From Candidatus Korarchaeum sp. (GTDB taxonomy: Archaea > Korarchaeota > Korarchaeia > Korarchaeales > Korarchaeaceae): DNA of 64,000 nucleotides. Below are positions 1 to 64,000 of the stretch, piece by piece. A program made the position numbers and the translations under genes. A model generated the notes under the pieces. It searched no databases. It was not told where the DNA came from and worked only from the letters and a program-made list of their open reading frames with translations. How positions within the stretch are numbered: position 1 is the first letter of the stretch; each line of letters begins with the position of its first letter. The DNA lies in the NCBI GenBank assembly GCA_038888615.1, contig JAWAID010000001.1:434001-498000 (forward strand). Direction: 5' to 3'.

Positions 1-643
1 TCAAGTTGCCGAAACTCATCGGGTCCGATGGGTCAAGTGCCCAGTGCCTTGGTCTGTACGGTGGGAGAAACTCATCCACCTCCTCTTGCTTGGGGATCTT
101 AACGGGCATGAACGTATGACTCAGGACGAAAGCATCTAAACACACCATGAATGGTAGCATCACATCCGGATGCTCAGAAACTTTATACATCATGATTATT
201 GTATCCAAGACCTCCTGATTCGAGGAAACGTACATCTGTAGCCAACCCGTATCCCTCTGCGACATGCTATCCTGGTGATCGACGTGGATATTCCAAGGAG
301 GACCTACTGACCTGTTTATTACGGCCATACCAACCGGGGTCCTGGAGCCGGCAGCCCAGTGGAGGACCTCAGCCATGTAAAGCAACCCCTGGCTGGAGGT
401 TGCGGTGAAGGTCCTGGCTCCGGCTGCAGCAGCGCCTATCGCGGCCGCCATCGCGCTGTGCTCGCTCTCAACCCTTATGTACTCAGCGCTCATGTAACCC
501 GACTCTATGAACGATGCTAGGTACTCGACCACGGTGGTCTGAGGAGTTATCGGGTATGCTGCAACGACGTTCACCCTAGCTAGCTTAGCAGCTAGAGCAG
601 CGGCATGATTCCCAGTTATTATATCCCAATCCCCTTCAACCAT
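1..643 (-). CDS. porA: Pyruvate:ferredoxin oxidoreductase alpha subunit (partial, C-terminus outside window)
   Basis: The reverse strand reads from an ATG at 643 to the window edge without a stop. The product opens with the typical alpha-subunit N-terminus (TGNHAAALAA, then YPITPQTTVVEYL, then RVESEHSAMAAAIGAAAAGARTFTATSSQG, seen here in pieces), followed by the NRSVGPPWNIHVDHQDSM-like substrate region split over codons. This subunit helps bind the oxoacid and TPP in CoA-dependent decarboxylation of pyruvate coupled to ferredoxin. It follows the delta subunit by 2 bp, so the two are one operon. It is a paralogue of the alpha subunit at 62083-63321. Substrate (pyruvate or another 2-oxoacid) is inferred from similarity only. 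Confidence 0.9.
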   Translation of the reverse strand, partial: MVEGDWDIITGNHAAALAAKLARVNVVAAYPITPQTTVVEYLASFIESGYMSAEYIRVESEHSAMAAAIGAAAAGARTFTATSSQGLLYMAEVLHWAAGSRTPVGMAVINRSVGPPWNIHVDHQDSMSQRDTGWLQMYVSSNQEVLDTIIMMYKVSEHPDVMLPFMVCLDAFVLSHTFMPVKIPKQEEVDEFLPPYRPRHWALDPSDPMSFGNL

Positions 644-645
644 AC

Positions 646-921
646 TCACTCCCTCACCATCTCTACAGCTTTAGCCGGGCAAACATCTGCGCAAACGCCA
701 CAACCCTTACAGTAAGATAGATCTATTACAGGGAACCCGTTCTGTCCCTCAGAGATAACTTCCTCAGGGCAATAGAGCCAGCAGATCCAGCATTTAATGC
801 ACTTACCCTCATCCAGCACTGGCCTCTCGACCCTCCAGAGGCCTGTATTTCCGGACGCCCCCTTCCTGGGTTTGGATACCGGGATTAGGATCGGTACCCT
901 CAGCTCCATGAATTGCACCAC
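646..921 (-). CDS. porD: Oxoacid:ferredoxin oxidoreductase delta subunit, 2x[4Fe-4S] ferredoxin
   Basis: A 91-residue protein with two CxxCxxCxxxCP clusters: CIKCWICWLYCP near residue 39 and CKGCGVCADVCP near residue 71. In this family the delta subunit passes electrons from the TPP site to external ferredoxin. It is the first gene of a delta-alpha operon; no gamma subunit precedes it, unlike the set at 63.3 kb. A TATA-like run (minus strand ATATATTTAT, about 945-955) lies about 25-30 bp before the start region and marks the promoter. The aromatic residues between the cluster cysteines (W, W, Y) are shared in part with the paralogue at 63336. Confidence 0.92.
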   Translation of the reverse strand: MVQFMELRVPILIPVSKPRKGASGNTGLWRVERPVLDEGKCIKCWICWLYCPEEVISEGQNGFPVIDLSYCKGCGVCADVCPAKAVEMVRE

Positions 922-1016
922 TAGTTATAGGGTAGGCGCTTCCAGATAAATATATCATCTGCGATTATTATAACGCCGATTAGTTCAAAAGAATTAAGAG
1001 GATGAGAATGAGGGGC

Positions 1017-1271
1017 TCAGTAAGCCCCCGCACCGCCCCTAGTCGGTCTCCTCTCCACCACTTCCTCCTTCACGACCAGTTTCTTTCCCTCGAACTGCAG
1101 TTGGAGGGTCTCACCTGCCAAGGCACCTGGCTTCACACTCACCTCTATGGGCTGCTCATCTCTCATCGGATAATAGACCTTCCACACGTTGGCTCTAAGG
1201 CCCGGTCTTTTCTCTTCCAAGAACTCGAGGATGCGGTCGGTCATTGGAACACCAACCCTTCTAGACACCAT
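1017..1271 (-). CDS. Small conserved-looking protein of unknown function
   Basis: An 84-residue protein I do not recognise. It has a short helical N-terminus (MTDRILEFLEEKRPG), a middle that looks beta-rich (LQLQFEGKKLVVKEEVVERR) and a Gly-rich end. The start is set at the ATG at 1271, because AGGTGATC sits 4 bases upstream; a GTG at 1280 lies inside that ribosome-binding site. A TATA-like TTTTTATATG at about 1329-1338 (minus strand) gives an independent promoter. The gene stands alone between the porD promoter and a 0.5-kb gap. A 98-codon frame on the opposite strand is taken as its shadow. Confidence 0.6.
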   Translation of the reverse strand: MVSRRVGVPMTDRILEFLEEKRPGLRANVWKVYYPMRDEQPIEVSVKPGALAGETLQLQFEGKKLVVKEEVVERRPTRGGAGAY

Positions 1272-1280
1272 ACTGATCAC

Positions 1281-1790
1281 CTCGCATACTGTCCGTGATG
1301 TACGGGACTGATTCTTACAATCGTCACCATATAAAAACGTGACTAGACATGCTAGCGCGTGGGCGTCGGGGGCTGTCCATAAAATTATAGATCCCGGGAG
1401 GTTAATTCAAGTATTTCTTAGGAATTTAGCATCAATTGTTTTTATATTGAATAATGATAAAAACCCTGAGACGAGAAGAAATTTATCCAAAATAAAAGCA
1501 GGTACGATGGGTATGCCAGCAGCTCCCTGATATAACCTTCCTAAAAGCTCAGTGAGGCTTGGGAGACATCTACCCGAAAGATCTAGGGTATACCGATACG
1601 TGATGAGGTCAGTAAAGTCGAATGAACATACCTTCCTACGCAAATGGCTCCCAGGCCAATAGATATGGAATGACAGCCTGAGATATAGCCGTTAAGCGCT
1701 AGATACAATCCTTTACCGTTGGTGAAGGGTCTTCAGGGCTTAGGAACGGGGTAACTATAAAATAATAGCTATCCGATAACGTTACACGGT
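1281..1790. other. 510-bp intergenic gap, no supported gene
   Basis: The stretch holds the minus-strand promoter of the small gene at 1017-1271 (about 1329-1338) and, at its right end, a plus-strand TATA box CTATAAAATA (about 1754-1763) that serves the agmatinase gene. Between them is a 78-codon minus-strand frame (1407-1643) with a hydrophobic end but no ribosome-binding site or recognised motif, which may be decay of an older gene. I see no tRNA, clear C/D-box RNA or repeat. Confidence 0.5.
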
Positions 1791-2669
1791 ATGCATGGAT
1801 CGACAATACCCTTCTCCTTCCTCGCATCTAGGAACTCCTATGAGGAATCGAAGTACGTCATACTCTGTGTACCCTATGACTCCACTGAAAGTTGGGCCAC
1901 TGGGACACGTTTCGGCCCTGCTGCCATAGTAGAGGCTTCTAGATACATGGATAATTACGATATCGAGCTTGAATTATTCACAGACGAGCTGGGGATTCAC
2001 ACGTTATTTGAGCTCTCCGTCCTAGGGAAGCCGGAGGACTTGATGATGGAGATCGTTGAGACATCAGTAAGGAAGGTGGTATCCGATGGGAAGGTACCGG
2101 TGATGCTCGGAGGAGAGCACACGATCTCGCTTCCGGCGATAATGGCATTGAGGGATGAAGTAGAACACGTAGTAGTATTGGATGCACATCCAGATCTCTA
2201 CGATGAGTATGGGGGAAGGAAGATCTCTCACGCTACTGTTTGTAGGAGGATAAGTGAGTTGATAGGGGAAATCACGTTGATAGGGGTAAGGACAATGAGT
2301 AGTGAGGAGAAGGAGTTCATAGAGAGATCGAACGGCATAAACGTGATTTACGCTGACGAAATATCTAAAGAAGATGGAGAGAGCCTGGATTTCCTGAAGG
2401 GTAAAGGAGTGTACCTAAGTGTGGACGTGGACGTGCTGGACCCACCTCAAGTCCCCTGCGTCGGTAATCCGGAACCAGGAGGTCTGAATTATAGGGAGAT
2501 CCTCAGAGTAATCAAAGAGGTGATTGAGATTGGGGAAGTGAAGTGCATGGATTTCGTCGAATTCTCCCCTTGCCCTGGTATGAGGTCAGATTCCTACCTA
2601 GCAGCTAGACTCGTTCAGAAGGCTATAGGGTATCACTCCCTTCACCTTCGGGATCAGAAGTTCCGATAG
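1791..2669 (+). CDS. speB: Agmatinase (arginase/ureohydrolase family)
   Basis: Ureohydrolase of 292 residues that should hydrolyse agmatine to putrescine and urea. The binuclear Mn ligands are all visible: GGEHT (107-111), DAHPDLYD (131-138), SHAT (146-149) and DVDVLDP (212-218). The length fits the family. A TATA box at about 1754-1763 places transcription start at the ATG, so the mRNA is probably leaderless. The 3' end overlaps the convergent gene at 2598-3155 by 72 bp. The arginase family also includes formiminoglutamase and guanidinobutyrase, so agmatine as substrate is the usual archaeal assignment and not proven here. Confidence 0.88.
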   Translation: MHGSTIPFSFLASRNSYEESKYVILCVPYDSTESWATGTRFGPAAIVEASRYMDNYDIELELFTDELGIHTLFELSVLGKPEDLMMEIVETSVRKVVSDGKVPVMLGGEHTISLPAIMALRDEVEHVVVLDAHPDLYDEYGGRKISHATVCRRISELIGEITLIGVRTMSSEEKEFIERSNGINVIYADEISKEDGESLDFLKGKGVYLSVDVDVLDPPQVPCVGNPEPGGLNYREILRVIKEVIEIGEVKCMDFVEFSPCPGMRSDSYLAARLVQKAIGYHSLHLRDQKFR

Positions 2670-3155
2670 GGCCCCGATAGCTAGTATCTCGACCCAAGCC
2701 TTCATGAGGATCCCGTACATCAAAGCGTCAGTTATCCAGCTGGATAGTTGTGGAGCGAATATCGGTATCCACAACTTGAACGTAGCCCAGGTGAAGAGGC
2801 TCTCAGGGATGTAACCCAAGGTTAGAGCGATGAGGGGCCTATAACCCTTTCTAGCTAGTATCCCTGCGAAGAGGCCGGTCATCGCTTTTCCAGGAAATAT
2901 CAGGGATCCGATGAGGGGGCCTAAGCTACCTAGAAGTCCGAATCTGATGAAAGGTACTATCGATATGAGGAAACCAACTAGAGTAGCCCATGAAGGTCCT
3001 AAGGAGAAAGCTGCCATTGCAGTGGCTACATGCGATAGATCAATAGCTATCTGAGGGTGTATATTCCCAAATATCATCGATATAATAGCTAGGACGTTTC
3101 CAAGAGCTCCTAATAATGCAGCGAGTGCAATCCTATTACTGCGTGACGCACCCAT
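2598..3155 (-). CDS. Integral membrane protein, ECF-transporter S-component-like
   Basis: A 185-residue protein made almost wholly of about five to six membrane segments separated by short loops, beginning NRIALAALLGALGNVLAI and containing GPSWATLVGFLISIVPF and a GPLIGSLIFPGKA loop. Size and pattern resemble the small substrate-capture (S) subunits of energy-coupling-factor vitamin transporters, which work with a shared T subunit and ATPases encoded elsewhere. No substrate can be assigned. A TATA-like CTTTTTATTTTT at about 3181-3192 (minus) puts transcription start about 7 bases before the ATG. The last 72 bp overlap the 3' end of agmatinase on the other strand. Confidence 0.55.
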   Translation of the reverse strand: MGASRSNRIALAALLGALGNVLAIISMIFGNIHPQIAIDLSHVATAMAAFSLGPSWATLVGFLISIVPFIRFGLLGSLGPLIGSLIFPGKAMTGLFAGILARKGYRPLIALTLGYIPESLFTWATFKLWIPIFAPQLSSWITDALMYGILMKAWVEILAIGALSELLIPKVKGVIPYSLLNESSC

Positions 3156-3208
3156 GAGCGACCCCTGTCACACTTCATTTCAAAAATAAAAAGATTTCTA
3201 TTATGAGA

Positions 3209-4303
3209 TTATCTTACGACCTCGAGATCCTTGAGCGCGGATTCGACGAGCTCCCTCAATCCTCTACCGGTCACAGCTGAAACAGGTATTATAGGTATGT
3301 CTTCTCCTACCAAATCCCTTACTAATTCTATCTTCCTCTTTAGATCGGATTCTCCTACGAGATCTGCTTTATTGGCCGCTATCAAGAAGCTGCTCTCCTC
3401 CTTACCGAGCCCCTTTAGGATCCTCAGATCCTCAAGTAATTTTATTTTTAGTAAATCGTCTCTATCAGCTATATCTATAACTAAAATTTGCTTGCTAGAG
3501 TACTCTATATCCAGAAGGTTGAGCTTAAATGAGGCGATCAATCTAGGATCTAAGTCCATTACGAAGCCTATCGTATCGACGAGGTATACTCTCTCACCCT
3601 CAACCCCCGCGTACTTACTGGATAACGTGGTGAACGGCTTATCGCTAACGGGTTTCTCAAAACCCGTTAGTGCGTTGAATATGCTCGTCTTACCAGCGTT
3701 ATAATAGCCAGTGAGCACCATTATATTAGCTCCGCTCTCGAGCCTCTTGAGGATCTCCAACTCCCTCTGCCTGCTCAATCTTTCTATCTTATCTCTGAGT
3801 ATTCTGATCCTCTTCTGAAGAGCTCTTATCTGCTTGTGGTAGGCGTATTCTCCCCCTCCCCTGAAACCAGCCCTCATCCTCTTGTACTTTATCGAAGCTG
3901 AGAGCTTGACGTAAGGGAAGAGCTTCTCGAGGGATGCTAACTCTATCTGCAGCTTCGAGAGTATGTCGCTAGCAGCCTCCCTGAATATCATTAGCGTGAC
4001 ATCATATCTATCAGCCACCTCGATACCGAGGGCCCTCTCCAGGTTCCACTTCTGCTTACTCGTGATATTATTATATATCACGAAGAGGTCTGGATTCAAC
4101 TTCTTTACCTTTTCCTTTATCTCACTTACCTTCCCTTTACCGAAAACGAAATCCACGGACTCCTTCTCTCTGACCTGAACTACCCTCTCAATCACCCTGT
4201 AGCCCAGAGCGCTAAGTAAGGACTCAAGCTCCCCCATCCTGATCCTGAAGAGGGTATGGTCGTGCACATCGGTCTTTACGATTCCAGTCATTACCCTCAG
4301 CAT
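3209..4303 (-). CDS. hflX: GTPase HflX
   Basis: Ribosome-associated HflX GTPase. It has the HflX N-terminal domain with the FGKGKVSEI motif, a coiled linker rich in Arg/Lys after the GFRGGGE glycine motif, then the G domain: G1 GYYNAGKTS, G3 DTIGF, G4 NKAD and G5 SAVTG. In bacteria HflX splits stalled ribosomes; archaeal members bind the large subunit. I choose the ATG at 4303 (364 residues) because the TATA box GTTAAATATC (about 4337-4346, minus) predicts transcription start near 4315, inside the longer TTG-initiated frame (4321). It lies 38 bp after the UbiD-family gene but appears to have this promoter of its own. Confidence 0.92.
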   Translation of the reverse strand: MLRVMTGIVKTDVHDHTLFRIRMGELESLLSALGYRVIERVVQVREKESVDFVFGKGKVSEIKEKVKKLNPDLFVIYNNITSKQKWNLERALGIEVADRYDVTLMIFREAASDILSKLQIELASLEKLFPYVKLSASIKYKRMRAGFRGGGEYAYHKQIRALQKRIRILRDKIERLSRQRELEILKRLESGANIMVLTGYYNAGKTSIFNALTGFEKPVSDKPFTTLSSKYAGVEGERVYLVDTIGFVMDLDPRLIASFKLNLLDIEYSSKQILVIDIADRDDLLKIKLLEDLRILKGLGKEESSFLIAANKADLVGESDLKRKIELVRDLVGEDIPIIPVSAVTGRGLRELVESALKDLEVVR

Positions 4304-4341
4304 CTCTTCCCTTCCGCTCAACTGCTTGCAGCTGAAGATAT

Positions 4342-5676
4342 TTAACGGTTTCTTGAACAGTAAGGGTTCCTCGGGACCTCCACTAGCTCTCTAGGTCCCT
4401 TAACAGTGGCATCTATTATCATTTTCCCCTGAGGCAATCTGAGTATCCTCCTCTCCCCGTCAATAGAGATCTCCCTCAAGTTACTGTGATCGAGGGAGGA
4501 GCCCCTTATCCCGCTTATCATCTTATAGTCGTCAGGTATGTGAGCTCTCTGTAAGACAGCCCTCATGACTTCGATATAGTTCGTCACATCCACATCTTCA
4601 TCAACTATTATAACCCTCTTTAAGCTCTTGTGAGCGGATATCGCCATCAAACCTGCTAAGGTAGGCTGATCCTCATGGGTTTTTCTTATCGATATCGCCG
4701 CTTCCACCCACCCAGCCCCGGCAGGGGTCATAGCTACGTCAATCACCTCCGCGACCTCCGATACTCTCTCCTCGATCAGGGGTTCAACAGGAAGTCCCAT
4801 CAGGATCTGATGCTCCATTCCGGCAGGGAGAATCGCCTGATATATGGGATCTTTCCTGATGTGTATTGAATCCACTGTGAGGACAGGTTGAATCCTAACG
4901 ATATCCTTCCCGAGTATCTCGTAAAACGGTCCTTCTGGCGCGAGATCCCCGGGCTTTATCCTACCGCAAATTACTATCTCCGCACTGGAAGGTGCCCAGG
5001 CATCCAGGTCCTCGCACTTCGAGATCTCAATAGACCTTCCGGAGATACCTCCGGCCATTGAGAGCTTATCCCTATCCTCAGCAGGCATCGCCGAAGCGAT
5101 AAGTACCTCAGTTGGGTTACCTATGGAGACAGCGACCTCTAGCTCCTTCCCTAACCTCGAGAACTTCTCTATAGTTCTGCTAAGCCTCCTCCCCTCCACT
5201 GCCCTTAGAACAAGTCTGTCCTCGGATATGGGGAGCATTCTATGGTAGGATGAGGAGAACTTGCCTCCATCCTTGAGAATCACGATAGATGCCGTCATGT
5301 AAGGACCTGGCTCTCCTAAGTAGTGCTTTAAAATTGGTAAGTCCTTCAGAGTAAGCTCCGTCCTTCTCCACTCCGGTTCAGCTTCAGAAGGGTCCTTTCC
5401 ATTAACTAAGGACTTCTTCATCCTCTCTTTTAGCTCCTTCATAGAATTTAGCCCCATAGCAGTTACTAAAACCTCTCTAGATGTCGCAAATCCTCCGAAA
5501 ACCTTGAAAGCGGCTACCCTCCCATCTCTCAGTAAGGGCTTATTGATGAGAACAGCCTTCTTACCGTCGAGCTTGATCATGTAGGAGGCTATCTCATAAT
5601 CGACTGAGGAGGGTCCCTCGAATACCTCCAAGAGACCCCTCTCCCTAAGTAGCTCGATCGAATCTCTGAGTTCCAT
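4342..5676 (-). CDS. UbiD-family decarboxylase, probable anhydromevalonate phosphate decarboxylase
   Basis: UbiD-fold protein of 444 residues, with the family pattern of an N-terminal domain (RDSIELLRERG), a central prenylated-FMN binding part (YLGEPGPYMTAS and the SYHRM segment) and the C-terminal DEDVDV and LDHS motifs. UbiD enzymes use prenyl-FMN for reversible decarboxylation. Archaea use one member to turn trans-anhydromevalonate 5-phosphate into isopentenyl phosphate; the aconitase-X at 35.9 kb, which would make that substrate, supports the assignment, but the two are not adjacent and other UbiD substrates remain possible. The start is the ATG at 5676, with GGAGGAGGTG about 10 bases upstream; the frame stays open to 5748. 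Confidence 0.8.
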   Translation of the reverse strand: MELRDSIELLRERGLLEVFEGPSSVDYEIASYMIKLDGKKAVLINKPLLRDGRVAAFKVFGGFATSREVLVTAMGLNSMKELKERMKKSLVNGKDPSEAEPEWRRTELTLKDLPILKHYLGEPGPYMTASIVILKDGGKFSSSYHRMLPISEDRLVLRAVEGRRLSRTIEKFSRLGKELEVAVSIGNPTEVLIASAMPAEDRDKLSMAGGISGRSIEISKCEDLDAWAPSSAEIVICGRIKPGDLAPEGPFYEILGKDIVRIQPVLTVDSIHIRKDPIYQAILPAGMEHQILMGLPVEPLIEERVSEVAEVIDVAMTPAGAGWVEAAISIRKTHEDQPTLAGLMAISAHKSLKRVIIVDEDVDVTNYIEVMRAVLQRAHIPDDYKMISGIRGSSLDHSNLREISIDGERRILRLPQGKMIIDATVKGPRELVEVPRNPYCSRNR

Positions 5677-5892
5677 GCGACCTCGACACCTCCTCCTGCC
5701 TTCCAGATCTCGTGACGGGCTTACCCTCCCGAAGTGAGTCCTGCTCAATTATTAGCTTACGGGTTGATGGGAGAGTCCTCTTGACATGGGGCATTCTGAG
5801 TTGATGTGAACGCCTGCACCCTCCGCACTTCGCTCGATTCCCTCTACTCAACATTTTAATTTCCACAGCATCCCTCTCATCGGTGCAGCCTT

Positions 5893-7191
5893 ATGTGGAA
5901 ATTCGGTGTGAAGACTCACTATATCAGCGAGTTAAGGGAATTAGAAGATGGGAGCAGGGTTAGGATAGCCGGCTGGGTTCAGAGGAAGAGTGAGCTCGGA
6001 GGGATAGTTTTCCTGAGGATTAGGGACTCTACAGGCTCCGTTCAAGTGGTGGTGAGAGAGGGTGAGGTAACGGAACACGAGCTCACTGCGGCTAGGGGAA
6101 TTGGTATAGAGGCATCCGCGTTAGTTGAGGGTAGTTTGAGGAGAGATCCTAGAGCTCCTACAGGGGTAGAGGTAGTTGCGTCAAGGTTCATCATCTCAGG
6201 TGATTCCAGAGATTTCCCGATAAAGCCTGGTGTCAGTGAGGAGTTCTTGTTGGATAACAGGCACTTGCACATCAGGACCACGAGGATGAGGAACGCCTTA
6301 CTCATTAGGAAGGAGGTGGTGAGGGCCACTGAGGAATGGTTCATAAACAACGGATTCGTGAGGGTTGAAGCCCCAACGTTCGTTGGAGCAGCTGTGGAAG
6401 GAGGTGCCACACTATTCGAGGTCCCTTACTTCAACAGGAAGGCTTACCTCACTCAGAGTTCTCAATTCTACCTTGAAGCTGCGATATTCTCCTTTGAGAA
6501 TGTTTACACGATACAACCCAGCTTCAGGGCTGAGAAATCGAGGACTAGGAGACATTTAACTGAGTTCTGGCATGCGGAAGCTGAGATGGCTTGGGCTGAT
6601 CTCAACGGTATGATGGAAGTCGTTGAGTCACTCGTGAAGTACATCGTGGAGAAGGTTGTAGAGAGAGCTCAGGAACAGCTGGAAGCACTGGGCAGAAGGA
6701 TAGAACCGATCAAGGGGAGGTTCCCCAGGATAACCTACGATGAGGCGCTGGAATTGGCCAGGAGGAAGGGCGTAGAGATAGAGTGGGGAGAGGACTTCGG
6801 TACTGAGGTGGAGAGAGTTATATCGCTAGAGTTCGATTCCCCTGTCTTCATCACTCATTATCCGAAGAAGGCTAAGGCTTTCTACCATAAGCAGGATCCT
6901 AAGAGACCTGAGGTCGTTCTTTGCGCTGATCTGCTAGCTCCGGAGGGAGTAGGGGAGATAGTGGGAGGGGGTCAGAGGATAGATAGCGAGGAGGAACTGG
7001 TAGCCAGGATACTTGAGGAAGGACTGAACCCGGAGGACTACAAGTGGTACATAGACCTGAGGAAATACGGGAGCGTACCTCACTCGGGGTTCGGCTTAGG
7101 TATAGAGAGGACTATAAGGTGGGTAGCGGGTCTTCCTCATATAAGGGATGCGATTCCATTCCCAAGGACTCCTACAAGACTCTATCCTTGA
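5893..7191 (+). CDS. asnS: Asparaginyl-tRNA synthetase
   Basis: Class IIb aminoacyl-tRNA synthetase of 432 residues. An N-terminal OB fold (VRIAGWVQRK) that reads the anticodon is followed by the catalytic core: LTQSSQFYLEA, motif 2 FRAEKSRTRRHLTEFWHAEAE-type sequence (seen in two halves) and motif 3 GFGLGIERTIRW. The RTRRHLTEF form points to AsnRS rather than archaeal AspRS. It charges tRNA-Asn directly, so this organism does not depend wholly on transamidation for Asn-tRNA. A related archaeal paralogue, asparagine synthetase A-like, lacks the OB domain, which is present here. Its end overlaps the convergent XPF gene by 10 bp. Confidence 0.92.
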   Translation: MWKFGVKTHYISELRELEDGSRVRIAGWVQRKSELGGIVFLRIRDSTGSVQVVVREGEVTEHELTAARGIGIEASALVEGSLRRDPRAPTGVEVVASRFIISGDSRDFPIKPGVSEEFLLDNRHLHIRTTRMRNALLIRKEVVRATEEWFINNGFVRVEAPTFVGAAVEGGATLFEVPYFNRKAYLTQSSQFYLEAAIFSFENVYTIQPSFRAEKSRTRRHLTEFWHAEAEMAWADLNGMMEVVESLVKYIVEKVVERAQEQLEALGRRIEPIKGRFPRITYDEALELARRKGVEIEWGEDFGTEVERVISLEFDSPVFITHYPKKAKAFYHKQDPKRPEVVLCADLLAPEGVGEIVGGGQRIDSEEELVARILEEGLNPEDYKWYIDLRKYGSVPHSGFGLGIERTIRWVAGLPHIRDAIPFPRTPTRLYP

Positions 7192-7838
7192 TCCTCGAGC
7201 CTTGTCTCCCTCTCATATACGAAAGGTGAGTTCAGCACATCCCTAAGTTTCCTAGCTTTTGCTTCTCCTATAACATTCCTCAGCTTTGAGAAATCGGCGT
7301 TGAATATTTCCCTCAAGTTCCTGAACTCGCTCATCAGCTTCTCCGCTGATTTGGGTCCTATTGAGGGGAAGCTCAGTAGCACTGAATAAGCTTCCTCGAA
7401 GGCCTTAGGTCTCCTCTTCCTCCTGATGGGTATCGTGGATGGCTTATTCCCCTCTACCTTCCTAGCTAGATACGAGAGGAACTTGGCTGTCTCCTCACGA
7501 TCACCCACGTGTATCACGGATACCCCTCTTAGGGAGAGGTAAGCTAGGGCCCCCAGATAGTGGGGCTTAGCCCTACTGTCAAACCTGAAGGAGTTCTCTA
7601 CGATGACGATGAGTCTATCGCAACATGATCTCATCTCCTCAACTTGCTCGAAGATCCTACCGTCATATATCGATCTCAAGAAGTCCTCTAAGGTCTTTCT
7701 CTCGATGCAGACATCCATACCTATTAGATAGTCCGCGACCTCGATCCTCTTCCTCTCAACAAGAACACCATTCTTCCTCAGAAGCCTCTCTATTATCTCC
7801 GGTTCTCTATCATCCATCACCACTCTCAAGCTCTCCAC
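7182..7838 (-). CDS. XPF/ERCC4-family structure-specific endonuclease (short, helicase-less)
   Basis: A 218-residue nuclease with the ERCC4 domain in residues 1-130 (DDREPEII near the N-terminus, ERKTLEDFL with the ERKxxxD catalytic core) and a helix-hairpin-helix pair in the last 70 residues (FPSIGPKSAEKLM). It cuts branched DNA such as flaps and 3' arms. The size and absence of a helicase domain match the crenarchaeal type, which acts with PCNA. GTG at 7838 is chosen because it preserves the first beta strand; ATG at 7817 is an alternative. It overlaps the RPA gene end by 29 bp and so is translationally coupled to it. Confidence 0.9.
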   Translation of the reverse strand: MESLRVVMDDREPEIIERLLRKNGVLVERKRIEVADYLIGMDVCIERKTLEDFLRSIYDGRIFEQVEEMRSCCDRLIVIVENSFRFDSRAKPHYLGALAYLSLRGVSVIHVGDREETAKFLSYLARKVEGNKPSTIPIRRKRRPKAFEEAYSVLLSFPSIGPKSAEKLMSEFRNLREIFNADFSKLRNVIGEAKARKLRDVLNSPFVYERETRLEDQG

Positions 7839-9459
7839 CCTCGAACCAGCGATCCCTTATCTCCTTGATCAAGAGTTCCGCTTCCCTAGCGTAATTCACG
7901 AACTCCATGTCGTCTAGGATCAACTTCACTAATCCCGTCTCCATGTAAGTAGCCCTACCCCTAACGATGACTTCCCTCCCGAGTATCTTAGCCGAGAGCT
8001 CCTCCGTGGGTATGGAGTGGTGAGGTTGACCGAGTTCATCAGCCCTCCTGATTACATCCTCCGTGCTCATCCCAAGTATCCTCTCCGCCTTCGCCCCGAA
8101 GGCGACTACTCTAGCTAATCCCGTTCCGTCATCTAGCGTGAAGCTCAAGTAGAGTAGAGGTAGGGCACTCTCTACAGTCCCGCACCTCGGGCAGCTGTAG
8201 CTCCCGTACTCGTACGAAACCCTAGATCCGCAGGTAGGGCAGTGCCAGGTGATCCTGGCCTCATCAGAAACCCCTACAACGGTCCCCCTTAGTTCCCTGA
8301 AACCATCGGAAGCTTCTCCTATCGGGACCCTTTTGTACTTCACCGATCTGGCCAGCTCCCCTATTGATTCGCTCATCTTCCTACCTATGACCTCCATGAC
8401 CTCAAGCGTTCCTGATTTACTCAAGGAGAGGAGATCGTCGTATCTTCTGAAAGTAGGACCCATCTTAACGACGAAAGGAGGATCGATACCCTCGATGACA
8501 TCCACCAACCCGTCCCACACTCTCACCACCTCTAGCTCACCGTCCACTTCAATGAGAATATCTAAAATTCTTTTTCCTAATATTGATTTTTCTACTGGAA
8601 ATTTATATAGAACAGTCGCTATGATAGTTTCGATTTTCCCACCTGCTATCTCCATTTTGCTCCTCAATGTGGAGTGGAGCTCGATACCATCCTCCCTAGC
8701 GACTACCCTGAAGTTCCTGAGGGTTACTGAATCGCCGGGTCCCACCTTTTCCGTTAAAGAGGCCTTATCTCCCCATAGGAGGACTCTTATAGTATCTCCA
8801 TCCTCCCCCTGGACTATCATGGAGCTCCTCCTCCCCTTCCTGCCGTCTTCCCTGATGAACTCGGATACTGGGAACACCCTGACTACGGTACCCCTGAAGT
8901 CAACTTCCTCCCCCTCCCTCCCGTACACATCACTGACGCTAGTAATGGTCTCATCGGATAGCGGAGCTCCCCTTTCCAACAGCTCTATCTGGGAGTCGGA
9001 ATCGAGATGAACCACTAATCTCCCTCCCCTGCTGGAGACCCTAGCGTTGCTGATCAGGATCTCATCACCTTCCCTGATGAGACCCTCCTCGAGCATCTCA
9101 ATGAGCCCTCGGGACCAAATTATTAGATCGACTTGACCGTGCTCATCAGAGATCCTGAGCTCAGCTCTCTGAGATCTCTCCCCGCTCCTGTTCACGTAAT
9201 CTATTATTCCATAGAACTTCGTGATCCTTCCCCTTATAGAAGCCCTTCTCATACCTGGTACGAGCCTATCCAGTCGGATCGTTGGCTTAGAGCTACGTTC
9301 AGGGAGGGGCTCGCTTATCCCGAGATCCGATGCTAGCAGGGAAAGGGCTCCGTCTGGTTTGATTAGACCACCCATCTCCTCTATATATTCTCTGACCTTC
9401 TCTAAGACCTCAGTTAGATCGATTCCTGCCTTCTCAGCCAGGTAGCGGGCTCTCCTCAT
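7810..9459 (-). CDS. RPA-like single-stranded DNA-binding protein with zinc ribbon
   Basis: A 549-residue protein with a helical N-terminus, several OB-fold segments (for example RASIRGRITKFYGIIDYVNR and EEVDFRGTVVRVFPV) and a zinc ribbon CPTC...CPRC at about 405-427 inside the last OB domain, as in RPA1/euryarchaeal RPA41. It should coat ssDNA in replication and repair. The start at 9459 is supported by TGATGAGG six bases upstream and lies 10 bp after the rtcA stop; a longer open frame runs back into rtcA and is rejected. The rtcA-RPA-XPF order ties ssDNA binding to a branch nuclease. Confidence 0.85.
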   Translation of the reverse strand: MRRARYLAEKAGIDLTEVLEKVREYIEEMGGLIKPDGALSLLASDLGISEPLPERSSKPTIRLDRLVPGMRRASIRGRITKFYGIIDYVNRSGERSQRAELRISDEHGQVDLIIWSRGLIEMLEEGLIREGDEILISNARVSSRGGRLVVHLDSDSQIELLERGAPLSDETITSVSDVYGREGEEVDFRGTVVRVFPVSEFIREDGRKGRRSSMIVQGEDGDTIRVLLWGDKASLTEKVGPGDSVTLRNFRVVAREDGIELHSTLRSKMEIAGGKIETIIATVLYKFPVEKSILGKRILDILIEVDGELEVVRVWDGLVDVIEGIDPPFVVKMGPTFRRYDDLLSLSKSGTLEVMEVIGRKMSESIGELARSVKYKRVPIGEASDGFRELRGTVVGVSDEARITWHCPTCGSRVSYEYGSYSCPRCGTVESALPLLYLSFTLDDGTGLARVVAFGAKAERILGMSTEDVIRRADELGQPHHSIPTEELSAKILGREVIVRGRATYMETGLVKLILDDMEFVNYAREAELLIKEIRDRWFEGGELESGDG

Positions 9460-9469
9460 GAAATCCTCA

Positions 9470-10516
9470 TCATAGGTCAAGCCCAACACCCTCAACTTCG
9501 AGCACAGTGGGCCTATCCAACTCACCATCGATCCTGAACTTAACGGGGAGGAACCTTTCCACAAGCCATATGTTGCTCTCAGCATGCCTCGTGAGCTTCG
9601 ATAAGCCTATCCTCGATAAACCCCTCGCTATTGCAAGGTAAGGGATTATCATATCGCCTGTATGATTATCGAATGCCATTCCCGTTTTGATCTCGCTTAT
9701 GAGCTTCAATGCAGCATTCCTACCGACGACCTCACTCGGTTTACCCTTCTCCCCTAACTCATCCGCCCCTATCCGGGGACTCGAGTCGGTCCACAGGACG
9801 ATGCCAGCTCCAGGTCCTAAGTGAGCGTTCTCAGACCAATCGTCCTCTATCTCCACCTCAAACCCCTCTTCCCTCAGGACCTCCGTTGCTGAGTTAGATA
9901 TCCTCTCAACTACGCTCTTAGGAAGCTTTACGGCATGACATCTTCCGAAAATTCTGTTAAAATAATCTCTTCCTATCTTCTGCACGGAGTAAAGAGTTGA
10001 GGGCTTCACGCGGAGTTCAATAAATCCTCCTCCTCTGGGGTAGTGGCCTCTCCTCAACACCCTCAGCTCAGCCCTAGCGCCTAGGAGCGAGAGGTTAGGA
10101 AGAAAAACATCGGTCATGTAGTCTATAGGCGGGGCCATCGGTACGTCGGTACCCCCTCTTATCCTCAGGACAGTCTCACCTTCCGATGTGAGACACACCG
10201 GTAGGACAGCTTGTACTATCAAGCTCACGCTACCGGCAGTTCCCACATCTATCTCGAAGGATCCGCTAATCTTCCTTCTAGGGACGAACCTCACTCTAGA
10301 TGACCCTACCTCATCTCCCTCTACCACAGCGTCCGTTATCTTAGCGAGCGCCCTGACGGCATTGAGGTGCTGAGGTCTTAAGCCGGGGTTGGATCTCTTG
10401 ACCCTTATGTTAAACACTTCCACGGGTCTCATGGTCACGGAAGAGAGAGCGATAGCGTACCTCAGTAAAGAACCTCCTCCCTCCCCGTAGCTCCCATCTA
10501 TCTTGACGAACTCCAT
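9470..10516 (-). CDS. rtcA: RNA 3'-terminal phosphate cyclase
   Basis: A 348-residue RtcA. It opens with DGSYGEGGGSLLRYA, has RPQHLNAVRAL and GHYPRGGGFIEL, and near the end LTRHAESNIWLVERF carries the histidine that takes the adenylate. RtcA converts RNA 3'-phosphate to 2',3'-cyclic phosphate with ATP, and can also adenylate 5'-phosphate ends. It is the first gene of rtcA-RPA-XPF. A symmetrical TATA box at 10541-10551 places transcription start about 5 bases before the ATG, so the message is nearly leaderless. No RtcB ligase is present in the window. Confidence 0.93.
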   Translation of the reverse strand: MEFVKIDGSYGEGGGSLLRYAIALSSVTMRPVEVFNIRVKRSNPGLRPQHLNAVRALAKITDAVVEGDEVGSSRVRFVPRRKISGSFEIDVGTAGSVSLIVQAVLPVCLTSEGETVLRIRGGTDVPMAPPIDYMTDVFLPNLSLLGARAELRVLRRGHYPRGGGFIELRVKPSTLYSVQKIGRDYFNRIFGRCHAVKLPKSVVERISNSATEVLREEGFEVEIEDDWSENAHLGPGAGIVLWTDSSPRIGADELGEKGKPSEVVGRNAALKLISEIKTGMAFDNHTGDMIIPYLAIARGLSRIGLSKLTRHAESNIWLVERFLPVKFRIDGELDRPTVLEVEGVGLDL

Positions 10517-10540
10517 ACACTATGATACTCCATGTCCCCC

Positions 10541-10551
10541 TTTATATTAGT
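10541..10551. promoter_or_regulatory. Symmetrical TATA box shared by rtcA and ogt
   Basis: The plus strand reads TTTATATTAG and the minus strand CTAATATAAA. On the minus strand it lies about 26 bp before the rtcA start region; on the plus strand it predicts transcription from about 10570, close to the chosen TTG start of ogt. The spacing is seen in the sequence; shared use is inference. Confidence 0.5.
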
Positions 10552-10563
10552 GCGCCGTTCGCT

Positions 10564-11190
10564 TTGAATTCGAGGGGTGCGAGGACGGAGGTAGCTTACT
10601 GGATCTTCGAGGTGGAGGACAAGTTCGTAGGGGTTGCTGTGGGAGGGGGATTCCTCTACTGTAACACCATACCTCTCGAGGGAGAGGGAGAAGCTGAGAG
10701 GGATCTGATGAGAAACTGCCATACCGCATGGGGAAGATTGAATATGGTGAAGAGATCTATAGAATCCGATCTCATAGCTAGGAAGGTTCATTCAATATAC
10801 GTTGGTGAGATTGAGGATCTACGAGGGGTGAATTTCGCTTTTCATATGGATGAGAGATTTCGAAATGCTCTAATTACCATGATCCTTATCCCTAGAGGTA
10901 GATTCACGACTTACGGGGAGCTTGCAAGGGTATTGAGGACTTCCCCTAGAGTGGTTGGCTCTTACGCGGCTAGGAATCCGTTTCCCTTACTCGTACCTTG
11001 TCATAGGGTCATCAGAGGGGATATGGGAATCGGTGGCTATGGGTACGGGCCTGAGCTCAAAGCCAGGCTCCTCATGCTAGAGGGCGTGGAGGTGGATCTG
11101 AAGCGTATGAAGGTGAACCCTAATAAGCTCATCAGGTCCAGTGAGTTAGTGAGGCTAAGGGAGGTGTGGGGTACTGGCAACTCAACCTAG
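10564..11190 (+). CDS. ogt: Methylated-DNA--protein-cysteine methyltransferase (O6-alkylguanine repair)
   Basis: The C-terminal half (from FRNALITMILIPRGRFTTYGEL) holds the helix-turn-helix DNA-binding segment RTSPRVVGSYAARNPFPLL, the acceptor cysteine in PCHRVI and the following GIGGYGYG loop. The protein takes alkyl groups from O6-alkylguanine onto this cysteine, a one-shot repair. The open frame reaches 10522, but alignment by eye with crenarchaeal Ogt, whose N-terminal strand matches EVAYWIFEVEDK, favours the TTG at 10564 (208 residues). A GTG at 10612 is another option. The 3' end overlaps the proposed crenactin start by 17 bp, suggesting co-translation. Confidence 0.88.
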   Translation: MNSRGARTEVAYWIFEVEDKFVGVAVGGGFLYCNTIPLEGEGEAERDLMRNCHTAWGRLNMVKRSIESDLIARKVHSIYVGEIEDLRGVNFAFHMDERFRNALITMILIPRGRFTTYGELARVLRTSPRVVGSYAARNPFPLLVPCHRVIRGDMGIGGYGYGPELKARLLMLEGVEVDLKRMKVNPNKLIRSSELVRLREVWGTGNST

Positions 11191-12457
11191 ACCCGTCTTC
11201 GCCTCGGACTTCGGGACCTCTTACTACAAGTTCGGCCCCTGGTGGTTAATGAAGACGGGTCCGAGTATAGTGGAGAACAGAGGTTACTTCCCGAGGATAT
11301 CCAAGGTGTCAGCTGAGGTAAGGGGTATGGCTGCTAAGGATGTGGTGGTGGGTGAGGAGGTCGCGGAGTACCTAGAGTCGAGGGCTGACTTGACGAGACT
11401 CTACTATCCGATGAGAAACGGGATCGTGGAGAGGAACGATGATAGGGGATGGAGGGTAGTGAAGGAGCTCGTAAGGTATGGTCTCCTTAAGTATCGCTCA
11501 GGGAGGACAGATACTCTGGGGTTACCCTTCTCGGGTTTCTTCGTTGTCGCAGCACTTGCAGCACAAGCCCCCACTTACATGTACGAGAGGCTCTTCGAGA
11601 TACATGAGGAGGTGAACTCGGAGGAAGGTGGGAATCTAGTGAAGGCGGTTACGATAATCCCCCAGCCTTTGGCAGTAGCTATAGCTGAGAGAGCTGTGGC
11701 CTGCATGGTTGTTGAGGCTGGTCATGGGAACACTCAGATCACACCTATAAGCAGGGATGTGATAAGAGCAGCGTTGATACCGCTAAACAGGGGGGGAAGT
11801 GATTCCGATAGGATAACAGCACAGATACTGAAGGACCTGGGCTACCCTGAGCTAGCTAGGGAGGAGAAGTTCGTCAGGATGTTTAAGGAGATGGTCGGCT
11901 TGCTACCGCTGGAGCTCGGTAGGGCTATCTCTTGGGCGAAGGATCATCCCGGGGCACTACAATCCACATTCAAGATCCCCGGGACTACAGTAGAAGTGGA
12001 AATGGGAGAGAAAGCTTGGCAGAGGTTCCTAATAGGTGAGTTCTTCTTCAATCCCGGGCACGAGATATTCGAGAGCTACTACTCGAGGGGCTTCGTATCG
12101 CCCAGGGATACCTTGGTCAGCGGTGAGGTGGTTCCGGGGAACGTCACCCTCGCTGAGGCCATACGGCTCTCCATATCGAAGATACCTGTGGAGCTCCAAA
12201 CATCCGTCGCGAAGAGGATAATACTCTCAGGAGGGGCTTTTAACTGGAGCGTCCCCAAGGGGTTAGAGGGAATCGCGACGGATTCCCCAACGAAACTGAA
12301 GCATATGCTGAGATCCTTAGGTCTTGAAGTTGACCCGAAGATGGTATCAGATCCTCAGTTCAGCGTCTGGAGGGGATCCGTAGTTTACGGGATGGCTGTC
12401 AATGAGGAGGTGAGGTGGGACTGGTCTAAGATGGAGGGTTGGTACTACCTTAGGTGA
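11174..12457 (+). CDS. Crenactin (archaeal actin homologue), apparent CTG start
   Basis: A 427-residue actin-fold ATPase closest to crenactin. It has phosphate-1 DFGTSYYKFGP at the N-terminus, connect-1 PQPLAVAIAE, phosphate-2 VVEAGHGNTQITPIS, LNRGGSDSDRITAQILKDLGY, the adenosine motif LSGGAFNW and the C-terminal DPQFSVWRGSVVYG. The first ATG (11249) would cut off DFGTS. Upstream in the same frame, back to the TAA at 11156, there is no ATG, GTG or TTG; a CTG at 11174 has GGAGGTG seven bases before it. I therefore call CTG as the start. Crenactin forms filaments thought to shape the cell. It follows ogt directly and no arcadin-like genes are nearby. Confidence 0.88.
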   Translation: MATQPRPVFASDFGTSYYKFGPWWLMKTGPSIVENRGYFPRISKVSAEVRGMAAKDVVVGEEVAEYLESRADLTRLYYPMRNGIVERNDDRGWRVVKELVRYGLLKYRSGRTDTLGLPFSGFFVVAALAAQAPTYMYERLFEIHEEVNSEEGGNLVKAVTIIPQPLAVAIAERAVACMVVEAGHGNTQITPISRDVIRAALIPLNRGGSDSDRITAQILKDLGYPELAREEKFVRMFKEMVGLLPLELGRAISWAKDHPGALQSTFKIPGTTVEVEMGEKAWQRFLIGEFFFNPGHEIFESYYSRGFVSPRDTLVSGEVVPGNVTLAEAIRLSISKIPVELQTSVAKRIILSGGAFNWSVPKGLEGIATDSPTKLKHMLRSLGLEVDPKMVSDPQFSVWRGSVVYGMAVNEEVRWDWSKMEGWYYLR

Positions 12458-13194
12458 GCTAGGATCTCCTTGAAGGACTTAGCGCTCTCAAGACTGAAGC
12501 GAGCATTGTTAAAGAGCACATAGTTCCTCTCCATCACATTTCTCCTAACAAGCTCTGCTAATCTCAGAAGCTCCTCCTCCGAGTACTTGTAGCTGTAGAT
12601 AATCCTGTTTCCCTTCCTCGATCCATGAAGCCTGTAGTACCTGAACTCTCCTAGAACGGGGGATTCGTACATTGGATCCACTACGTGAGTTATACGGAGA
12701 TCCTCCAAGATCCTCCTGAAGCCCTCGCTCTTGAACCAACTCTCGTCCCTGACCTCCCATCCTATCATGATACCCTCACTCCCTATCGATCTGAAGAACT
12801 CCTTGGAGTTCCTTAAGTTCTCATCCGTGGCTTTGAAAGATGGTGGACTCTGGAATACCACTAGGTTGGAATTTAACTCCCTCATAACGTCTCTAAACTT
12901 CTCCCAAGACTCCAGGTTCTTCTTGGTGGGTCTCAGGGAACCGTAGTCAGCGTCAGTAGGGAGCCCCGTTTTCCTCCATATCGCGCTAGAGGGTTCATGC
13001 GTGAACACCATCCAGGCCTTCACTGAGAACTCGAAGGAATCTCTTCCTACAACCCTCCTCCATCTTCTAACGGTTTCCAAATTTGGTAGCTTATAGAAGG
13101 TCTCCTGAACCTCTACTAAGTCAAAGATCTCAGCGTAACTCCTCTTCGATACCTGGAAACCGCAGCAACCGACCCTGATATCGAACCCCTCCAC
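12445..13194 (-). CDS. DUF72 family protein (TIM-barrel)
   Basis: A 249-residue DUF72 protein: it opens DIRVGCCGF, then VEVQETFYKLP, FSVKAW, LVVFQSPPSFK and the late FRYYRLHGS motif typical of the family. DUF72 proteins form a TIM barrel that resembles sugar-phosphate isomerases and nucleases, but their reaction is unknown. The start is a GTG with a TATA-like AAATTTAATC at about 13228-13237 (minus strand), about 13 bases of leader. Its last 13 bp overlap the crenactin 3' end, so the genes are convergent. Confidence 0.85.
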   Translation of the reverse strand: MEGFDIRVGCCGFQVSKRSYAEIFDLVEVQETFYKLPNLETVRRWRRVVGRDSFEFSVKAWMVFTHEPSSAIWRKTGLPTDADYGSLRPTKKNLESWEKFRDVMRELNSNLVVFQSPPSFKATDENLRNSKEFFRSIGSEGIMIGWEVRDESWFKSEGFRRILEDLRITHVVDPMYESPVLGEFRYYRLHGSRKGNRIIYSYKYSEEELLRLAELVRRNVMERNYVLFNNARFSLESAKSFKEILAHLR

Positions 13195-13337
13195 AGGGAC
13201 CCCAACCCGTACCGATGGTATCTGAGATTAAATTTCTCATGTACGGAGCAGTGGTCTCATATGCACTTACGAGCGCCGAGTACTGCTATCTTCTCCCTCC
13301 CAATCCCAATATTTATCTCATTGTGACGATTGATGCG

Positions 13338-14576
13338 ATGATGGAAGTCGTGGAGGTAGCGAGCAGAGAGGGTATCCTGGTGAGGACCCCGGTGAGTGTA
13401 AGGGTCATCGCGGGGGAAGCAGAAGTCTGGGGGGCGCACTTCGATGAGTTGGACCTAAAACAGGAAGCTATGGACCTACTGATAACAGCCAAGGGCAACG
13501 CTAAGCTGGAGCTCACGAAATCAGATTATCTTAAAATAGATAACCCGATACCGGAGTGGTGGGATGATATATTAGATAAATTGATCGATAAGTTAGTTAT
13601 ATTTATTGGAAGAACTGATTCAGGAAAGAGTTCTTCAATTCTCTATATATCCAATAAGTTGCTCTCGAGGGGTGAGAGAGTATCCCTCGTGGACTGTGAC
13701 ATAGGTCAATCGGACCTGGGTCCACCCGGAGTCATATCTTCCGTGAACTTGGAGCATCAGGTCTATCAGATAAAGATGCTAGAGCCTGAGTTCATGTACT
13801 TCTTGGGTGATAAGAGCCCTAGGGGACACCTACTCCAAATGCTAATAGGCGTCCAGGAAGCCATGAGGGGCGTTAGGGAGAGGACCGTTCTAGTCAACAC
13901 GACGGGTTTCGTCGACGGGGCTGCAGCTCGCACGCTTAAGAGATACAAACTAGAGGCCTTAAATCCAGATTTAGCGGTTTTCATCGAGAGGTCCGAGGGG
14001 GAACTCGAACACTTGGTACGTAGCATCCCCAAGGGACTTGAGGTAATCAGAGTAAGATCCCCAGTTAAAGACATCATTAAAGACAGGAGCTACAGATCTC
14101 TCTCCAGAAAAGCATCCTTAAGGAAGTACTTATGTGGAGGATTTATGAGAACATTCGATATAGGAGAGGTAGATCTCGAGAACACCTTCCTGCTCACAGG
14201 TGAGGAGAAGGGCGAGTACTCATCCTTCCTCAGTGATGTTTTGGGAAGCGATGTAGTATGGGTGGAGGAGTCGCCAGACATGCTCTTAATATTGACGGAG
14301 GGTCATGTTGACAGGATGAAGTTGAGGGAACTGGGGGATCTATTGAGGAAAGAGGTCAGATATGCCCCTAAAGAGGTTTATGAGGATCTTTACGTCGGCT
14401 TGAAGTATAATAGAAGGTGCTCAGGAGTTGGTATTCTGAGATCACTCGACCTGAGGGGTAGGAAGGCCGAGGTCCTAACTAAGTACGGGGGTCAGGTAGA
14501 TGCGATCTCACTCGGTTTCATCAGGTTGACTGAGGAGGGGGAAGAGTTAGGTACTAGGGAGGTTGATTCCCCTTGA
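13338..14576 (+). CDS. Clp1/Grc3-type polynucleotide 5'-kinase
   Basis: A 412-residue kinase with an N-terminal beta domain, a P-loop FIGRTDSGKSS, then the family signature DCDIGQSDLGPPG and NTTGFVDG. Archaeal members phosphorylate 5'-OH RNA (and DNA) ends, a step in tRNA splicing and RNA repair, and so relate in function to rtcA at 9.5 kb. The open frame reaches 13215, but the TATA box CAATATTTATC (about 13307-13317) puts transcription start at the ATG at 13338, giving a leaderless mRNA. The end overlaps the upstream edge of the next frame by 4 bp. Confidence 0.87.
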   Translation: MMEVVEVASREGILVRTPVSVRVIAGEAEVWGAHFDELDLKQEAMDLLITAKGNAKLELTKSDYLKIDNPIPEWWDDILDKLIDKLVIFIGRTDSGKSSSILYISNKLLSRGERVSLVDCDIGQSDLGPPGVISSVNLEHQVYQIKMLEPEFMYFLGDKSPRGHLLQMLIGVQEAMRGVRERTVLVNTTGFVDGAAARTLKRYKLEALNPDLAVFIERSEGELEHLVRSIPKGLEVIRVRSPVKDIIKDRSYRSLSRKASLRKYLCGGFMRTFDIGEVDLENTFLLTGEEKGEYSSFLSDVLGSDVVWVEESPDMLLILTEGHVDRMKLRELGDLLRKEVRYAPKEVYEDLYVGLKYNRRCSGVGILRSLDLRGRKAEVLTKYGGQVDAISLGFIRLTEEGEELGTREVDSP

Positions 14577-14611
14577 GTGTCTCTTATATAAAGAATATAG
14601 AGGAACTAACG

Positions 14612-15958
14612 ATGAATGGACTCTCCCAGAAGGATAGGAACGCTAGGAGATCTCTATTGCTGTCCCTTGATAAAGCAATAGCCTCTGCAGATCCATACAA
14701 ATCTGTTTCCAGCAGATTCTCAGATAAATCAATATTTCAAATGACTAAGTCAATAGAGCTAAAAGATTTCCGGAAAATATTCGTAGTGGGTGCTGGAAAG
14801 GCCGGTGGGATGATGGCGAAGGCCGTGGAGGATAAGCTAGGTGAGGTCATATCTGAGGGTTGGGTGAATGTACCCGCTAAGACGGAGAAAGCGGTAAGTA
14901 TCTCCAAGATAAGATTGAACCCAGCAGGTCATCCTATCCCTGATGAGGGAAGCCTGAGGGGAGCTAAGGAGATCCTCAGGATAGCCTCAACGGCCGGCGA
15001 GAATGACTTGGTGATAGTTCTGATATCGGGTGGGGGCTCCGCTCTGATGGAGTACCCTATGCAGGGGATAAGTTTAGAGGATCTAAGGGAGATGAACAGG
15101 CTTCTAGTCCTAAGCGGGGCGGACATCAAGGAGATAAACACCGTTAGGAAGCATGTATCGATGATAAAAGGAGGTAGATTAGCTGAGGCAGCATACCCAG
15201 CTACCTTAGTCTCCCTGATAATATCGGATGTCATAGGGGATCCTCTCGATACAATAGCCTCCGGTCCAACGGCCCCCGATGAGACGACATTTCAAGATGC
15301 TTGGGAAGTTCTCAGGAACTATTCGCTGATTGAGAAGATGCCAAGCTCGATAGTGAAGGTGATAAGAGATGGTATGGAGGGTAAGATACCTGAGACCCCG
15401 AAACCGGGTGACCCTATATTCGAAAACGTGACTAACATCATCGTAGCGAACAACTTGAAGGCTATACAAGCGGCTGAAGGTGTTCTCCGAGGTCTGGGCT
15501 ACAATACGCTGCTCTTAGGTTCTAGGATCCAGGGTGAGGCTAGATACATAGGTAAGATGCTCGCTGGATTGGCAGCATCGATAAAGAACGAGGGAGTCCC
15601 GATTCCGCCCCCTGCAGCTGTTCTCATGGGAGGGGAGACCACAGTGACCGTTACAGGGAAGGGTGTGGGTGGCAGGAACCAAGAATTAGTTCTAGGTGCT
15701 GTTAGACATTTGGCTGGACTTGATGGCGTGGCTATAGCCTCCATGGGAACAGATGGAATAGATGGCATTTCTGATGCCGCTGGTGCTATATGCGATGGTC
15801 ACACGCTCGAGAGGGCATTAAGGGAGGGGCTTAGGCCGGAAGATTACCTCAGGAACAACGACTCTTACACTTTCTTCTCGTGGCTAGGCGATACAATAAT
15901 CACGGGTCCTACACTAACTAATGTGATGGACGTGATCGGTATCGTGGTGGAGGATTGA
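14612..15958 (+). CDS. Glycerate 2-kinase (GckA/MOFRL family)
   Basis: A 448-residue kinase: N-terminal Rossmann-like domain with VVGAGKAGGMMAKAVE, the glycine-rich LISGGGSALMEYP nucleotide loop, conserved NTVRKHVSMIKGGRLA, and a C-terminal MOFRL domain with GGRNQELVLGA and MGTDGIDG. It phosphorylates D-glycerate at C2 with ATP to 2-phosphoglycerate, as in the non-phosphorylated or semi-phosphorylated Entner-Doudoroff routes of archaea. The open frame could start at a TTG at 14573, but the TATA box CTTATATAA (about 14583-14591) indicates a leaderless start at the ATG at 14612. Confidence 0.9.
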   Translation: MNGLSQKDRNARRSLLLSLDKAIASADPYKSVSSRFSDKSIFQMTKSIELKDFRKIFVVGAGKAGGMMAKAVEDKLGEVISEGWVNVPAKTEKAVSISKIRLNPAGHPIPDEGSLRGAKEILRIASTAGENDLVIVLISGGGSALMEYPMQGISLEDLREMNRLLVLSGADIKEINTVRKHVSMIKGGRLAEAAYPATLVSLIISDVIGDPLDTIASGPTAPDETTFQDAWEVLRNYSLIEKMPSSIVKVIRDGMEGKIPETPKPGDPIFENVTNIIVANNLKAIQAAEGVLRGLGYNTLLLGSRIQGEARYIGKMLAGLAASIKNEGVPIPPPAAVLMGGETTVTVTGKGVGGRNQELVLGAVRHLAGLDGVAIASMGTDGIDGISDAAGAICDGHTLERALREGLRPEDYLRNNDSYTFFSWLGDTIITGPTLTNVMDVIGIVVED

Positions 15959-16014
15959 TCAAAACGCTTTTTAAGTAGAGCTCACAAGTTTATTCGAGAA
16001 TCCTGGGGAAAGTT

Positions 16015-16335
16015 ATGCCAAGGAAGAATCCGAGAGAGGGAGAATCTTCTAAGGGATGGAAAGGCATGAAAGGAAGGAAGGGCAGGGAGAACCTGTACCA
16101 AGTGAGAGTCGAGAGGTTGAGTGGGGGATCCTCATCTCCGAAACCGGGCGATCTGATAGAGGTGCTAGTAAGATCCGTTAACAGAAGAGGCGAGGGGGAG
16201 GGCGTTTACGGGGGAAGGAAAGTGATGATAGCTGGGGCTCCGGATCCCGGGGTAGCTGTGAGAGTCAGGATTAGGAAGGTCGTAGGGGATAAGATATTCG
16301 CGGAGTTGGCGGAAGAGGATTATGGAGGGAGATAG
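16015..16335 (+). CDS. TRAM-domain RNA-binding protein
   Basis: A 106-residue protein: the first 30 residues are basic and low-complexity (KGWKGMKGRKGRE), and residues about 43-105 form a TRAM beta-barrel (GDLIEVLVRSVNRRGEGEGV...VRVRIRKVVGDKIFAEL). Stand-alone TRAM proteins act as RNA chaperones in archaea. A TATA-like AGTTTATT at about 15988-15995 puts transcription start close to the ATG. Its last 14 bp overlap the TrmB-like gene, so the two should be co-expressed. Confidence 0.82.
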   Translation: MPRKNPREGESSKGWKGMKGRKGRENLYQVRVERLSGGSSSPKPGDLIEVLVRSVNRRGEGEGVYGGRKVMIAGAPDPGVAVRVRIRKVVGDKIFAELAEEDYGGR

Positions 16336-17050
16336 AAGACTACTGAAGGACCTTATAAAGGCGCTAGAAGGGCTCGGATTCACGAATTACAAAGCTAAAG
16401 TCCTCGCGTATCTCAGCTTGAACAGGGAATCATTGGGGATAACTGAGCTGAGCTCATTGACGGGCGTTCCTCGCACTAAAGTATACTCGGTCATCTCCTC
16501 ACTCGAGGAGGAGGGGTTGGTTAGGGTACATAAGGGAAGGCCTATGAGGGTCTCCGCCCCCTCACCTAACGAATTGGCTTCCTTAATTACTGAGAGGGTG
16601 CTTTCTAATACCTCAGCCAAGTTATCCTTAATAGGGGATCTCTTCAAGCTCAGCCTAACGGAGGGGCTCTGGATAGTGGAGGAATCGACTTTACCACTGA
16701 GGGGGGAGAGAGTGATAAGTGGGATAGCTGTATCGATAATTCGGGATGCTAGAGAGAAGATAAACCTCATTATAAGCGAAAGAAATGTTTATTTTTTACC
16801 AAAGAGACTCCCGAATATCATAGATGCCGTGGTAGAGAGTCCATCTACGCAGCAGGCCCTCGGCATCCCGAGAACGCATTGCAGGATAGTTGGGAAACAC
16901 GGCATCTTCATGGTCCTGAATGAGAGGGCTTGTGTATTCGGCGATGAAGAGCTTAAACAAGGAATTTTCACATCAGAGAAAAACTTACTATCTGCCTTCT
17001 CAGATTTATTCAAGGGTCTTTATGCTTCAGGAATAGTCCTACCGAGGTGA
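16322..17050 (+). CDS. TrmB-like transcriptional regulator
   Basis: A 242-residue protein. Residues about 7-75 form a winged helix-turn-helix of the TrmB/sugar-specific type (GLGFTNYKAKVLAYLSLN, LTGVPRTKVYSVISSLEEEGLV). The remainder is a sensor-like alpha/beta domain with no recognised ligand motif. TrmB proteins control sugar uptake or glycolysis; the neighbouring glycerate kinase at 14.6 kb makes a carbohydrate target plausible, but this is inference. Its start lies within the TRAM gene end. Confidence 0.8.
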   Translation: MEGDRRLLKDLIKALEGLGFTNYKAKVLAYLSLNRESLGITELSSLTGVPRTKVYSVISSLEEEGLVRVHKGRPMRVSAPSPNELASLITERVLSNTSAKLSLIGDLFKLSLTEGLWIVEESTLPLRGERVISGIAVSIIRDAREKINLIISERNVYFLPKRLPNIIDAVVESPSTQQALGIPRTHCRIVGKHGIFMVLNERACVFGDEELKQGIFTSEKNLLSAFSDLFKGLYASGIVLPR

Positions 17051-17122
17051 GGGTCTGTCAACGGTTTCAGGGCATAGATATTTACTCTAGGAACGGAATT
17101 GGGTATGTAAAAGCACTACACG

Positions 17123-17202
17123 ATGAAGGAGATCAGTAGGATTCTCGACACTATCCCTAGAGGAAGTGCCTGATATGTGGGTTCTGGGCTAAATATGGAT
17201 AA
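17123..17202 (+). pseudogene. Possible 5' remnant of an interrupted gene
   Basis: A TATA-like AGATATTTAC at about 17084-17093 predicts transcription near 17115. An ATG at 17123 opens 16 codons (MKEISRILDTIPRGSA, then stop). In the +1 frame the next codons read CLICGFWAKYG and stop inside the palindrome at 17186-17219, a CxxC pattern that would continue naturally after PRG. This looks like the head of a gene cut by the element end described next, with one frameshift. I do not recognise the protein. Confidence 0.3.
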
Positions 17203-17420
17203 GTATATCCATTTAGCCCTTGGGACTCATCGGCCTCCCGATCATCGGCCCCCGTCAGGGTGAACCCGCTCCAAGCCCTCATCAGCTCTAAAGAGCCTAG
17301 GGCTTAGAGAAAGTCCCTCCATCTGAAGGTAACAGGCAGCTTAATGCTGCCTATCCCCAACCCTCATAGCTCCTTTCGGGGCATCACCCATCCCACATCC
17401 GGAGCTCGTAGGGTCACCTG
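17183..17420 (-). ncRNA. Orphan transposon-end / omega-RNA-like transcript
   Basis: Read on the minus strand, this stretch shares ordered blocks with the 3' end of the IS607-type element at 33640-33752: GGATGTGGG, CCCCGAAAGG, a GGTTCA/GATGAACCCC part, CCGATGAGTCCCAAGGGCTAA (there CGATGAGACCCAAGGGCTAA, both in pieces), a terminal palindrome and GAACCC. It holds no tnpB frame beyond a possible short tail (GCGMGDAPKGAMR). A TATA-like TTTTTAAAT near 17442-17450 on the minus strand predicts a transcript of about 230 nt ending at the palindrome. It may be a solo omega-RNA or a decayed element; an unrelated structured RNA is possible. Confidence 0.5.
17186..17219. repeat. 34-bp palindrome at element terminus
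   Basis: GGGCTAAATATGGATA on the left is answered by TATCCATTTAGCCC on the right around a short AGTA centre. A near copy, with the same order of parts, lies at 33714-33746 at the right end of the IS607-type element. It can fold into a strong hairpin in RNA of either strand. Confidence 0.75.
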
Positions 17421-17425
17421 TGCCC

Positions 17426-17737
17426 TCTTACCACTCATCTCATTTAAAAACTATCCCATACCTCCGTATTTCTATACCTAGACCTATCTTGGAACTGCTG
17501 GTGACGGCGGAGTGAATAGGCCGAGGGGCTATCTTCAAGCGTGGGGAGTGCGGCTTTCAGACAAACAGATACCTAGTCACCGTCTTGAACATAACTGTGA
17601 AACTTCCGATGCGTTGTTTTACCTTTGCCCCGAAAGCCCCGAGCCCTTGATGTTGGAGGTGATGGGGAGGGAACGAAGATCCATGAGTCCCACAACGGTT
17701 AAATGGGGGAATACGCGAGGGAGACTCGGGGATCGGT
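17426..17737. other. 312-bp gap upstream of the 17738 gene
   Basis: It holds an AT-rich run near 17442-17450 that could be a promoter for the minus-strand transcript, and a weak plus-strand TATA (GGTTAAATGG, about 17696-17705) for the gene at 17738. A 112-codon frame starting at 17512 crosses it, but it shadows the next gene in another frame, lacks a ribosome-binding site and has no recognisable motif. Confidence 0.4.
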
Positions 17738-18124
17738 TTGAGCTCAGAGGAGAAAGGTTACGAGTGGGAATTGGAGCTTCTGAGGGTCAATTCTATACTG
17801 GATTTACTGAGATTAGCAGCATCCTCCAACTCCGTTTCAGTGTTGATTGAGTTTTGGAGCGAGACTCTTAACGGGAGGGTCATAGGGACCTTCGCTAACA
17901 ACTACGGAATAACGAAACCGGATATCTTCTCCTTCACCCTTTACAACGGGAAGGAGAAAGGTAGCTTCATAGTTTATAGGGCAGATGAGACTGGGGAGCG
18001 TTACGAGTTCTTAGAGGGACTTTCCTCCGATAAGATAGCTTTTCCAGTGATAAAGCTCTTCAGCGAACCTTACTGGTTCTCGGAGAGGCTCAGATCGGGC
18101 GGAGCGGTGAGCGATGCTAAGTAA
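17738..18124 (+). CDS. Hypothetical protein, 128 residues
   Basis: Not recognised. The protein is mixed alpha/beta with no membrane segment: a helical start (ELELLRVNSILDLLRLAASS) and a beta-rich middle (GRVIGTFANNYGITKPDIFSFTLYNG, in two parts; GSFIVYRADETGERYEFLEG). The TTG start is the least certain part; a TATA-like run near 17700 would suit it. It overlaps the next gene, an exported protein, by 11 bp, so the pair is probably one transcription unit with a shared role at the cell surface or membrane. Confidence 0.6.
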   Translation: MSSEEKGYEWELELLRVNSILDLLRLAASSNSVSVLIEFWSETLNGRVIGTFANNYGITKPDIFSFTLYNGKEKGSFIVYRADETGERYEFLEGLSSDKIAFPVIKLFSEPYWFSERLRSGGAVSDAK

Positions 18125-18470
18125 ACGATCAATAATTTTTACGCTAGCTCTTCTCATATTACTAGCGATAATCCTCAGCTATGAAGGAGCCAAAAATATT
18201 AAAACAGATATTTGGGCTAGGATGGAATGTCATGGGGGAGCGGCTAATTTACTCCTGGAGAACAACGGTGCTCCGTGCAGGATCTATTACTTGACGGTGA
18301 CAGAGGGGGATAGGATAATCAGGATATTGGAGCTCAATCAGATTTTGGGTACTGGAAGGAAGACGTTAGAGTTAGATATACCGAGTGATAACCTCAGAAT
18401 TTCGATAATATTTGATAGAGGCGTTATTGGAGGGCTTTCCTGTGGTTCGAGTGTCCGCTCTCAACCGTAG
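18114..18470 (+). CDS. Exported or membrane-anchored hypothetical protein
   Basis: A 118-residue protein whose N-terminus is a clear signal anchor (KRS then IIFTLALLILLAIILSY) followed by an extracytoplasmic beta-rich domain with three cysteines (ECHGG, APCR, LSCGSS). The ANLLLENNGAPCRIYYLTV part resembles the archaeal beta-sandwich segments that assist exported proteins, but I cannot name the family. It overlaps the preceding gene by 11 bp and ends about 30 bp before tRNA-Pro. Confidence 0.65.
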   Translation: MLSKRSIIFTLALLILLAIILSYEGAKNIKTDIWARMECHGGAANLLLENNGAPCRIYYLTVTEGDRIIRILELNQILGTGRKTLELDIPSDNLRISIIFDRGVIGGLSCGSSVRSQP

Positions 18471-18500
18471 AGCTTTTATTTACTCCTAACCCCGATGAAC

Positions 18501-18577
18501 GGGGCCGTGGTCTAGCTAGGTAGGATGCCGGCCTCGGGAGCCGGAGGTCCCGGGTTCAAATCCCGGCGGCCCCACCA
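18501..18577 (+). tRNA. tRNA-Pro (CGG)
   Basis: Cloverleaf: acceptor GGGGCCG (18501-18507) with CGGCCCC (18567-18573), anticodon stem CCGGC/GCCGG around loop CTCGGGA giving anticodon CGG (codon CCG), T arm with GGTTCAAAT, and CCA encoded at 18575-18577. A TATA box CTTTTATTTA at about 18473-18482 sits at the expected distance. No intron. The next coding start is only 10 bp after the CCA end. Confidence 0.95.
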
Positions 18578-18586
18578 GGTGAGAGG

Positions 18587-18775
18587 ATGAGGACAATTGT
18601 AGTGAGGAAGGGAAAGATCTCAGGTAGATTGGTAGAAGACGGAATCTACTTAGTGGAAATTAAGGGAAAAAGGCTCGTATTGTCACGGATAGAGTTCACA
18701 TCGCCATCTAAGCTCGGGATCGAACTGTCCCCGGAGGACGTGGATCACATGATAGTGAGGGGCGCTACCGCTTGA
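18587..18775 (+). CDS. Small VapB-like antitoxin candidate
   Basis: A 62-residue, mostly beta protein (IVVRKGKISGRLVEDGIYLVEI). It has no clear AbrB or ribbon-helix-helix signature, so the antitoxin call rests on its size and on a TTGA overlap with the PIN gene that follows. GGTGAGAGG directly before the ATG serves as ribosome-binding site and abuts the tRNA-Pro CCA end, so it is likely read from the tRNA promoter. Confidence 0.55.
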   Translation: MRTIVVRKGKISGRLVEDGIYLVEIKGKRLVLSRIEFTSPSKLGIELSPEDVDHMIVRGATA

Positions 18776-19185
18776 GAGCGAGGAGGGCTGTAATAGACAC
18801 TAACGTGATAATATTCGCTCATTTCGAGGACTCAAAGTACCATAAAGAGGCTAGGAAGATCCTTCACTCACTGGAGGAGTGGATATTACCCTTCATAGTT
18901 ATAGTGGAGCTCTTCTGGTTCTCCAGAGGTGCTAACTTAAATGAGAAGTCGAGAAGGAATCTTCTTTTATCCGTTCTCTCTGACCCTAGGGTGAGGATAT
19001 CTCATAATGAACCTGAGGAACTTATAGAATCCGTCTTAGCGGAGGACCCTTTGGAGTTCGAGGACGAGTTGATCCTCCAGCAAGCTGAGAGGGAGGGGGT
19101 TCCTCTAGCTACCTTCGATCGATCCCTCGCTGAGAGAGCGAGAGTTAGAGGTATAGAAGTTATCTCTATTAGTGAGTTAAGTTAG
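18772..19185 (+). CDS. PIN-domain ribonuclease, VapC-like toxin
   Basis: A 137-residue PIN domain with the acidic residues in place: D of VIDTNVIIFAH (about residue 8), E of VIVELFWFS (about 46), the late E/D cluster FEDELILQQAEREG and D of ATFDRSLAERA. PIN toxins cut tRNA or rRNA and are held in check by the upstream partner. The start is a TTG overlapping the stop of the small upstream gene. It converges on the permease gene at 19177, with a 9-bp overlap. Confidence 0.85.
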   Translation: MRARRAVIDTNVIIFAHFEDSKYHKEARKILHSLEEWILPFIVIVELFWFSRGANLNEKSRRNLLLSVLSDPRVRISHNEPEELIESVLAEDPLEFEDELILQQAEREGVPLATFDRSLAERARVRGIEVISISELS

Positions 19186-20514
19186 AAAAGATAAAACTAC
19201 GTAGTAAGAGTTCGCGAGCGACGAAAGGAGTATGAGGATAGAGACCCCTATCTTCATGAAATCGGAGAACTTGAACCCGAACTTCTCCCTGAGGACTGAG
19301 TAGACGACTAGAGAGGGGACTGAAGCTATAGGAGTCGCTATCCCACCTAAGCCTACTGAGATAACTAGGATCCACCATAGCTTATCGTAACCGGTCAATC
19401 CAACAAGCTCATCGATAGTAGGTATCATCACAGCCGTATATGGTATGTTGTCGACGAACGCTGAGATGAATGAGGAGAGCCAAGTGATCCACGTAATCAG
19501 AAGTAAGTTATTCCCCTGGATCGACGAGAAGATAACTTGTGCTACTATATGAAGTACACCAACCTTCTCCAGAGCTCCGGAGACGATTAGAATACTCCCT
19601 AAGAATATCAACAAATCCCAGTTTACCTCCCTGAGGATGCTAGGCATGCTATCTCCCCCGACCGCCAGGAGGAAAACCGCACCGTAGATAGCTGATGAGG
19701 CGGGCCTGATACCCGTGATATCCTCGAGTAAGAAGAGCAGGATGACCAGTACTACGGTGGGAACGCTGAAAAGCAGAAGCCTCCTGTTCTTAGCATAATA
19801 CCCATCCTCAAACCTAATGCTCTCCAAACCCACCCCCAACTGCCTCCTGAATACAATCACCAGGAAAGCTAGGGAAATCAGATAAGCTAACAAAGTAACT
19901 GGAGCCGTATTCCAAATGAAATCGCTGAAGGAAATCCCTAGATGGGAGGATATCATGATGTTAGGCGGATCCCCGACTGGGGTGAGCACACCTCCCAAGT
20001 TCGAGGAGACGTTTAAGGTGATCAGAACAGGTACGGGATTCAATCCAAAGATCTCACAGACCTCTAATGCTATCGGAACCATCACGAGCACTACCGTCGC
20101 ATTATCGAGGAAAGCTGAGAGTAAGAATGTGAGAAGAGAGAAAACTATGACTAACTGATAAAATTTAGTCATTCCCAACTTTATCAGAGAGCGTGCCAAA
20201 ATAGAGAGGAAACCGGCTTCCCTTAATGTCTCAACGATTACCATCATCCCGAACAGGAGCCCCAAGACGTCAAAGTCCATGTAGTGAATCATGTTCTCAC
20301 TGCTCATTATCCCCAGGTACCAGAGGATAACCAGAGTCGTCAGGGAGATCACTGTCCTATGCCTGTACTCCATAGCTAGCATGATGAAGAGAGCGATAAA
20401 TATGAGGACAGCCTGAATCTGCTTGTTGCTCAATCCCGTGAAATTCTTCATGGGAAAGTAGATGAGAAAGAGAATTGCTAAGAGAATCGGAACAAGATAG
20501 TGCCTTCTCATCAT
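19177..20514 (-). CDS. ArsB/NhaD-superfamily ion permease (second of a tandem pair)
   Basis: A 445-residue protein with about 11 membrane segments. It carries the superfamily's paired repeats: FLLSAFLDNATVVLVMVPIAL with SSNLGGVLTPVGDPPNIM in the first half, and SFISAFVDNIPYTAVMIPTI with SVGLGGIATPIASVPSLVV in the second. Members move anions such as arsenite, dicarboxylates or Na+/H+. No substrate can be fixed. Its ATG overlaps the stop of the upstream paralogue by 4 bp. Confidence 0.82.
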   Translation of the reverse strand: MMRRHYLVPILLAILFLIYFPMKNFTGLSNKQIQAVLIFIALFIMLAMEYRHRTVISLTTLVILWYLGIMSSENMIHYMDFDVLGLLFGMMVIVETLREAGFLSILARSLIKLGMTKFYQLVIVFSLLTFLLSAFLDNATVVLVMVPIALEVCEIFGLNPVPVLITLNVSSNLGGVLTPVGDPPNIMISSHLGISFSDFIWNTAPVTLLAYLISLAFLVIVFRRQLGVGLESIRFEDGYYAKNRRLLLFSVPTVVLVILLFLLEDITGIRPASSAIYGAVFLLAVGGDSMPSILREVNWDLLIFLGSILIVSGALEKVGVLHIVAQVIFSSIQGNNLLLITWITWLSSFISAFVDNIPYTAVMIPTIDELVGLTGYDKLWWILVISVGLGGIATPIASVPSLVVYSVLREKFGFKFSDFMKIGVSILILLSSLANSYYVVLSFLT

Positions 20515-21773
20515 CCACCACCTAAGATGCAGATCAATGCGTAACCGACTGGGATCACCGGTAGTACAGCTAGCGCGCTAACGTACAAGAACCTAAGGGG
20601 GTTGATCTCGCGATACATCTCCCTAACTGTCCTTAGGGCGATCAGGTTGGCCATAGATCCCCATGGGGTTAGGGCCGATCCTATGCTAGTCCCGACTATG
20701 AGAGCCCACCAGGTCTCCCCGCTGACGCTTAACTTACGCAGGACCGGGGAGAGTATGGCTACAGCCTCAGCGTCATCCACGAACATGGAGAGACCTATCG
20801 ACATCAGGTAAACGTTCAGTCGCGTATGCACTCCGGATATCAACTCAGCCAGGACGTCGAATCCTCCGATGAAGTTTATCAACTCAGTTGTTAAGAGCAA
20901 GCTTCCTACGTAAGCGATGGATACCCATTCAACTTCCATGAAGACCTTAGATATCCTCTCCCCACCCAAGAACAACAGGAATATCGCGATCACACCTATA
21001 GCTACGCTCTCATCGATACGTAGACTCCTTGAGAGGAGGAGTAGTGAGAGCATTAGGATCATTGAGAAGGACCCGAAGATCAGGTAAGATCTATCGTAAT
21101 CCTGAACCACATCCCAAAACCTAGCTTCGGAGACGCATTTAAGACGCTTTCTCCTTAAGACCCTGATCAATAGGACTGAGAGTGAGATCAGAGTTGAGAT
21201 GATGGAGATAGGTGCCGCGACCATGAGGAAATCTAAGAAACCTATTCCGGCATTCACACCGACTATTATGTTGGAGATATCGCCTATGAAGGTAGCCATA
21301 GAACCTAAGTTCGAGGAGACCACTAGGGAGATCATCAAATCGGTTGGATCGAACTCAGGGATGCAGGCGGTTAACCTAACGGCAACCAGCATCATATAGG
21401 ATAGCACTAGGATGTTACTCAGTAAGGCTGAGAGAAGAGCATTCAGAAGGTTCAGAACTATAAAAATACTGACCGGAGACTTGACTTTTCGGAGAATGGA
21501 TTGTGAGGAGATTTCAAAGAAGCTCCCCTTACTTAAGAGCGCCGATAGGACTTCCAGTCCGAAAATAGATATAATTACTTTCATAATTTCAACCCTCTTT
21601 ATGAAAAACTCCTCTAAGTTAACCCGATATAAATTAGCCAATAGTGCTAAAGCTACTATAAATACTAAAGCTTTCCTCCTAGGTTGGAGTGAGGATATGA
21701 GCAAGGCTGCAGCCAATATTAAGAGCCCGAGGATAGCGGATTGCGATATTACAGGGAGGATCGATACCTCCAT
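20511..21773 (-). CDS. ArsB/NhaD-superfamily ion permease (first of a tandem pair)
   Basis: A 420-residue, roughly 11-segment protein with the same repeat plan as its neighbour but more divergent motifs: NALLSALLSNILVLSYMMLVA, SSNLGSMATFIGDISNII, GLSMFVDDAEAVAILSPVL and GTSIGSALTPWGSMANLI. It lacks the first DN pair (here SN) and has DD in the second, which may alter ion coupling. The start at 21773 fits a TATA box (about 21806-21818, minus); an upstream ATG at 21800 would lie before the transcription start. Confidence 0.75.
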   Translation of the reverse strand: MEVSILPVISQSAILGLLILAAALLISSLQPRRKALVFIVALALLANLYRVNLEEFFIKRVEIMKVIISIFGLEVLSALLSKGSFFEISSQSILRKVKSPVSIFIVLNLLNALLSALLSNILVLSYMMLVAVRLTACIPEFDPTDLMISLVVSSNLGSMATFIGDISNIIVGVNAGIGFLDFLMVAAPISIISTLISLSVLLIRVLRRKRLKCVSEARFWDVVQDYDRSYLIFGSFSMILMLSLLLLSRSLRIDESVAIGVIAIFLLFLGGERISKVFMEVEWVSIAYVGSLLLTTELINFIGGFDVLAELISGVHTRLNVYLMSIGLSMFVDDAEAVAILSPVLRKLSVSGETWWALIVGTSIGSALTPWGSMANLIALRTVREMYREINPLRFLYVSALAVLPVIPVGYALICILGGG

Positions 21774-21824
21774 GCGAAACCCAGCCTCTAGGTTGAGCAT
21801 CGCAATAAATTATTTTACATGATA

Positions 21825-21926
21825 TGGCGGGGCCGGGATTTGAACCCGGGACCTCCGGATCTCCCAGCGGCGCCGTGGCCCTAATCTTATGAGTCCGGCG
21901 CTCAAACCAGGCTGAGCTACCCCGCC
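21825..21926 (-). tRNA. tRNA-Met (CAT) with a 27-nt intron
   Basis: On the minus strand: acceptor GGCGGGG (21926-21920) pairs with CCCCGCC (21832-21826), with A as discriminator and no encoded CCA. Anticodon stem CCGGA/TCCGG, loop CTCATAA, anticodon CAT. About 27 nt (starting AGATTAGGG, ending GGGAG) interrupt the loop after position 37, the standard archaeal site. The lack of a GGG/CCC anticodon stem argues against initiator tRNA; elongator Met is likely, and tRNA-Ile(CAU) cannot be excluded. A TATA box GTTTATTAAT lies about 21956-21965. Confidence 0.9.
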
Positions 21927-22142
21927 ACGGAGACCAAGAACTAATCCCTCTCGGATTAATAAACGTTTCAGGGGGGCTCAGTGTGAGCTGGGAACTACAT
22001 CCCTTACTTTCGTTGATGTTCGTCCCTATCATCGCCCCCCACATGATCAAATAAGCCGGAAGAAATAAAGCTTTCGTCATAGGCTCCCTAAAAATCCTTA
22101 TAAGGTTTTTATTGAGCTGAGGGAGTTAGGTGCAGATGCCCA

Positions 22143-22865
22143 ATGGGGTTCGAGTTAGAGGAGGTCACTCCGAAGGAGGAATATCCGTACTCATTCAGGG
22201 AATACATCTTACAACCCGCGGTCTTATCTAGTAAAATATTCTCCGCTATTATACTATCTCCAAAGCTGAAGTACTGGTTTCTCGCAACCATAGTCAGCTC
22301 TATCTTCCTTACGATCGGTAGCTGGGCTTTAATGAGTAAGCTTGTGATAAACGTCAGGATTTCCGGAGAATTGCCTCAAGGAGCTCAGGAGATGATGAAG
22401 GGTTTAATGGAATTTTTCAGGAACCCAGTGGTGATACTCATTAATTCCCTAGCGGAGCAACTCATATTGAGTTTAATCTGTGCTCTTGCAATATTCATAT
22501 TAGCGAGATCCTTATCGGGTAGAGGGAGCTTCTCCTCGGGCATCATGGTAGCCGGTCTGAGGGCTCTCCCATCAATAGCGTACGGAATACTCTCAGCTCT
22601 CCTCGGACTCTCTATGCCTGAGGTAGAGTGGAATATAGAAATAGGACCTCAAATTGTGACTTCTGGATTTAAAATGGGTATTCCGTGGGAGATACTAATA
22701 CAAGAATATCTTTTGCAACTCATAATCTCAATATGGTTCCTCATAGTGCTCTTACTGGGCTATACGAGGGGTTACGGGATGACCGGAGGTAGAGCTGCGG
22801 TAGCTTCTCTATGTACGTGGGTAATATCCAATATATTCCTGATAATTGGATTAATCTTCATATAG
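22143..22865 (+). CDS. Yip1-domain-like membrane protein
   Basis: A 240-residue protein with five predicted membrane segments (around SSIFLTIGSWALMS, LSLICALAIFILAR, ALPSIAYGILSALLG, LLQLIISIWFLIVLLLGYTRGYGM and WVISNIFLIIGLIFI) after a soluble N-terminus beginning with a PSF-like FREYILQPAVL. Topology and the GYTRGYG turn match archaeal Yip1/YIP1-family proteins, whose role is unknown. A TATA-like GGTTTTTATT at about 22106-22115 makes the message close to leaderless. It stands alone between tRNA-Met and the GGPP synthase. Confidence 0.65.
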   Translation: MGFELEEVTPKEEYPYSFREYILQPAVLSSKIFSAIILSPKLKYWFLATIVSSIFLTIGSWALMSKLVINVRISGELPQGAQEMMKGLMEFFRNPVVILINSLAEQLILSLICALAIFILARSLSGRGSFSSGIMVAGLRALPSIAYGILSALLGLSMPEVEWNIEIGPQIVTSGFKMGIPWEILIQEYLLQLIISIWFLIVLLLGYTRGYGMTGGRAAVASLCTWVISNIFLIIGLIFI

Positions 22866-23155
22866 TTAACAGAGTCCCTCTCATTTCTTATATTTTGTTT
22901 CGGGAGGAAGCTCTAGTTCTTCGACGGATCCCCGAGAAGCTCGGATATGAGTTTTCTGATGTAACTCGAGCGAGCCTCTCGTATGCCGTTTTGACTTTCG
23001 ACGCCCGAGAGTTAGGATAAGGCTCCGAACGAATATATGGAGTGCTCCGGTGAGTGAACTAGGCATATTATGGTGATTCGGCATAGCTTGAATGTTACGA
23101 TGAAACTTCAGCGGAGGAGCCGAGAATCTCCACGGCTAACTGTGGAGCGTGTCAA
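22866..23155. other. 290-bp intergenic gap
   Basis: No coding frame is convincing here. A 6-bp-stem hairpin (CTCCAC/GTGGAG, 23128-23147) lies just beyond the GGPP synthase stop and could help end its transcript, although no T-run follows on that strand. I see no RNA gene. Confidence 0.4.
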
Positions 23156-23983
23156 TTACTCTTCCCTCTCAACAGAATAGGCGACGAGCTTCCTCAATAT
23201 CTCCTTCTGAGGGGACTCCGGAATAGGATCTAACATATCCACAGCGCTTCTAGCGAACCTAGACGCCAAGCTGATAAGCTGACTTCTATCATCCTCTCCA
23301 AGGAGATGAGTAAGCTCGCCTTCCTTACCCCAATCCAGAATATCGTCCTTTATCTGATAAGCGAGACCCAAGTAGAGTCCGTAAGAACCCATCTTCTCAA
23401 TCAAATGATCTTTTCCGGCTATTAACGCTCCTAGCGAGGAGGCTGTTCGGAACAGTGAGGCTGTCTTATACTCAAGGACCCTAAGATAGTCATCCAAACC
23501 TATAGGAACCCTCTCCCTGAGCAATGCAACCTCCATCATCTCACCTATCGACATGAGCTTAGTGGTCTCTGAGACGAGTTTACCCACCCTCCTATCGTCG
23601 TAGCCATTGGCTATCTCAAGAACCAAAGACAAAATGAAATCCGCTATCAGGATTGCCATTTCAACTCCATGAGTAACGTGGAACGAGGGCGAGTCCCTCC
23701 TCATATTACTACTATCGATTATATCGTCGTGTATCAGTGAAGCCAGGTGTATGAGCTCTACAGCAGCAGCCGCGGGCTCGGGGTCCCCTCCTCCTCCCAC
23801 CGCCTCATTGACTAGTAAGAGGAGAGCTGGCCTTATCCTCTTGCCCCCCTTGGTAAACTCGATTAATGGTTCAGTGAACGGGTTCCCTGTGTTTTCCCTT
23901 AAGATTCTCAATATAGCTGAATCAGCTCTCCTAACGTAAGGCTCAAGTGAATACTTCAACTCCTCCTTCCTTATTTCTCCCAC
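23156..23983 (-). CDS. Short-chain trans-prenyl diphosphate synthase (GGPP/FPP synthase)
   Basis: A 275-residue isoprenyl diphosphate synthase. KGGKRIRPAL binds the IPP diphosphate; the first aspartate motif is LIHDDIID (about residue 87) and the second YQIKDDILDW (about 212), both of DDxxD form as usual in archaeal short-chain enzymes. It chains IPP units into farnesyl or geranylgeranyl diphosphate for ether lipids. It uses a GTG start. It would draw on the pathway to which the UbiD-family (4.3 kb) and aconitase-X (35.9 kb) proteins are assigned. Confidence 0.9.
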   Translation of the reverse strand: MGEIRKEELKYSLEPYVRRADSAILRILRENTGNPFTEPLIEFTKGGKRIRPALLLLVNEAVGGGGDPEPAAAAVELIHLASLIHDDIIDSSNMRRDSPSFHVTHGVEMAILIADFILSLVLEIANGYDDRRVGKLVSETTKLMSIGEMMEVALLRERVPIGLDDYLRVLEYKTASLFRTASSLGALIAGKDHLIEKMGSYGLYLGLAYQIKDDILDWGKEGELTHLLGEDDRSQLISLASRFARSAVDMLDPIPESPQKEILRKLVAYSVEREE

Positions 23984-24090
23984 CGGGGCGAGAGGTATTC
24001 TCGCTACCTATAACTTTATCCTAAGATTTCCAATTTTCGGAAGGATGAGAGCTCGCGTTCTTTAAGAGTGCTCCGCGGGGGAGAGTAGCT

Positions 24091-25464
24091 ATGCCAGTGA
24101 TGAACTTAAGTCCCTCCCAGTTAAGGAGGAACCTGCGTAGCGGTAAGATAACAGTCGCTGTATATGGTATAGGGCATGTAGGCGCTCCGATACTCGCTGC
24201 CTGGGTTTTAGCGGGGGCAAGAGGGATAGGCGTCGATAAGGACGAGGAGAAGGTAGCGGCTCTGGAGAGAGGAGAATCTCCCGTGAACGAACCTTGTCTC
24301 ACTGAGGTCTTCAAGAAGGCTAGAATAGAAGGAAGGATCTCTGCTACAATGGACGGAAGACTAGCATCTATGGAATCCGATGTAAAGATAATAGCAGTTC
24401 CCTCTCTCTTAAGTGAGGATGGCGAACCGGATCTATCGGCGATAATTTCTGTTGCTGAGTCCATAGCTCTGGGACTCAAGAGAGGAGATCTCGTTATATT
24501 AGAGAGCAGCGTCCCCCCAGGAACGACCAGGTTCCTTTTGAAACCGTTATTAGAGGAGAAGAGCGGTCTATCTGCTGGTAGGGACTTCGGTTTAGCTTAC
24601 AGCCCTGAGAGGGTATCGGAGGGTAGAGCCTTGAGGGATATCCTGGAGTCTTATCCGAAGATAGTCGGCGGGATAGACGAGGGGAGCGCTAAAGTAACAT
24701 CAATTCTCTACTCAGCGATCGCGAGGAGGGGTGTGATAAAAGTATCTAGTGAATTAGTTGCGGAATTCGAGAAACTAGCAGAGGGCGTTTACAGGGATGT
24801 CAACATAGCCTTAGCTAATGAGTTAGCTACGCTTTGCAGAGAGCTAGGAATAGATTATGAGGAAGTAGTTAAAGCCGCGAACAGTCAACCTTACTCGAAT
24901 CTCCACAGAGCTGGAACTGGAGTAGGGGGGTTATGCATCCCGATATACCCTAAATTCCTCATATGGAAGGCTAAGTCTCTAGGAATGAGCTTGGAGCTCA
25001 CATCCATTAGCAGGAAGATAAACGAGGGAATGCCAGGAAAAGTGGCCGAACTCGTTAGGGAAGGTATCTCGAGAATGGGATTGAGCGATCCGAAGATAGC
25101 AGTTTTAGGACTATCTTTCAGGGGGGACATAGGAGATCCTAGGCTCTCTCCGACTTATGAATTGATTAGGGAGCTCCTCTCAATGAACTTCAGGAATATA
25201 GTGGTTCACGACCCGTTCATCGAGAGGGACGCCACTCTATCGTCGCTAGGGATACCTCTGATTAAGGACCTGGAGCAGGTTATCTCTGGAGCGAGCGTGG
25301 TTGTGATATCCACCGATCACAGCCTATACAGGATGAGCGTGAGCGAGCTCCTCTCAATGAGCAACGAGGTCAAGTTAATAGTGGACGGGAGAGACATCCT
25401 GGAGATAGATGATATCCCAGATGGGGTATCTTACGTCGGAATCGGGAGACCTTGGAGATTCTAA
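24091..25464 (+). CDS. UDP-glucose/GDP-mannose dehydrogenase family, WecC-like
   Basis: A 457-residue nucleotide-sugar 6-dehydrogenase. N-terminal Rossmann fold (VYGIGHVGAPILAAW), ESSVPPGTT, YSPERVSEG, the helix region with EFEKLAEGVYRDVNIALANE, the catalytic cysteine in GVGGLCIPIYP, and a C-terminal domain with VLGLSFRGDIGDPR. The usual histidine before the catalytic cysteine (GGHC) is leucine here. The enzyme makes a uronic acid from UDP-GlcNAc/ManNAc-type sugars for surface glycans or N-glycans. A GGGGGAGAG run precedes the ATG. The next gene converges on it with a 4-bp gap. Confidence 0.87.
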   Translation: MPVMNLSPSQLRRNLRSGKITVAVYGIGHVGAPILAAWVLAGARGIGVDKDEEKVAALERGESPVNEPCLTEVFKKARIEGRISATMDGRLASMESDVKIIAVPSLLSEDGEPDLSAIISVAESIALGLKRGDLVILESSVPPGTTRFLLKPLLEEKSGLSAGRDFGLAYSPERVSEGRALRDILESYPKIVGGIDEGSAKVTSILYSAIARRGVIKVSSELVAEFEKLAEGVYRDVNIALANELATLCRELGIDYEEVVKAANSQPYSNLHRAGTGVGGLCIPIYPKFLIWKAKSLGMSLELTSISRKINEGMPGKVAELVREGISRMGLSDPKIAVLGLSFRGDIGDPRLSPTYELIRELLSMNFRNIVVHDPFIERDATLSSLGIPLIKDLEQVISGASVVVISTDHSLYRMSVSELLSMSNEVKLIVDGRDILEIDDIPDGVSYVGIGRPWRF

Positions 25465-25468
25465 AAGG

Positions 25469-26056
25469 CTATTTCAACCTTTCTAAGATCTTAGCAATAA
25501 AGAATATCTCTAGAGTCTCCACCAACGACTCCATTGCAGCTAGAGCTTTCCAGTGATCCTCAGCTACGACTACGGCACCGTGCCTCTCGATTAAGACGGC
25601 ATTAGATTCTATTAAGGATTTGCTAACTAAAGAGGCTAATTCCCGAGTTCCAAATGGCCTCCATGGGATTACTCTTATTCCTTTTAATAAAATAAGGGCC
25701 TCTTCTGTCATAAGGTCCTCCAGATCCTTAGGTGAACTCCCCTTGAGCTTAGAGGCGAAAGCGGTTAACAGAGGATGATGACAGTGTAGGACGGAGTTCA
25801 CATCATCCCTAGCCTTATATGCCATGATATGCATCCTCCACTCACTACTAGGAATGCCTTTACCGAGTAAAACCTCACCGGCCTCGTTTATCACGAGCAT
25901 ATCCTCACGCTTGAGCTTACCCTTGAACTTCCCGGACGGCGTTATGAGGAACCCCTGAGCTAGCCTGAGACTAGCGTTACCCCCTCCCCCTGTCGTCAAC
26001 CCCTTGATATAAGCTAGCCTCATGACCTCTGCTAACTCCTCAGCTAAAATTCCCAA
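25469..26056 (-). CDS. Class II aldolase/adducin-family protein
   Basis: A 195-residue class II aldolase domain. GGGGNASLR and ITPSGKFKG bind phosphate, SSEWRMH supplies the catalytic Glu and the HCHHP and ERHG motifs supply zinc-binding histidines. This family cleaves sugar phosphates such as fuculose 1-phosphate; archaeal members may act in ribulose or DHNA-type reactions, so the substrate is open. It starts with a TTG that lies within the end of the rhomboid gene (17-bp overlap), so the two are co-translated, though a functional link is not obvious. Confidence 0.85.
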   Translation of the reverse strand: MGILAEELAEVMRLAYIKGLTTGGGGNASLRLAQGFLITPSGKFKGKLKREDMLVINEAGEVLLGKGIPSSEWRMHIMAYKARDDVNSVLHCHHPLLTAFASKLKGSSPKDLEDLMTEEALILLKGIRVIPWRPFGTRELASLVSKSLIESNAVLIERHGAVVVAEDHWKALAAMESLVETLEIFFIAKILERLK

Positions 26057-26735
26057 ATTCTCCAGGGAAATCCCTCCTCAAGTAGATGATCCTGCTCCTG
26101 TAGGGGAGAGCCAGTATGATCCCCACAATGAAGCCTCCTACGTGGGCCCAGTAAGCGATCCCAGTGCTCTCTCCGAGCAGGAGCCCTGGAATTAGCTGTA
26201 ATACGAACCAGAATCCGAGGAAGTACTTAGCGGGTATCGGTCTCAGAGTGACTAGGTACCAGGTGAATATCAGAGTGATGACTCTAGCCCTAGGGTAGAA
26301 CAGGAAGTAAGCCCCTAGCACTCCGCTTATCGCCCCGGAAGCCCCTACGGCGGGGATATCCATGGGCATGCCTGCGAGCTGCGATACAATCGTATGCGCT
26401 ATGTTAGCGAATATACCTGAGAGCAAGTAGAAAGATGCGTAATTCAGATGCCCGAAAGCAGCTTCTACGTTATCCCCGAATATGAAGAGATAAAGCATGT
26501 TTCCAAGTATATGGACCCATCCTGCGTGCAGGAACATCGATGTGATCATCCTATGAATGTTAGTTAACGGTTCCTCCAGCAGGAGGGATGGGATGAATCC
26601 GTAATCGTGTATGAGAATTGACATCGTCCTCGTATCCGATACCTCTAGGAAGAATACTGCGAAATTCACTATTATGATAGAGTAATTTACCAGCGGTCTA
26701 ATGGGACTCGGGTTCTCATCCTTGATCGGTAACAA
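26040..26735 (-). CDS. Rhomboid-family intramembrane serine protease
   Basis: A 231-residue rhomboid with six or seven membrane segments. Visible signatures are the loop-1 motif HAGWVHILGNMLYLFIFGDNVE, the catalytic serine in GASGAISG and the catalytic histidine in AHVGGF near the C-terminus. It should cut substrate transmembrane helices within the membrane. A TTG start is preceded by GGGAGG. It is followed by the class II aldolase gene with overlap. Confidence 0.92.
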   Translation of the reverse strand: MLPIKDENPSPIRPLVNYSIIIVNFAVFFLEVSDTRTMSILIHDYGFIPSLLLEEPLTNIHRMITSMFLHAGWVHILGNMLYLFIFGDNVEAAFGHLNYASFYLLSGIFANIAHTIVSQLAGMPMDIPAVGASGAISGVLGAYFLFYPRARVITLIFTWYLVTLRPIPAKYFLGFWFVLQLIPGLLLGESTGIAYWAHVGGFIVGIILALPYRSRIIYLRRDFPGEFGNFS

Positions 26736-26835
26736 AATATCCTCCCGGGCTCAGCTGACCCTCTTAAGGGCACTCAATCCCTCTTGCCGAATACTCATCA
26801 TAGCCCTAAAAATGAGAGGGGTTGGGATTAAACCC

Positions 26836-27384
26836 TTACTCCAGTATGAGCTTCGCGATCTCAACCCCTTTATCCACTGCTCTGACATTTATTTCGAAAA
26901 ATTGAGGCCTAACTGTGCTCCTTATGGCTTCTTTTAGATTTTCGGGAGGTATTATTCCGGAAATTCCGGAGAAGATCCCCAACATCAGCATGTTAGTGAC
27001 GAGCTTATCCCCGAGTTTCTCGGCCTCATCCGTAGCCGGTACCTTATAGATGGTCTTCACTCTGTTCTCTATCGGATCGAAGAACCTTATCATAGTGGAG
27101 TCTGCTATCACAATAGTTTTCCCAAATTGGTATCTTGTGGCTAATGTGTTGAGTGAATGCTGGTTCATCACTATCCAATAGTCCGGGTTCAATACCTTAG
27201 GATAGTCCACCTCATCGTCGGATATTACTACCTCTGATCTGGTGGATCCGAGCCTCGCTTCAGGCCCGTAAGTGTAGGTAGATGAAGCGTAGTAATCGCT
27301 CAGGACAGCTGCTTGCGTGAGTACAGCACCGGCAACGACCACGCCTTGGCCACCGAAACCTGATATTATGATATCTACCCTCAT
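26836..27384 (-). CDS. korC: 2-oxoacid:ferredoxin oxidoreductase gamma subunit
   Basis: A 182-residue gamma subunit: it begins RVDIIISGFGGQGVVVAG, then YTYGPEARLGSTRSEVVIS and NMLMLGIFSG. It completes the four-subunit enzyme. The start at 27384 overlaps the ferredoxin gene's stop by 4 bp (ATGA); the frame stays open to 27441, but that would run into the ferredoxin gene. It is the last gene of korA-B-D-C. Confidence 0.92.
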   Translation of the reverse strand: MRVDIIISGFGGQGVVVAGAVLTQAAVLSDYYASSTYTYGPEARLGSTRSEVVISDDEVDYPKVLNPDYWIVMNQHSLNTLATRYQFGKTIVIADSTMIRFFDPIENRVKTIYKVPATDEAEKLGDKLVTNMLMLGIFSGISGIIPPENLKEAIRSTVRPQFFEINVRAVDKGVEIAKLILE

Positions 27385-27710
27385 GACCACCACACACCCT
27401 TGGATAGGATCTCGTCCCTCTTCTTCAACCTTCCAAGCCATACCTTCTCATACTTCTCCTCCACCTCGAGCAGCCTCCTCTCCTCCTCATCATCCACTAT
27501 CACCTGTATGGCGAAATCCGGGCAGTAGATCTCACATAGCCTGCAGGCTCTACAATGATCTATCTTAGCGGCGTAAGGTTTCCTTATACCCCTCCAATTC
27601 CTCTCATCCTTCACCTCAAGCACTCCCCAAGGACAGGCCCATATGCAGAGGTAACATCCCTTACAGAGCTTATCGCTCACGGCTATCTGTTTGACCTTCA
27701 CCGCCGACAT
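27381..27710 (-). CDS. korD: 2-oxoacid:ferredoxin oxidoreductase delta subunit, 2x[4Fe-4S]
   Basis: A 109-residue ferredoxin-type subunit with CKGCYLCIWACP and CRACRLCEIYCP clusters, plus a charged helical tail of about 35 residues after the second cluster that the two PorD proteins in this window lack. It relays electrons to soluble ferredoxin. GGGAGGTG precedes the ATG. It sits between korB and korC. Confidence 0.92.
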   Translation of the reverse strand: MSAVKVKQIAVSDKLCKGCYLCIWACPWGVLEVKDERNWRGIRKPYAAKIDHCRACRLCEIYCPDFAIQVIVDDEEERRLLEVEEKYEKVWLGRLKKRDEILSKGVWWS

Positions 27711-27714
27711 TGTA

Positions 27715-28557
27715 TCACCTCCCGATCCTCTCTTTCAGCATTCTGATCCTCTCCGTGTACTCCAGAACCTCCGGTTTATGCAAGAACTCCCCTACGATTA
27801 TCTTACCCTTCAGTTCCTCGGGGCTCTTCGAACTAGCGACCCCAATAGGTACGGAGTTCTCCTTGAACCACTGCAGGATATCCCTGGGATCTGCCTTGTT
27901 GAGCACGTACCTACCCATGAAAGTGGGGCACTGCGATATTATCTCTACGAGTGAGAATCCCTTGTGCTTTATAGCCTTTTTTACACTATTCTTAGCCTGC
28001 ATCACATGGTAGGTTGTCCATCTGGCTAAGTAAGTAGCCCCAGCAGCTTTCATGAGCTCAATGAGGTTGAAGTTAGGTTCTATGTTCCCATAGGGCGTAG
28101 TTTGAGTCACCGCTCCTTCGGGCGTAGTGGGAGCTACCTGACCACCGGTCAGCGAGTAGACCATATTAGTAACGACTATCGTCGTCAAACCGATGTTTCT
28201 CCTCGCAGCGTGGATCAAATGGTTCCCCCCTATGGCCATAGCATCGCCATCCCCCATTATCACTATGACGTTGAGCTCCGGTCTGGCGAGCTTAACGGCA
28301 GTAGCGAAGGGAAGAGCTCTACCGTGGAGCGTGTGGGCTACATCGCTCCTGAAGTAAAGGGGTGTCCACCCGGAGCACCCTATGCCACTCACGAATACCG
28401 TCCTCCTCCACTCCTCCTCCCCCAATTCCTCGAAGGCCATCAGGATTATCCTCTCAACTATGCCTATGCCGCAACCTGAGCAGAAAGCGTGGGGCATGAG
28501 CTCCGTTCTCATGTACTTCTTAGCCAATATGTGCTCGAAGTCCTCTTCCTGAATCAT
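27715..28557 (-). CDS. korB: 2-oxoacid:ferredoxin oxidoreductase beta subunit (TPP-binding)
   Basis: A 280-residue beta subunit. FCSGCGIGIVER carries a cluster cysteine pair, GDGDAMAIGGNHLIHAARRN is the TPP/Mg motif, and YSLTGGQVAPTTPEG is the substrate-side loop. It catalyses decarboxylation of the oxoacid with CoA. The GGQxxPTTP form is typical of KOR-type enzymes. GAGGTGATG precedes the ATG; the korA stop is 4 bp upstream. Confidence 0.93.
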   Translation of the reverse strand: MIQEEDFEHILAKKYMRTELMPHAFCSGCGIGIVERIILMAFEELGEEEWRRTVFVSGIGCSGWTPLYFRSDVAHTLHGRALPFATAVKLARPELNVIVIMGDGDAMAIGGNHLIHAARRNIGLTTIVVTNMVYSLTGGQVAPTTPEGAVTQTTPYGNIEPNFNLIELMKAAGATYLARWTTYHVMQAKNSVKKAIKHKGFSLVEIISQCPTFMGRYVLNKADPRDILQWFKENSVPIGVASSKSPEELKGKIIVGEFLHKPEVLEYTERIRMLKERIGR

Positions 28558-28561
28558 ATCA

Positions 28562-29683
28562 TCACCTCGCTGCGAACTTTATGGCTGATAATATCTCATC
28601 AGGACTGTGAAGCACCCCACCCACCTTAGGAACGGATATCACCTTACACCGCCCCTTGGAGGCCCTCTCGACCTCCCTCACGATCTTGCCCATGTTCATC
28701 TCAGGGACCACGATTGCCCTCACCCTCTCCGAGAGCTCCTCCATCAACTTGTCGTAAAAAGGCCAGAGCGTTATCAACCTGAGCATTCCAACTTTTATCC
28801 CTAATCCCCTAGCGTCCTTAATGGCCTTAAGGGAGGACCTGGCCGCTGATCCATAGGACACGACCGCGATATCGGCGTCACCTAACTCCCTCTCCTCATG
28901 CATGGCGATCTTATCAACGTTCTTCTCTATCTTATAGTAAATCCTCTTTATTTTCCTCTCGGCTATCGGTTGTCCCATACCTATCCTGTGTCCGAACTCA
29001 TCGTGCATGACACTCTCAACGAGCACGTTATAACCATCCCCGAAAGCCGGCATCGGGCTCACCCACTCCCCCGGCTCCGGTAGATAGGGGATGAAGTCCG
29101 TAGGTGGTACAGAGGGTCTTTTCCTCTCCACTATCTCTATCTCCTCCACCGGGGGTATCCTCACTGGCTCCCTTATGTGAGCGACAACCTCATCCGATAG
29201 CACGATTACAGGGTTCCTATAAATCTCAGAGAGATTGAAAGCCTTTATCGCGAGATTAAACATCTCTTGGGAACTCCAAGGAGCTAGTGCTATTACACTG
29301 TAATCTCCATGGCTTCCCCATCTAGCTTGCATCACGTCCCCTTGAGAAGGCAGCGTAACTAGACCTGTTGAGGGACCCCCCCTCATCACGTTCACGACGA
29401 CTATCGGAGTCTCCGTTATCACGGCGAATCCCAAACCCTCCTGCATTAACGAGAACCCAGGTCCGCTCGTAGCAGTCATCGACTTCAACCCGGCCCATGA
29501 GGCCCCTATTACAGCCATTATGGAGGCAAGCTCATCCTCCATCTGTATGAACACCCCTCCAACCCTTGGCAATCGACTTGACATCCTCTCAGCGATTTCC
29601 GTAGAGGGAGTTATCGGGTATCCAGCGAAGAAGCGACATCCAGCTATGATCGAGCCTTCAACTAGGGCATCATAGCCGGTCAT
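28562..29683 (-). CDS. korA: 2-oxoacid:ferredoxin oxidoreductase alpha subunit (2-oxoglutarate type)
   Basis: A 373-residue alpha subunit: GCRFFAGYPITPSTEIAERM, MEDELASIMAVIGASWAG, SGPGFSLMQEGLGFA, RGGPSTGLVT and a C-terminal transketolase-like domain. The short gamma-separate alpha with PSTGLVT favours 2-oxoglutarate:ferredoxin oxidoreductase, which makes succinyl-CoA and reduced ferredoxin; other 2-oxoacids are possible. The ATG at 29683 is chosen because GGAGGAG lies about 11 bases upstream; an earlier TTG (29707) would place that site inside the gene. A TATA-like run near 29730-29750 marks the promoter. Confidence 0.92.
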   Translation of the reverse strand: MTGYDALVEGSIIAGCRFFAGYPITPSTEIAERMSSRLPRVGGVFIQMEDELASIMAVIGASWAGLKSMTATSGPGFSLMQEGLGFAVITETPIVVVNVMRGGPSTGLVTLPSQGDVMQARWGSHGDYSVIALAPWSSQEMFNLAIKAFNLSEIYRNPVIVLSDEVVAHIREPVRIPPVEEIEIVERKRPSVPPTDFIPYLPEPGEWVSPMPAFGDGYNVLVESVMHDEFGHRIGMGQPIAERKIKRIYYKIEKNVDKIAMHEERELGDADIAVVSYGSAARSSLKAIKDARGLGIKVGMLRLITLWPFYDKLMEELSERVRAIVVPEMNMGKIVREVERASKGRCKVISVPKVGGVLHSPDEILSAIKFAAR

Positions 29684-29758
29684 CAGGCGTAACTCTCCTC
29701 CTGGCAATCAGTAGCACCCTCTCAAGATGCTACAATATAATTGAAAAATTTAACGGAT

Positions 29759-30244
29759 TTATGGGAGGAGCCTCCCCTCAGGATCCACTTCCCCCCTCCT
29801 TATCCTGCTCGATGATAGAGGCTTACCATCCTCAGCAAGTATCAAGGGGAGTACTACTATCTTAAGCTCCCTCAATCCCTTTTTCCTCCTCCTCTCGTTG
29901 ACAACAAGAGCTCCCTCGTAGCTCTCGGTGGATACAACTATGACGTCGGCTTCCTCTACGCAGTCAGCGGGTCCTATAGGGTCAAAAATTTTAATGATTT
30001 CGTAGGGTACTCCCCGAGGGTCCAGGAAATCCCTGAGCGCCCTCTCCCTCTCTTCGAAAGGTAGTATCCTCTCAGCTAGGAGCTTGGATTCCAGGAGAGG
30101 ACCGTCAGCTAACCCGATAATCAAACTATGGGCGATTCCACAAGCTAGGCTCAAGAGCTCTCTGTGACCTCTGTGGAGCCTATCGAAAGTCCCGCCCACT
30201 ATAGCTTTCCTAAAAGGTTTTCCACAGATTCCCTTATCTTCCAA
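29759..30244 (-). CDS. coaD: Phosphopantetheine adenylyltransferase, archaeal type
   Basis: A 161-residue nucleotidyltransferase: GGTFDRLHRGHREL holds the HxGH catalytic motif and LSSSRIRRG the second nucleotide-binding motif. It adds AMP to 4'-phosphopantetheine to give dephospho-CoA. It starts at a TTG inside the end of the HAD gene (46-bp overlap); no other in-frame start leaves the first beta strand whole. Operon: SIS protein, HAD protein, CoaD. Confidence 0.88.
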   Translation of the reverse strand: MEDKGICGKPFRKAIVGGTFDRLHRGHRELLSLACGIAHSLIIGLADGPLLESKLLAERILPFEERERALRDFLDPRGVPYEIIKIFDPIGPADCVEEADVIVVSTESYEGALVVNERRRKKGLRELKIVVLPLILAEDGKPLSSSRIRRGEVDPEGRLLP

Positions 30245-30855
30245 GCTTCATCCTCCCTGAGAAGGTTCCCATCCTCTAGGACCTCTATCTTGTTCTCCAT
30301 TACCCTAACCAAGTACTTAACATTGATTCCCTTAGCAGTTTCGTAGTTCTCATTACTCCAAACAACGAATATCGTTTTCTCGGGGCTGTAACCTTCTGAA
30401 AAAACATCTCTAAGTGAGATATCCTTTCCTATCCAGATCTGATGCACTAAGTGATGGATACCCAGCCTCAGTATCTTCTCCCACTCCTTGACCGGTTCGC
30501 CGCGCGATATCACACCGATCCTGAATCCCCTATCCCTTGCGTTAATGATCAGCTGTGTGATTCCGGGAAGAGGTCTCAGGAACGCTTTCTTGACATCGTG
30601 GTACGCTATCACTCCAGCGGCTATAACTCTATAATCCCTCCTGAGCCCCAATCTCGTCATCATCTCATCGAAGTGAAACGGGTAATCTTCCCCCTTCTCC
30701 CTCACGATCTCCATCAAAGTCCCAATCGCCGTCTCGTGGTCTACTGGAAGACCGGCCTCCCTCATCGCAGTCACAGCCCATTCCCTAGCTATCGCTTTCA
30801 GGAGCCTCGAATTGTAAAGCACGTTATCTAACTCCATCAGGAGGAGCTTCATCAC
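30199..30855 (-). CDS. HAD-superfamily protein with altered active-site motifs
   Basis: A 218-residue HAD-fold protein with a helical cap. Motif I reads MELDNVLYN, so the nucleophile aspartate of DxD is Glu; motif II is VISRGE; motif IV reads VVWSNENYETA, without the usual acidic pair. Either the enzyme uses another arrangement or it has lost phosphatase activity. It overlaps coaD by 46 bp and the SIS gene by 4 bp, which suggests tight co-expression with both. The natural substrate is unknown. Confidence 0.7.
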   Translation of the reverse strand: MMKLLLMELDNVLYNSRLLKAIAREWAVTAMREAGLPVDHETAIGTLMEIVREKGEDYPFHFDEMMTRLGLRRDYRVIAAGVIAYHDVKKAFLRPLPGITQLIINARDRGFRIGVISRGEPVKEWEKILRLGIHHLVHQIWIGKDISLRDVFSEGYSPEKTIFVVWSNENYETAKGINVKYLVRVMENKIEVLEDGNLLREDEAWKIRESVENLLGKL

Positions 30856-31871
30856 CTCACCACCTTCGTGAGCTTCTCGGGCCTATCTGGATCGAGTCCT
30901 CTTAAAATTGATAGCTCTAAGGAGAGCATTTGCATGGGCACAACTGTCACGATCGGGGAGAGCTCATAACTCACCTCAGGTATGGGTATATCGCCCCCCA
31001 CATCCACCCTTATCACATCGCCCCCTAAGACCCGAACCCTCTGGGCGACATCCCCGACATCGGATCCCAGTATCAGTATCACGGGAGTCCCCTTAGACAC
31101 GAGCTGAAGGGGACCATGTAGGAACTCCCTCGCTGAGTAGCCCACGTAGTGAAGGTTAGCAGTCTCCCTCAACTTTAGGGCAGATTCTAACGCTGTTGGA
31201 TAATTAGGGCCCTTGCCTAAAATGAAGCCGAACTCCTTGCCCTTTAAGCTATCAGCGTAGAGTCTGACTGAAGTTTTACTGGAACGTAGGGTTTCCCTTA
31301 TCAGGTGGGGGATCTTCAGGAGTTCCTCCCTTAGATCCCCGATATCTCTTCTCCTCCTCTCAGCGAGCTCTATCGATAGGAGGAAGGAAGCGACTAGTTG
31401 AGTAGTGTAGGTCTTCGTAGCAGCTATAGCCCTTTCTTCACCTGCTCTCGTCAATATGAAAGCATCTGAAATTCTGCAAAGTGTACTATCAGGCGTGTTC
31501 GTTATTGCTAAAACCGGAGAGTTAGAAGAGATCCTCCTAAAAGATTCCACAGCTGTTAGAACGTCCCTGCTCTCCCCACTCTGGGATATAGCTATCAGAG
31601 CGGAATCGCGGACATCCGGAGGGATCCACTCAGGTAGCTCCGAAGCCTGTATGGCGGTGGAGCTGACACCAGCTATTCTCATCAGGGCTCTACTGAGGGC
31701 GAGTGATGAATGGAAACTAGAACCACTACCGGTGACGTAAACAAAGGAGACGTCCAATCGGCTTACAGCGTCCCTGACTTCATTAAGGGATTCTCTCAGA
31801 GTCCTCTCTACGGCCTCCGGCTGTTCATGTATCTCGGCGCTCATGTGAACCCCTGGTTCCCTCAGCACCAT
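30852..31871 (-). CDS. Double-SIS-domain sugar isomerase/deaminase, GlmS C-terminal-like
   Basis: A 339-residue protein with two SIS domains and no glutaminase domain: VTGSGSSFHSSLALSRAL, ISQSGESRDVLTAV, AATKTYTTQ, and ALKLRETANLHYVGYSAREFLHGP with the catalytic Glu and His. It resembles the isomerase half of GlmS and the archaeal glucosamine-6-phosphate deaminases, so it should interconvert fructose 6-phosphate and glucosamine 6-phosphate (deaminase direction more likely). The TATA ATCTTTTAAT (about 31894-31903, minus) fits a leaderless ATG at 31871; an internal ATG at 31844 (MSAEIHEQPE) matches the family start better. Confidence 0.82.
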   Translation of the reverse strand: MVLREPGVHMSAEIHEQPEAVERTLRESLNEVRDAVSRLDVSFVYVTGSGSSFHSSLALSRALMRIAGVSSTAIQASELPEWIPPDVRDSALIAISQSGESRDVLTAVESFRRISSNSPVLAITNTPDSTLCRISDAFILTRAGEERAIAATKTYTTQLVASFLLSIELAERRRRDIGDLREELLKIPHLIRETLRSSKTSVRLYADSLKGKEFGFILGKGPNYPTALESALKLRETANLHYVGYSAREFLHGPLQLVSKGTPVILILGSDVGDVAQRVRVLGGDVIRVDVGGDIPIPEVSYELSPIVTVVPMQMLSLELSILRGLDPDRPEKLTKVVR

Positions 31872-32004
31872 CGACGAATCACCTGGGGACCGGATTAAAA
31901 GATTTGGAGGCTGAGAAAAAAGGAACTCGTATGGTCTTCTAGTCGCCTTCTCAGCAGTTTCAAAATAGATATGTTTAAATATTGATAGATATAGAAGAAT
32001 ATTG

Positions 32005-32607
32005 ATGTCCGAGAGGCTCTACACTATCAAGGAGGCGAAGAAGCTTCTTGGAGTCACCACCTGGACTATTCAGCAATGGGATAGACAGGGTAAGATTAGG
32101 TGTGTTAGGACCGTTGGTGGCAGGAGGAGGGTTCCTGAAAGCGAAATAAAACGGATTCTTGGTTTAAGGGAGGAAAGAATTATTGTAGGGTATGCAAGGG
32201 TTTCATCCTCAACACAAAAGGATGATTTGGAAAGACAGAAACAGCTCATTTCGAGTTACGCTAAAGAGAGAGGTTATGGTGAAATTCAAATCCTAACGGA
32301 TGTTGGTTCCGGACTTAATGAAAAAAGAAAAAACTTCCTGAAACTCTTAGATATGATTTTAGAAAGAAGGGTATCTAAAGTTATAATCGCTTACGAGGAT
32401 AGGCTTACGAGGTTTGGGTTTGATACCCTGAGGAAAATATTCTCATCGCTTGGAACTGAAGTAGAGGTAATAAACCGTAAAGAACCTCGGGAAGAACTTA
32501 TTGAGGACCTGATAACAATAGTTTCTCGTTTTGCTGGAAAGCTCTACGGGTTGAGGTCTCATAAATATAAGGAGGTCGTTGAATACGTCAAGAAGGCTGT
32601 TAGTTAA
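32005..32607 (+). CDS. tnpA: IS607-family serine recombinase TnpA
   Basis: A 200-residue transposase. Residues 1-50 are a MerR-like helix-turn-helix ([26 protein letters not shown], in parts) and the rest is a resolvase-type catalytic domain with the active serine in [17 protein letters not shown] and the conserved [13 protein letters not shown]. It cuts and rejoins DNA through a serine-DNA bond and needs little target specificity. The TATA GTTTAAATAT (about 31972-31981) makes the ATG at 32005 leaderless. It appears intact. Confidence 0.93.
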
Positions 32608-33689
32608 AGCATACTCAATACCGCATAACCTTGAGGTAAACGGGCTTATGGAGAGTTACATACGCATCTTAAACGCTATCTTAGACGACCTGTGGGAAAA
32701 CATCACATGGAAAAGGAAGGATAAGAGACCTATACCATTTTTAAGGAAAGATAAGGCTTTTAGAAAAGAGCTTAGGGATAAGTATCTTGAAGGATGGATT
32801 TATTCTAAGCACTACGTGGATTCTGCGATAAAACAGGCTTATTCCGTGCTTGAATCGTGGAGAAAGAGGTACCTTCGTGGGAAGGCTGAAAAAGAAGGCC
32901 TGAGTTGAAGAGGGAGCTCGTGAGGATCAAGGAAACACTCTACAGCTACAGAGGCGGGGTGCTCAGGATTTCGATTAAACCCTATGAAGAAAGCGTGACC
33001 GTAGATTTGAGGAGGACGTGGTGCTGGGATAGGATAAGGGGATTGGAGCTCGGAGAACTCATGCTCAAGCAGGACAGGCTCATAGTTACCGTTAGAAAGG
33101 ATGTGAAGCTAAAGATTAAAGACCCAATAGCATGGGATACAAATCTCCTAACGCTAGATGGTTACGACGGTGAAACCTACTATTCGATAAGCCTGAAGGA
33201 AATTTATACTATCCACAGGACGTACGAGCTAAAGAGAAGGGTCATCCAAAAGCTCCCGGAGAAAACAAGGAAGAGGCTCCTGAAGAAGTACAGTTCAAGA
33301 GAGAGGAATAGAGTTAACGATGTATTATACAAGCTGGCTAAACAGCTATCCAACAGGACAAACATCTTCGAGGACCTGAGGGCAAGGATAGGGTGGCTAG
33401 GACGAAGAGCAGGAGCAGGCAGAACTCCAAGCACGACTACATCAAGCTGCAGAGATACGTGGAGTACAAGTCTGCGTGGAACGGGTATGCCACCATCTTT
33501 GTGAAAGCGAGGGGCACCTCGAAGACCTGCTCCGGATGCGGGTATCATAAAGACCTAAGGGGAGCGGGCACGTTCAGGTGTCCCAAGTGTGGACTCGTGG
33601 TCGACAGGCAGAGGAATGCGGCCAGGAACATCTGGAACTTAGGATGTGGGGAGTCATGGGTTCCCCCCGAAAGGGGTCAAGCTCGATGA
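32579..33689 (+). pseudogene. tnpB: tnpB, RNA-guided nuclease gene broken by two frameshifts
   Basis: Three frames join into one TnpB: 32579-32908 (N-terminal part), 32905-33504 (RuvC start and linker) and 33393-33689 (C-terminal part). Both shifts are of -1 type, the first at a TTGA overlap, the second near 33390 after FEDLRARI. The parts hold the RuvC acidic residues (WDTNLLTLDG, FEDLR, VVDRQRNAARNIW) and the zinc finger CSGCGY...CPKCG. TnpB cuts DNA guided by an RNA made from the element's 3' end. As it stands a full protein needs frameshifting or the sequence has errors. Confidence 0.88.
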
Positions 33690-33713
33690 ACCCCGAGGGC
33701 GATGAGACCCAAG

Positions 33714-33746
33714 GGCTAAGTGTGGATATACGTATCCATACTTAGC
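33714..33746. repeat. Terminal palindrome of the IS607-type element
   Basis: GGCTAAGTGTGGATATACGTATCCATACTTAGC folds on itself with one mismatched pair (written here as left arm GCTAAGT-TGGATA and right arm TATCCA-ACTTAGC). In TnpB systems the omega RNA ends at the element's right edge, so this hairpin lies at or just inside the scaffold end. A near copy sits at 17186-17219. Confidence 0.75.
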
Positions 33747-33773
33747 TTGGAACCCTTCTTTAGCTTTCTCGCT

Positions 33774-34252
33774 CTAATCTTCTGATGCGTCCCTTAATCT
33801 GATATCAGGCAGCCTGCTGTCCCTCCTCTCGATGTTCACCTTATCTCTGACGTCCTTAATCACTTTAGAGTTAAGCATTTTCCCGTCTATTGTGAGTAGA
33901 CATATGCATTCGGGATCGGAGAAAGCTGATGCTACAATCAACAAATCCACTAACCCTAGGTGATCGACATCCTTCCATAAATCCCTAATGTATCCCGTAA
34001 AAACATCCCAATGTTCTTTTTTAAGTACGAACACGTCAAGAGTACCATTTTTGCAACCCTCAATTAAATCGTTAATACCGTTCATGACATCATCGTGTTT
34101 TCTCTTCCCTTTAAGCAGTGTGAATAGCTCACTCAATGCGAATTGAGACACTTTTAGCTTTACCCGTCCCTCTCTAACGGATGCCTTAGTCAACCACTTC
34201 TTCCGTATTCCCTCTCGATCAGGACCGAGGTATCAAGGTGGAAGATCTGCAA
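33774..34252 (-). pseudogene. PIN-domain (VapC-like) toxin gene broken by a frameshift
   Basis: From a TTG at 34252 the minus strand reads MQIFHLDTSVLIEREYGRSG then stops at 34190; the rest of the PIN domain continues in another frame from about 34193 to 33774 (KVSQFALSELFTLLKG, then GLVDLLIVASAFS and LLTIDGKMLNSK). Joined, these give a complete PIN fold with D of LDTS, E of LSELF and D of the VDLLI and TIDGK segments. The start overlaps the end of the upstream partner gene by 20 bp. The nearby IS607 element ends about 22 bp beyond its stop. Confidence 0.7.
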
Positions 34253-34727
34253 CGCCGAGCACCTTCAATATTTCAAGGCCCTTAGCAATGTGTTCATCGC
34301 TAACCCAGGTCTTTATCGATTTCAGGTGATCGACTATTCTGCTCATCTCCTCTATACCCCATCTCCTGTACTCCAAGATCAGCAGGTGGAGCGAGGACGC
34401 GACCTCTAAGGTCTCGTTATCAATACCCCTGAGGACTTCGAGAATCCTCCTCAAATTATCGTCACTCACTTCATTGGCTAGGTTTTCTATCTCCTGATCT
34501 CCACGTCTCGCTAGCTCCATGTAGTCATCCGCAAGCTCCGTGGAGTAAGGCCCACGCATGTAGAGCTTGAAATCATACTCGAACGGGTAGCCAGCTGTCT
34601 TGAGTAAGTAAATCACCTTCTGAATCCTAAGTCTAGAGTCAAAATTCTCAAGTAAGTTTGCGGCTGGGATACGGAGTTCCTTGAGCACGAACGAGAGGAG
34701 GGAGATATTTCTTTCTCTCGTGATCAA
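34233..34727 (-). CDS. YwgA/Panacea-like protein, probable antitoxin partner
   Basis: A 164-residue helical protein. The segment RLRIQKVIYLLKTAGYPFEYDF followed by YMRGPYSTELADD (given in parts) matches the pattern of YwgA and the Panacea (DUF4065) domain, in which a KL.YL helix leads to a GPYS turn. Panacea proteins neutralise many unrelated toxins. Its stop overlaps the start of the PIN gene, the order antitoxin-toxin. The assignment is by pattern only. Confidence 0.6.
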   Translation of the reverse strand: MITRERNISLLSFVLKELRIPAANLLENFDSRLRIQKVIYLLKTAGYPFEYDFKLYMRGPYSTELADDYMELARRGDQEIENLANEVSDDNLRRILEVLRGIDNETLEVASSLHLLILEYRRWGIEEMSRIVDHLKSIKTWVSDEHIAKGLEILKVLGVADLPP

Positions 34728-34791
34728 TTCATGGCCCTAAGGAAGACAGGCGGAACAAGTATAAATATTTACTCGTGCTACCACTACTCAT

Positions 34792-35874
34792 ATGGACGAC
34801 GAGTCTGTGAGTTTCTTCTCACGTCTTTCCGAGAGTTTTGGACCATCTGGATTCGAATCAGAGCCCCTTAGCTTAATTAAAGGACGTTACTCAATCTTTT
34901 CAGATGAAATATTGAGGGATGGACTCGGATCGCTGATACTCAAGGGAGGTGGAAGTAACGGATCCCCGAAAGTGATGGCGGCAGGTCATGTCGATGAGAT
35001 AGGCTTCATAATAGTGTCGATAGAGGACAATGGGTTCTTGAAGTTCGAGACGTTAGGGGGATGGGCCTCGACCACATTGCCCGCTCAGAGGGTCATAGTG
35101 AGGAGCAAGAAGGGAGATCACGTCGGCGTCATAACCAGCAAGCCCCCTCATCTCATGACTCCGGAGGAGAGAAACAAGCCTATTGAGATAAAGGACCTCT
35201 TCATAGACGTCGGAGCCAAGAACAAGGACCAGGTGAAGGAGATGGGAATAAAGATAGGGGATCCCGTCGCTCCACTAGCGCCCTTCGAGGTACTGAGAGG
35301 GGGAAAGGCGTGGCTGGGGAAGGCTTTCGATGATAGGGTAGGGACATTCGTGGTGATGGAGGTACTGAGGAATCTGAAGGAGAGGGACTTAAGTCATCCA
35401 AATACCTACTACGCTGTAGCGACTGTACAGGAGGAAGTGGGTCTCAGAGGAGCTGAGACAGCGGCTGATGTAGTTAATCCAGATGTATTCATAGCTGTGG
35501 ACGTAGATATAGCCGGAGATTCCCCTGGAATCACTTCAGCTGAAGCCCCAGCGAAGATGGGAGAGGGAGTTTCAATAATAACTTGGGATAGGAGCATGAT
35601 ACCTAACTTTAAGCTCAAGGAGTTCGTAATAGAGGTAGCCGAGGAGGAGAACATCCCCTATCAGCTCTCAGCTGTCAGAGGAGGGACTGATGCCGGGAGG
35701 ATTCACCTGCACAGCAAAGGAGTACCATCAGTGGTCTTAGGAGTCCCGACTAGGCATATACATTCCCACAGCTCCATACTCGCACCGGATGACGTTGAGG
35801 CAGCTATAAAGCTACTAACAGCGCTCATCAGGAAGATGGACTCGAGTACAGTAAGGGGGTTCTATGAGTCTTGA
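34792..35874 (+). CDS. M42-family metalloaminopeptidase (TET/endoglucanase M type)
   Basis: A 360-residue M42 peptidase with all metal ligands: AGHVDEIG (H), KAFDDRVG (D), VQEEVGLRGA (EE), VDVDIAGD (D) and TRHIHSHSS (H). M42 enzymes form dodecameric tetrahedral particles that trim peptides after the proteasome. The TATA box AGTATAAATATTTA (about 34759-34772) gives a leaderless start at the ATG. Its TGA overlaps the TTG start of the aconitase-X gene (TTGA), so the two form an operon of unclear logic. Confidence 0.92.
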   Translation: MDDESVSFFSRLSESFGPSGFESEPLSLIKGRYSIFSDEILRDGLGSLILKGGGSNGSPKVMAAGHVDEIGFIIVSIEDNGFLKFETLGGWASTTLPAQRVIVRSKKGDHVGVITSKPPHLMTPEERNKPIEIKDLFIDVGAKNKDQVKEMGIKIGDPVAPLAPFEVLRGGKAWLGKAFDDRVGTFVVMEVLRNLKERDLSHPNTYYAVATVQEEVGLRGAETAADVVNPDVFIAVDVDIAGDSPGITSAEAPAKMGEGVSIITWDRSMIPNFKLKEFVIEVAEEENIPYQLSAVRGGTDAGRIHLHSKGVPSVVLGVPTRHIHSHSSILAPDDVEAAIKLLTALIRKMDSSTVRGFYES

Positions 35875-37307
35875 CCGACGAGATCGCGATAAAATCTCCT
35901 ATCTCTTGGCTTGACGGCATTGACATTAGGACTGGGAGGATAGTACAGGAAAATCATCCCCAGAGAGGGCAGAGCATAGCCGGGAAGATCGTAAGAATTA
36001 GAGGATCTACCGGATCCACCGTGGGTGCTTACGTATTCTTCGCGCTCAAGAGGAACAACGCAGCACCAGCCAAGATAATACTTGAGGAGCCTGATAGCGT
36101 TACGATAAGCGCTGAACTAGCCGGAATACCTGTGGAAATCAGGGGGGTAAGTGAAGTGAAGCTGGGAGATGAGGAACTTAAGGAGGAGCTCAGGAGGTAT
36201 CTAGAGAGGGAGGCATCGATCACTGGAGCCCATGGATTCTCCAAAGTCAAGTCGGTTCATATATCGGGAGTGTCCTACGCCACTATAGGGGATGCTGGGA
36301 GGGAGTGGCTCTCTGAGGTCTCAAGGGAAATCAAATTCAAAGTCGCTGCAACCACGAATCCAGCTGGGATGGACTTAGTCGATTGGAAGATGATGGGCAT
36401 TCCCGAGGACTTCGCGAGGAAGCAGATGGAGATAGTAGATTCGTTAGTGAAGATGGGGGCGCTGCCTACATTTACGTGCATCCCATACCTCACTGGAAAC
36501 CTCCCAACTTACGGAGAAGTCGTTTGCTGGGGGGAATCGAGCGCCGTAGCTTTCGTGAACAGCGTCTTAGGGGCTAAATCCAATAGAGAGGGGGCTACTA
36601 AGACGGTAGTAGCAGCAGCTAGTGGGTATACTCCAATTTACGGTAAGCATTTAGATGAGAACAGGCTTCCGAGCATCAAGGTAGACACTGATCCTCCGGA
36701 GAACACGCTCCAATATTACTTGTTAGCGTACTACACCGGTCTTCACTACCCGGACTCCGTACCCCTCTACGTAGGCCTTAAATCAGCTTCTCTACCCGAG
36801 CTCAAAGCGATATCAGCTGCGGGCGCGGCTTCGGGATCAATAGAACTCTTCCACATACCCGGAGTAACTCCAAATAGGATATCGGATGTAAGTAGGTCCC
36901 TCAGAGTCACTAAAAGTGATTTAGTCAGGCTGAGAGAGGAAATGAGCTCCTTCGAAGGTGGCTCAGATCTGGTAGTACTGGGATGTCCTCACTTATCGCT
37001 TCAAGAGCTTGAGGAAATGAGGGAGCTCCTTATGGGGAGGAGATCTCTAATAAGATTTTGGATATTCACGGCGAGATCATTCATGCCCTTAATAGAGAGA
37101 TCCGGATTGAGGGAAATCTTTGAAAGGTTTGGGGCCGATGTTTGGTACGATACCTGCATGGTGGTATCGCCTCTCGAGGAGCTTGGGATAAGGAGGGTCA
37201 CTACCAATTCGACTAAAGCGGCAAAGTATCTAAAGAGTTTAAGGAGATTGGAGGTGGAGCTCCTCGACATAAGAGAAATAGTAGAGAGGTACAGCGTTCC
37301 TAGCTGA
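35871..37307 (+). CDS. Aconitase-X, small and large parts fused; probable phosphomevalonate dehydratase
   Basis: A 478-residue protein. Residues about 10-95 match the small swivelling domain (DUF126: GRIVQENHPQRGQSIAGKIV in part, RIRGSTGSTVGAY). From about 100 on it matches the large AcnX domain (DUF521), with candidate cluster cysteines in PTFTCIPYL, VVLGCPHLS and WYDTCMVVS. Most archaea encode these as two genes. Archaeal AcnX removes water from mevalonate 5-phosphate to give trans-anhydromevalonate 5-phosphate. Cis-hydroxyproline dehydratase is the bacterial alternative. It begins with TTG overlapping the M42 stop. Confidence 0.8.
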   Translation: MTDEIAIKSPISWLDGIDIRTGRIVQENHPQRGQSIAGKIVRIRGSTGSTVGAYVFFALKRNNAAPAKIILEEPDSVTISAELAGIPVEIRGVSEVKLGDEELKEELRRYLEREASITGAHGFSKVKSVHISGVSYATIGDAGREWLSEVSREIKFKVAATTNPAGMDLVDWKMMGIPEDFARKQMEIVDSLVKMGALPTFTCIPYLTGNLPTYGEVVCWGESSAVAFVNSVLGAKSNREGATKTVVAAASGYTPIYGKHLDENRLPSIKVDTDPPENTLQYYLLAYYTGLHYPDSVPLYVGLKSASLPELKAISAAGAASGSIELFHIPGVTPNRISDVSRSLRVTKSDLVRLREEMSSFEGGSDLVVLGCPHLSLQELEEMRELLMGRRSLIRFWIFTARSFMPLIERSGLREIFERFGADVWYDTCMVVSPLEELGIRRVTTNSTKAAKYLKSLRRLEVELLDIREIVERYSVPS

Positions 37308-38015
37308 CTAGATCCCCAAGTAAGCCTTCCTAACGTAATCATTTCCTAGAAGGTCTCTTCCACTTCCTTCCATGACGGTTGACCCGTTCTCAATAACATA
37401 AGCTCTATGACTTATGCTTAAAGCCATATAAGCATTTTGCTCAGCTATCAAGATTGGAATTCCCCTATCCCTATTTATCTGAGATATAGCATCGAATATC
37501 CTATCGACCATTATCGGTGAGAGACCCAGTGAGGGCTCGTCCAGTAGGAGGAGCTTAGGTGCTCCCATCAAACCTTTAGCTATCGCTAGCATCTGCTGCT
37601 CGCCTCCACTCAAAGTACCAGCTAGCTGCTTTTCTCTCTCCCTTAGCACGGGAAATAGCGAGTAAACGAACTCAAGATCCCTCTTGATGCCGTCCTTATC
37701 CTTCCTGAGGTAAGCTCCCATCTCCAGGTTTTCCAGTACTGTCATCTCTGGGAAGAGTCCCCTACCTTCAGGGACATGCACTAAACCCAGTGAGGCTATC
37801 TGAAATGGCTCCATTCCAATGATGTTCCTACCGTCCATGATCACCTCCCCGCTGATCGGTTTCAAGATTCCTGAAATCACCCTGAGTGTTGTAGTCTTGC
37901 CCGCTCCATTAGCGCCTATGAGGGAGACTATTTCCCCTCTCCCCACTCTTAGGGTCACGTTTTTCAGGGCTAAAGCAGTACCATAAGCTGCAGATACGTT
38001 CTTAACCTCCAACAT
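37308..38015 (-). CDS. livF: Branched-chain amino acid-type ABC transporter ATPase LivF
   Basis: A 235-residue ATPase: Walker A GANGAGKTT, signature LSGGEQQML, Walker B LLLLDEPSLGLSP and switch AEQNAY, all typical of LivF. It starts at the ATG at 38015, with GGGGAGAGG just upstream, 14 bp inside the livG end. It is the last gene of livK-H-M-G-F and its stop abuts that of the convergent aconitase-X gene. Confidence 0.92.
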   Translation of the reverse strand: MLEVKNVSAAYGTALALKNVTLRVGRGEIVSLIGANGAGKTTTLRVISGILKPISGEVIMDGRNIIGMEPFQIASLGLVHVPEGRGLFPEMTVLENLEMGAYLRKDKDGIKRDLEFVYSLFPVLREREKQLAGTLSGGEQQMLAIAKGLMGAPKLLLLDEPSLGLSPIMVDRIFDAISQINRDRGIPILIAEQNAYMALSISHRAYVIENGSTVMEGSGRDLLGNDYVRKAYLGI

Positions 38016-38742
38016 GGAACCTCTCCCCCAAATAAGCTTTAATAACCTCCTCATTCCTTGCTATCTCCTCAGGAGTTCCTTCAGCGATCTTCTTCCCGAA
38101 ATTAAGGACCATTATCCTCTCACATACCCCCATAACCACCCTCATGTTATGCTCTATCACAACAACGGTGACTCCAGACTCCCTGACCCTCCTGACGACT
38201 TCCATGATCTCATCCATCTCGGTGGGCGTTAGACCACCAGCCGGCTCGTCTAACATCAGTAACTTGGGTTCTGTTGCGAGAGCCCTGGCTATCTCAAGCC
38301 TCTTTCTCTCACCCTGAGGTAGTGCCTCCGCCAGTGCATCCTTCCTGTGCGAGAGACCGACGAACTTCAGTATCTCCTCAGCTCTCTCGATAGCTTCCTG
38401 CTCACTGATACCCCTCAATATCCCCTTCTTCACGTAGATGGGGACTAGTACGTTATCCAAGACCTTCATGCCTAGAAAAGGCTTTACTATTTGCCAGGTC
38501 CTAGTGAGGCCTATTTTAGCTATCTCATTTGGCTTTTTCCCGGTGATATCCGTCCCCTGGAAGATGACCCTCCCCCTCTCAGGTCTGTAGAAACCCGTCA
38601 GTACGTTGAAGAGGGTGGTCTTGCCCGCTCCATTGGGACCTATTATACCGAATATCTCACCCTCCCTTACCCCAAAGGTAACATCGTCGACGGCAATTAG
38701 TCCACCAAACCTCTTGGTGATGTCTTTTCCTTCCAGAATCAT
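38002..38742 (-). CDS. livG: Branched-chain amino acid-type ABC transporter ATPase LivG
   Basis: A 246-residue ATPase with Walker A GPNGAGKTT, the LivG-type RTWQIVKPF Q-loop, signature LPQGERKRLEIA, Walker B LLMLDEPAGGLTP and switch IEHNM. It pairs with LivF to drive the LivHM pore. The gene overlaps livM by 4 bp. Confidence 0.92.
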   Translation of the reverse strand: MILEGKDITKRFGGLIAVDDVTFGVREGEIFGIIGPNGAGKTTLFNVLTGFYRPERGRVIFQGTDITGKKPNEIAKIGLTRTWQIVKPFLGMKVLDNVLVPIYVKKGILRGISEQEAIERAEEILKFVGLSHRKDALAEALPQGERKRLEIARALATEPKLLMLDEPAGGLTPTEMDEIMEVVRRVRESGVTVVVIEHNMRVVMGVCERIMVLNFGKKIAEGTPEEIARNEEVIKAYLGERFHVGG

Positions 38743-39692
38743 GCTCTCACCTTCCTCACTAAGAACTGGACGAGTCCGTATATGCCGGACGGGAAGAACT
38801 TCATCACTAAGACTATGAGAGCACCGTATATCAGGTACCTGTACTCCAGGTAAGGCCTTAAGACCTCCTGAAGTATAGTGAGCACAGCAGCGCCCATCAG
38901 GGGACCTACCAAGGTGCCAAATCCACCTATTATCGTCATCGAGAGGATGCCTATCGATTCGGAGAGAGCGGACATCGCCGGGCTTATATACCTTATGTAG
39001 TGAGCGTAGAGTCCTCCTGAGAACCCGGCGAAGAAGGTCGATATTATGAACGCTAGGACCTTGAATAAGGGCACGTTCACACCAACAGAGAGGGCGGCTT
39101 CCTCATCCTCCCTTATAGACATGAGTATCTTCCCGACTCTGGACCTCGAGATCATGTGAAGTACATATACGGTTGCCAACGTTAGCACTAGAGCTACGTA
39201 GTAAAATGAGGACTTGCTCCTAAGGTCGAGAGGTCCCCCCGGAAGCGGGGGAATTCCAGGGATGCCTATAGGTCCTCTAGTGAGCCAATCTAGATTTATC
39301 AACATCAACTGGACTATGACACCGAAGCCAAGTGTGGAGATCGCTAAATAGGGACCCCTCAACTTTAGGGACGGGATCCCGAGTATCAGCCCGAAGATGG
39401 ATGCGAGGACACCACCTACAAGAATTCCTACCCAAGGGCTGATGCCGAGGTTCATGCTGAGGAGCGTCGATGTATATGCGCCTATCGCGTAGAAGGCGGC
39501 ATGCCCCAGGGAAAGCCTTCCGGTGTAACCCACGAGTATATCAAGGCTCGCTGCCGTTATGGAGTAGAGCATTATCATTATGGCTAGGTGGGTGATGTAG
39601 TCCCCGGCTAGGGGCAGAGGTAGGAGCAATGTGAAGGCCAGAGCATAATATTTAGCGCTTCTTAAGGCCAAATCCCTCGTTATCCCTAACAT
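38739..39692 (-). CDS. livM: Branched-chain amino acid-type ABC transporter permease LivM
   Basis: A 317-residue permease with about nine membrane segments; YTGRLSLGHAAFYAIGAYTS and the EDEEAALSVGVNVPLFK cytoplasmic coupling loop are LivM hallmarks, as is GGFGTLVGPLMGA near the end. It pairs with LivH. Its start adjoins the livH stop without a gap. Confidence 0.92.
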   Translation of the reverse strand: MLGITRDLALRSAKYYALAFTLLLPLPLAGDYITHLAIMIMLYSITAASLDILVGYTGRLSLGHAAFYAIGAYTSTLLSMNLGISPWVGILVGGVLASIFGLILGIPSLKLRGPYLAISTLGFGVIVQLMLINLDWLTRGPIGIPGIPPLPGGPLDLRSKSSFYYVALVLTLATVYVLHMISRSRVGKILMSIREDEEAALSVGVNVPLFKVLAFIISTFFAGFSGGLYAHYIRYISPAMSALSESIGILSMTIIGGFGTLVGPLMGAAVLTILQEVLRPYLEYRYLIYGALIVLVMKFFPSGIYGLVQFLVRKVRA

Positions 39693-40619
39693 TCATCTCC
39701 TCCTCCCTCCTAATATCCCTTGAGGCCTAAACCAAAGTACTAGAATCATTATCAAGAACGCCACGACTTGCCTGTACTCGGTTCCGAATATTAATCCTCC
39801 CCAGCCTTCAGCTAACCCTATGAGGAACCCCGCTAGCATACTACCCACTATATTGCCCATTCCCCCTGTTATGACGACGACGAACGCTTTAGCGACAACG
39901 TCCAACCCCATCGTAGGGTAGATATTGTAAATAGGCCCTAGGATGCCTCCGGAAAGAGCAGCAAGACTAGTGGATATGAACATCGTGATATCGTAAATCT
40001 TGTAGGTGTTTATTCCAACTAGAGCAGCAGCGGAGGGGTTCTGGGATGTCGCCCTGATAGCTTTTCCGGTTTTTGTCGTCATAAGGAATGTATAGAGAAC
40101 TACTAACGATACCATAGCAACGATAAAAGCCATTATCCTCGCGAGTGAGAACGATAGCCCACCTGGAAGCTTTACTACGTAAGACGTGAATGCGCTAGGT
40201 ATTGCGATAGGGATGGGACCCCATAAAACTAAGGCTAGATCTACGAAGAGTATTGAGAGACCTATTGTCAACATGATGAACCTCAGATCCTGAAAGAAGA
40301 ACGCCGCCGCTCCCTTAGCTTCTCTCAGCTCCTTATAAAGCGAGAGGAACACTATCTTGTTAAGCGCTATGCCTACGAGTCCAACGGCTATCGCTGAGAC
40401 GGGCGCCAGTAGGTAAGGATCTCCACCCAATGCTGTAACTAGTGTATACGTGAGGAATGCCCCGATCATGTAGAACTCCCCATGAGCGAAGTTGCTGAGC
40501 TTCATTACCCCAAATATCATCGTCAAACCTACGCCTACCGCAGCGTATATACCACCCATCATCAGACCGAGGACCGTCTGCTCCATGAAGAGCGTGGGTT
40601 GTACGGCCAAAGCTTGCAC
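39693..40619 (-). CDS. livH: Branched-chain amino acid-type ABC transporter permease LivH
   Basis: A 308-residue permease with about eight membrane segments. GGIYAAVGVGLTMIFGVMKLSNFAHGEFYM (in parts) opens the family core; RATSQNPSAAALVGIN is the coupling loop and GGMGNIVGSMLAGF the late motif. The frame starts at a GTG (40619) beside a G-rich run; an ATG at 40586 gives a start closer to most LivH proteins. It lies 34 bp after livK. Confidence 0.9.
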   Translation of the reverse strand: MQALAVQPTLFMEQTVLGLMMGGIYAAVGVGLTMIFGVMKLSNFAHGEFYMIGAFLTYTLVTALGGDPYLLAPVSAIAVGLVGIALNKIVFLSLYKELREAKGAAAFFFQDLRFIMLTIGLSILFVDLALVLWGPIPIAIPSAFTSYVVKLPGGLSFSLARIMAFIVAMVSLVVLYTFLMTTKTGKAIRATSQNPSAAALVGINTYKIYDITMFISTSLAALSGGILGPIYNIYPTMGLDVVAKAFVVVITGGMGNIVGSMLAGFLIGLAEGWGGLIFGTEYRQVVAFLIMILVLWFRPQGILGGRRR

Positions 40620-40653
40620 CCCCCAGTGGGAAAAAATAGTATTAGGTTAAGAC

Positions 40654-41859
40654 TTAGCTACCCCAGAGCCTTTCAGGAGGTATGTACTCTCCCTCCTTGT
40701 CCGACTCCGGGTACAATATCACCCTCTTCAGCTTACCATCAACCTTCTGTACCTGTACCAGGAGGACTTTCGTCTGAGCTTGTCCCTTCTCATCGTAGTA
40801 AATCGTTCCCTGCGCTCCCTCAAACCTTATCGTTCTTATTGCATCAGCAACCTTATCGACGTCCCATGTCCCAGCTTTCTCAACAGCGTACTTCAAGGTC
40901 ATGAAAGCATCCCAGACACCTGCTGAATACATAGCGGGCATCCTGTTCCACCTCTGGACGAACTTCTGAACGAACTCTTGAGCAGCTGGTCTCTTGGAAG
41001 TCGGTTCGAAGTAACTAACGTGGACAAGTCCTATGGCATCATCCCCAGCCAACTGAAGGAACTCCTCACTCGTCACGCCCCCTAACATGCTGAACTGCTT
41101 GTAGAGCCCTATCTCATGTGCCTGCTTGAGTATGTTGGCGGCATCCCTTATATTGGCGACCACGAATATCACATCGGGGTTAGCGGCCTTTATCTTCGAG
41201 AGTTGTGGGGTGAAGTCCGTCGTTCCGGCATCGAAGTACTCCTCAGCGACGATCCTTACACCTTTCTCCTTCACGCGATCCCCCCATATCTTGAGACCCT
41301 CTCTCCCGTAATCGTCATTAATACCGAGCATAGCCGCTGTCTTCGGCTTCAGGTGGCTGACTATGAAATCGGCATGCTGAGTGGTCTGCATCCACTGATT
41401 AGCACAGCTCCTAGCTGTGTACTTATATCCCTGCTCAGTTATCTTCGTAGCTACAGATACAGGAACTAGCAAGAGCCTCTTGTTCTCCATAAGGGTTGGC
41501 TGAACAGCTAAGGTGACGGTTGAACAGTACTCACCGACAACAGCATAAACTTTATCCTGAGTTATCAGCTTCTGCACAGCTGCTGTAGCTAGATCAGCCT
41601 TACAGGCGGTGTCCTCTATCACGAGCTCTATCTTCCTCCCTAAGATACCTCCCTTTGAGTTGATCTCATCAACCGCTAGTATTGCTGCTTGCTTCATATC
41701 CAATCCGTGTTCCGCTAGGGATCCCGTTAGTGGGGCTATGAGTCCTATCTTCACGGTCTCCCCGCCGGCAGGTTTCATAGTTAAAAGAAATGCCGTTGCT
41801 ATCCCTACTACGGCAATTATTATTACTAACCCGATCGCGAGGTTCCTGCTCACGGGCAT
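40654..41859 (-). CDS. livK: ABC transporter substrate-binding lipoprotein-like protein, LivK/HAAT family
   Basis: A 401-residue binding protein: an N-terminal membrane anchor (NLAIGLVIIIAVVGIATAFLL), then the LivJ/K fold starting VKIGLIAPLTGSLAEHG, with DTACKADLATAAVQKLI and VVGEYCSTVTLAV. Ligands of this family include branched-chain amino acids, urea and short amides. The start at 41859 rests on the TATA TTTTTTATTG (about 41889-41898, minus); the open frame continues to 41976. It is transcribed away from argF-arcC across a shared 180-bp control region. Confidence 0.88.
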   Translation of the reverse strand: MPVSRNLAIGLVIIIAVVGIATAFLLTMKPAGGETVKIGLIAPLTGSLAEHGLDMKQAAILAVDEINSKGGILGRKIELVIEDTACKADLATAAVQKLITQDKVYAVVGEYCSTVTLAVQPTLMENKRLLLVPVSVATKITEQGYKYTARSCANQWMQTTQHADFIVSHLKPKTAAMLGINDDYGREGLKIWGDRVKEKGVRIVAEEYFDAGTTDFTPQLSKIKAANPDVIFVVANIRDAANILKQAHEIGLYKQFSMLGGVTSEEFLQLAGDDAIGLVHVSYFEPTSKRPAAQEFVQKFVQRWNRMPAMYSAGVWDAFMTLKYAVEKAGTWDVDKVADAIRTIRFEGAQGTIYYDEKGQAQTKVLLVQVQKVDGKLKRVILYPESDKEGEYIPPERLWGS

Positions 41860-42038
41860 AGCGACACCGAGCTCACATAATATCCAGTTCAATAAAAAAG
41901 TTACTGCACAGGGAAGTTCGAATTTAACAACTAAAGTGGATTTTATTGGGACTGAGATCGGTTGCTCCGGAAGCACTCCGCCTTCATCTCTAACGGAAAA
42001 TTTTTAAATTGTTAATATCGAGCTTACCGGGTGGACGC

Positions 42039-42977
42039 ATGGCCCTGTTCAACTTGAGGGGGAGAGATTACATAACGACTAGAGATTACACGAGGGAGGA
42101 GCTAGAGTACCTGATCCAGATGTCAATGGATTTGAAGAAGATGTGGTACTCTGGAATTCGCGTGAAGCCCCTGGAAGGTAAAGCGGTAGCTTTACTATTC
42201 AAGAAACCATCCACTAGGACTAGGAACTCCTTTCAAGCTGCTGTCTTCAGACTAGGAGGATTCTCCGTCTACATGAGGCCCGATGAACTTCAGCTCCAGA
42301 GGGGGGAGCCCGTGAAGGATACGGCTAGGGTCTTAGATAGGTACTACGACGCTCTTGTCATCAGGACCTTCGGGCAAGAGGAGATAATGGAGTACGCTAG
42401 GTACATGAAGAACCCGGTTATCAATGCTCTCTCGGATGAGGAACACCCTTGCCAAGCTCTAGCGGATCTCATGACGATAAAGGAGAAGTTCGGAAGGTGG
42501 GAGGGACTCAAGATGGTATACACAGGAGACATATGGAACGTAGCTCACTCCCTGATAGCAACAGCCCCTGTCTTCGGTATGGACCTCATGCTTGCGGTCC
42601 CCAGGGGTTATGAGCCGATAGAGGAGATATGGAGGTTCGGTGAAAGGGAGGCAGCTAGGAGGGGGACGAAGCTGGAGATAGTCCATGATCTGAAGGAGGC
42701 CGTTAGAGGTGCTGACATAGTCTACGCCAATACTTGGTGGAGCATGGGGAAGCCTGAGGAGACCAAGGATAAGAGGAAGGAGGACTTCGCCCCGTTCACA
42801 GTTACTCCCGATATCATGAGCCTAGCTAAGGAGCACGCCATATTCATGCACTGCTTACCAGCCTACAGAGGGAACGAGATGACCGAAGAGGTTATAGAGG
42901 GTAGGTGGTCCGTAGTATTTGATCAGGCCGAGAACAGGCTTTGGACAGAGGCCGCTATTTTAGCCGCCTTAATATAA
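42039..42977 (+). CDS. argF: Ornithine carbamoyltransferase
   Basis: A 312-residue carbamoyltransferase. [11 protein letters not shown] binds carbamoyl phosphate, [13 protein letters not shown] follows, WWSMGKPEE is the SMG loop that closes on ornithine, and MHCLPAYRG holds the ornithine-side cysteine. It links ornithine and carbamoyl phosphate to citrulline. With carbamate kinase next to it the reverse, energy-yielding direction is likely. Putrescine carbamoyltransferase is a close alternative. The TATA TTTTTAAAT (about 42000-42008) and GGTGG before the ATG at 42039 support this start over the one at 42009. Confidence 0.88.
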
Positions 42978-43020
42978 ACCCCATCCAAAATATTTTTATT
43001 TTCACTTAAGGGGGAGGCAT

Positions 43021-43959
43021 ATGAGTAACGTGGTCACTATAGCCCTAGGGGGCAATGCCCTGCTTCAGTACGGGCAGAAGGGGACTTTCGAGGAACAGCT
43101 AGCGAATGCGAGGGTAACTGCTAAGCAGATAGTTGAAATGATAAAGAGGGGGTACAAAGTAGTTATAACACATGGCAATGGCCCGCAAGTGGGTGCAATA
43201 TTGCTCCAACAGGAAGCTGGGGCATCTCAAGTCCCTGCGATGCCCCTCCACGCATGCGGTGCTATGAGCCAAGGTCTGATAGGTTACATGATACAACAGT
43301 CCCTAATCAACGAACTGAGAAGAGCAGGTATCGATATGCCCGTAGCTACTGTTGTGACGCAGGTCCTAGTTGATAGAAGGGATCAAGCCTTCAGGAACCC
43401 AACGAAGTTCATAGGTCCTTGGTACGGTGAGGAGGAAGCCAAGGAGAAGGACAAGTTAGGCTGGGTCATGAAGTACGATGTGGGAAAGGGATGGAGGAGA
43501 GTGGTCCCCTCTCCGGATCCCATAAGACAAGTGGAAATAGAGGCTATAAGGAGGATGGTAGAGGCCGGGATAATAGTGATAGCATCAGGCGGCGGAGGGA
43601 TACCCGTCGTGGATGAGGAGGAGCTTGAGGGGGTAGATGCCGTCATAGACAAGGACCTAGCGGGGGAGAGGCTCGCCTCCTCATTGGGGTCGGAGTTGTT
43701 CATGATACTCACGGATGTAGAGAAAGTAGCCATAAACTTCAAGAAGGAGAATCAGACATTATTAGATACGATAAGTCTAGATGAAGCTAGGAGGTATTAC
43801 GAGGAGGGACACTTCCCCCCTGGAAACATGGGTCCGAAGGTGTTGGCAGCGATAAGGTTCGTTGAGCGGACAGGTAAGATCGCGATAATAACCAGCCTGG
43901 ATAAAGCCGTGGAGGCTCTGGATGGGAAGACCGGTACCAGAATAGTACCAAAAAAGTGA
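43021..43959 (+). CDS. arcC: Carbamate kinase
   Basis: A 312-residue amino-acid-kinase-fold enzyme: [40 protein letters not shown] and [13 protein letters not shown] are carbamate kinase signatures; [13 protein letters not shown] closes the site. It makes ATP from carbamoyl phosphate and ADP. It lies 43 bp after argF; GGGGGAGG precedes the ATG, and a TATA-like ATTTTTATTTT (about 42991-43001) suggests an added promoter. No arginine deiminase is in the window. Confidence 0.93.
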
Positions 43960-43969
43960 AGTAAGTTTT

Positions 43970-45253
43970 TCAAAGCTTGAGGACATCCTCATAACCTTTC
44001 AGATCCAACAACCCATGCCCGGAGAAGTTGAGGGCAATTACCTTACTCTCACCCTTCTTTTTACACTTCATTGCCTCATCTATAGCCGCTTTAACGGCAT
44101 GGTTCGTTTCAGGTGCTGGAATTATACCTTCAGTTCTCGCGAACAGCTTACCAGCTTCGAATACCTCCTCCTGAGTGTACTTCACGGATCTTATCACACC
44201 TTTGTGCTTCAGCAGGCTCACGGTAGGGGCGGCGCCGTGGTACCTCAAGCCGCCAGCGTGAATAGGTGGGGGCACGAAGTCGTGGCCTAATGTGTACATC
44301 ATTATCAAGGGCGTGACTCCTGCAGTATCGCCGAAGTCGTACCTGTACTCACCCTCAGTTAGCGATGGGACGGCGGAGGGCTCGACAGCGATGACATCGT
44401 ACTCTCTCCTACCAGCTAGGACCTCCTCCACGAAGGGGAAGGTGAAGCCGGCGAAGTTGCTCCCCCCGCCTACGCAACCTATCAGTACGTCGGGCTTCTC
44501 CCCTATGGTCTCGAACTGCTTCTTAGCTTCCAGGCCTATTATCGTTTGATGTAGTAGCACGTGATTAAGGACGCTTCCCAATGAATACTTGGCCTTCTCA
44601 TCCCTCATAGCTGCCTCTATTGCCTCACTTATAGCTATTCCAAGGGACCCTGGGTGCTCCGGATCTCTTTCGAGGTACCTCCTACCCACTTCAGTTTTAT
44701 CGCTTGGTGAGGGAACCACTTCAGCACCATAGAGCTTCATGACGAGCTTCCTGTAGGGCTTCTGCAAATAGGAGATCCTGACCATGAAGACCAGGGCTCT
44801 TATACCCATCATCATGGTAGCGTACGAGAGAGCGCTTCCCCACTGTCCCGCTCCCGTTTCAGTCGTTAAGTATTCCAGTCCTTCCCTAGCTGCGTAAAAA
44901 GCTTGAGCGAGCGCCGTATTCAATTTGTGACTCCCGGTCGGTGATACGTCCTCCCTCTTGTAGTATATCCTAGCGGGAGTTCCCAGATACTCCTCAAGCC
45001 TCCTAGCTCTATAGAGGGGAGTTGGCCTCCCTATCCTCAAGTAAAACTCCCTGAGCTCCTCCGGTATTAGTACGTACTTCTCCCTCGAGAACTCCTGATT
45101 GACGCACTCCTCGGGGAACAGAGGGTAGAAGTCCTTCGGACCGAGAGGTTCCTTGGTGGCTGGGTGGATCGGTGGAGGGAGGTCGGGGAGATCTGAGACT
45201 ATGTTATACCAGTACTTAGGGACTTCGTCCCTGCTAAGGTCTATTCTCAGCAT
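43970..45253 (-). CDS. trpB: Tryptophan synthase beta-like protein, TrpB2 type
   Basis: A 427-residue PLP enzyme of the TrpB2 branch, with the long N-terminal extension (residues 1-60) that marks this branch. PLP lysine in [11 protein letters not shown], the glycine loop [15 protein letters not shown], phosphate loop [11 protein letters not shown] and late SGHGLLDL. It joins serine and indole into tryptophan. TrpB2 often acts without TrpA and none is here. GGAGGTG stands 8 bases before the ATG, at the end of a long leader. Confidence 0.92.
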
Positions 45254-45392
45254 AGGGAGCCACCTCCTTGGTCTGATACCAAAGAGCCCTCAGATGATAT
45301 CAAAGCATGTGGAAGAGCTTGGAACAGGGTCAGAGAGAGTCTGGAGACCTTAGAGCCAAACTAAATCCCCCATACTTACACCTCCGTGAGGT
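45254..45392 (-). promoter_or_regulatory. Long 5' leader of trpB2
   Basis: The best TATA box on the minus strand is TTTTTAAAAA at about 45413-45422, which predicts transcription from about 45392 and thus a leader near 140 nt, unusual here where most leaders are 0-15 nt. The leader contains CACCTC/GAGGTG complementarity near its start and a TTGGT/ACCAA hairpin (45268-45282) directly before the ribosome-binding site. A role in control is inference. Confidence 0.4.
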
Positions 45393-45422
45393 GAGAGCTA
45401 CTAGGATAAATCATTTTTAAAA

Positions 45423-45585
45423 ATTCTCGGCAGTGAATTTCGCAGTAGTATCAGGCCATCTGTCCTCAACTGAAGGGTTTCTTAACAACGTTTTTCCCAA
45501 CTACCGGACTGAACTCCTCTGAGAATGCGATTAGTCCTCTTCACTCTCCCTCAACGATTTTATTTTCCCACTTTTCATTTGCTGG
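45423..45585. other. Remainder of the 330-bp gap between trpB2 and the 45586 gene
   Basis: Apart from the TATA box of trpB2 at its left edge and the plus-strand TATA GATTTTATTTT (about 45555-45565) that serves the next gene, I see nothing in it. Confidence 0.4.
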
Positions 45586-46269
45586 ATGCCTAACTATAGG
45601 CTAATGGTTGAGAGACAACTTCACCTCATGATAGCGGGGGATTGGGAATCCGTAGATCCTGAGCTGATTGACTACTTGGAGGAGGAGCTCGGAGGTGATC
45701 CACGGAGGGACCCCGTAGGGGTTGCCTTCTGTCTCCTGAAGCTGGGTATCCCTCCTGAGAGAGCTACCTCCCTCCTGAACTGGAGGGAATTCGAGATTTT
45801 CTGCGTGCGGGGGCTGCAGCTTCATGGGATGGATTCTTTAAGAGGGGTTAGATTCAAACAGGGAGGTAAGGGGTATGAGGTAGATATCTTAGGGGTAGGT
45901 GATGAACTGAACCTCCTGATAGATTGTAAGATGTGGTCCATGAGGGGGAGATCAGGTAGGATACGCTCAGCGGCAAAGGAGCACTTAGTTAGGACGATGG
46001 CTTTCAATGAAGCGATGAAATTTGGTGCGGTAGAGGGTCTGGTTAAGGAGGAGGGGAGGTCTTACTTAATCCCAGTCGTGGTGTCTTGGCTCGAAGTGGA
46101 CATCACGAAGTCCAGGGAGGGAGTGGCTCTGGTGAGCCTAAGGAATTTTCCAAGATTCTTGGATTCCCTAGATGAAATAGAGGATGAGTTCTTAAGGATA
46201 GAGGCTGATTATAGAATCAGAGTGAAGAGAGAAGCTCTTTCACAGAGGAGACCAGCTCAGAGATCTTAA
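45586..46269 (+). CDS. PD-(D/E)XK-like restriction endonuclease-fold protein
   Basis: A 227-residue protein. After a helical first third, residues about 65-115 carry a nuclease-like pattern: WREFEIFCVRGL (Glu on the first helix), then YEVDILGVGDE and LLIDCKMW, i.e. E...VD...DxK as in Mrr-type enzymes. A role in DNA or RNA cutting is likely, but no methylase or other defence gene is adjacent. The TATA run at about 45555-45565 makes the ATG leaderless. The 3' end overlaps hisS (convergent) by 53 bp. Confidence 0.6.
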   Translation: MPNYRLMVERQLHLMIAGDWESVDPELIDYLEEELGGDPRRDPVGVAFCLLKLGIPPERATSLLNWREFEIFCVRGLQLHGMDSLRGVRFKQGGKGYEVDILGVGDELNLLIDCKMWSMRGRSGRIRSAAKEHLVRTMAFNEAMKFGAVEGLVKEEGRSYLIPVVVSWLEVDITKSREGVALVSLRNFPRFLDSLDEIEDEFLRIEADYRIRVKREALSQRRPAQRS

Positions 46270-47503
46270 CGTTCTTCCTGATATCCTTTGAGTAGAGGGT
46301 TACGGTTTCGGTTTCCTCCTCATGAGGACCTACGAAGGCGATTACCCTCACTCCCATCTTATTCGCGTACTCCCTCTGACTCGCTTGGCTCCTCCTCATC
46401 AGATCCAGGGATGCGCTCACTCCCCCCTCCCTCAGCATACTCGCGACACGCCACGCGTACCTCCAGTTCTCCCTCCTGACGCTGACGACGAATACCTCAT
46501 TGTAACTCCTCTCATCTAGGTTGAAGAGTCCTAACTCTAAACCAGCGTCTATCAACCTCTCCACGCCTATGCTGACACCAGTAGCAGGGACATCCCTTCC
46601 TGAGTAGAGAGCTATGAGTTTGTCGTATCTCCCCCCTCCTGCGACCGAGCCTATCCTGGGCTCACTAACGCTAGTCTCGAACACGGGACCAGTGTAATAC
46701 TCTAGCCCCCTCACTAATGAGAGGTCCAAGACCAACCTGTTATCGGAGATTATCGAGAACATCTCCTCCAAGTGATCTAGCGCAGTTTTTATCTTCTCGT
46801 TTTCGAACCCTCGGTAGAAACGCGCTACTTCATTGAAATTCCCCCTGATAGAGATGATTCCCGTTATCCTCTCTACCATAGGTTCGTGAAGCCCCAGTCT
46901 CACTAACTCACTTCTCACACCATCCTCCCCTATCTTGTCCAGCTTATCTATAACCCTGTATATCGGGAGGGGGTTCGCTATGCCCAGCTCCTCCTCGAAT
47001 ATACCGGTCAGGAGTCTCCTATCACTAACCCTCACAGTGAAGTTCTCAAAGTTAAAGGCCCTCATAACATCGATATTGACTGATATAACCTCAGCATCGG
47101 CCTCAGGATAGGGACTTCCAACTATGTCAGCATCGCATTGCCAGAACTCCCTGTACCTCCCTCTCTGAGGTTCTTCGTGTCTCCAGACCCTCCCGATGTG
47201 GTACCTCTTGAAGGGCAGCGGGGTATCGGGGTGCATCGCGATGTACCTAGCCAGGGGGAAGGTCAGCTCGTACCTCAGGGTGTACCATTCTTTACTGAAG
47301 AAATCTGGGAAAACGAACATAAGCCTACTCTCCGCTTCCTCACCCAACTTCCCTTTCACAGTCTCCCAGTACTCTAGGGCCGGGGTCTCAAACGGATCGA
47401 AACCGTAACGTTTAAAGATATCTTCTATCTTTCCCAGTACCCTCTTTCGGAGTATCATCACCGGTGGAGGGAAGTCCCTGAATCCCCTAGGTATCGATAC
47501 CAA
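46217..47503 (-). CDS. hisS: Histidyl-tRNA synthetase
   Basis: A 428-residue class II synthetase: motif 1 region PRGFRDFPPP, the TLRYELTFPLARY segment, motif 2 RVWRHEEPQRGRYREFWQCDAD, the histidine-A motif LVRGLEYYTGPVFE, GGGRYD and motif 3 GVSIGVERL, then the anticodon domain. The start is a TTG at 47503 with GGAGGTG five bases upstream; the frame is open to 47563, but the TATA box at 47563-47573 predicts transcription from about 47545, so the longer form cannot be made. Confidence 0.93.
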   Translation of the reverse strand: MVSIPRGFRDFPPPVMILRKRVLGKIEDIFKRYGFDPFETPALEYWETVKGKLGEEAESRLMFVFPDFFSKEWYTLRYELTFPLARYIAMHPDTPLPFKRYHIGRVWRHEEPQRGRYREFWQCDADIVGSPYPEADAEVISVNIDVMRAFNFENFTVRVSDRRLLTGIFEEELGIANPLPIYRVIDKLDKIGEDGVRSELVRLGLHEPMVERITGIISIRGNFNEVARFYRGFENEKIKTALDHLEEMFSIISDNRLVLDLSLVRGLEYYTGPVFETSVSEPRIGSVAGGGRYDKLIALYSGRDVPATGVSIGVERLIDAGLELGLFNLDERSYNEVFVVSVRRENWRYAWRVASMLREGGVSASLDLMRRSQASQREYANKMGVRVIAFVGPHEEETETVTLYSKDIRKNVKISELVSSVKELLSSL

Positions 47504-47562
47504 TCGCCCACCTCCTGAGCTGGAGCAGCTCTCCTTAAGACAATCGTGTGGTCTGAAGCTCA

Positions 47563-47576
47563 ACCCTTATAAATAC
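47563..47576. promoter_or_regulatory. Symmetrical TATA box between hisS and the 47596 gene
   Basis: CTTATAAATA on the plus strand, TATTTATAAG on the minus strand. It lies about 25 bp before the ATG at 47596 and the same distance before the predicted hisS transcription start near 47545. Confidence 0.5.
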
Positions 47577-47595
47577 TCCTCTCAGAGATATCCAG

Positions 47596-47976
47596 ATGAG
47601 CACGGTCCTGCTTGCCCTCTCAGAGGTGCTAAGGACTCTCTCACTTACAGGAGACTATCTACCATCCGAGAAGCTATCAATGATAATAGATGAGATGGCT
47701 GAATACTACGCCTCAGAACTCGACCTCTCTGATAGTAGACCGTTCCTCGAGAGTTTCGAGTTGGTCAGGAAAGCGATTACGTCGAGACCTATGGAGGATG
47801 AGGACGAGCTCGTAGTGAGGATATTCGCTCATAATTTGAGCGTCATGGAGGATAGGTATGGGCTCGATAGAGGGGCCATCGAAGAGAGGTTCATCAGGAG
47901 GATAGAGGAGCTCTTCGGCGTCAATTTCACCAATCTCATAGCAATTTTCGCTAAATCGATAAGAGAAATGAAATAA
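47596..47976 (+). CDS. Hypothetical helical protein, 126 residues
   Basis: Not recognised. Wholly alpha-helical by sequence (LLALSEVLRTLSLTG, RPFLESFELVRKAI, IFAHNLSVMEDRYG, RFIRRIEELFGVNF), acidic, no cysteines or membrane segments. A well-placed TATA box makes it leaderless. It diverges from hisS and is followed by an AT-rich 145-bp gap that holds the promoter of the ABC cluster (TTTATTAAG near 48086-48094). Confidence 0.6.
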   Translation: MSTVLLALSEVLRTLSLTGDYLPSEKLSMIIDEMAEYYASELDLSDSRPFLESFELVRKAITSRPMEDEDELVVRIFAHNLSVMEDRYGLDRGAIEERFIRRIEELFGVNFTNLIAIFAKSIREMK

Positions 47977-48121
47977 ATTAATAAAATGCTGAATATTATA
48001 CCTAATCCTGCTATTAATTATCCTAATAAGGGCGATATATACACAAAAATATACTCCTAATATGCTCCTGCTATAACTTAGTAAAGTTTATTAAGAAAGT
48101 GATCTAAGTAATGCGATCCCT

Positions 48122-48820
48122 ATGAGCTCAGAGCTTGTCTATGAGATAAGGAACCTGAGGAAGGTCTACGGAACCAAAACAAACTATGTGGAAGCCCTCA
48201 GAGGAATAGATCTAGAAGTAAGGAGAGGAGAGTTTCTAGCGATCATGGGACCATCCGGTAGTGGAAAAACGACCCTCCTCAGCATAATGGGCCTCTTGAC
48301 GAGGCCTACCTCAGGCAGCTTGAGGATACTTGGGATGGATTCAGCATCTTTAAATGATAAGCAGATGACTTCACTGAGGAGGAAAACTATAGGATTCATC
48401 TTCCAGACCTTTAACCTAGTTCCCTGGCTCACTGCAGCTGAAAACGTTGAGTTAGCTTTAGCCGTAGGCGATTATAAGGGAAACAGGAAGAGGAGGGTCA
48501 TGGAGCTACTGGAGAGCGTAGGGCTCAGAGGCAGGGAGAACCATAGGCCCTCCGAGCTCTCAGGAGGGGAGCAGCAGAGAGTAGCTATAGCTAGAGCCCT
48601 CGCGAACAACCCGTCGATAATACTGGCTGACGAGCCAACTGGAAACTTGGACTCGGCGTCAGGCATGCAGGTCATGGGGATACTCAGAAGGTTAGTTAAT
48701 GAGGGTAAGACTGTTGTGATGGTAACTCATAATCAAGCTATTGCTGAGATGTGCGATAGGATCGTGAGGATAAGGGATGGTGTTATTGTAGGGGAGGTGG
48801 TACCTGGTGTCAGGGCATAA
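48122..48820 (+). CDS. ABC transporter ATPase, MacB/LolD type
   Basis: A 232-residue ATPase: Walker A GPSGSGKTT, Q-loop FIFQTFNLVPWLTAAENVELAL, signature LSGGEQQRVAIARAL, Walker B IILADEPTGNLDS and H-switch VTHN. The Q-loop and NLDS ending mark the MacB/LolD class, which drives mechanical work by FtsX-type permeases rather than solute import. It is the first gene of a three-gene unit and overlaps the next by 14 bp. Confidence 0.92.
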   Translation: MSSELVYEIRNLRKVYGTKTNYVEALRGIDLEVRRGEFLAIMGPSGSGKTTLLSIMGLLTRPTSGSLRILGMDSASLNDKQMTSLRRKTIGFIFQTFNLVPWLTAAENVELALAVGDYKGNRKRRVMELLESVGLRGRENHRPSELSGGEQQRVAIARALANNPSIILADEPTGNLDSASGMQVMGILRRLVNEGKTVVMVTHNQAIAEMCDRIVRIRDGVIVGEVVPGVRA

Positions 48821-50447
48821 GGCTTTAGTTATCCTCTTATTACTCCTCCTAGCTCCCTTTCCCCTCTTCAATGGGGATGCCAAGCTCTGGGGACTGATCC
48901 TTGTGGACTACAGGTGGGGGACTAGAGAGCAGCCGAATATAGTTTACGCAGGGGATGGGTTGGTCTACCTGACGGTCACGCTAAGGGCCTTCGTGACCGA
49001 GAACGCAACTTGGACTCGGTACACTTTGAGCCCGTTTGAAGCGACTCTCGAGATCCCTAGGCCCCTAAGGGGACCCAACGGTGAGAACGTGGAGAAGATA
49101 TCCCCGTCCCTCCAGCTCTCCAAGACGAGGTTCACGGATGGGGAATCGTTCCAGCTATCCTTCCCGGTGGAAGTCCCATCGACAACTCCCGCAGGAAGAT
49201 ACGAGTTCAAGTTGAACCTGAGCTACAGGATCTATGACGCTGACAACTACATAGTGGACAGGGGCTACGAGATCTTCACCTTCAACTTAGAGGTTAGGGA
49301 GTCATCTCCAATCTACGTTTACCTTAAGGGGAGTGGAGTAGAGGGGGATACATCAGTTCTGACGCTCAAGGTGGTGAACGGAGGCTCTGAGGATGTTCAA
49401 CTATCCTCAATAGTGCTCACTTCCACATACATAAGGCTTCTAAATCCCAACATCGGAAGCCAGGCGATCCTAACGCCAAACTCGTCTCTCATATTTCAGA
49501 TAGGGGCATTCGTCGAGAGGGGCACCGGGAAGAAGTACGATAGGGTAGCTGTTACCGTGCAGTACAGGAGCGGAGGTAAGTACTACTCGATATCCCAAGT
49601 ATTCAGCGTACCGATCTTTAAGACGGAAGCAACGGAGAGTAAGCCCAGTATCGTGGTGACCTCTAACACCAGCTCAGTTTACGGTGGAGTTAAGTCGGCA
49701 ATCACATTGGTAGTGGAGAACATGGGGGATGAAACGGCTAGGAAGGTGAAGCTGCAGATATCATCCCAAACGGTGTCCATGCTTGGATCGAGCCTCTTCT
49801 ACTTGGGAGACCTTGTGCCGGGGGAGAAGAGGAACGTTACGCTGGAGATACTCCCATCGGAGGACCAACCCTCGTATTCCATTACCTTGCAGTTCACTTA
49901 CAGGGAGTTCGATAACGGTGTTGATGTGGAGAGGCAGGAGATCGCCCAGGTAGGTTTAGGAAGGATTCAGGAGGCCAAGGTGGTCATATCCACTGCCAGT
50001 GCTACTTATAGCTCGGGGAGATTAAGGGTCTTCGGGAACATAGCCAATGTGGGCGATAGGGATGCGAAGTTCGTGAACGTCACGATATACTCAGGCGCTT
50101 GCGTGGGCACATCAACTTACGTAGGGGATCTGAAGAGTGGGGAGAGCACCGGCTTCACCCTCTCCTGCGAAGCAGCTAGGGTACCTAGATCCGTAGGAGT
50201 GATTGTTGGCTACCTGGCTTCCCCGGGAAACTGGAGGGAAACTCGGAGGGAACTGATTGTTTCAGGGGTGCAAATGAATGTCACTGGTAACCTCACATTT
50301 GGGAACGTTAGCATCAGGAGAGTTACTAGTCCGACGATGAACTTAACTTACTGGATCGTCTGGCTCGTGGCGGGCCTGACGGTCGGGTTGATAGTGGGTA
50401 GGTTTATCTCCAGGAGGAAGGAGGTACCTCAAATTGAGGCTGCTTGA
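48807..50447 (+). CDS. Exported multi-domain beta-sandwich protein with C-terminal anchor
   Basis: A 546-residue surface protein. It has a signal peptide (ALVILLLLLLAPFPLF), then repeated beta-sandwich units of the COG1361/NEW3 or CARDB kind (for example KPSIVVTSNTSSVYGGVKS and the later ARKVKLQIS and RNVTLEILP strands), many N-glycosylation sequons, and a final membrane anchor (YWIVWLVAGLTVGLIVGRFI) with a basic stop. Set between the ATPase and the permease, with overlaps of 14 bp on both sides, it is probably the extracytoplasmic partner of this transporter. Confidence 0.75.
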   Translation: MSGHKALVILLLLLLAPFPLFNGDAKLWGLILVDYRWGTREQPNIVYAGDGLVYLTVTLRAFVTENATWTRYTLSPFEATLEIPRPLRGPNGENVEKISPSLQLSKTRFTDGESFQLSFPVEVPSTTPAGRYEFKLNLSYRIYDADNYIVDRGYEIFTFNLEVRESSPIYVYLKGSGVEGDTSVLTLKVVNGGSEDVQLSSIVLTSTYIRLLNPNIGSQAILTPNSSLIFQIGAFVERGTGKKYDRVAVTVQYRSGGKYYSISQVFSVPIFKTEATESKPSIVVTSNTSSVYGGVKSAITLVVENMGDETARKVKLQISSQTVSMLGSSLFYLGDLVPGEKRNVTLEILPSEDQPSYSITLQFTYREFDNGVDVERQEIAQVGLGRIQEAKVVISTASATYSSGRLRVFGNIANVGDRDAKFVNVTIYSGACVGTSTYVGDLKSGESTGFTLSCEAARVPRSVGVIVGYLASPGNWRETRRELIVSGVQMNVTGNLTFGNVSIRRVTSPTMNLTYWIVWLVAGLTVGLIVGRFISRRKEVPQIEAA

Positions 50448-51705
50448 TATAATCAAGTTCTCACTTAAGGCTCTGAGGAGCAGGAAGAGGAGGACCTACC
50501 TCACCTTACTAGGCATCTTCCTAGGTGTTCTCACACTGACAGCGGTTACATCCTATGCTGCTGGCTATGGAGCAGTCATACAGAAGATAGTGAAGGGAGG
50601 GAGCTTGAAGGTGATATACCTCATACCTCGCGAAACCTCCTTCACTGACTCCGATTTAGCCAAGATAAGCATGATGGACGATGTTGAGGTAGTTATGCCC
50701 ATGATCAGGATCTTCGGCGAGTTCAACGTGATGGGTCAGGATATAAGGGCTAGCATAGTTGGTTTTGACGTTAACTATGTCGAGGAGCTCTTCCCGGATT
50801 TGAAATTACAGTTCGGTGACTGGCCAGTGGATCAAGAGGAGCAAGCGATCATTCTAGGGAGTAACTTAGTTAATCAGATCCAGGTGAGTGACGTTATGGA
50901 TCTCATAGGGTTGAACATCAGGATATCAGCGGGTAGGGGACCGCTGAGTCAAGGTTCAGCCGTAAGAGGAACGATCTACGGGGTAGTAGCACCTTATGGC
51001 ACTTCCTTGATGACAGACGTCGATAACTCGATACTAGTACCATTGGACTACGCGTTGAGGATTTACCAAAGCTTCTACAACAGGAGGGACTATCCCACCC
51101 TCGTCATCATAGTGGATGATGTGAGCAGCATAGATCACGTGCTAGATGAGTTGAGGAATGAGTATGGAGATACGGCTTATCCTATAGCGATGAGAGATCT
51201 CCAGAGAGCTCTGAACAGCATAATAAACACATCAGTACTCGCTCTAGGGTCAATAGCGGCGATGACTATAGTAGTCGCTTCAGTAGGGATAATGAACGCC
51301 ATGTACACTACGGTAGCTGAGAGGACGAGGATAATAGGAGTTATGAGAGCCATGGGGGCATCCCAAGGGGAGATAATGCTATCATTCCTGTTCGAGGGGA
51401 TCATCATGAGTACTATAGCTATAGCCTCAGGAATCGCGGCTGGTTACCTAGGTGCTATGGCGCTATCCGAGCTCATATCCACTTTGATGAGCGGAGGTGG
51501 CTTCAGCGTGGGGGTGGGTGGAAGAGCCACGCGGGGATCTGCAGCAGGGAGTCAGAGCATCAGCCTATCCGTGACGCCAGTCTTGTCATTGGAATACGCT
51601 CTCACGATAGCTGTTGTAACCCTGTTGATAACTCTACTTGGAGCAATACCGCCGGCGCGCCAAGCCGCGAAGCTCGAACCGGCAAAAGCCCTCAGGTTTG
51701 AATAG
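50434..51705 (+). CDS. MacB/FtsX-type ABC permease
   Basis: A 423-residue permease: one N-terminal membrane segment after RKRRTYLTLLGIFLGVLTL, a large extracytoplasmic MacB periplasmic-core-like domain (about 45-250), then three segments around IAAMTIVVASVGIMNAMYTTVAERT, GIIMSTIAIASGIAAGY and VTLLITLLGAIPPARQAAK. The loop before the last segment has an unusual Gly/Ser-rich insert (LMSGGGFSVGVGGRA). It starts with TTG inside the end of the exported-protein gene. Together the three genes form an export or envelope-remodelling ABC system. Confidence 0.9.
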   Translation: MRLLDIIKFSLKALRSRKRRTYLTLLGIFLGVLTLTAVTSYAAGYGAVIQKIVKGGSLKVIYLIPRETSFTDSDLAKISMMDDVEVVMPMIRIFGEFNVMGQDIRASIVGFDVNYVEELFPDLKLQFGDWPVDQEEQAIILGSNLVNQIQVSDVMDLIGLNIRISAGRGPLSQGSAVRGTIYGVVAPYGTSLMTDVDNSILVPLDYALRIYQSFYNRRDYPTLVIIVDDVSSIDHVLDELRNEYGDTAYPIAMRDLQRALNSIINTSVLALGSIAAMTIVVASVGIMNAMYTTVAERTRIIGVMRAMGASQGEIMLSFLFEGIIMSTIAIASGIAAGYLGAMALSELISTLMSGGGFSVGVGGRATRGSAAGSQSISLSVTPVLSLEYALTIAVVTLLITLLGAIPPARQAAKLEPAKALRFE

Positions 51706-51723
51706 CGTGTCCTAATCTCTAGA

Positions 51724-52089
51724 TTATCTTTTTAGTAGAGACTCCGCCCAAGAGTAAATCTTCTCCGCTATATCGAGGCTGGCTTCTAAAAATCTAGGGT
51801 CCAAGGGGCACTCTGCATCTAATGCGAGTCTATACTTTTGCTCGAAATACTCCAACTCACGTTCCCCAACGGAGGGTCGCATCCCAATTGGGATTAGGTA
51901 ATAGAGGGAGAGCACGCTATCGTGAGAAGAGCCTATCCCTAAATTAGAGAGGACTAGATTAAAGGAGAGCTGTAGTATCCTCCTAAGAGTGACTAATGAC
52001 CCCTTAAAATCTCCCTTAGCTTTCAGCTCTCTTGCCCTCTCGAGGAGCCCTTCTATATACCTCAGCCCAGGTTCCTCACGCGTGTCCAT
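51724..52089 (-). CDS. Small helical protein, HEPN-like
   Basis: A 121-residue helical protein. The pair of helices ARELKAKGDFKGSLVTLRRILQLSF followed by IGSSHDSVLSLYYLI (in parts) recalls HEPN proteins, although the RxxxxH motif is not exact, so RNase activity is doubtful. The start is set at the ATG at 52089 because a TATA-like GATTAAAATG (about 52114-52123, minus) predicts transcription near 52094. It lies between the ABC permease and tRNA-Lys with no partner gene. Confidence 0.45.
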   Translation of the reverse strand: MDTREEPGLRYIEGLLERARELKAKGDFKGSLVTLRRILQLSFNLVLSNLGIGSSHDSVLSLYYLIPIGMRPSVGERELEYFEQKYRLALDAECPLDPRFLEASLDIAEKIYSWAESLLKR

Positions 52090-52137
52090 AGATGACCTCG
52101 ATAAGCTAATCTTAATCATTTTAATCGTTATGTGGAA

Positions 52138-52211
52138 CGGGCCCGGCGGGATTTGAACCCGCGACCCCCCGGTTAAAAGCCGGGTGCTCTTCCATTCTGA
52201 GCTACGGGCCC
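52138..52211 (-). tRNA. tRNA-Lys (TTT)
   Basis: Minus strand: acceptor GGGCCCG (52211-52205) pairs with CGGGCCC (52145-52139), discriminator G. Anticodon stem CCCGG/CCGGG around CTTTTAA gives anticodon TTT. T arm GCGGGTTCAAATCCCGC is normal. No intron and no encoded CCA. A TATA-like TTTTTATTTT lies near 52253-52262. Confidence 0.95.
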
Positions 52212-52349
52212 CTCTTGTGAGGATGCGGTCAACACCATCCCGGAGGCTTCGAAAATAAAAACTTTAGAGAGGAGTAGTTTTTGAGAATCTTAAAAAAATA
52301 TTTTATTTAGCGTCCACATAGGTGTATATATAATTTTACTCTCTCTAAT

Positions 52350-54008
52350 TCATATAAATAATATTACTAACTGGGGCAATAGTGAAATAAATATCAACTT
52401 CTTCGCGATGGAACTGAACCCTACGAGGGACGCTAGAGACCTTATGTTCTCCTCACCTAACAGCGGGAGATTCAAATGGCCTTCGCAATACTTCACTTCA
52501 GCTCTATCCATCTGACTTAGCGACTCCCTCACCAAATCCTTCAATCGCTCAGCCATCCTAGCGATGCACTCGAGATCACCCCCGCACTCGGAACCGAGGG
52601 CGTTGTAAGCGATCTTGGTCGATAGAGTCTCATGTGTATCCGTCGTGCAGACTATGAGCTTCGTTCCCTTAACTGCATCGAGATCTAAGAGGCTTCTGAG
52701 CTCGGGGACCATATTATTGCAATCTACGGAGAGATACGTGACGGCCTCCCCACCTACGGAAATGCTCAAGGCCCTTACCCCTCCTCCCCCGACGGATCTC
52801 CATCCCGGGTTTAGCTTAGAGAATCCGACTAAAACTTCCCTATAACACTCGGAGGAATGAGCTTTCCTTCCCGCCCTTAAAAGAACATCCAGTAACTCCT
52901 CCCCTAAGTTACTCTCGGGTGATGCCCTAACGTACCATTCATCCACCAAGGAATCGTGTCTGTCAACTATAGAGACATCCACCTCCAGTAATTTTGATAA
53001 AATTTTCTCGAAATCCTTCGGTATATCTTCAAAACTTTTTAATAAATATCCAGAAACTGTAAATATAATAGAGTTACATATCCTCTGCGCAGTTATCTCA
53101 AAATGATCAGAACGCTCATAGATCAACTTTCCCAAACAACAATCATAAGCCTTCTTATAGCACGAAGAAACTTCTTCTAAAAATTTCTCGACGACATATC
53201 TCGAAGGAAAATCCCTCTCGTGGGAGCAAGCCCTCCTCAAGAAAACTGGATCCAATCCGAGCACAGTTAACCTGTCCACTACTCTGAAGGGAAGATTGTA
53301 ACTACCGAACCTGAAGGGGCCTGGATGAACATCAGCCATCACTAGAGCCCTTTCTCCTAAGATCAAGAGGTTAAAGTTGACCTTACCTTCCTCACTCCTC
53401 CTTTCTAGAGCTTCCTCCAGCGTTTCGCTCTCCCCTGAAAGTAGTAGTTCGGCTAGCGATCTCACTACGTCAAAACCCTTCAATCCCACAGAGCTCTCAG
53501 CAATTTCGCTTATAATACTTCTTAAGAGATAAAATGAAATTAAAGCCGCCAATATGGATGATAATATTCTCATAGTAGGCTCACATATCAAAAATAAAAT
53601 CGATATAATTAAAGGGAGCGAATTTACCCTCATGCTCCTACTCATTGATCCTGATATTAGAGATGCTAGAAGCACTACCGTGTAACTCATCGAGTACGGA
53701 GGGACTCCTAAAAGGCTTAAGGCAGAATCAATGACTAAAGGGAATGAGATGAAGGCAGAAGACCACAAGGTTCTTCTAAGATCTAGGTATTTCTCTCCTC
53801 TATAGAGGAGGATCAGTGAGGTTATTGGAATAATAGTATGGGCAATTAGGTACTTCTGTGGCATTAATGTCCCTTTAAATAGATATATGAGTAATATAGG
53901 GGACAAGATTACCGCTAAGGTAAATACTATGGCCCATTTTAACCCGGGAAGGGAGAAAAGATCTTTACTCCTTTTTTTAGGTAAGTCCAGAGCGGAATTA
54001 CTACTCAC
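52350..54008 (-). CDS. DUF2070 family membrane protein
   Basis: A 552-residue archaeal DUF2070 protein: about six or seven membrane segments in residues 25-165, then a large soluble domain with the family's DVHPGPFRFGSYNLP motif, DRHDSLVDE and the late CTTDTHETLSTKIAYN motif, and a final hydrophobic segment (KLIFISLLPQLVILFI). The acidic/His motifs suggest metal binding in the soluble part; the function is unknown. It diverges from the Lrp gene across a 105-bp region. Confidence 0.85.
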   Translation of the reverse strand: MSSNSALDLPKKRSKDLFSLPGLKWAIVFTLAVILSPILLIYLFKGTLMPQKYLIAHTIIPITSLILLYRGEKYLDLRRTLWSSAFISFPLVIDSALSLLGVPPYSMSYTVVLLASLISGSMSRSMRVNSLPLIISILFLICEPTMRILSSILAALISFYLLRSIISEIAESSVGLKGFDVVRSLAELLLSGESETLEEALERRSEEGKVNFNLLILGERALVMADVHPGPFRFGSYNLPFRVVDRLTVLGLDPVFLRRACSHERDFPSRYVVEKFLEEVSSCYKKAYDCCLGKLIYERSDHFEITAQRICNSIIFTVSGYLLKSFEDIPKDFEKILSKLLEVDVSIVDRHDSLVDEWYVRASPESNLGEELLDVLLRAGRKAHSSECYREVLVGFSKLNPGWRSVGGGGVRALSISVGGEAVTYLSVDCNNMVPELRSLLDLDAVKGTKLIVCTTDTHETLSTKIAYNALGSECGGDLECIARMAERLKDLVRESLSQMDRAEVKYCEGHLNLPLLGEENIRSLASLVGFSSIAKKLIFISLLPQLVILFI

Positions 54009-54070
54009 TTCTGTAACACCTTGTTACCCTAAATAAAAAACTTTTTATTAGGGTACTCATTAATCGTAGG

Positions 54071-54087
54071 GGAGTCAGGCTGACTCC
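54071..54087. promoter_or_regulatory. Perfect 17-bp palindrome in the Lrp gene leader
   Basis: GGAGTCAG-G-CTGACTCC has two exact 8-bp arms around one base. It begins at the transcription start predicted from the TATA-like CTTTTTATTA (about 54043-54052), 28 bp before the lrp ATG. The position fits a repressor site for self-control by the Lrp protein; an RNA hairpin hiding the ribosome-binding site is the other reading. Confidence 0.55.
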
Positions 54088-54114
54088 GTACCTAGTGCTG
54101 CGGGGGTGTAGTTT

Positions 54115-54612
54115 ATGCCTAGAGTGAAGGGGATCACTGCTAAGGAAATAGAGATCCTGAGGAAGCTGGTTGAGAACGGAAGGGTGACTTTCACGCAAGT
54201 GTCCAGAGATCTCGGGATGAGTCCAGCTGGTGTGATGAAGAAGGTCAGGAAGCTCGAGGACCTCGGCATCATAAAGGGCTACACCGCTATAGTGGATCAC
54301 GCGAAGCTCGGCAAGGGCAGTAAATATATAATTTTACTTGAGGTCGAACCGGGGAAGCATAGTGAGGTAGCTAAGAGGATAGCTTCAATGCTAGAGGATA
54401 ATATACTGGAGGTTCATGAGATTACCGGACAGTACGACATAATAGTTAAGGCAATTGCGGGAAGTCAGCAGGAACTAAACGATATCCTTAGGAAGATACA
54501 GACGATACCGGGAGTGAGGGACACGAACACCTCCTTAGTCCTAGATACGATGAAGGAGAGACCCTCAATAGTCCCATCAGAGATACCCGGGATAACTAAG
54601 AAGGGATCATAG
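54115..54612 (+). CDS. Lrp/AsnC-family transcriptional regulator
   Basis: A 165-residue regulator: N-terminal helix-turn-helix (ILRKLVENGRVTFTQVSRDLGMSPAGVMKKVRKLEDLGII, in parts) and a C-terminal RAM effector domain (ILLEVEPGKHSEVAKRIASM, EITGQYDIIVKAIAG). Such proteins sense amino acids and often repress their own gene. Its ending GITKKGS overlaps the convergent beta-CASP gene by 6 bp. A perfect palindrome sits in its leader. Confidence 0.9.
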   Translation: MPRVKGITAKEIEILRKLVENGRVTFTQVSRDLGMSPAGVMKKVRKLEDLGIIKGYTAIVDHAKLGKGSKYIILLEVEPGKHSEVAKRIASMLEDNILEVHEITGQYDIIVKAIAGSQQELNDILRKIQTIPGVRDTNTSLVLDTMKERPSIVPSEIPGITKKGS

Positions 54613-55530
54613 TTCGATCCATAAATCGCTCAGATGCTCGGCATCTATTCCAATTTTTTTGAGGATCCCAGCGAATTCTTTAGCGAATCCATAAACGGTA
54701 AACACCCTCCTCGGGTTCGATTGCTCCACTATACTGAGCAGATCGTAGAAATCGGCATGAGCACTCAAGGGGAAATCGCTCTCCCTCTTGGAGAAAAGGG
54801 CCCATCCAGTCACTCTTGCAACATTCTCTCCCTCGATTTTATGAGTCACGTGCGCTGTAGAGCTCCTGGTATCAGTGATGTACTTTAGATCGAACTTCTC
54901 GTACGCTTCACTAACGTAAGCTATTCTCCTCGAAACAGACACCTCCAGATTAGTGTACTTATTCAGTAGGGCAATGACCTCCTGAGACTTTCCCACTAAA
55001 TAAGCACCTATCACCGGAAGTCTCTCCTCCATTGCTTCCTTGACAGCCCATCTGGCCAGTTTAGCTCTGGTAACCTCTGGACTAGGGAACTTGAACTTTG
55101 GGAGTCCGTAGGTCGCTTCTATGACAAGCACATCAGATTTAGGGATCCTGGCTGGAGACTCGACTGTGAGCCCGCCGCGGGGGTTCACGTCTCCCGTGTA
55201 AAAGAGGCTGACTCCCTCGCAGTCGATCAGGAAACCAGCGGATCCGAAGATGTGACCGGATGGGAATGCGTACACATGGATGCCATCTATCTCAAGTCCC
55301 TCGTTGAAATGTAGTAACCTATAATTCCCACCGTAAAGTCTCTTAAGGATGAGAGAAGTCCCTTCCGTCACGAATACGTTGCCCTTGATACTTCCAATGT
55401 TCCTAGGAACGTGATCGGAATGAGCATGAGATATTAGCGTGGGAATACTCTCCAAAGAAACTCTTGGGTCTATTAATATCCTTCTGCCTCCGCATTCAAT
55501 CTCAAGACCGTTCCCGTATCTCAGTCTCAT
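54607..55530 (-). CDS. Metallo-beta-lactamase/beta-CASP-like exonuclease
   Basis: A 307-residue MBL-fold protein: SHAHSDHV (HxHxDH), FPSGHIFGSAGFLI, YTGDVNPRGG and the C-terminal SAHADFYDLL histidine, the pattern of YSH1/SNM1-related and ligase- or Lhr-associated exonucleases. It should process nucleic-acid ends with two zinc ions. A TATA box at 55552-55562 makes the ATG leaderless on this strand and also serves secG on the other. Confidence 0.83.
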   Translation of the reverse strand: MRLRYGNGLEIECGGRRILIDPRVSLESIPTLISHAHSDHVPRNIGSIKGNVFVTEGTSLILKRLYGGNYRLLHFNEGLEIDGIHVYAFPSGHIFGSAGFLIDCEGVSLFYTGDVNPRGGLTVESPARIPKSDVLVIEATYGLPKFKFPSPEVTRAKLARWAVKEAMEERLPVIGAYLVGKSQEVIALLNKYTNLEVSVSRRIAYVSEAYEKFDLKYITDTRSSTAHVTHKIEGENVARVTGWALFSKRESDFPLSAHADFYDLLSIVEQSNPRRVFTVYGFAKEFAGILKKIGIDAEHLSDLWIEL

Positions 55531-55551
55531 CTATGCGGCATAGCATCGGGA

Positions 55552-55562
55552 GGGTTTATTTA
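55552..55562. promoter_or_regulatory. Symmetrical TATA box between the beta-CASP gene and secG
   Basis: GTTTATTTATT on the plus strand, AATAAATAAAC on the minus strand; about 26 bp from the minus-strand ATG at 55530 and about 26 bp from the predicted plus-strand start near 55583. Confidence 0.5.
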
Positions 55563-55595
55563 TTACTTCGGTTCCAACCCTACAGCGGGATCACC

Positions 55596-55760
55596 ATGCC
55601 TAAGGTGAGGAAGAAGGAGAAGGGGTTCATGCCTATGTCCGTTGCAGGGATATTGACCTTCAGCACGGATGAGGCTGGCGGCCTCAAGGTACCTAAGTGG
55701 TTCCCGATCCTCCTCTCCATAGCTACCGGGATCGCTGTGATTGCACTGAACCTCTTGTGA
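55596..55760 (+). CDS. secG: Preprotein translocase Sec61-beta/SecG-type subunit
   Basis: A 54-residue protein with a basic N-terminus (PKVRKKEKGF), the conserved MSVAGILTFSTDEAGGLKVPKW segment (in parts) and one membrane helix (FPILLSIATGIAVIALNLL): the exact plan of archaeal Sec-beta. It sits beside SecY/E in the translocon. The start at 55596 follows GGATCAC; the upstream open frame is not used. mazG follows 17 bp later. Confidence 0.93.
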   Translation: MPKVRKKEKGFMPMSVAGILTFSTDEAGGLKVPKWFPILLSIATGIAVIALNLL

Positions 55761-55777
55761 GCGAGAAGGTAGTTAAG

Positions 55778-56068
55778 ATGAAAGTGAGTGAAGCTCAGAG
55801 ACTCATCAGGGAGATATACGGGGAGAGGGATTCGAGAAGGGGGATCTTAGGGACATCGCTCCACTTGGGAGAGGAAATCGGGGAGCTGTTCAGGGCGATA
55901 AGAAGTAGGAACCACGAAAATATTGAAGATGAACTTGCGGATTCACTAGCTTGGCTTTTAAGTGTCTCAGAACTCTTAGAAGTGGATCTTGAAGCTGCTT
56001 TCCTTCGAAGGTACGGGAGGGGTTGTCCTAAATGCTTCTCAATCCCGTGTAGGTGTCCGGAGGTGTGA
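55778..56068 (+). CDS. MazG-like nucleotide pyrophosphohydrolase
   Basis: A 96-residue MazG-type all-helical protein: HLGEEIGELFRAI (ExxE) and EDELADSLAWLL (ExxD) bind Mg. It adds a cysteine tail CPKCFSIPCRC that may bind zinc. It should hydrolyse nucleoside triphosphates to monophosphates, cleaning damaged nucleotides or damping ppGpp-like signals. The start at 55778 follows GAGAAGG; it overlaps no gene at the 5' end, and the PRTase start follows 2 bp after its stop. Confidence 0.82.
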   Translation: MKVSEAQRLIREIYGERDSRRGILGTSLHLGEEIGELFRAIRSRNHENIEDELADSLAWLLSVSELLEVDLEAAFLRRYGRGCPKCFSIPCRCPEV

Positions 56069-56070
56069 GT

Positions 56071-56646
56071 GTGGAGTTCCTCAATGTGAGCCCTGAGGAG
56101 GCCCTCATCCATGCTGAGAGAATAGCTAGGAAGATAGTAGAATCGGGCTACAAGCCGGATGTGATAATAGCTATCCTAAGAGGGGGTGTCATCCTAGCGA
56201 GATTACTCAGTGATTTACTCAGCATCAGGGACATGAAGATAATGAGAGTTATTCATTATGATGCTTTGGAGTCAAAGAAAATTGCAGAAATAGTCGAACC
56301 GATAAATTGCAGGCTCGATGGTATGAAGGTGCTGCTGGTAGATGACGTCGCTGATACCGGGGAGAGCTTGATCGTGGCTAGGGATCATATACTCGAGAGG
56401 GGTGCAGCTGAGGTTAGGATAGCTACGATGCACTACAAACCTTGGAGCAAAATTAAGCCCGATTACTACTCCGAGGAAACAGAAGCTTGGGTGGTTTACT
56501 TCTGGGAATACGCTGAAACGGTGAATTACTTCATGAAGAGGTTCTCAGATAGAGGACAGGATTACGTCCTCGAATTAATTAGAAAGGCCAAGATACCTGA
56601 GAAGATAGTCGAATGGGTGTTCGAAAATGAAGGGAGTATACGATAA
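56071..56646 (+). CDS. Purine-type phosphoribosyltransferase
   Basis: A 191-residue type I PRTase: PDVIIAILRGGVILARLL near the N-terminus and the PRPP motif VLLVDDVADTGESL at about 93-106; the W/Y-rich C-terminal hood suggests xanthine-guanine or hypoxanthine specificity. It attaches ribose 5-phosphate to a base. The GTG at 56071 has GGAGGTG five bases upstream, inside the mazG end; an earlier GTG at 56053 would overlap mazG. A role in purine salvage beside MazG is reasonable inference. Confidence 0.85.
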   Translation: MEFLNVSPEEALIHAERIARKIVESGYKPDVIIAILRGGVILARLLSDLLSIRDMKIMRVIHYDALESKKIAEIVEPINCRLDGMKVLLVDDVADTGESLIVARDHILERGAAEVRIATMHYKPWSKIKPDYYSEETEAWVVYFWEYAETVNYFMKRFSDRGQDYVLELIRKAKIPEKIVEWVFENEGSIR

Positions 56647-58153
56647 GGCAGTGGAGCTTGCGAGTAGGAGAGGGTTCTTTTGGCCCTCAGCTAAAGACGT
56701 CTACGCTGACTCACCAGCAGGTTTCTACGTTTACGGGCCTCTCGGAGTGAGGATGAAGGAGAAGCTCATATCACTGTGGAGGAGGGAGATAGTCCTGAGA
56801 GAGGGGGTCAATGAGATAGAGACACCTAACATCCTACCAATCAAGGTCTTTGAAGCGTCAGGACACCTCGAGCACTTCTTCGATAAGTTGATAGAGTGTA
56901 AGAGGTGTCACTCGAAGTTCAGAGTGGATAAGTTACTGGAGGAGGTCCTTGGTATCGAGGAAAATCTAGAGGGGCTTCCTGACAGCGAACTCCTCAGGAT
57001 GGTCCTCGACAATGGTTTAAGATGCCCTAACTGCGGATCCTCAGATTGGGGGGAGCTGAAGAACTTCAACCTGATGTTCACACTGGCTGTAGGGGCTGAA
57101 GCTGAGGAGCCTAACGCTGCCCTCAGGCCGGAGACGACGCAGGGTAGCGTGGTTGAGTTCAGGAAGACCTTCATGGTATCGAGAGGAAAACTTCCATTCG
57201 CGCTAGGTCAGGTTGGGAGAGTCTTCAGAAACGAGATCTCCCCGAGGAGGGCGTTAATCAGGATGAGGGAGTTTCAACAGCTCGAGGTTCAGATATTCTT
57301 CGACCCAAATGACCCCGATGGGGTTTACGCAGAGAAGCTTAAGCCCTACCTAGACTACAAACTGAGGTTCTTGAGGAGGGAGGACAGGGAGTCGGGTAAG
57401 ATATCCGAGATATCAGCAGGGGAGGCTCTGAGAAGTGGCTATACTATCAACAGCCTGATAACTTACTGGTTGGTCCTCTACCAGAAGTTCTTCAACGAGG
57501 TGCTTGGTTTCCCCCTGGAGAGGCTGAGGTACCGGGAGTTGATAGAGGGGGAGAAAGCCCACTACTCACTAGTTCACTGGGATCTAGAGGTGTATAGCGA
57601 GGACCTAGGATGGATTGAGCTGGTGAATAATGCTTACAGGACGGATTACGATCTCCTCGGGCACATGAAGGTATCAGGAGTTGATCTGAGGATGACGGAT
57701 CCTGAGGGTAGTAGGAAGTTTCTACCTCACATGTACGAACCCTCGATAGGTGTAGATAGGGTGATCTTCCATGAGATCCTGCTTGCCTATAGGGAAGATG
57801 AGGGGAGGGTCTGGCTCCAGCTCCCACGGAACCTAGCACCAATAGAAGTAGGGGTCTTCCCGCTCTTGAAGAAGGACGGGCTGCCCGAGAGGGCTAGGGA
57901 GATATACTCAGATCTCATAAACGAAGGGATCCTTGCTTTCTACGACGATTCAGGGACGATAGGTAGGAGGTACAGGAGGATGGATGAGGTAGGTACCCCT
58001 CTCTGCGTCACTATCGACTATCAGACGCTTGAGGATGATACAGTGACCTTGAGGGATAGGGACACGATGAGGCAGGTGAGGGTAGGGAGGAAGGAGTTAG
58101 TCGGGAAGATAAAAAGGTTCCTCAATAGTGGTATTAGTATAGAAGAGCTCTAG
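56627..58153 (+). CDS. glyS: Glycyl-tRNA synthetase, alpha2 type
   Basis: A 508-residue class II synthetase. FYVYGPLGVRMKEKL (motif 1 region), a zinc-like CKRC...CPNC insertion, LRPETTQGSVVEF, motif 2 VGRVFRNEISPRRALIRMREFQQLEV (in parts), motif 3 PSIGVDRVIF and a C-terminal anticodon domain. It charges tRNA-Gly. It begins inside the PRTase gene (20-bp overlap) and ends the mazG-PRTase-glyS unit. Confidence 0.95.
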   Translation: MKGVYDKAVELASRRGFFWPSAKDVYADSPAGFYVYGPLGVRMKEKLISLWRREIVLREGVNEIETPNILPIKVFEASGHLEHFFDKLIECKRCHSKFRVDKLLEEVLGIEENLEGLPDSELLRMVLDNGLRCPNCGSSDWGELKNFNLMFTLAVGAEAEEPNAALRPETTQGSVVEFRKTFMVSRGKLPFALGQVGRVFRNEISPRRALIRMREFQQLEVQIFFDPNDPDGVYAEKLKPYLDYKLRFLRREDRESGKISEISAGEALRSGYTINSLITYWLVLYQKFFNEVLGFPLERLRYRELIEGEKAHYSLVHWDLEVYSEDLGWIELVNNAYRTDYDLLGHMKVSGVDLRMTDPEGSRKFLPHMYEPSIGVDRVIFHEILLAYREDEGRVWLQLPRNLAPIEVGVFPLLKKDGLPERAREIYSDLINEGILAFYDDSGTIGRRYRRMDEVGTPLCVTIDYQTLEDDTVTLRDRDTMRQVRVGRKELVGKIKRFLNSGISIEEL

Positions 58154-58855
58154 CTATTTACCACATGCAGGACAGTTTTTGTTCCTATCTACGCTTATTG
58201 AAGTAAATTCCATATTCCTCAAATCCCCTATGAGCAGCTTCCCCGCTAACGCCACTTCCAGCCCCGCCAAGTACTTCAACGCTTCAGCAGCTGCTATCGA
58301 GGCTACGACAGCGGGTGTCATTCCGATAACAGGAACGGGGCCTGAATCCTCGACTGAAGGGAATAGGCACCTGAGGCACGCGGTCCTTCTCGGTATTATG
58401 AAAGACACGGCGAAGTAGAACCCGTTTATCGCTGAGTATACGAACGGTATGTTTTCCTTAACACAATAATCGTTAATTATATACCTAACTTTGAAATTAT
58501 CAGAAGCATCCATTACTAAATTTGCATCTTTTAGTAAATCTTTTACGTTATTTTCATCCAATTTCTTCGGCACACCCTCCACCTCAACATCGGAGTTCCT
58601 CCTCCTTATCTCCCTCTCCGCAACAAGAGCTTTCGGGAGTCCTATGTCGTCCTCCCCATAAATTATCTGCCTGTGAAGATTGTTGAGACTTACGAGATCA
58701 CCATCTATTATCCTCAAGTTCACACCAGCTGATGCTAGGTATAGAGAAAGGGGAGAACCTATCCCTCCAGCCCCTACTATCGCTACGAGCGATTTCCTGA
58801 GCTTAGCCTGACCTTCCTCACCTATCAGACTCAGCTGCCTTTCGTAACGTGACAT
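58154..58855 (-). CDS. E1-like adenylating enzyme (MoeB/ThiF/HesA family)
   Basis: A 233-residue E1-like protein: AIVGAGGIGSPLSLYLASAGV binds ATP, NNLHRQIIY and MDASDNFKVRYIINDYC follow, and CLRC...CPAC binds zinc. It adenylates the C-terminal glycine of a small ubiquitin-like sulfur carrier for molybdopterin, thiamine or tRNA thiolation (SAMP/Urm1-type) systems. No carrier gene is in the window, so its partner is unknown. It overlaps cutA by 38 bp. Confidence 0.88.
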   Translation of the reverse strand: MSRYERQLSLIGEEGQAKLRKSLVAIVGAGGIGSPLSLYLASAGVNLRIIDGDLVSLNNLHRQIIYGEDDIGLPKALVAEREIRRRNSDVEVEGVPKKLDENNVKDLLKDANLVMDASDNFKVRYIINDYCVKENIPFVYSAINGFYFAVSFIIPRRTACLRCLFPSVEDSGPVPVIGMTPAVVASIAAAEALKYLAGLEVALAGKLLIGDLRNMEFTSISVDRNKNCPACGK

Positions 58856-59159
58856 CCTCTACCCACCTCAAGTACCCCTCACTCACCATCTCAACAGGCA
58901 GCACCATGACCTCCGGCACTTCATAAGGATGCTCCCCCTCTATAAACTCAACGAGTTCCCTTATCATAGCTTGATGGGTCTTAATCATGAGCATGACCTC
59001 CTCGGACTTCTCGATCTTACCTCTCCACCAGTATTTACTAACTATAGGGATCATGGATATGCAGCTAGCTAATTTACGCTCCAGTATATCATTAGATAAT
59101 TTCTCAGCTTGTTCTAAATTCTCCACTGTTGTGATCAAGATCCTCAACAAGATAATCAC
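58818..59159 (-). CDS. cutA: Divalent-cation tolerance protein CutA1
   Basis: A 113-residue CutA1: LITTVENLEQAEKLSNDIL, LASCISMIPIVSKYWWRGKIE and HPYEVPEVMVLPV are family signatures. It forms a trimer that resembles PII proteins; metal tolerance is the historical role and the precise one is unsure. It shares ends with both neighbours (4 bp with the phosphoesterase, 38 bp with the E1-like gene), so the three form an operon. Confidence 0.92.
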   Translation of the reverse strand: MIILLRILITTVENLEQAEKLSNDILERKLASCISMIPIVSKYWWRGKIEKSEEVMLMIKTHQAMIRELVEFIEGEHPYEVPEVMVLPVEMVSEGYLRWVEDVTLRKAAESDR

Positions 59160-59866
59160 CCCTCGAAGTACTCCTCCACGGTTACTCCCCCCTTAAGTGA
59201 GATGCTCACCACTCTCCTCCATAAGGGGAAAGCCACATTATATACGATAGCCTTACCGACACTGGCGAACCTGGTTCCGTTGTGAGAGTGACCATGAACC
59301 GCTAGATCCACCAGGCCGTCTTGCAGGTACCTCTCGAACCCCCTATGACCTAAGTATCTCCAAGCCCTGGGGTTCTCGCCCTTCAGGGTCTTCATCGTTG
59401 TAGCGTAGTGAGTGAGTAGTATACTGATATCGACCTTATCCCTCATCTCCTTGAGCATTCCCCCAATAAATCTCACTCTATCCTCATATATCCTGTCTAT
59501 ATTCGGTAATTTTCTCCTCTGCCAGACCGTGGGGAGCTCTAGGCTACCTCTAGAACCCACAATCCCGATGGTCGTTCCGTCTATATTCAAGAAGGTGCTC
59601 TCATCATCTAGGAATAGGACATCCGCAAAATTCCTTCTTAACTCATCCTTCAAATCGTCGAACTCATCGTTCCCAAAAACTGCCACTATTCTAGCGCCCG
59701 TGCTCGATAGAACATCTATGACCTCACCGTAGTACTCTATCCTTCCTCTATCGACTATATCTCCTGCTAATAGGAGGAGATCCGCGTCTCCGCATTCACC
59801 CGAAGCTTCCTTCAACTCCTTCAGGAACACCGGGGCATGTACGTCGGACAGACCTAGGACCCGCAT
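59156..59866 (-). CDS. Calcineurin-like metallophosphoesterase
   Basis: A 236-residue phosphoesterase with the ordered motifs LSDVHAP (DxH), LAGDIVDRG (GD), FGNDE (the usual GNHE with Asp for His), LLTHYA (H) and HGHSHNG (GHxH). The His-to-Asp change in the third motif removes the usual acid-base residue and may shift specificity. The family cuts phosphodiesters or monoesters; the substrate is unknown. First gene of a three-gene operon with cutA and the E1-like gene. Confidence 0.87.
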   Translation of the reverse strand: MRVLGLSDVHAPVFLKELKEASGECGDADLLLLAGDIVDRGRIEYYGEVIDVLSSTGARIVAVFGNDEFDDLKDELRRNFADVLFLDDESTFLNIDGTTIGIVGSRGSLELPTVWQRRKLPNIDRIYEDRVRFIGGMLKEMRDKVDISILLTHYATTMKTLKGENPRAWRYLGHRGFERYLQDGLVDLAVHGHSHNGTRFASVGKAIVYNVAFPLWRRVVSISLKGGVTVEEYFEG

Positions 59867-59930
59867 TTGAGATCTACCACTACCACAGCCGTGATCTAAT
59901 TTTTATATCGTGATCCATCGCGAACCTCAC

Positions 59931-60185
59931 GTGAGGAAGGGCAAGGTCCGCGTGATCTTGGAGTCCATGGTGTGGGATATCAGGAACAGGAGGGACGATT
60001 ATAGGATAGTTTTCAGGGATAGGGGTAAGTCGGGCGATATTAGCGAAGTCAGAGGTAGTGAGGTTACGGTTAAGACGGACAGGATGTTGCTGGAGGATGG
60101 TAGGGAGATCCCGCATCATAGGGTGTTGGAGATATGGAGAGGTGGCGAGCTACTCTACTGCAAGAAGGGCGCCGTTAGGACTTGA
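59931..60185 (+). CDS. MJ1316/DUF504 RNA-repair-associated domain protein
   Basis: An 84-residue stand-alone DUF504 (MJ1316) domain: ESMVWDIRNRRDDYRIVFRDRG (in parts), then IPHHRVLEIWRGGELLY. The domain occurs fused to RNA ligases and end-processing enzymes and is thought to act in RNA repair. A GTG start at 59931 is chosen because the TATA TTTTTATAT (about 59898-59906) predicts transcription near 59929; the frame runs back to 59910. Confidence 0.8.
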   Translation: MRKGKVRVILESMVWDIRNRRDDYRIVFRDRGKSGDISEVRGSEVTVKTDRMLLEDGREIPHHRVLEIWRGGELLYCKKGAVRT

Positions 60186-60221
60186 GGAAATATTTTTTAA
60201 TTTACAATTCAGGTCAACCGG

Positions 60222-60629
60222 ATGATTACACACAAAAACGCCATGTTACTGGGTATCTCGGTGGCGCTTCTCGGGGAAGTCATAAGTTTTTATACAGAAT
60301 ATGTGCTTTTAGTTAAACCTTGTTTCTCATGCTACGTTCTAAGGTACAGCTACCTCTCTTTAATTGGATTACAATTGATATCAATTAAGGTAAAAAGAGT
60401 AACAATACTATCCCTCTTGTTAACAATACCTATAATCGCAGTATCACTTTACGGGGTGATGGGATCCTTGAACTACGTTTCGAATCCTTGCATAGAGGCA
60501 TGCCCTTACGGAGATTATCTAGAGATTAGTTTCAGGCTATTCTCCCTCTCCTTAGCTGGTGGGATACTAGAATTCCTCCTCATGCTCCAAGCTTCAAGAT
60601 CTCTCTATAGAGGTTCTTCTATCTACTGA
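60222..60629 (+). CDS. DsbB/BdbC-like disulfide oxidoreductase
   Basis: A 135-residue protein with four membrane segments. Between the first two lies KPCFSCYVLRYSYLSL, the CxxCxxxR quinone-side motif of DsbB, and between the last two NPCIEACPYGD supplies the second cysteine pair. It should reoxidise a DsbA-like thiol oxidase with quinone and so support disulfides in exported proteins. The TATA ATTTTTTAATTTA (about 60189-60201) makes it leaderless. No DsbA-like gene is adjacent. Confidence 0.75.
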   Translation: MITHKNAMLLGISVALLGEVISFYTEYVLLVKPCFSCYVLRYSYLSLIGLQLISIKVKRVTILSLLLTIPIIAVSLYGVMGSLNYVSNPCIEACPYGDYLEISFRLFSLSLAGGILEFLLMLQASRSLYRGSSIY

Positions 60630-60721
60630 AGTCCTGGGAGCTTATTTACACGAAGTGCTTACCATCCCGCAGCGGATAGAAGCGAAAGGTATATATAGGT
60701 TCCTCAAGCTCTTGGACTCCG

Positions 60722-60973
60722 GTGAAGGCTTTGCCGGAGATAGTGTGCCCCGTATGTGGTTATGAATTTTACCTAGACGAGGATGATTACGAGGGAGAGA
60801 TACAATGCCCGAACTGCGGGACGTTACTGGACATCAGCATAGAGAGAGGGGAATTGAAGGACGTTGTTCCTTTAGAAGAGGGATTAGAGGAAGAGGAATG
60901 GCTAGAAGACGAGGATTTCTGGGAGGAGGGTGAGGAGGAGATCTTCTGGGAAGAGGAAGAAGAGGAGTTCTGA
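60722..60973 (+). CDS. Zinc-ribbon protein with highly acidic tail (LysW-like)
   Basis: An 83-residue protein. Residues 8-40 form a four-cysteine ribbon (CPVCGYEF...CPNCGTLLDI), close to LysW, the amino-group carrier of lysine biosynthesis. From residue 55 on it is almost all Glu/Asp with Trp/Phe, ending EEEEEF. LysW carries its substrate on a C-terminal Glu; here Phe ends the chain, which speaks against that role. The TATA ATATATA (60690-60697) gives a leaderless GTG start. Confidence 0.65.
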   Translation: MKALPEIVCPVCGYEFYLDEDDYEGEIQCPNCGTLLDISIERGELKDVVPLEEGLEEEEWLEDEDFWEEGEEEIFWEEEEEEF

Positions 60974-61102
60974 GGCTGGAACAGGAGGTACCGATTAGGT
61001 AATTTTCAAATGCTTTCAATCATATTCTTCAATATATACTAACTTCTATAGGATAAATGGATCTAAAACTCTAAAAATAAAGGGGAGATTCATTTATGAA
61101 GC

Positions 61103-62086
61103 TCAGAAACCGGATTTCTTGAGGAGGAGTTCCCACTCCTTATCTACCCACTCTTGGAACTTCTCGAGCATCCACTTGTTCTCCGGTCTGAACATATGCC
61201 TGAACCTCGCTTGTAACTTTAGGTACTCTTCTACGGGTTTCTTCCTATCGGGATTCTTTGCTATAGCTAGACTGGGCCCCGTTAACTTGTATCGTCCATT
61301 TTCCACTTCGTAAAGCGGGAAGACGCATGTTTCAACGGCCAGTTTCATTATCTTAACGGTTTCCGCTGTCTCGCAACCCCAGCCCAGTGGACATGTGGAA
61401 AACGCGTGAATGAACGCAGGCCCTTCAGCTTCCAATCCCTTCCTGAATTTGACTAAGGCATCGTTCCAATAAGCCGAGGAGACTGTGGCAGCATAAGGTA
61501 TTCTGTGAGCTACCATTATATCAACTATGGGCTTCTTGAACTGGACCTTCCCCTTTATGACACTACCCACAGGAGTGGTCGTGGTCCTAGCCCCGAAGGG
61601 GGTTCCTCCGGATCTCTGAATACCGGTGTTCATGTAAGCCTCATTGTCGTAGAGGACATAAAGTATCTTATCCCCCCTCTCAAAAGCTCCCGATATTGCT
61701 TGAAGTCCTATATCGTAAGTACCACCATCTCCTCCAAGTACAACGACATCGTAATCGAGTTCTATATCAGGGTCCCCATCGAACCTCTTAGATCTGAGGA
61801 GCTTCTTCCTACCAGCCTCTATTCCCGATCCGACTGCGGCTGCGTTTTCGAAAGCATTGTGAGCCCATGGGACATTCCAAGACGTGTAGGGAAATATCGT
61901 TGTAGCCACCTCAACGCAACCCGTTGCGTTCACGAACACTAGAGATTTCCTGGCGGCCATCATTATCTGCCTGACTATGATCCCAGCTCCGCAACCAGCG
62001 CATAACCTGTGCCCGGATTCGAAAGGCCTCGTCTGCATCTCTCTCTTAGCGAGCTCCTTAATATCCGGTCTCCAAGTGGACATCAC
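61103..62086 (-). CDS. porB: Pyruvate:ferredoxin oxidoreductase beta subunit (TPP-binding)
   Basis: A 327-residue beta subunit: GHRLCAGCGAGIIVRQ (cluster cysteines), VNATGCVEVATTIFPY, the TPP motif GGDGGTYDIGLQAISGAFERG and YDNEAYMNTGIQRSGGTPFGA (the last two given in parts). The MNTGIQRS loop is typical of pyruvate-type enzymes. Together with PorA, PorC and PorD it converts pyruvate and CoA to acetyl-CoA, CO2 and reduced ferredoxin. It overlaps porA by 4 bp and closes the operon. Confidence 0.94.
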   Translation of the reverse strand: MMSTWRPDIKELAKREMQTRPFESGHRLCAGCGAGIIVRQIMMAARKSLVFVNATGCVEVATTIFPYTSWNVPWAHNAFENAAAVGSGIEAGRKKLLRSKRFDGDPDIELDYDVVVLGGDGGTYDIGLQAISGAFERGDKILYVLYDNEAYMNTGIQRSGGTPFGARTTTTPVGSVIKGKVQFKKPIVDIMVAHRIPYAATVSSAYWNDALVKFRKGLEAEGPAFIHAFSTCPLGWGCETAETVKIMKLAVETCVFPLYEVENGRYKLTGPSLAIAKNPDRKKPVEEYLKLQARFRHMFRPENKWMLEKFQEWVDKEWELLLKKSGF

Positions 62087-63321
62087 TCCCTCACCCCCAC
62101 GTACTTAACAACTGGAACCTCTGGCTCCGCTCTAGCTGAGAGAAGTTCCTCGTAGATCTTCACTATCAAGCTACGTGGTAGATCCCTCCCTCCAAGCCCG
62201 TATATGTAGTTGTGCACTATCGGTCTAGAGGGGAGACCGTATAAGGCGGATCTCACCTCGTTGAACAGGGGACCGCCCTCTCCACCGAAGCTTATGCACC
62301 TATCAAGAACGCCAACCGCGTGGAACTTAGAGAGCTCCCTCCTGAGGAAGTCAGCTGGGAATGGTCTGAATACCCTGAGCCTGATGGCACCTACCTTCTT
62401 ACCCCTCTCCCTCAAATCATCCACCACCTTCTTAACGACGCTCATCGTTGAGGAGAGGCCTAGGATGATCGCATCAGCATCCTCAGTTCTATAGGGAACC
62501 ATGAAGACAGGTTCGTAAGACCTCCCGCTTATCTCACCGTACTCCTTATGCACTCTCTCGATTATCGGGAATGTCTCCTTCATAGCTTCGTTCTGCTGTA
62601 CCTTATGCTCGAAGTAGTAGTCGTAGAGGTCCAGCGGCCCGAACGTTATCGGATACTTAGGGTTGAACATAAGCGGTATCTCCTTATCCCCGTGGATCCT
62701 AGGCAGCTTTATTCTAGGGATCCTCCTCACACCTACGAAATCTGAGACAACATCGTCTGGGAGCACTGAAACGTTCTGGAGCGTGTGAGATATCGTAAAC
62801 CCATCTAAAGTCACCATGACCGGAAAGAGGGACTCCTCAGCTATTTTGAATGCCATTATTGTATTATCATAAGCTTCCTGAGCGTCCTCACTATAGATCT
62901 GTATCCAACCGGAGTCCCTCGCCCCCATCGTATCACTGTGATCATTATGTATGTTTATTGGAGCACTCAGAGCTCTATTAACAACTGCCATAACTACAGG
63001 AACTCTTGTAGATGCTGTTATATAAAGGATCTCCCACATCAATGCTAAACCATTAGCAGCCGTTGCTGTGAATGCTCTAGCACCCGCTAGCGCTGCTCCC
63101 CATGCTGCAGTGAGTGCACTGTGTTCGCTCTCGACGTGGATGAACTCCGCATCCATCTCACCATTATTCACGAACTCAGAGATCCTCTCAACAATTATCG
63201 TCTGAGGTGTGATTGGATAAGCGGATACTACATCGACATTGCTCTGCTTCACGGCCCAAGCAACCGCTTCATCACCATTTAGGGCCATCATAACCTGCTC
63301 GACCTTCTTCAGGACCGCCAT
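62083..63321 (-). CDS. porA: Pyruvate:ferredoxin oxidoreductase alpha subunit
   Basis: A 412-residue alpha subunit: AYPITPQTIIVERI, VESEHSALTAAWGAALAGARAFTATAANG (in parts), ALSAPINIHNDHSDTMG and GGEGGPLFNEVRSALYG. It starts at the ATG at 63321, with GGGAGGTG five bases upstream and overlapping nothing; the frame is open to 63372. Its paralogue lies at the left edge of the window (1-643). Confidence 0.94.
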   Translation of the reverse strand: MAVLKKVEQVMMALNGDEAVAWAVKQSNVDVVSAYPITPQTIIVERISEFVNNGEMDAEFIHVESEHSALTAAWGAALAGARAFTATAANGLALMWEILYITASTRVPVVMAVVNRALSAPINIHNDHSDTMGARDSGWIQIYSEDAQEAYDNTIMAFKIAEESLFPVMVTLDGFTISHTLQNVSVLPDDVVSDFVGVRRIPRIKLPRIHGDKEIPLMFNPKYPITFGPLDLYDYYFEHKVQQNEAMKETFPIIERVHKEYGEISGRSYEPVFMVPYRTEDADAIILGLSSTMSVVKKVVDDLRERGKKVGAIRLRVFRPFPADFLRRELSKFHAVGVLDRCISFGGEGGPLFNEVRSALYGLPSRPIVHNYIYGLGGRDLPRSLIVKIYEELLSARAEPEVPVVKYVGVRE

Positions 63322-63335
63322 ACCAACACCTCCCA

Positions 63336-63611
63336 TCAAACTCTTATCATCTCGATAGCTTTCGTTGGGCACTCGACCTCGCAGATGCCGCAGCCCTTGC
63401 AGTGATCGAGATCGGGTACTGGAACGCCCTCACCGTCCCACCTGTAAGCACTATCGGGACAGTACATCCAACAGAGGCCACACTTAATACATTTCTTCTC
63501 ATCTATCTTAGGTTGGAAAACAGCCCACTCACCAGTAGGATACTCCTTACTGCTTATGAAGGCTACAGCACCTAAGGGAAGGTCTCTCCAACCTACGAGT
63601 TGAGAACTCAT
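63336..63611 (-). CDS. porD: Pyruvate:ferredoxin oxidoreductase delta subunit, 2x[4Fe-4S]
   Basis: A 91-residue ferredoxin-type subunit with CIKCGLCWMYCP and CKGCGICEVECP clusters, equal in length to the paralogue at 646-921. It transfers electrons out of the complex. Its start overlaps the porC stop by 4 bp, and porA starts 15 bp after its stop. Confidence 0.93.
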   Translation of the reverse strand: MSSQLVGWRDLPLGAVAFISSKEYPTGEWAVFQPKIDEKKCIKCGLCWMYCPDSAYRWDGEGVPVPDLDHCKGCGICEVECPTKAIEMIRV

Positions 63612-64000
63612 ACCCTAACCACCTCCTTCGCATGATCGACTCTTGCCTCTCGCATTGCTCTCTTCATGGCGTTTATGTTCTTCTGGGCTACCTCCCCTGT
63701 CCACCTCCACTTTATGCCTTCCTCCAGGTACTCCAAGGGCAGTATGTTGGTTGCAGCCAGGAGTAAGCCGAGCATCGTTGTGTTAGGGGAGGCCCTACCT
63801 ATCTCCTCCAAAGCTATGGTCGTAGCATCAACACTCCATATTTCGAACTTCTCAGGCAAGGCTAACTGAGATCTGATGGAGGAAGGTTCCTCATCCGAGT
63901 TAGCTAGGAACTTCCCACCCGTTTTCAGCCCTTCGATCATTGATGGGACATACTTAGGCTTCAGTAAGCTGGGATCTATCACTATGACGATGTCCGGTTC
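63608..64000 (-). CDS. porC: Pyruvate:ferredoxin oxidoreductase gamma subunit (partial, N-terminus outside window)
   Basis: The reverse frame enters at the right edge (EPDIVIVIDPSLLK) and continues with ALPEKFEIWSVDATTIALEEIG, NTTMLGLLLAATNILPLEYL and the family's helical end to a stop at 63608. The first about 60 residues, with the FGGQG motif, lie outside. An internal ATG at 63982 is not the start. It is the first visible gene of porC-D-A-B. Confidence 0.9.
   Translation of the reverse strand, partial: EPDIVIVIDPSLLKPKYVPSMIEGLKTGGKFLANSDEEPSSIRSQLALPEKFEIWSVDATTIALEEIGRASPNTTMLGLLLAATNILPLEYLEEGIKWRWTGEVAQKNINAMKRAMREARVDHAKEVVRV

Follow-up and report, generated by a model that had tools for sequence, protein, structure and literature searches.

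By comparing the genomes of one archaeal genus, we conclude that the crenactin-like gene of this Candidatus Korarchaeum genome (G000) is very probably translated from a CTG codon at position 11174 of the window (the whole stretch of 64,000 nucleotides that was analysed), and that this codon very probably derives from TTG. A CTG start restores a full-length actin, whereas a standard gene finder would cut the protein short of its nucleotide-binding motif. The initial annotation had offered either initiation at CTG or a sequence error. The former is supported by our comparison; the latter is disfavoured by a second CTG-bearing orthologue, in genome G002, and by the pattern of start codons across the genus.

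Read directly, the crenactin frame runs from the TAA stop to the first in-frame ATG (Table 1) as ggg agg tgt ggg gta CTG gca act caa cct aga ccc gtc ttc gcc tcg gac ttc ggg acc tct ... tta ATG. The observations made in the initial annotation are borne out here: the motif DFGTS (11207-11221) lies 5' of the ATG at 11249, and ATG, GTG and TTG are all absent from the frame between TAA 11156 and that ATG. CTG 11174 is the sole NTG or ATH codon of this interval. The GGAGGTG at 11160-11166, which had been noted seven bases before the CTG, does leave a spacer of 7 nt, and ATG and TTG are in excess at spacers of 5-7 nt from a Shine-Dalgarno (SD) sequence in the sampled genomes; 16S-like 3' ends were located in G000, G010 and G012. 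Both the SD and the start of crenactin lie inside the 3' end of an upstream methyltransferase-like open reading frame (ORF), which shares 17 nt with the CTG frame, traverses the start column in all 14 genus loci (L001-L014) and ends at 11190 in G000. The N-terminus predicted from the CTG start is (M)ATQPRPVFASDFGTSYYK.

Table 1. Coordinates of the crenactin-like start region and of the other genes compared; positions refer to the window unless a genome and contig (G000:C1) precede them.
Feature	Location	Strand	Basis or remarks
Upstream O6-methylguanine-DNA methyltransferase-like ORF	10522..11190	+	PF01035, 75.8 bits, cut-off 27
In-frame TAA stop, 5' bound of the crenactin frame	11156..11158	+	Direct reading
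Shine-Dalgarno sequence GGAGGTG	11160..11166	+	Complementary to 16S 3' end ...GGATCACCTCC; separated from CTG by 7 nt
CTG, proposed crenactin start codon	11174..11176	+	Direct reading and genus orthologues
Crenactin-like actin, 427 aa plus stop	11174..12457	+	PF00022, 4cj7 and NF053560 scores
DFGTS motif, residues 12-16 from CTG	11207..11221	+	Lost under a start at ATG 11249
First in-frame ATG, codon 26 from CTG	11249..11251	+	Rejected as start
UbiD-family gene	4345-5676	-	Loci L310-L313; start column partly readable by pattern
porG	63614-64000, running past window end	-	Loci L290-L302
Transcription factor B (tfb)	G000:C1:257686-258696	+	Outside window; loci L258-L272
radA	G000:C1:509614-510654	-	Outside window; genus loci L170-L185
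aIF1 (SUI1)	G000:C1:590381-590596	+	Outside window
RACo-like corrinoid-activation protein	G000:C1:624866-626389	-	Outside window; loci L330-L349

The protein matches the Pfam Actin family (PF00022) at 39.1 bits, against a cut-off of 27, and its top match among solved structures is crenactin chain 4cj7 (E 1.8e-102; 4cj7 and 4bql both lie at about 2e-102), the next match after the crenactins being eukaryotic actin at 5e-6. With the NCBIfam crenactin equivalog NF053560 it scores 626.7 bits over profile positions 2-422 of 422, and because this misses the curated cut-off of 630 by 3.3 bits we name the gene crenactin-like, although crenactin is its best solved match. Crenactin structures 4cj7, 5ly3 and 5mw1 are presumably those of Pyrobaculum calidifontis, and our protein resembles that crenactin in aligning with it over nearly its full length, DFGTS included. 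It is unlike 4cj7 in its NF053560 score, which falls under the cut-off, and in having 427 residues from CTG rather than 432; an N-terminus of crenactin length had been proposed. DFGTS, which we take to be the actin phosphate-1 motif, has its D, G, T and S invariant in a 10-sequence alignment (A1). The gene is present in single copy in G000, an archaeal genome of 1.67 Mb, and its frame is otherwise intact. At its 3' end (12445-12457) it overlaps by 13 nt a convergent DUF72 gene on the minus strand (12445-13194).

The initial annotation had proposed, as a check, a comparison of the start codons used by related crenactins. A crenactin match was found in 14 of the 15 other same-genus genomes (G005 had none), and once G008, which is cut at a contig end, had been left out, 14 genomes including G000 had a crenactin gene whose 5' end is intact; in these, the orthologous start codon was located by counting back from DFGTS. 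The start column reads TTG in ten of them (G001, G003, G004, G006, G007, G009, G011, G013, G014 and G015), ATG in two (G010 and G012) and CTG in two (G000 and G002), and a purine-rich SD lies 7 nt 5' of it in 13 of the 14 genomes and 6 nt in G011. G002 also carries an in-frame GTG 6 nt before its CTG, which counts against the CTG there, but this GTG begins only 1 nt after the SD motif. This alternation of ATG, TTG and CTG at a near-fixed SD distance argues for initiation at CTG, as do the conserved non-canonical starts in other genes of the genus that are described below. Because the column is kept as a start throughout the genus, chance is a poor account of the CTG. Outside the genus, a canonical codon lies upstream of the motif in 79 of 79 readable crenactin loci from GTDB (n = 80; the motif pattern was unmatched in L162, which stands outside the count), and in most sister genera the start that can be read nearby is TTG.

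The pattern of substitutions places the beginning of the crenactin frame at the same point. In the 25 codons after the column, differences from G000 number 60, 50 and 143 at crenactin codon positions 1, 2 and 3 (13 genomes), and in the last 20 codons before the SD they number 59, 160 and 116 at the same positions (12 genomes, G011 being left out on account of an indel). The upstream peak of 160 coincides with the wobble position in the methyltransferase-like frame. The wobble pattern therefore switches from the frame of the upstream ORF to that of crenactin, indicating that the selected frame changes around the start column. For the 30 codons upstream of ATG 11249, differences at the three positions are 3, 3 and 12 relative to G012, and 5, 5 and 9 relative to G010.

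In a tree of 22 crenactin proteins, G000 is paired with G011, which carries TTG (support 100/98), and the ATG-bearing pair G010/G012 stands next to them (93/94); G002 is placed elsewhere and is not sister to G000. The simplest account would be an ancestral TTG that became CTG once on the G000 branch, by a T-to-C change, and independently along that of G002. Such a step is of a rare but known kind: an excerpt of a survey of 36 prokaryote triplets gives one switch to CUG among 2,468 ancestral UUG starts (PMC5622118). The replacement of TTG by CTG that we propose on the G000 branch is like the rare CUG and AUU start switches in that excerpt, and differs in frequency, with CTG in two of 14 orthologues of a single gene here and in 15 of 15 loci of tfb. 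Weak starts are usual for crenactin in this genus (10 of 14 have TTG) and its SD here is a perfect 7-mer, so the CTG may be a change from TTG that is simply tolerated, and not a device for holding actin low, the role that had been suggested for it.

Non-canonical starts also appear in other genes of the genus; those outside the window were picked up by screening G000, G010 and G012 over about 400 kb around crenactin. In radA the start is ATH in 16 of 16 same-genus genomes (ATC in seven, ATA in seven, ATT in two, never ATG), behind a GGAAGGTGA-like SD and at the position of an ATG in G018; a stop lies immediately 5' of the ATH in G014 and G003, and a canonical codon (TTG) is found upstream in G006 only. 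For tfb, all 15 same-genus loci found have CTG at the aligned column, behind GGTGGTG; G000, G011 and G002 have a stop immediately 5' of this CTG, and G001, G004 and G009 lack a canonical codon upstream. The porG gene begins with CTG at 11 of 13 readable genus loci, eight of the 11 lacking any canonical codon upstream, and with TTG in G000 and G011; the pattern failed to read L303, an orthologue not counted among the 13. The ATH loci of the RACo-like gene (10 of 12 displayed loci, behind GGAGGTGG; ATA after GGAGGTGGTCGC in G000; ATG in G010 and G012) are weaker cases, because GTG follows a few codons downstream in several. A 106-aa protein has CTG in G000, TTG in three loci and ATG in three (seven loci read of 14), and the aligned start of the UbiD-family gene, in the screen for upstream coding, is ATG in G000, TTG in G010 and CTG in G012. 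This body of comparisons suggests that the genus starts proteins at codons that most gene finders ignore. If CUG and AUH starts have been kept over the time span of the genus in tfb, radA and porG, then the N-terminal annotations of these genes are wrong; it would follow that archaeal start selection is wider than assumed, which a few named genes would suffice to test.

How frequent such starts are is a separate question. An SD-anchored trinucleotide count over about 1.2 Mb from three genomes found no enrichment of CTG at any SD spacing, so CTG can only be a rare start. The screen itself compared genomes in pairs and looked for coding sequence 5' of the first canonical codon of each gene. It flagged 6/353 genes of G000 against G010 and 6/309 against G012 (seven distinct), 1/353 genes of G010 against G000 and 2/349 against G012, and 5/310 and 8/352 genes of G012. 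Judged by eye, five of the seven flags in G000 are credible, namely crenactin, radA, tfb, the RACo-like gene and the 106-aa protein; of the others, 227035 looks antisense and 120304 is ambiguous, and several flags in G010 and G012 are RNA genes or antisense frames. A control pair from another genus, G037/G059, was flagged at 5/357 and 10/358, and most of these flags look by eye like shadow frames. As the control flags are not fewer than those of G000, the screen is unspecific and we claim no excess in Korarchaeum over other archaea; the weight lies in curated conservation over many genomes, not in the flag rate. An automatic tabulation of the 'best SD codon' was too noisy and was dropped for rates: in the 114 columns on which G010 and G012 agreed, G000 had ATG in 60, TTG in 27, GTG in eight, CTG in five and other codons in 14, and the other four CTG columns were unconvincing on inspection. 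The control genus has a conserved CTG of its own in the L382-L389 region, at the start of a gene and after a GGGGGCGA-like motif (sample offset 385436 in G059 and 371772 in G037), and the first canonical codon of this gene in G059 is codon 47. Korarchaeum may not be the only archaeal genus with CTG starts.

In crenactin, an SD-placed 30S complex of the ordinary kind most likely accepts CUG with the normal initiator tRNA. The 16S 3' end would pair with GGAGGTG and so position the CTG in the P site; there the usual initiator Met-tRNA, with its CAU anticodon, would read CUG with a first-position mismatch and insert Met. A tRNA scan of a 400-kb sample of G000, about a quarter of the genome, returned one tRNA-Met(CAT) and nothing odd. 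Because the upstream frame stops 14 nt after the CTG triplet, ribosomes terminating on the methyltransferase-like gene may add to initiation through coupling, an idea drawn from studies of gene overlaps in Haloferax and E. coli, as excerpted from PMC10666635. The crenactin CTG would be one case of a wider use of CTG and ATH starts behind an SD in the genus.

Three other explanations dispense with initiation at CTG. A sequencing or assembly error, with a wrong base at 11174 in G000 and a true codon of TTG (or ATG), would involve a single base, C for T; its correction would restore the TTG that G011, the nearest relative, shares with most of the genus. We nevertheless consider it improbable, since the start column, the SD and their spacing are kept and the frame switches there; moreover, the same column reads CTG in G002, the CTG and ATH starts of tfb, porG, radA and the RACo-like gene are conserved over many same-genus assemblies, and the rest of the crenactin frame is intact. 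Still harder to accept is a start at ATG 11249, which is the first canonical in-frame codon and would give a shortened actin: DFGTS would be lost despite its invariant residues, the 30 codons upstream evolve as coding sequence in the crenactin frame, and the codon at that position is not ATG in G004 and G006. Finally, crenactin might have no start of its own and be made as a fusion, through a +1 frameshift where the methyltransferase-like ORF ends; positions 11159-11190 belong to both frames, which a +1 slip would connect. We give this almost no credence, given that 12 of the 14 orthologues have an SD-positioned TTG or ATG and need no shift; no slippery site was noticed on informal inspection.

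A different kind of alternative accepts the CTG and gives it a purpose, as a weak regulatory start at which aIF1 or another fidelity factor represses initiation, much as IF3 acts on infC in bacteria. We regard this as unlikely, and are equally doubtful that levels of actin (and of TFB and RadA) follow the stringency of initiation. In its favour, the radA start column is never ATG in 16 genomes, its third base varying among A, C and T, the tfb CTG is retained in 15 of 15 loci, and aIF1 is reported, in an excerpt from work on Sulfolobus, to favour discrimination against non-canonical start codons (PMC6237735). The aIF1 of this genus is also distinctive: among 14 aligned rows, all ten from the genus have VTIIEN where all four from sister genera have EG, and its SUI1 scores are about 61-66 bits, compared with 70 or more in most relatives. 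This G-to-N change is a lead for tolerance of CUG and AUH. Against a fixed role in crenactin, however, the codon there varies among TTG, ATG and CTG; strict conservation of a non-canonical start, as in infC, is seen in tfb (15/15) and radA (16/16) and is absent from crenactin. A self-regulating loop like that of infC is not indicated, because the genus aIF1 gene starts with ATG in the ten rows read.

Beyond initiation at CTG 11174 in crenactin itself, we tentatively put forward a broader scheme, although we think it rather unlikely. The genus may read AUG, GUG, UUG, CUG and AUH behind an SD as normal translation and keep the weakest of them purposely where dosage is critical, with AUH in radA and CUG in tfb and porG; the stringency of aIF1, with its genus-specific G-to-N change in a conserved motif, would then set the levels of the recombinase, the transcription factor and, here, actin. 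Judged by titles and abstract openings, we found no published report of such starts in Korarchaeota.

Close known systems in bacteria include the self-regulation of IF3 through the AUU/AUC start of infC and the GTC start of sigR in Streptomyces, as given in an excerpt of PMC5472188. The bacterial factor is IF3, whereas that of archaea is aIF1, here with an ATG start in the rows read. According to the same excerpt, the infC and sigR starts were tested by mutation and protein assays, whereas those of Korarchaeum are known from comparative sequence alone. What the Korarchaeum genes share with infC and sigR, as these are described there, is that non-canonical starts occur in core or regulatory genes and are missed by gene finders that accept only ATG, GTG and TTG.

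Follow-up and report, generated by a model that had tools for sequence, protein, structure and literature searches.

A ~330-base locus on the minus strand of the window (the whole 64-kb stretch of DNA that was analysed) looks like a miniature mobile element in which the protein gene is gone but both ends, a promoter-like site and the full guide RNA of TnpB remain. It thus resembles a parasite living on another parasite more than a solitary regulatory RNA. The explanation that fits best, and is considered likely, is a MITE that arose from an IS607-type TnpB element, with TnpA acting on it in trans and its RNA formerly used with TnpB for retention. The grounds are observations on the anatomy of the element, its mobility in many copies, the homology and structure of its RNA and the absence of targets in trans. 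Transcription, loading onto TnpB and a retention function of the MITE RNA are predicted from these.

The anatomy of the element is given in Table 1. It contains no intact transposase or nuclease gene, just a frame-broken remnant of the 3' end of tnpB, whose translation, SGCGMGDAPKGAM, aligns to TnpB from residue 331 on. The original prediction had reported that tnpB is missing, which is correct for an intact gene, and that the locus repeats sequence blocks from the 3' end of the IS607-type element further along the window. Two of these blocks, the terminal palindrome and GAACCC, are real. The last ~60 nt of the locus are clearly homologous to that element (query 224-282 with C1:467695-467755, 84%). 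Two others, GGATGTGGG and CCCCGAAAGG, consist at 17400-17372 of codons of the tnpB zinc ribbon (SGCGM..APKGA). The zinc ribbon of the window IS607 element lies at ~33526-33570, and the same-spelled strings there lie downstream of it. Because the two strings were paired out of register, the locus seemed to have about 90 extra bases in its middle, which are a by-product of the mis-pairing. The predicted interval, 17183-17450, is too short for the element. The flank beyond the palindrome was rightly named as the putative guide, but it starts at 17178. The predicted TATA-like run is present, and a transcript would be expected to start downstream of it, near 17420(-).

Table 1. Positions in the window of the MITE, the IS607-type element and the sequences flanking the MITE
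Feature	Position	Strand	Remarks
Whole non-autonomous element (group-1 MITE), ~330 bp	17179..17508	-	Runs from GCC at 17508 (left end) to GAACCC at 17184-17179 (right end); both ends recur in 5 siblings, the flanks of which are unrelated, and in tnpB elements of full length
Left end GCCGTCACCAGCAGTTCC	17491..17508	-	Type matches left end of window IS607 element (31945, GCCTTCTCAGCAGTTTC) and, in other archaea, of IS607 elements with tnpA+tnpB
TATA-like TTTTTAAATG	17441..17450	-	Within left-end stretch common to full-length tnpB elements; putative promoter
Out-of-frame tnpB zinc-ribbon remnant (~100 nt of coding 3' end)	17284..17404	-	Begins with hairpin GCTCC..GGAGC
omega-RNA core	17179..17283	-	Scored helices all intact, internal stem shortened
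GGGTTC, partner of terminal GAACCC (17184-17179)	17262..17267	-	Paired in 98% of cells in 17 relatives; intact in window copy
CCCAAG and terminal palindrome hairpin	17186..17224	-	Covarying helix 4 of relatives' alignment
Putative 20-nt guide ACATATCAGGCACTTCCTCT	17159..17178	-	Flanking DNA; homology stops at GAACCC in all copies; match to own locus only
IS607 element	31945..33755	+	Serine transposase gene 32002-32607; tnpB in three frames
omega-RNA of IS607 element	33642..33755	+	
Left half of older decayed tnpB of another family (..RKCLICG)	17051..17178	+	Joined flanks rebuild TnpB zinc ribbon; weak, E 0.004
Right half of same decayed tnpB (IFKRGECGFQTNRYLVTVLNI)	17510..17700	+	Joined-flank zinc ribbon; weak, E 0.004

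The element is one of many in the 1.67-Mb genome, in which a 301-nt query found 23 long matches and several short ones. The MITE copies number at least 14 in total. Group 1 has six copies of ~330 bp, including that of the window, which have one internal deletion in common and unrelated flanks. Group 2 has at least seven further copies, of ~310 bp and with other junctions. A 281-bp element at C2:125622 arose by internal deletion from another IS607 element, one that carries tnpA and tnpB. In addition, six elements of 1.1-1.4 kb carry tnpB, in broken form, between the same ends as those of the MITEs. Alignment of the copies with their flanks showed that they are alike up to GAACCC and divergent beyond. 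Their common left end is of the IS607 type, GCC..CAGCAGTT (CAGCAG type), which is also found at 31945 and in archaeal tnpA+tnpB elements. Relative to the window IS607 element, the left end is ~80% identical over 45-50 nt and the right end ~75-80% identical. A decayed 450-bp element (C2:87581-88029) has an IS607-type left end and two tandem weak omega-RNA matches (29 and 25 bits).

The RNA was identified with a covariance model, R1, built from 17 archaeal omega-RNAs that all come from outside this genome. R1 matched the window locus with 83.1 bits (E 3.7e-19) and the right end of the window IS607 element with 73.7 bits (E 8e-17), in both cases over the full length of the model; the third-best match in the 64-kb window had an E value of only 0.79. 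Thus the homology that had been claimed between the two loci holds, and the omega-RNA-like identity of the minus-strand RNA is strongly supported. Over the whole genome R1 gave 31 matches, and in 15 congeners 0-10 each. An Rfam 15 scan of the window at the gathering threshold returned tRNAs only and no family matching the omega-RNA. One of the tRNA matches, 102 nt long at 21825-21926(-), probably contains an intron.

The window RNA folds well beyond shuffled sequences (z = -5.6). RNAalifold found almost no covariation among the genome's own copies alone, and the relatives were therefore used for the structure, which was made by hand on an alignment of the omega-RNA regions of the 17 relatives. 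These aligned well. In this structure 93.8% of cells are paired and 12 of 22 pairs have changed on both sides; none of 500 shuffles equalled it, and versions slid along the alignment were 27-53% paired. The outer helix joins GGGTTC to the terminal GAACCC, ~100 nt apart, and corresponds to the pseudoknot of TnpB guide RNAs, which in ISDra2 joins the guide-proximal end to an upstream segment (PMC10097598). Nearly all strong copies retain this helix, which pairs the 3' end. A conserved internal stem (A2 columns 62-66 with 80-84) is shortened in the window copy and deleted or shortened in most of the genome's copies. One 90-bit match, at C1:364891-365022 (L029:4592-4723), has the full internal stem, unlike most of these. 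The 5' hairpin GCTCC..GGAGC shows some covariation at zinc-ribbon codons, where coding constraint acts as well, and is likely to be a 5' stem of the omega-RNA. By sequence and structure the RNA belongs to the TnpB omega-RNA class, and as such it would be transcribed and bind TnpB. The work supplies an alignment with structure for an omega-RNA family of archaeal IS607 elements, one with no Rfam 15 match at the gathering threshold.

The serine transposase gene of the window IS607 element is intact and is the only one detected in the genome, and no match to PF01797, the Y1 transposase, was found there. The anatomy of the MITEs gives good support to their mobility in trans by TnpA, and the window IS607 element probably mobilises them. 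An intact tnpB, either of the MITE family or of the IS607 element, is absent from the assembly; every one is frameshifted or deleted. Since many window ORFs of >400 aa are intact, indel errors are unlikely to affect the assembly at large. The tnpB of the window IS607 element (32579-33689) is split over three frames beside the intact tnpA. Two tnpB genes (C2:483221-484532 and C2:451803-453246) have a frameshift in common (SYRGG|RIKIS), and a second common frameshift, near VHKL|TSLS, is found in C2:451803 and C1:659214. These could reflect either copying after breakage or programmed frameshifting.

Related genomes hold tnpB-less omega-RNA copies of the same kind (G012, G023 and G005). The MITEs in G023 have the same layout as that of the window, and R1 matches ten places in G005 (63% complete), which has no tnpB. 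The genome of G012 (99% complete) retains a single trace of tnpB, the remnant within a MITE of ~290 bp (L069, G012:C6:14601-14840). The omega-RNA of this MITE scores best of all, with 150 bits, and its sequence is in the R1 training set. The left end of the MITE lies 47 nt before its zinc-ribbon remnant.

The proposed mechanism would begin with an internal deletion in an IS607-type TnpB element, leaving a MITE with two ends, a promoter-like site and a complete omega-RNA. TnpA, the serine transposase, would act in trans on both ends and move it. A transcript running from ~17420 through GAACCC into the flank would consist of a ~240-nt scaffold and a guide copied from the insertion site, and would load onto TnpB made elsewhere. 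Once the MITE has left a site, TnpB with this guide would cut it, and repair from the sister chromosome would restore the MITE, as in the TnpB retention model (PMC11870625). Such a retention role has about even odds of having existed historically. Neither the within-group conservation of the RNA core nor the present absence of an intact TnpB supports it. The suggestion that the locus borrows its TnpB agrees with the anatomy. The assembly, however, contains no unbroken tnpB of this family, and the RNA is therefore probably idle here now; perhaps it is still used by TnpB elsewhere.

The main alternative is a MITE in which the omega-RNA simply rides along, since the right end recognised by TnpA lies in it, and has no role in spread. 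This is a serious possibility, somewhat short of even. It agrees with the lack of an intact tnpB in the genome and of excess conservation in the RNA core: pairwise substitution in the core and in the adjacent tnpB remnant is 0.088 vs 0.113 in group 1 and 0.214 vs 0.154 in group 2, so that no extra constraint on the core is clear within the MITE groups. It agrees less well with the positions of the deletions and with the preserved 3'-end helix. In the seven internal deletions examined, 216-390 nt remain at the 3' end; all of them stop just outside the omega-RNA, which is spared whole, although much shorter right ends would still leave >60 nt. They include the deletion at C2:125622, in a different element, which joins at a position equal to window 33529, again outside the omega-RNA. 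The probability of this is ~3e-5 for uniform breakpoints and 0.013 among short elements; both values assume independence and uniform breakpoints and are indicative only. The breakpoints suggest that the omega-RNA matters to the MITE.

Use of the RNA for retention, if it occurred, can be extended to a broader and more tentative proposal. The MITEs may be guide-only parasites of TnpB systems. They would exploit the autonomous element twice, being moved by its TnpA and retained by its TnpB, to which they would supply an omega-RNA of their own and a freshly captured guide. They would be born repeatedly by deletions that have to leave the omega-RNA whole, and would outlive every tnpB in the lineage. 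If MITEs must keep the omega-RNA, then RNA-guided retention would be usable in trans and selected in elements without a protein gene. This would account for the miniature families to which TnpB elements give rise, and the retention model would become testable with a 330-bp substrate.

The locus could also be a right end in decay, left over from a tnpB element that was once complete, the deleted form of which never moved later. The genome is indeed full of broken tnpB copies, but the element has both its ends, and six unrelated sites carry one and the same internal deletion. The form with the deletion was therefore itself copied, and this reading is very improbable. Decay, which had been offered as one possibility, fits the tnpB genes of the genome and not the window copy, the scored helices of which are all paired. 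The genome has about 30 omega-RNA-bearing loci, and the terms orphan and solo, used in the original prediction, are misleading, because the MITE is mobile, occurs in many copies and has IS607-type ends on both sides.

A guide RNA that has been domesticated, to act in trans on a second locus or to serve as a regulator in the manner of TldR or an sRNA, would account for the TATA-like site and the intact fold, but is the least probable reading of all, since the 28 guide candidates each match only their own flank in the genome (best other match E 0.28), copies occupy unrelated, non-orthologous sites, which relatives lack where a comparison was possible, and no inactivated TnpB-like gene lies beside the locus.

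Two IS607-type ends, dispersed copies with the same deletion, no intact inner gene and a serine transposase in the genome place the locus, on its sequence, among IS607-type MITEs. It is filed as an omega-RNA-bearing MITE and not as a working TnpB system because the cognate tnpB is not intact in the genome. Stand-alone, trans-acting IscB omega-RNAs are likewise guide RNAs whose genes lie apart from that of the transposon nuclease which they serve; the window RNA differs in being of the TnpB type and in lying within a complete mobile element with both ends. By analogy, the locus would work like a MITE or PATE with a TnpB guide RNA. PATEs, the palindrome-associated transposable elements of Haloquadratum (PMC3119063), are also archaeal non-autonomous derivatives of TnpB elements formed by internal deletion, with a near-terminal palindrome and no terminal inverted repeats, and often lie inside other TnpB elements. 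They derive from IS605-type (Y1) elements, whereas the ends of the window MITE and the only transposase of its genome are of the IS607 type, no Y1 gene was detected there, and the full omega-RNA is kept. IS607 TnpB and its guide RNA (reRNA or omega-RNA; PMC10711439, PMC11061315, the latter with RAGATH-18-derived RNAs) share with the window locus a right-end RNA, a fixed flanking stretch followed by the guide and, most likely, insertion at GG (here CC). The window MITE differs in keeping the RNA without tnpB and in having no Rfam match at the gathering score. The guide RNAs of TldRs, domesticated TnpB regulators, are omega-RNA-like (see PMC13418256); the window locus has no adjoining TldR-like gene and no trans target among the 28 guides.

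The insertion site was examined from the flanks. Nearly all copies have GCC at the left end and ACCC at the right end. Reading frames restored by joining the flanks fit a GCC target at C2:518957, a locus with no orthologue in the genus, and at C2:375141. At the window locus the joined flanks give two zinc-ribbon halves, CLICGGVNRPRG..GECGFQTNRYLV, that also fit a GCC target. Two restored frames and one decayed gene thus make the CC of GCC (GG on the opposite strand) the most likely point of insertion, with other loci discordant. For IS607 itself, insertion takes place at GG, creates no duplication and requires TnpA alone (PMC6188088), and IS607 guide RNAs have a fixed right-flanking nucleotide (PMC10711439). 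Because the joined flanks restore a decayed zinc ribbon, the window MITE appears to lie inside the relic of another tnpB; Pfam gave no match to this ribbon. No clean, exact empty site was found in relatives: in G005 and G011 the neighbour genes are syntenic and the whole ~650-bp intergenic stretch, MITE and tnpB relic together, is absent. Elsewhere in the genome, by eye, a group-2 MITE (C1:525838-526125) adjoins an apparent 5S rRNA gene and a group-1 MITE (C1:141399-141715) an apparent tRNA gene.
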